From Pseudomonadota bacterium (GTDB taxonomy: Bacteria > Pseudomonadota > Gammaproteobacteria > Acidiferrobacterales > UBA6901), in the NCBI GenBank assembly GCA_021783175.1, contig JAJXUF010000093.1, positions 1 through 12,061 on the forward strand: a stretch of DNA of 12,061 nucleotides, in the 5' to 3' direction. Under the pieces are notes generated by a model. The model worked only from the letters and a program-made list of their open reading frames with translations, made no database searches and was not told the DNA's origin. Positions 1-12,061 of the stretch are shown here, piece after piece (the stretch's first letter is position 1; each line of letters starts with the position of its first letter). The position numbers and the translations under genes are program-made.

Positions 1-363
1 AGCGGCCGTCAGCAGCGCATCTGCCCCCAGCGCCTCCCAGCTGCCGCGCCCGAAAACGGCGTTGGCAAACAGGATCAGCACGCCCGCACAGGTGGCGCGC
101 CAGAATCCGAACATCAGCGTCAGCGCCGCCATGCCATACAGATGAAACGACAGGCCCGGCTTCACCCCGGCGCGGATTTGCCACAAGGCCAGCACCACCA
201 CCGTGGCGCCGAGAAACAGATTCAAGCGCTGCGGATCGGCCAGTTGCCGCCAGTCGCCCGACATCAGCCAGCGCCATCCCAGAAACGCCAGCCCCAGCCA
301 GCCCACCCACAGAAATGATTCGGGGAACACAGATGCAAACAGGGCGGGCGCGGTAAAATTCAT
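1..363 (-). CDS. ECF-type transporter permease, COG3235-like, N-terminal part (cut by window edge)
   Basis: An open frame of 121 codons runs from an ATG at 363 down to base 1 with no stop, so only the N-terminal part is visible. The translation is strongly hydrophobic, with several membrane segments: one near residues 8-34, one near 50-63 and further ones after residue 77. It contains the stretch [21 protein letters not shown], which resembles the G-L-FH-LG-LTLMFG segment of the predicted membrane proteins of COG3235, related to CbiM-type substrate-binding permeases of energy-coupling factor transporters. If so, it sits in the inner membrane and helps take up a metal or small cofactor; the substrate cannot be told. 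It is divergent from the YecA-like gene, with only 49 bp between the two ATGs. Family assignment is from recognition of this segment; that the frame is coding is more certain than the name. Confidence 0.65.
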
Positions 364-412
364 GGCCGGATTTTACGCGATGCGTTCCCACCCCGCCGCC
401 ACGAAAGCGCTT

Positions 413-1171
413 ATGACTTCCACCTCCAGCAAAGCCCTGACCAACGACGAACTGGCCGCCTATAGCGACCTCATACACGACATCGCCGAGCGCGCCGATA
501 TTGCGCTGTCGCTCGAAGGCATCGACGGCTTCGCCACCGCGCTGCTGGTTGCGCCCCGCCCGATCCCGCCGGAAGAATTTTTACCCGTGCTGTTGAGCGA
601 AGCGGACGCCCGCGCGTTCAAGGAAGCAGCCGAGCAACGGCAATTCATGGACTACTTCAACCGCCGCTGGAATGAAATCAAGCGCGCGCTGGCCGCCCCG
701 GTTGAGAATCTGGCCGACCCCAAGGCGCTGGCGCCGCTGATCATGGACTGGGAAGGCCTGCTCGCCGAACTCCCCAAAAAGGAAGCCGACGAAGTCCGGC
801 AGGAGATGCCCGCCTACGGACAATTGTGGGCCGCCGGCTTTTTGATCGTGGTCGAACACTGGGAAGACGACTGGTCGCTGCCCGAAGACAGCAAGGACGA
901 AACCTTCGTCGACGCCTGCCTCGACCCGTTCTACGCGCTGATCACCCCGGAAGCCGACTGGACGCCCGAGGAACGCAAGCTCAACCGCGACGAACACGTC
1001 GCCAGCGCGATCTGGGGCGCTTACGACCTGCGCGAATTCTGGCTCGACCGCGGCTTCGTCCCGCACGCCCCGATCCGCAAGCAACCCGAACCCGGCCGCA
1101 ATGACCTCTGCCCATGCGGCAGCGGCAAGAAATTCAAGAAATGCTGCGGGGTTGACGACACGGTGCATTGA
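413..1171 (+). CDS. UPF0149/YecA family protein with C-terminal SEC-C zinc motif
   Basis: 252 residues from the ATG at 413. The N-terminal two thirds (about residues 10-200) have the look of the UPF0149/YecA family, including a segment [18 protein letters not shown] and an acidic, tryptophan-rich middle. The C-terminus carries a SEC-C motif: [19 protein letters not shown] at residues 227-245, with C233, C235, C244 and C245 as likely zinc ligands, as in the tail of SecA. The function of such proteins is not settled; a role in protein export or binding of a translation or export component is often suggested. The frame is open upstream to 203, but that extension overlaps the opposite permease gene and is low-complexity. 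ATGs at 362 and 380 are possible but would leave no room for two divergent promoters. A hairpin terminator follows at 1201. Confidence 0.8.
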
Positions 1172-1200
1172 ACGTGGATAGTTTGTCTGGCAGAAACTCC

Positions 1201-1229
1201 AATAAAGGCAACCTGTGGGTGCCTTTATT
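1201..1229 (+). terminator. Hairpin terminator after the YecA-like gene
   Basis: aataaaggca at 1201-1210 is perfectly repeated in inverse at 1220-1229 (tgcctttatt) around a 9-base loop. The A-rich left flank and T-rich right flank give an intrinsic terminator shape on both strands, though the GC core is only four pairs. It begins 29 bases after the stop at 1171. No strong uninterrupted T-run follows, so efficiency may be modest. Confidence 0.65.
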
Positions 1230-1566
1230 TATTGCGAATGGGAAAGCCATTTTGGCCGAGACCGTAGTGTTGACGCTGACTTTTCAGACCGTTGTCGGCA
1301 CATATTAGCTGGTCGGAGAGGGGGCACGGGTGGCCGGAATTCGGCCGAAGCTGTCGCTGGAGATTTTGCCGACTGCTTCCGCCATAGACTTGTTACCGGG
1401 CGTAGGCTAGGAAACTCACCGAACGACAGCTTATTGATTCCATCTGCGGCAGGGCACGACCCACAACAATCCGTCGCGGAATGATTACCGAAAGCCTATT
1501 TGACGGCAAACAACAGTCATCTATGGCGCGCGGCGGCTGCGGGAGAATCGGCGGCTGCCCCGACAC
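1230..1566. other. Gene-free stretch between the YecA-like gene and zorD
   Basis: Short open frames exist here on both strands (for example 1215-1484 plus and 1393-1665 minus) but their translations are arginine/proline/serine-rich without recognisable motifs, and none has a convincing ribosome binding site. I see no tRNA, repeat array or insertion sequence end. Short GGCCG-type inverted repeats (around 1332-1345, ggccggaattcggcc) are present. It may be a decayed intergenic or gene remnant at the distal border of the defence operon. Confidence 0.5.
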
Positions 1567-1585
1567 GAAAAAAAGCCGCTCGCTT
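1567..1585 (-). terminator. Probable terminator of the Zorya operon
   Basis: Read on the minus strand, right after the zorD stop (1587-1589) comes AAGC, a five-base loop GAGCG, then GC followed by seven T residues. The stem is only about four pairs, so this is a weak intrinsic terminator by shape. Its place directly after the last gene and the T-run support it. Confidence 0.4.
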
Positions 1586-1586
1586 A

Positions 1587-4500
1587 TCAAGCCAGCGCTG
1601 CCAGCCATTCGCCGTATTGCACCGGGTGGCGCGTCATGCATTCCAGTAGCTGTTGCTTGCCCCACAATTTAACCCCGAGCAATTTTGCCTGCTCTTGCGC
1701 CGCAAGATTAAAGGATTGATTGGTCAGTGCCATGCGTTTGAAACTTATGCCGGGGTAACGGCGCTGATAGGCTACAGCGCCAGCTGCCACCTCCTTCACG
1801 GCGTCCCAACCCAAGGCTTGCCCCTGACGACTGGTACTCTTGCACTGGATCAAAAGCCCATTGCCATCCTGAATCGCGACGACATCGACGCCACCATCAC
1901 CACTGACAGGCGTGCGATGTACCTGAAACCCCTGTTTGCTCCACAGCAGAGCGCAGAAAGCTTCAAAGGCATGACCGTCCATGTTGATTAGCTCATCTTC
2001 ACCCACGGCTCGATCAGGGAGCACCGTTTCGCCCGTTGCATCGGCGAAGTTGCCAAACTCTTCCAGCCGAATATCGTCCGCGCCATTGAGCCAGGTCTTG
2101 GCAGCGATCTCACGTTTTTTGGTAAGCAACTCGTCTAGCCGTTTTTCGAATGTTACGAAGTCGGCATGGACTGTCGGGTAATAGACGGTAACGGGCTTAT
2201 CTTGACCGATTCGATAAGCGCGGTCCGTTGCCTGATCTTCTTTGGCCGGATTCCAGGGGCGGGTGTAATGGATGACATGATTGGCCGCCTGAATATTGAG
2301 ACCAAAACCGACAGCTTGTGTTGACAGGATAATGACATTAAACCCTGACTGTTTCTGGAAAGCATCGATCAGGTTCTGTCGTGATATACCGCTTTTTGAT
2401 TGAACGTCGGTATCACCATTGACGATCGCAGGCCGTTTGCCAAAACGCTCACCGATATAGTGCTGGAGCACACGCTGTATCTCGCGCAGTTCAGTGAACA
2501 CGATTACTTTCTCACCACTTGTTTTAATCCGCTCCAGTGCCTCTAAAAGCCATGCCAGCTTAGGCGAATCGCTCAAGGCATCAGCCAGCGGAGGGTGCAG
2601 GTTTGCAGCTTGGCCCATGGCAATCGGGTGCGCACACAACACTTTCAGCTGATGCAGCATCCCCAGCATGGCCTGGCCGACCCGTTTGCTGTCAGCCACT
2701 GCGATCTTGGCCTTGTGAGCTGATAATGCTTGAGCATACAACTGGCGTTGCCGTTCTGAAATCGGCAATTCCCGACAAGCCATGTCTTCCGTTTTGGGCG
2801 GCAACTTGACGACTTCATCCTTCGTGCGACGCAGCAATTGCGGCGCAAACAAGGCTTGCAGTTCCTCAAGTGCGTCCTTCTCCTTGTCTGTATTCGCTTC
2901 GATTGGGCGTTTGTATCTGCGCCCGAATTCGTTCAGTGCGCCGAGCAGTCCGGGCTGGATGAAATCGAACAGGCACCACAAGTCGGTTAGCGAGTTTTCC
3001 ACCGGCGTTCCGGTCGCGGCGATCTTGAATCGCGCGTGCATGGCTTTGGCGGCGTGCGTGACCAGAGCGGCCGGGGATTTTATTTTCTGCGCCTCGTCGC
3101 AAATCATCACGCTCCATCTTTCACGCGCCAGCGAGAACTCGAAATCGCGCAGGGTCTCGTAGGTCGTCAGAATCAGATTGGCTCTACCTTGCCACCCGGG
3201 TTGCAGAAATCGTTTGAGTCCATCTTTCAGTAAGGCGTCGTCGATTTCGTCTTTTTTCGCTTTGTGCCTAGATAGCGTGGAGCCGTGCAAAGCCAGCACG
3301 TGAAACGTGTCCGCCTGAAAAAAATGCTCAATCTCACGCTGCCAGTTGTCCAAGAGTGCAACAGGTGCGACAACCAGCGCGGGCGGGGATTCGGGATTGG
3401 CTTCAAAAATGCTGGAAAGAAACGCCAGCAGTTGCAGCGTCTTGCCGAGACCCATGTCGTCAGCAAGCAGGCCGCCGCGTGCATATTCTGGCGAGTGCGC
3501 CCACAAATGCTGCAACCAGGCCAGACCTTCTTGCTGGTGCGGCAACAGCTCAACACCTTGTTTTAGGGATGTTGGCAGCGTCGGCGCCTGGGTTTTATCA
3601 AAGCCTTTCAGGGCAAGCTGACGCGCCTCCGAGTAATCAACCGCATCGATGTTATGGCTGGTCAACAAGGTCGGTGGTCGACCATTGGAGCGATCAGATT
3701 TCTCGACAGGGTTGGCCGGAGGGCCTTCTTTCCAGTCACCGGATTTCACGCCAGACAATGCCGAATCCACGTCAGCTTTAAGCGCCTTTGCTTCCACCAG
3801 GCTAATCGGCGCAGGCAGTCCCGGCCAGATCACTTCGGTTTTGCCAGCTTGTTCCGCAGCCTCCACAGCACTACTGAAAGTGTCTTGTTCACCTTTGGAG
3901 AACGGCAGCAGCAGTGTCTGCGCGCTGCCCTGCGGCTTGAACGCAATGCCAACTTCAACTTTTTCTGGCAGCCATTGGGTCGCGCCACCCATGCGCATGA
4001 TGTAGGGTGAGTACACTGGCTTGGCAGCGCCAATGCCTTCCACGCGTGGAGCGTAACCGCTGAGGTCATATACCTCGGTAGCTGAAATCAGTATGCGTGC
4101 GCGTTGCCATTCGACCAGCCATGACCGTGCCTGATCGAGCTGAACTTGTGCAGCGGGATCAAGCTCCAGCTTCCGGCCATCCCACTCAAAGCAGAGCTTG
4201 CGTTCCGTGATGCCGCGTTCCAGGACATCAATAAACGTTTGCAAAGCCTGCGGGGTGGGCAGATGCAGCCATTCAGTTGTGGCGAACTGCTCAGCTTGAG
4301 GCGCTACTTGAATGTCTACCCGCTCAATCAATCCTGCCTTTTCGGCAGCGCTGGCAGGATGACGTATCAAAGCCATCTGAAATGTGTAGAACTGCACGCC
4401 TGCTTGTGCGCGTGCCTGCTCGAAGGTTTCAGGAGGAATAATCGTCGATGCCATCTCACCCAGCACGGCATAAGGATTACGCAAAAACGCCTCGGCGCGT

Positions 4501-5322
4501 TCGCCCGCCACACGGCGACCCGGCATGGCCTTGATCTCGGCCAGCACCTGCCTGACCTCGGGCGCAATCACGATATGCACGATCCCGCCGCCGCCGGGCT
4601 GGGTGTGGTCGTAGCGGGGCGGCACGCTTGCATGGCGGTCGAACACTTCCAGCCACCACGCCGGCGCATTTTGAAACGTAGGCAAGACTTCCACCACAGG
4701 TACGCCACTGATTTCGCTTTGGCTCAACTCCAATCGCAGCGCTTCCGGCGTGAGGACGATCGTTGTTTCCAGGAACCGATCTAGTACTGCGTCGGCTTCC
4801 TCGGCGAGTGCGCGTATGCGACCCCATGCGGCAAAGTGCGAATCGCGATTTTTCTCCTTGTCTGGTCTCCGGGCGAAGCTGCGAACCGCATCAACCAATA
4901 GCCAGACGGGCTCCGGCAGTAATTGATCTATTTTCCCAAGTTTGAGCTGTGCGCCAGTTCGGATCACTTCCTGATTGACGGTCTGGCCTGTTTCATTTCG
5001 CCAGCCATCCAGATAAATATTGAACCCGCCGTCGTTCAACGCGCCCTGGCTGACCAACGCCGGGCGCAAAGTGGAAAATTCCGGCAAACCCAGCAGGGAC
5101 GTACTGTTGAAATGTTCGGGATGATTGAGCAGATCGTAAAGATCAGCCCAGGCTATCGTTAGCCCATTCGTGTCACGCTTGGCGTAGCCTTCCTCTTCAA
5201 GTTGAGCCAGATACGCAGCAAGCGGCTGGTCGGTCGGCTCCAGTTCGCCGGGCGTATCCAGCCATTGTTGCGGGGTGAGTGTGGCGACGAAAAAACCGAG
5301 TCCCGATTCGTCAGCCTGTCAT
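1587..5322 (-). CDS. zorD: ZorD: SNF2-type helicase with C-terminal Mrr-like nuclease (start region frameshifted)
   Basis: Cytoplasmic effector of type I Zorya, an ATP-driven DNA translocase joined to a nuclease that attacks invading DNA. With the start-proximal frameshift removed it is about 1245 residues. The N-terminal ~600 residues are a family-specific region. SNF2 motifs follow: Walker A DDMGLGKT (K628), DEAQ at 743-746, GTPVENSLTDLW, and motif VI QATDRAYRIGQ at 1031-1041. The last ~150 residues are an Mrr/REase-like fold with GDGGVDVV (D1147) and QCKS (K1162), the D...QxK catalytic set. The frame is open from the TGA at 5319-5321 to the stop at 1587, but its first ATG/GTG/TTG is a TTG at 5087 with no ribosome binding site, 78 codons in. 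An ATG at 5322, with AGG 5 bases upstream, lies one base out of frame; dropping one G of ATGACAGG would join it to the frame. So this copy is either broken at codon 3, mis-sequenced, or started unusually. It lies 23 bp after the PIN toxin gene. Confidence 0.88.
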
Positions 5323-5345
5323 ACAAGCCTATGCGTCAAGATTGT

Positions 5346-5756
5346 TCACACAAAAGGATTGCGTATTGTCAGCCGGGCGTCGATGACAAACCCATTCTGC
5401 ATGTCCTCACTGGCAAGCTCGTTGCAGCCGCATTCCAGCGCAGCAGCAAGGATCAGGCTGTCGTAATACGCATAGCGATAACGCTCGGCCAGATTCAAGG
5501 CCAGCGCGATGGTTTCCGCCGTTACCTGATGCACTGCACACACTGCGCGTATTTCTTGCAGCGCCACCGCAATGTCCGGGTAAGCCACGCCAAATTTGCG
5601 ATGCAACACACTCGCCATTTCAGACAACACCTGCGTGCTGACCCAGGCGCGCGCTCCGTCCATTACCAGCCGCCGGGCGCGAGCAAGTTTTTCCGACTCA
5701 TCTTCCGAGTAGAGATACAGCAGGATATTGGTATCGAGGAAGCGTTCAGCGGGCAT
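5346..5756 (-). CDS. vapC: PIN-domain ribonuclease toxin (VapC type)
   Basis: 136 residues from the ATG at 5756. It shows the PIN-domain pattern of acidic residues that bind metal: D8 in FLDTNILLY, E46 in VLSEMASVLH, D99 in YYDSLILAAA, and E117/D118 in LASEDMQNG. PIN toxins cut RNA (tRNA, rRNA or mRNA depending on the member) and are held inactive by a partner antitoxin. The length is normal for VapC. The frame is open further upstream to 5846, but that extension lies inside the antitoxin gene and is proline-rich nonsense; the ATG at 5756 overlaps the antitoxin end by 11 bp, a typical coupled toxin start. It sits between zorC and zorD in the same direction, so it is probably expressed with the Zorya genes. 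Target RNA unknown. Confidence 0.88.
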   Translation of the reverse strand: MPAERFLDTNILLYLYSEDESEKLARARRLVMDGARAWVSTQVLSEMASVLHRKFGVAYPDIAVALQEIRAVCAVHQVTAETIALALNLAERYRYAYYDSLILAAALECGCNELASEDMQNGFVIDARLTIRNPFV

Positions 5757-5949
5757 TGGCTTCGTCCCGGTCGAACCGGAAATCGCGTGTTTTAAGGCGC
5801 ACCGCACTGAAGGCGGGCACGGTGGTGGCGGGTTCACTCTCCGCATCCAGCAAAATCACCCGCACCCGGCGTCCATTCCAGCCGCGCAACTCTGCAGGCA
5901 AATCCACCACGTCGTCGTGAGGCTTGCCGATAAATTCAACTGCTTGCAT
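5746..5949 (-). CDS. Antitoxin partner of the PIN toxin
   Basis: 67 residues. The N-terminal half reads as a small beta-rich domain (VEFIGKPHDDVVDLPAEL, then RVRVILLD), resembling the short antitoxins found just upstream of PIN toxins; I do not see a classic helix-turn-helix or ribbon-helix-helix. The C-terminal tail (KTRDFRFDRDEANAR) is charged, as expected for the part that wraps around a toxin. Its strong ribosome binding site AAGGAG (5957-5962) shares a base with the zorC stop codon, and its last codons overlap the toxin start by 11 bp. It is thus translationally linked to both neighbours. Role as antitoxin is inferred from position, size and look, not from a recognised named family. Confidence 0.78.
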   Translation of the reverse strand: MQAVEFIGKPHDDVVDLPAELRGWNGRRVRVILLDAESEPATTVPAFSAVRLKTRDFRFDRDEANAR

Positions 5950-5956
5950 GTAATTT

Positions 5957-5962
5957 CTCCTT
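5957..5962 (-). promoter_or_regulatory. Strong ribosome binding site of the antitoxin, touching the zorC stop
   Basis: AAGGAG on the minus strand, 7 bases before the antitoxin ATG (5949). Its first A is the last base of the zorC TGA (5964-5962). It is the strongest Shine-Dalgarno sequence in the operon, which would favour antitoxin over toxin output. Confidence 0.75.
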
Positions 5963-7602
5963 CATTTTTTCCACCAACCCTTGCTCTCCGCGAAACGATA
6001 CCCTTGCGACTTCAGATAATCAGCGATATCGCCCTTCGCCTCAAGATGAAAAAACCATAGTGCGCCACCGCTTCTGCGGCGATCTTCGGTTCGTATCGAA
6101 TCAAGGGCGGCGGGACGACGGCGTTCATTATCGGGTGCAGCAGGGCGCGTAGGTATTTGTGACGTTCGGGTGGATTTTGGAATGACGAAGGTCTCATTCG
6201 TCGTGTTGATGCCCAAATCCTTGAGGCCGTGAAATGTGCTAGAGCCGTCGACAAATTTCTTCTCCCATTTGACCAGGCCATCATGATGACTGCCCCAAAA
6301 TGCGTATCGCTGCTTGTCCTTCAAGTCTCCTGGATAATCCAAATAGCCGCGCCCCAGGGTAAAGGGCACGTCGTTTTCAGAATATCCGTAGCAAGCATCC
6401 CCCATTTCGCCAAACTCGACAAAATAATACGCACCAATTTTCATGATGAAGGCGTTTTTGCTGCCGCCCCCGCCATCCAGACGGCTGATGCGACCTTTTT
6501 TCTTTTGTTTGAATTCGACCCAGTCCCGGTCATGGCTGTGCCACAAGTGGCTACCGAGCGCGATGTGCGAAAAGCTGATCTGTTTGATGTAGCGTGCCCA
6601 GAAGCGCAGTCGCCGTGGATCGGCAGCTCTATCGGCGGCAAGCAATTCGAAGAAGTCCCGCAAATCTTCCAGCACCAGCCATTGGCTGACCATTTCCTTC
6701 ACCGCAGGCGCAACATGCCCCCACTTGCCGTGTCTCGAAATCTGCGGGCTTTGCCATGCTTCCAGCGCCTGCGCTTTCAAGCTTTCGTGAGCCGCGTGGT
6801 CCTGGCAAGCGTGGTAACGGGTGAGCAGGAGTTTCAGGCCGTCGTCCCAGAGAAGCTTGTGTTCCTTTAGCAATTGAGCCAACGGCTGCAAAGCAGCCTT
6901 AAACTGATCGTCAGATAAAGTCGAGGCTTCCTGTATCTGCGCCAGCACCAATTCACGCCAGAACCAGCTAGTCGGCGGAATATCAAGCTCTTTCCGAATC
7001 TGATGCAGTCTTTCGTGATTGCCATGCAGGGCCTCTGCTGCATAGGCCGCAGTCGGGTTATCGGATAACAAGCCACGCTCACCGCTCAACGTATTGAGCC
7101 AAGCCAGGCAAGCCAGCAGGTTCGGGTTCGTGCGTCGCAACAAGTTGTCCAAATCATTCTTTAGCCAAGCTCGCAGGCGCTGCCAATTAGCTTTTCCTGC
7201 CGAAGTGATTTCTGGGTCGTAGCGAAAGTACGCATCGAGTAGCCCCAGCCACATCAGGCTTGCGGGTTTACGGTGCTCGATTCCCCCTATGAAATCGGCA
7301 AACGATTTGTCATCTTCGATCAGCGGGGAATGTCCCGCACACCGTTGCGTCAGCCCCCAGCAGGCAAAGTAGAACGACATGCCATCCAGTTCACGTGCGC
7401 CCTGCGCGCGCAAGATTTTTAGCGCGGAGCAGATTCTGTCTGGGGTGGGCGAGACAAGCCGGTCGCCGAGTTGTTTACGAAGGGAGATGACGGTTTTCTG
7501 GATGGCCTTAATGCCGTCGTCAGGCAAGCTGAAATTTGTCGGGGCCAGTCGCTGTACCGACGCATTCAGGCCTTGTTGCAAAGCGTCAATTGGCGACGGC
7601 AT
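5962..7602 (-). CDS. zorC: ZorC: EH-signature domain protein of type I Zorya
   Basis: 546 residues from the ATG at 7602. ZorC is a cytoplasmic Zorya component, known in the E. coli system to bind DNA and act with ZorD; it has no known enzyme fold. The EH-signature region is near residues 340-460: conserved-looking E396 in YYFVEFGEMGDACYGYS and a histidine pair H439/H440 in AFWGSHHDGLVKW supply the E and H that name the family. The frame also opens at a TTG at 7626, but the ATG at 7602 is a better start and overlaps the zorB end by 17 bp. Oddity: residues ~477-515 (nt 6174-6055) are Arg/Pro-rich and unlike the rest. The +1 frame over just this stretch encodes a smoother sequence (NPPERHKYLRALLHP, then PKIAAEAVAHYGF) with more G/C in third positions. 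One extra A in the A4 run (6175-6178) and one missing T in the T6 run (6049-6054) would explain it. Confidence 0.88.
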   Translation of the reverse strand: MPSPIDALQQGLNASVQRLAPTNFSLPDDGIKAIQKTVISLRKQLGDRLVSPTPDRICSALKILRAQGARELDGMSFYFACWGLTQRCAGHSPLIEDDKSFADFIGGIEHRKPASLMWLGLLDAYFRYDPEITSAGKANWQRLRAWLKNDLDNLLRRTNPNLLACLAWLNTLSGERGLLSDNPTAAYAAEALHGNHERLHQIRKELDIPPTSWFWRELVLAQIQEASTLSDDQFKAALQPLAQLLKEHKLLWDDGLKLLLTRYHACQDHAAHESLKAQALEAWQSPQISRHGKWGHVAPAVKEMVSQWLVLEDLRDFFELLAADRAADPRRLRFWARYIKQISFSHIALGSHLWHSHDRDWVEFKQKKKGRISRLDGGGGSKNAFIMKIGAYYFVEFGEMGDACYGYSENDVPFTLGRGYLDYPGDLKDKQRYAFWGSHHDGLVKWEKKFVDGSSTFHGLKDLGINTTNETFVIPKSTRTSQIPTRPAAPDNERRRPAALDSIRTEDRRRSGGALWFFHLEAKGDIADYLKSQGYRFAESKGWWKK

Positions 7603-8314
7603 GGCGCTGCAGTTGGCACTGCCCAAGTGGTGTCAGGTTGGTGGCAGATGCCGATGACGCGGGTAATTTTTCCTTTTCGTCCACGCCCCAAAATTCCAAC
7701 TTGAGCTCCACCCGGCGGCTTTCCTCGTCGGTAGCACGTGCGGAATTCGAGGAGTAACCGCCCACCAGAAATAGTTCTCGGATGCGCTGTTTTTGATCGT
7801 CAGTTAGCGACTGTTCACCCGCCCCAGGTTGGTCATATAGCGCGCATAAAACACTGTGCGCACGCTTCAGACTCAAATCCAGATTGAGTAAATAGCTTCC
7901 GGAGCGATCGGTGTAACCTTCCACCACCACCCGCCGCAACAGTTTTTTCCCACAGGTCGAGTCGGCAAATTCCAGCATGACAGGTGCGAATTCGCGCAGC
8001 TGCCGCGCGCTTGCTGCCGACAGGTTGTAATCAGAAAGGGCAAAACGTGCGCGCGCGCCAAAGCTGACGCGACGATTCTTGATATCCAGCTGAACGCCTG
8101 GCTGTCCAGCGACCAAGTTTTTAACGTTCCCCAGACACGCTTCGATTTCTGCCTCGTGGCGATCATTGCGGCTGGTAATGGCAAACAAGGCCACCGCCAT
8201 GACCACCAGAAACAGCATCATCAATGCCGTCATCAAATCGGCGTAAGAAATCCAGAAAGGCTTCTCGCCTTCGTCTCGTCCTCGTCGGGGAATAACCAGT
8301 CGGGTGCCCAGCAT
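7586..8314 (-). CDS. zorB: ZorB: MotB/OmpA-like peptidoglycan-binding motor subunit
   Basis: 242 residues. ZorB pairs with ZorA in a proton-driven inner-membrane motor and anchors it to the cell wall. A short cytoplasmic N-terminus leads into one membrane helix (about residues 25-47) beginning with WISYADLMTALMML; D26 is the proton-carrying aspartate expected of MotB-type subunits and stands at the position known for E. coli ZorB. The periplasmic part is an OmpA-like peptidoglycan-binding domain: GYTDRSGSYLLNLDLSLKRA (133-152) and ESRRVELKLEF (198-208). Length fits the family. The ATG is 2 bases after the zorA stop (TGACCATG), so the two subunits are coupled in translation. Neighbouring zorC and zorD exclude a flagellar MotB. 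Confidence 0.92.
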   Translation of the reverse strand: MLGTRLVIPRRGRDEGEKPFWISYADLMTALMMLFLVVMAVALFAITSRNDRHEAEIEACLGNVKNLVAGQPGVQLDIKNRRVSFGARARFALSDYNLSAASARQLREFAPVMLEFADSTCGKKLLRRVVVEGYTDRSGSYLLNLDLSLKRAHSVLCALYDQPGAGEQSLTDDQKQRIRELFLVGGYSSNSARATDEESRRVELKLEFWGVDEKEKLPASSASATNLTPLGQCQLQRHAVAN

Positions 8315-8316
8315 GG

Positions 8317-10167
8317 TCAGGGTTTGTGGAGTGTGCCGACGACAGCGGCTAGTTCGGTGAAGGCACCTTTGAGCAGATTCGTCCCTGTCGTCAGCTCGCT
8401 CTGGAATGCAGCGTTGCTCTTACCAAGTTCACGTGTTACGGCATCGCCGAATTTGCTAAATGCCGTGTCGAGCAGATTGTTCAACTGGTCGAAATATTCC
8501 TGGGTTTGTTGTTCAACCGCGTGCAACTGCTGAGCTACTTTGCTCATGTCATCAACAATTTGTTTGCTGACACCCGCTTCACGTCTGGCTTGCTCAACCA
8601 CACTCTTCAGGGCATCGATCATGCCCTGGATCGTTTGCTGGGCATTCTGATTGGCGATCATGACTGCCGACAGACCGCTACTGGCGATGCTCACCCGATC
8701 CGCTGCGGTGCTCAATGTGTCAAGCGTGGCCGCGCCCTGTTGCATCGCTCCAGATACCACCTTTCCAGCATCTTTAAACTCGGATGCCGCTAGATACATG
8801 TCTTGTGCGCCCGTATTCATTTTGTCGATGGACAGTCCCATCGCTGCGACGGCTTTGAGCGTTTCTGCACTGAGCTTTTCCGTTTCCTGTGCCAAGCCAG
8901 AGACAAATTGCTCTGTCCTGCTGGTCATCTCGCCCAGATGCTTTTGCTCTTCCTCTGCAGCCGCTTTGCGTTGCTCTTCCAGGGCTGTAACAGCATTCTT
9001 GATTTGCTCTTCCAGTTTCATATGGCGGCGATCGGCGGCGCCGAGCGCAACGCTCAATTTGTCTGTCAAATCGCCAGTCGCCTTTTGGCTGGTTTGGCCT
9101 AAATCCGCAATCAGTTTTTCAAAGCCTTTCTGCATTTCGCTCATCGCGACGGTGGACTGCGCCATCATTTCATTGAGTCCGTGCATCTGTCCGCCAAACG
9201 TTTGCTTCATCTGGTCCATGAAGGCGGCCAATAGGTCGTTCAGTATGTTCTGGACTGCGGTGCCTTGTTGACCCGAAGCGTGCGTAACAGCATCTGCAAT
9301 CTGGTTGAGTGGCGTCTGCAAGCTGGTTTGAATGGCCTGACTAATATCTTGCGCGAGTTGCTGGCCATGCGATTGCTGCGCGGCAATCTGCCGCTCGCTT
9401 AAATCCGTCAATATCTGCTTGAGGTCATCGACCAGGCTTTGCTTGAGTTGGGCGGTGTGTGTGTTGTTTTCTTCAGCGGCCTTGACCAGCCGCGCCAGAT
9501 ATTCCTCGCCAGCCCCCGCTTCGTACAGCGTGTCGATAGCCTGGGCGAGCGCCTCAACCTGTTTGTAGCGCCTTGTAAGGATGCTCTTTTCAATAAAGGT
9601 GATGAGCATCGCGGCGCTGATGGCACCGGCTGAGGCGTAGAACGCCTCTTTCACGCCGTTCATCAGTGCATCCAGACTGGCTTTAACTGCTTCGGCGCTG
9701 CCGTTGGGTTCAAAACCAGACAGGCCAACGATCAAGCCCGAAAATGTGCCGATGATGCCGATGCCTGTAAGCAATCCTGGAAGATGGCGAAAAAACTCAG
9801 TGTTGAGCGGCGTATCGACCAGCACCTGAGCATTGAAGAAAACTTCGGCGGGTACCGTGGCGCGAATGGCGACCAGCCGCCGCTCACCTTCTACGTAGTC
9901 GTACTGCTCATGCAGCGTTTCTGTGTACTCAGCCCACAGGTGTTGCAAGGTCTTGTCGGCCTGCATGATCTCGGCCACTTTGTGGCGGTTGACCAATACC
10001 CCGGGGGATTGCAGTGCCTGTATGCGTGGAATGACTTGGTTAAGAACTTTTTTGATACGCGACGAAGGTCGCCAGTACCAATTCACAAAGGTCAGTCCAA
10101 GCGCCACGACAAATACAGCGACAACTGTTGGAATCAGTGGAATCAGAAACTGCGGCATGTTGGACAT
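8317..10167 (-). CDS. zorA: ZorA: MotA/TolQ/ExbB-like motor subunit with long helical tail
   Basis: 616 residues; first gene of the Zorya operon. Membrane segments lie at about 8-30 (FLIPLIPTVVAVFVVALGL), 130-151 (GLLTGIGIIGTFSGLIVGLSG) and 176-195 (AFYASAGAISAAMLITFIEK); the last two, with T141/S143 and S179/S184, match the MotA/TolQ/ExbB proton-channel domain. From about residue 200 to the end the protein is hydrophilic, Ala/Gln/Glu/Lys-rich, with heptad-like patterning: the long intracellular tail known from Zorya, proposed to carry the signal from the envelope to ZorC and ZorD. The whole is somewhat shorter than E. coli ZorA (about 730 residues as I recall), so the tail is shorter. The ATG at 10167 has GGGGAG 11 bases upstream; an ATG three codons later is the alternative. 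Confidence 0.92.
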   Translation of the reverse strand: MSNMPQFLIPLIPTVVAVFVVALGLTFVNWYWRPSSRIKKVLNQVIPRIQALQSPGVLVNRHKVAEIMQADKTLQHLWAEYTETLHEQYDYVEGERRLVAIRATVPAEVFFNAQVLVDTPLNTEFFRHLPGLLTGIGIIGTFSGLIVGLSGFEPNGSAEAVKASLDALMNGVKEAFYASAGAISAAMLITFIEKSILTRRYKQVEALAQAIDTLYEAGAGEEYLARLVKAAEENNTHTAQLKQSLVDDLKQILTDLSERQIAAQQSHGQQLAQDISQAIQTSLQTPLNQIADAVTHASGQQGTAVQNILNDLLAAFMDQMKQTFGGQMHGLNEMMAQSTVAMSEMQKGFEKLIADLGQTSQKATGDLTDKLSVALGAADRRHMKLEEQIKNAVTALEEQRKAAAEEEQKHLGEMTSRTEQFVSGLAQETEKLSAETLKAVAAMGLSIDKMNTGAQDMYLAASEFKDAGKVVSGAMQQGAATLDTLSTAADRVSIASSGLSAVMIANQNAQQTIQGMIDALKSVVEQARREAGVSKQIVDDMSKVAQQLHAVEQQTQEYFDQLNNLLDTAFSKFGDAVTRELGKSNAAFQSELTTGTNLLKGAFTELAAVVGTLHKP

Positions 10168-10178
10168 TTTTTATTGGG

Positions 10179-10184
10179 CTCCCC
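10179..10184 (-). promoter_or_regulatory. Ribosome binding site of zorA
   Basis: GGGGAG on the minus strand, separated from the zorA ATG (10167) by the A-rich 11-base spacer CCCAATAAAAA. It is slightly far but the only good match near the start. I could not assign a convincing -35/-10 pair for the operon in the 200 bp upstream. Confidence 0.5.
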
Positions 10185-10283
10185 TGCCGCAATACTAGCG
10201 CAGACGGGAGGCGCGAGGCCTAATCGATATCCGAGAACAGTTGCAAAGCGGCTGGTCGGACTAGTTAACCTAATGGACTGCTT

Positions 10284-10315
10284 CTGGCCGACCTGCTTCC
10301 GTCCAGGTCGGCCAG
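10284..10315. repeat. 12-bp perfect inverted repeat (hairpin) upstream of zorA
   Basis: ctggccgacctg (10284-10295) and caggtcggccag (10304-10315) pair perfectly around an 8-base loop. The stem is very GC-rich. No T-run follows on either side, so it is not a standard terminator. It lies about 117 bp upstream of the zorA start, between it and the IS-like repeats. It could be an operator, part of an mRNA leader, or a leftover of the mobile element. Confidence 0.75.
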
Positions 10316-10377
10316 CTCGACAGGCCTCTCCTTGCAGCCATGAGACATTCGACGGCTAGATGAAGCGGATGTTTCAT

Positions 10378-10448
10378 GTGGCGGATTTTGACTGGAATCA
10401 GTGGCGGGGTTGAATTGGAACTGGTGGCGGAATTCACTGGAATATGCA
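10378..10448 (-). mobile_element. End fragment of an IS21-like insertion sequence with three iterated repeats
   Basis: Read on the minus strand from 10448, the sequence starts TGCATATTCCAGTG and then repeats a 22-23 bp unit three times without gaps (10445-10424, 10423-10401, 10400-10378). Each unit has TTCCA near its start and ends in CCGCCAC. Multiple spaced repeats of this kind inside a TG-starting end are characteristic of IS21-family termini, where the transposase binds. No istA or istB gene is present, so this is a relic of one end. The unit boundaries are directly visible; the family name is my recognition and is less certain. Confidence 0.55.
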
Positions 10449-10552
10449 GGGATGAACACATAGTGCCGCAGCGCGGGATTCTTTAGTAGCATCTTGATCA
10501 GATCGCACTTGAGGTAGTCGCGGCTATCGCCAAAATACTTGTGCTGAATCAT
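10448..10552 (-). pseudogene. First 35 codons of a gene truncated by the IS-like end
   Basis: An ATG at 10552, with AAGGG five bases upstream, begins a well-formed N-terminus (KYFGDSRDYLKCDLI, then RHYVFIP) that stays convincing for about 35 codons. It runs straight into the TGCATATTCC end of the IS-like element at 10448; the frame beyond, to 10265, is low-complexity and encoded by the element's repeats. The KYFGD-RDY-K start resembles uncharacterised proteins seen in variable and defence regions, but I cannot name the family. This is a gene broken by insertion followed by deletion, leaving zorA next to the scar. Confidence 0.5.
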
Positions 10553-10672
10553 GAGAACCCTTGTGTCCGATCACCCTGGCAACTTGGCAACCCACCCAAT
10601 CGACCCGCATAGGGATTTAACCTGTAGTGAGCACAGTGTCATGCATGCGGGCGATAGTACCCCCTCGAATTC

Positions 10673-11149
10673 ATGGCCACCGAATCGAGTAATCCAATGA
10701 ACACCCCTTCCGGTCGTACCGTGCTGTTTCTCGATTTCGACGGCGTGCTTCATCCATCCGGCGGCGAGGCTTCAGGAGCGCGATTTTCCAGACGTCCACT
10801 GCTCGAAGCCCTGCTTCGCGAGCCCGATCTTTGCCATGTCGAAATCGTGATCTCCTCAACGTGGCGCGAAGCCTATCCACTGAAGCAGCTCATCGCTGTT
10901 TTCTCGGAAGACATTCGGCCGCGAATCATCGGCGTCACCCCGACACTGGTCGACGTTGCCTTGCACCACCTTCGCTACCGCGAAATCAAAAACTGGCTCG
11001 CCGACCACACGGAAATCGTCCATTGGGCTGCGCTGGACGATGCGATCGACGACTTCCCGAGCGACAGACGTGCCAACGTCGTCTTCACAAACCCGGCAAT
11101 CGGGCTGGAGCACGACCAACTGATCGCGCTGCGCAGGCTGCTCATCTAA
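10673..11149 (+). CDS. Small HAD-fold protein (like the HAD domain of Swiss Army Knife RNA repair proteins)
   Basis: 158 residues. HAD-superfamily motifs are clear: motif I LFLDFDGVLHP with nucleophile D21 and acid D23, motif II VISSTWRE (S61-T63), a basic segment RYREIKNW (R103, K106) in the place of motif III, and the acidic motif IV ALDDAIDD (D122/D123). The order, short cap-less length and the IIGVTP and TNPAIGL elements resemble the stand-alone HAD domain linked to RNA repair proteins (HAD_SAK type), which would act as a phosphatase or phosphotransferase. The substrate is unknown. An alternative start is the ATG at 10697, which would remove eight poorly conserved-looking residues; neither start has a strong ribosome binding site. 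It is divergent from the IS scar and the Zorya operon and precedes an unknown gene by 17 bp. Confidence 0.75.
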   Translation: MATESSNPMNTPSGRTVLFLDFDGVLHPSGGEASGARFSRRPLLEALLREPDLCHVEIVISSTWREAYPLKQLIAVFSEDIRPRIIGVTPTLVDVALHHLRYREIKNWLADHTEIVHWAALDDAIDDFPSDRRANVVFTNPAIGLEHDQLIALRRLLI

Positions 11150-11166
11150 TTCTGAGAGGGCGCTAA

Positions 11167-11589
11167 ATGAACACCGACGAAGCATCAGTTGTACCCGACC
11201 GTTTCAGCGCGTCCATTGGCGGCTTCATGGGCGAGTCCTACTCCGTCGAGTTTCGCGACGGCACGCTCACCCACACGATGACCGGCTTGCACTACTCCAG
11301 CCCCGAGCACACGCCTATCCGGCCCACCGAAGCACAGTGGCGCGAGTTCCGCCGTGCACTCGATGCCCTCAACGTTTGGCAGTGGCCGGATGATTATCCC
11401 AACCCCGGCGTTCTCGATGGTTCGCTCTGGTCCTTCGACATTTCCTACTCCGATCGCGCAGTCACAACCCACGGCGACAACAACTATCCTGACGCGAACG
11501 GCAAACCCACTAACGATCCGGACCCCACTAAGACCTTCAACCGTTTCCTTCGCACCATCCGAAAACTCACCGGGAGGAACTTTGAATGA
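11167..11589 (+). CDS. Unknown 140-residue protein in operon with the HAD gene
   Basis: The ATG at 11167 is preceded by GAGAGG about 7 bases upstream and follows the HAD gene by 17 bp, so they are probably one transcript. The protein is soluble, with no signal peptide or membrane segment. A central tryptophan-rich stretch (ALDALNVWQWPDDYPNP, then GSLWSFDISYSDR) and a basic C-terminus (FLRTIRKLTGR) suggest a single compact alpha/beta domain. I have seen similar orphan proteins in accessory regions but can assign no function. Its stop overlaps the ATG of a tiny downstream frame. Confidence 0.7.
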   Translation: MNTDEASVVPDRFSASIGGFMGESYSVEFRDGTLTHTMTGLHYSSPEHTPIRPTEAQWREFRRALDALNVWQWPDDYPNPGVLDGSLWSFDISYSDRAVTTHGDNNYPDANGKPTNDPDPTKTFNRFLRTIRKLTGRNFE

Positions 11590-11660
11590 CTCCGACCGAA
11601 GCGCCTCCGCCCGATATGTGCGTAGGAGATCATCGAAAAATGGCCCGATACATGCTATAG
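11586..11660 (+). pseudogene. 24-codon ORF coupled by ATGA; possible truncated third gene
   Basis: An ATG at 11586 overlaps the previous stop as ATGA and has a strong GGGAGGAA upstream, the best start signal in this cluster. The frame ends after 24 codons (MTPTEAPPPDMCVGDHRK, then MARYML). It may be a genuine small peptide, but more likely it is the N-terminus of a lost gene whose remainder was deleted. The next ~60 bp hold nothing recognisable. Confidence 0.35.
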
Positions 11661-11720
11661 CCGCTCAGTGAAAGACAGGTTTACCTGAACGTTGAACGGC
11701 ACCACTTGGGAAAGATCTCA

Positions 11721-11999
11721 ATGACCAATGATAAGAAGAAATCAAAGCGAGCTGCAGAACGTTCACAGAAAACGCATGCTGCTAAATACTTTGCAAAGAT
11801 CGCAGCTCTGAATGAACTGATTGAAAAGGGTGGGGCACAAGCAAAAGATGCAGCCACCGCCAAGGTGAGTCTTGCGAATCAGTTTGAATGGAAGTCAAGA
11901 AGCATTTATGAAACGAAAAAATCAAAGCACAAAAAAGACGATGCCCTAGATTCACGTGCGAGACTGCCCGGGAGCTATGAGTCTGGAAAGCGTCGTTGA
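11721..11999 (+). CDS. Small lysine-rich protein of unknown function
   Basis: 92 residues from the ATG at 11721, preceded by GGGAAAG at a usable distance. A TTG at 11706 would add five residues and is less likely. The sequence is highly basic: NDKKKSKRAAERSQK at the start and ETKKSKHKKD near residue 70, with an alanine-rich, probably helical middle (KYFAKIAALNELIEKGG). There is no membrane segment. The charge suggests a nucleic-acid-binding or ribosome-associated role, but that is only a guess. It is visibly AT-richer than its neighbours, which suggests a different origin. Confidence 0.55.
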   Translation: MTNDKKKSKRAAERSQKTHAAKYFAKIAALNELIEKGGAQAKDAATAKVSLANQFEWKSRSIYETKKSKHKKDDALDSRARLPGSYESGKRR

Positions 12000-12061
12000 A
12001 AGTTGCCATTTCAAGCAATGCGTAGTCAACGCGAATCAAGGCTTGTTTTCCCACCGCCCAA

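Follow-up and report, generated by a model that had tools for sequence, protein, structure and literature searches.

A PIN-domain toxin-antitoxin-like pair in the zorC-zorD junction of a type I Zorya operon

Introduction

Addiction modules and backup RNases are already known from defence loci of the restriction, CRISPR and BREX kinds. In the first, the gene of the PrrC anticodon nuclease lies in a type I restriction operon, and this RNase stays silent until the main system is inhibited. CreTA, as outlined in PMC10097628 and PMC9458426, is a toxin-antitoxin system that makes CRISPR defence addictive, with an RNA toxin repressed through the CRISPR effector. For BREX operons, PIN, HEPN and Schlafen RNases have been proposed as backup effectors in the account sketched in PMC12839542.

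Among the open-licence papers listed by our searches, judged by their titles and abstract openings, we found no description of a toxin-antitoxin pair embedded in a Zorya operon. VapC and "PIN domain" are absent from the main text of PMC11890865, which concerns Zorya modularity, and the passages on Zorya or VapC in PMC10924106 and PMC12375680 are not about genes inside the Zorya operon. Here, we describe such an arrangement in a single window (the whole stretch of DNA that was analysed, 12,061 nucleotides), and compare it with related Zorya operons, with free-standing copies of the pair, and with the systems above.

Results

The window carries a type I Zorya operon with zorA, zorB, zorC and zorD in order, and the type 1 model is the best PADLOC model for all four (Table 1). 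The NCBIfam type I equivalog models (ZorC, ZorB1, ZorA1, ZorD) match as well, but under their curated cut-offs. The frames of zorA, zorB and zorC are open throughout. Rfam and tRNA scans of the window gave no match. Also in the window, a HAD_SAK_2 gene (HAD domain of RNA repair proteins, E 1.5e-31; 10673-11149, plus strand) is divergent from zorA, and a gene for a UPF0149/SEC-C protein (203-1171, plus strand) is convergent with zorD.

Table 1. Positions of the Zorya genes, the embedded pair and related features in the window, and the PIN pairs found between zorB and zorC in Methylococcales
Feature	Position or slot	Strand	Evidence or loci
zorA	8317..10167	-	PADLOC ZorA1 best model, E 1.6e-198
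zorB	7586..8314	-	PADLOC ZorB1 best model, E 5.2e-88
zorC	5962..7626	-	PADLOC ZorC1 best model, E 9.5e-117; PF15611
Ribosome-binding site of antitoxin gene, AAGGAG	5957..5962	-	its AAGG precedes zorD in relatives
Inserted segment, about 612 bp	5347..5958	-	alignment with the empty L005 and L006 junctions; edges +/- a few bases
Antitoxin-like gene, 67 residues	5746..5949	-	open reading frame; adjoins the PIN gene in other genomes too
PIN-domain (VapC-type) gene, 136 residues	5346..5756	-	PF01850, E 1.3e-13; four conserved acids; predicted-fold match
Putative zorD start codon, TTG	5337..5339	-	counterpart in L005 and L006
In-frame TGA, zorD codon 7	5319..5321	-	alignment with L005 and L006
zorD frame past the TGA	1587..5318	-	PADLOC ZorD1, E 0; PF00176, PF00271, PF04471; SNF2 helicase and Mrr-type nuclease domain
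AbrB/MazE-like antitoxin and PIN gene	zorB-zorC		L016, L050 (= L056), L058, L159, L170
VapB/VapC-like pair	zorB-zorC		L049, L053
Phd/PIN pair	zorB-zorC		L046

An earlier note on this DNA had described a PIN toxin-antitoxin pair that lies between zorC and zorD in the same direction as these genes, and the reading frames bear this out. The ORF coordinates give the 11-bp overlap that it had reported for the two genes. The antitoxin ATG follows the zorC stop (5964-5962) by 12 bp, and AAGGAG, the ribosome-binding site of the antitoxin gene, does share a base with that stop, starting on the last base of the zorC TGA. Four acidic residues of the PIN protein (D8, E46, D99 and D118) are invariant in 54 of 54 aligned members, and its nearest solved structures, by sequence and by predicted fold, are PcrIIC1 at the top and then VapC toxins. 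The 67-residue protein had no match in Pfam, PADLOC, NCBIfam or PDB at the thresholds used, and its 40 database homologs, the window's own included, are all without a Pfam domain. Most likely, the PIN protein acts as a metal-dependent RNase, and the 67-residue protein would hold it inactive. A simple scan of positions 4900-6500, the promoter part of which was a crude consensus search, found neither a promoter nor a terminator belonging to the pair.

The junction on the zorD side turned out differently. The earlier note had placed the zorD start 23 bp after the pair, and this does not hold, as the ATG at 5322 opens only Met-Thr-Gly before a TGA (three codons). The start common to the closest relatives, loci L005 and L006, corresponds to a TTG (5339) located 6 nt past the PIN stop. 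By eye, no ribosome-binding site is visible upstream of this TTG in the window, and codon 7 of its frame is a TGA. Downstream, the frame is open for 1243 codons (5318-1590) up to a stop at 1589-1587, and its first ATG, GTG or TTG past the TGA is a TTG at 5087 that falls at position 91 of the NCBIfam ZorD model in the alignment. It follows from the TGA that zorD is interrupted near its start, or starts downstream, or that the contig contains an error; if zorD is interrupted, the window's copy of the operon may not work. Intact zorD copies are present in relatives. The tight fit that the earlier note had seen stands for spacing and co-direction, and is less good at zorD, where the insertion displaced the site that precedes the gene in relatives and where the in-frame TGA lies.

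The ZorD proteins of L005 (a Burkholderiaceae MAG) and L006 (a Gallionellaceae MAG) are 88% identical to that of the window, and the zorC-zorD junction of both is empty, with the zorC stop, AAGG, and then the zorD TTG 13 nt after zorC. Because the junction is empty in the two closest operons, the pair is an insertion, and we rejected the idea that it is a fixed part of this Zorya lineage. The antitoxin gene now uses the AAGG that precedes zorD in L005 and L006. None of the repeats found in positions 5300-6000 pairs the two edges of the insert. DNA similarity between the window and these relatives stops at both ends of the Zorya module, so the module sits in different surroundings in the window and in its relatives. 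Against L005 and L006, the window's dN/dS is 0.11-0.13 for zorA, 0.18-0.19 for zorC and 0.14 for zorD. For zorB, the comparison with L005 gives 0.10 and that with L006, which has a far more divergent ZorB, gives 0.25. The L006 ZorB (zorB at about 7368-8084) is 63-64% identical to those of the window and L005, compared with 88-94% for ZorA and ZorD among the three, and it looks as if this zorB had been exchanged on its own.

Copies of the pair are also found away from Zorya. A search with the PIN protein returned 2165 proteins at E <= 0.001, the closest clusters being 76-96% identical. In the family of L006, 57 of 158 genomes have a PIN match at this threshold, and the window-type antitoxin adjoins the PIN gene at all six of the best PIN places in these genomes. 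Among the PIN matches of this family, loci L085-L123 have no Zor gene within flanks of up to 1.5 kb. Across the order of L006, 66 of the 399 genomes drawn have a PIN match at E <= 1e-10; at the more distant PIN places (L255-L264), no match to the window antitoxin was found. Since the pair occurs elsewhere without Zor genes in these flanks, it is an autonomous module. PIN matches were present in 143 plasmid records, with none at >= 60% identity, and six peptide patterns of the PIN protein had no match in viral contigs. Among the free-standing antitoxin-PIN pairs of L184-L189, those in L185, L186 and L189 each have a frame of 554 residues upstream.

To place the insertion among Zorya operons generally, gene junctions were surveyed across several samples. 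The best 80 of 311 loci from a ZorD scan of the genome collection were annotated, and also 4 of 24 plasmid records. From the order of L049 (a Methylococcaceae MAG; this order is here called Methylococcales), all 30 EH_Signature places were included, coming from 25 of 311 genomes. The order of L006 contributed 19 of 20 places, from 20 of 399 genomes, the twentieth place being in the genome of L006 itself. A phylum-wide draw contributed 26 of 44 places, from 37 of 398 genomes, with 3 others already in the set and 15 weak places left out. After the removal of 17 duplicate records, there were 113 readable zorC-zorD, 114 zorB-zorC and 119 zorA-zorB junctions.

Measured from the zorC stop to where the zorD alignment begins, the distance has a median of 22 nt over the 113 loci, and in the window it is 695 nt. 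Three of these junctions hold an insert: the PIN pair in the window, a 222-residue frame without a Pfam match in L015 (8522-9190), and a Sel1/TPR protein in L069. The survey of zorC-zorD junctions for PIN pairs, raised in the earlier note as a check on a role for the pair, gave a divided answer, with the window alone at this junction (1 of 113) and other PIN pairs inside zorB-zorC elsewhere. No insert was found among the 119 zorA-zorB junctions. Inserts among the 114 zorB-zorC junctions consist of PIN modules, located in a Methylococcales clade, of a Sel1-type frame alone (L063), and of a DUF433 frame (L160). In L160, on the reverse strand, the DUF433 gene (E 1.8e-21) stands alone with no toxin seen adjoining; DUF433 is presumably an antitoxin family. 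The zorB-zorC junction of L057 spans 256 nt and contains a single 49-residue frame, and in L067 ZorC is split by an insertion containing what is, by eye, a long transposase-like frame. Gaps of more than 200 nt at zorB-zorC (L181, L182, L300, L305) and at zorC-zorD (L300, L302, L307) were rejected as inserts: there the open frame of the following gene starts at, or close to, the stop of the one before, and the gaps are thus late-starting alignments. For nine further loci in which ZorC was unmatched, only the zorB-zorD span was measured; the longest (3054 nt, L294) has an unusually long EH_Signature frame.

The zorB-zorC pairs of Methylococcales are of several kinds (Table 1), and the MazE_antitoxin matches of the antitoxins in this slot are under the Pfam cut-off. 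Eight distinct loci each have one intact pair, and three have remnants only: an AbrB-like gene without toxin and a frame-broken VapC in L179, a broken AbrB/PIN pair in L166, and a fragment of a Phd-type PIN gene in L156. Leftovers are also found beside intact pairs, with an additional VapB-like gene lacking its toxin in L058 and L159 and a frame-broken VapB-like gene in L016. In a ZorD tree (FastTree, 111 rows), ten of the eleven loci (those with ZorD) and L056 form a clade of 11 rows far from the window, in which 9 rows have an intact pair. On this tree the pair label requires at least four changes, with gains and losses indistinguishable. Between the five AbrB/PIN loci, identities are 0.77-0.90 for PIN, 0.84-0.94 for ZorB and 0.69-0.89 for ZorD, with dN far below dS; PIN identities broadly like those of the Zor proteins fit long co-inheritance. 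Twelve genomes of the order contain 132 PIN matches in 46.2 Mb, those of the slots included, or about one per 350 kb. At this density, three PIN families in one slot would not be expected from random landing, and a hotspot or selection is needed.

Several loci with this slot (L016, L046, L050, L056, L058, L063, L156, L159 and L166) encode proteins there with a common N-terminal region, roughly MxGYICIAMLEDPPYN in several. These have Sel1 repeats where scanned, and the one in L050 also has an Lcl_C domain.

Given the Methylococcales loci, we rejected the view that no Zorya operon other than the window's has an embedded PIN pair. With pairs between zorC and zorD in the window and between zorB and zorC in a second, independent lineage, embedded PIN pairs arose at least twice, and the architecture is not a lone accident. 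That the pairs of this distant group are different ones suggests that Zorya picks up such pairs repeatedly.

Discussion

Our preferred explanation, to which we give a little better than even chances, is that the window contains a captured, autonomous VapBC-type module that is addictive, may serve as a backup, and is now part of the Zorya messenger. In this scenario, the module would have inserted between zorC and zorD after the split from the two closest known relatives. The pair would now be co-transcribed with the Zorya genes, and the antitoxin translated from the ribosome-binding site that precedes zorD in relatives. The toxic PIN RNase would be neutralised and kept silent by the 67-residue antitoxin. 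If the operon were lost, or its expression shut off for long, the antitoxin, presumably the less stable partner, would be exhausted, and the PIN protein would cut RNA and stop growth. Such RNA cutting upon loss would make the operon addictive, and it may also halt phage infection as a last resort.

The empty junctions of L005 and L006, the tight co-directional spacing, and the lack of a promoter- or terminator-like site in the simple scan all favour a captured module, as do the free-standing pairs with no Zor genes nearby, the invariant acids, the VapC folds and the Methylococcales pairs. Four points speak against it: the antitoxin matches no known antitoxin model, PcrIIC1 as the best structural match enhances Cas9 and does not belong to a toxin-antitoxin system, zorD is interrupted at codon 7, and the promoter scan was crude. 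Whether the pair is needed by the operon is a separate matter. A needed role is disfavoured by the empty relatives, by the three loci with decayed pairs, by the damaged zorD in the window, and by the other 112 zorC-zorD junctions read, all of which lack the pair; the second lineage and its pattern of a single intact pair at each locus count against a mere accident.

A broader reading, which we hold only tentatively, is that type I Zorya has a fail-safe slot, where PIN pairs are captured repeatedly and one intact pair is kept as a second effector that would halt the cell once Zorya has been overcome or lost; the kind of antitoxin could vary while one PIN nuclease stays in check. A rival explanation, in which the pair is a dedicated backup effector whose PIN RNase, released upon inhibition or bypass of Zorya, would abort the infection, appears unlikely to us. 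It is consistent with the origin of embedded PIN pairs in two Zorya lineages, with the retention of one intact pair in each of the 8 distinct Methylococcales loci despite changes of antitoxin type, and with the low dN relative to dS of the AbrB/PIN pairs; the PrrC arrangement is a parallel, and the BREX proposal outlined in PMC12839542 a precedent. However, the two closest relatives and the other 112 zorC-zorD junctions do without the pair, pairs have decayed in L156, L166 and L179 while the Zorya genes persist, and purifying selection on a toxin-antitoxin pair can stem from its own addiction.

We also think it unlikely that a failing operon carries the pair as a passenger, that is, a selfish pair that landed, cost zorD its ribosome-binding site and left zorD decaying, with no role in defence. 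The TGA at codon 7, the lack of a visible ribosome-binding site before the zorD TTG, and the repeated loss of pairs and toxins in the second lineage would fit. Yet zorD otherwise reads through 1243 codons without a stop, its dN/dS against the relatives is 0.14, and the frames of zorA, zorB and zorC are open; the one stop may have arisen in assembly or may precede the real start codon, and intact pairs are kept beside Zorya genes in the second lineage. Finally, we consider it very improbable that the PIN protein is not a toxin but a PcrIIC1-like helper that binds a Zorya nuclease and raises its activity.

Should the captured pair contribute to defence, experiments restricted to zorABCD overlook a layer in these hosts; should it be irrelevant to defence, the slot offers a clear example of how a defence operon captures a toxin-antitoxin module. 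In either case, the two lineages make a natural test set of one defence system with different embedded PIN pairs: their antitoxin genes are of four sorts, one of them matching no family, and the empty or decayed junctions can be used as controls.

Among known systems, PrrC shares with the window an RNase gene inside a defence operon, but its nuclease is kept in check by the restriction enzyme and not by a small antitoxin of its own. The BREX backup RNases, as presented in PMC12839542, include PIN RNases within or next to the core genes of a defence operon, but BREX is not Zorya, and the main text of that paper has no mention of Zorya, VapC or "PIN domain". CreTA, as outlined in its two descriptions, is likewise a toxin-antitoxin tied to an addictive defence system; its toxin is an RNA under the control of the CRISPR effector, whereas the window has a small protein gene before the toxin and no known control by Zorya. 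PcrIIC1, a Cas9-associated PIN protein, is the nearest solved structure by sequence and predicted fold and is also a PIN protein of a defence locus. It belongs to type II-C Cas9 loci, whereas the PIN gene of the window lies in a Zorya locus behind a small gene of antitoxin layout, and Cas9 models had no match among the ten window proteins scanned. The operon itself has the gene order and PADLOC models of type I Zorya, and departs from it in the extra pair between zorC and zorD and in the interruption of zorD at codon 7. Closest in layout is VapBC of type II, with two short overlapping genes, antitoxin first and PIN second, the four conserved acids and a predicted VapC fold; the antitoxin of the window differs in being without a Pfam, PADLOC or NCBIfam model, and the pair differs in being located inside a defence operon.
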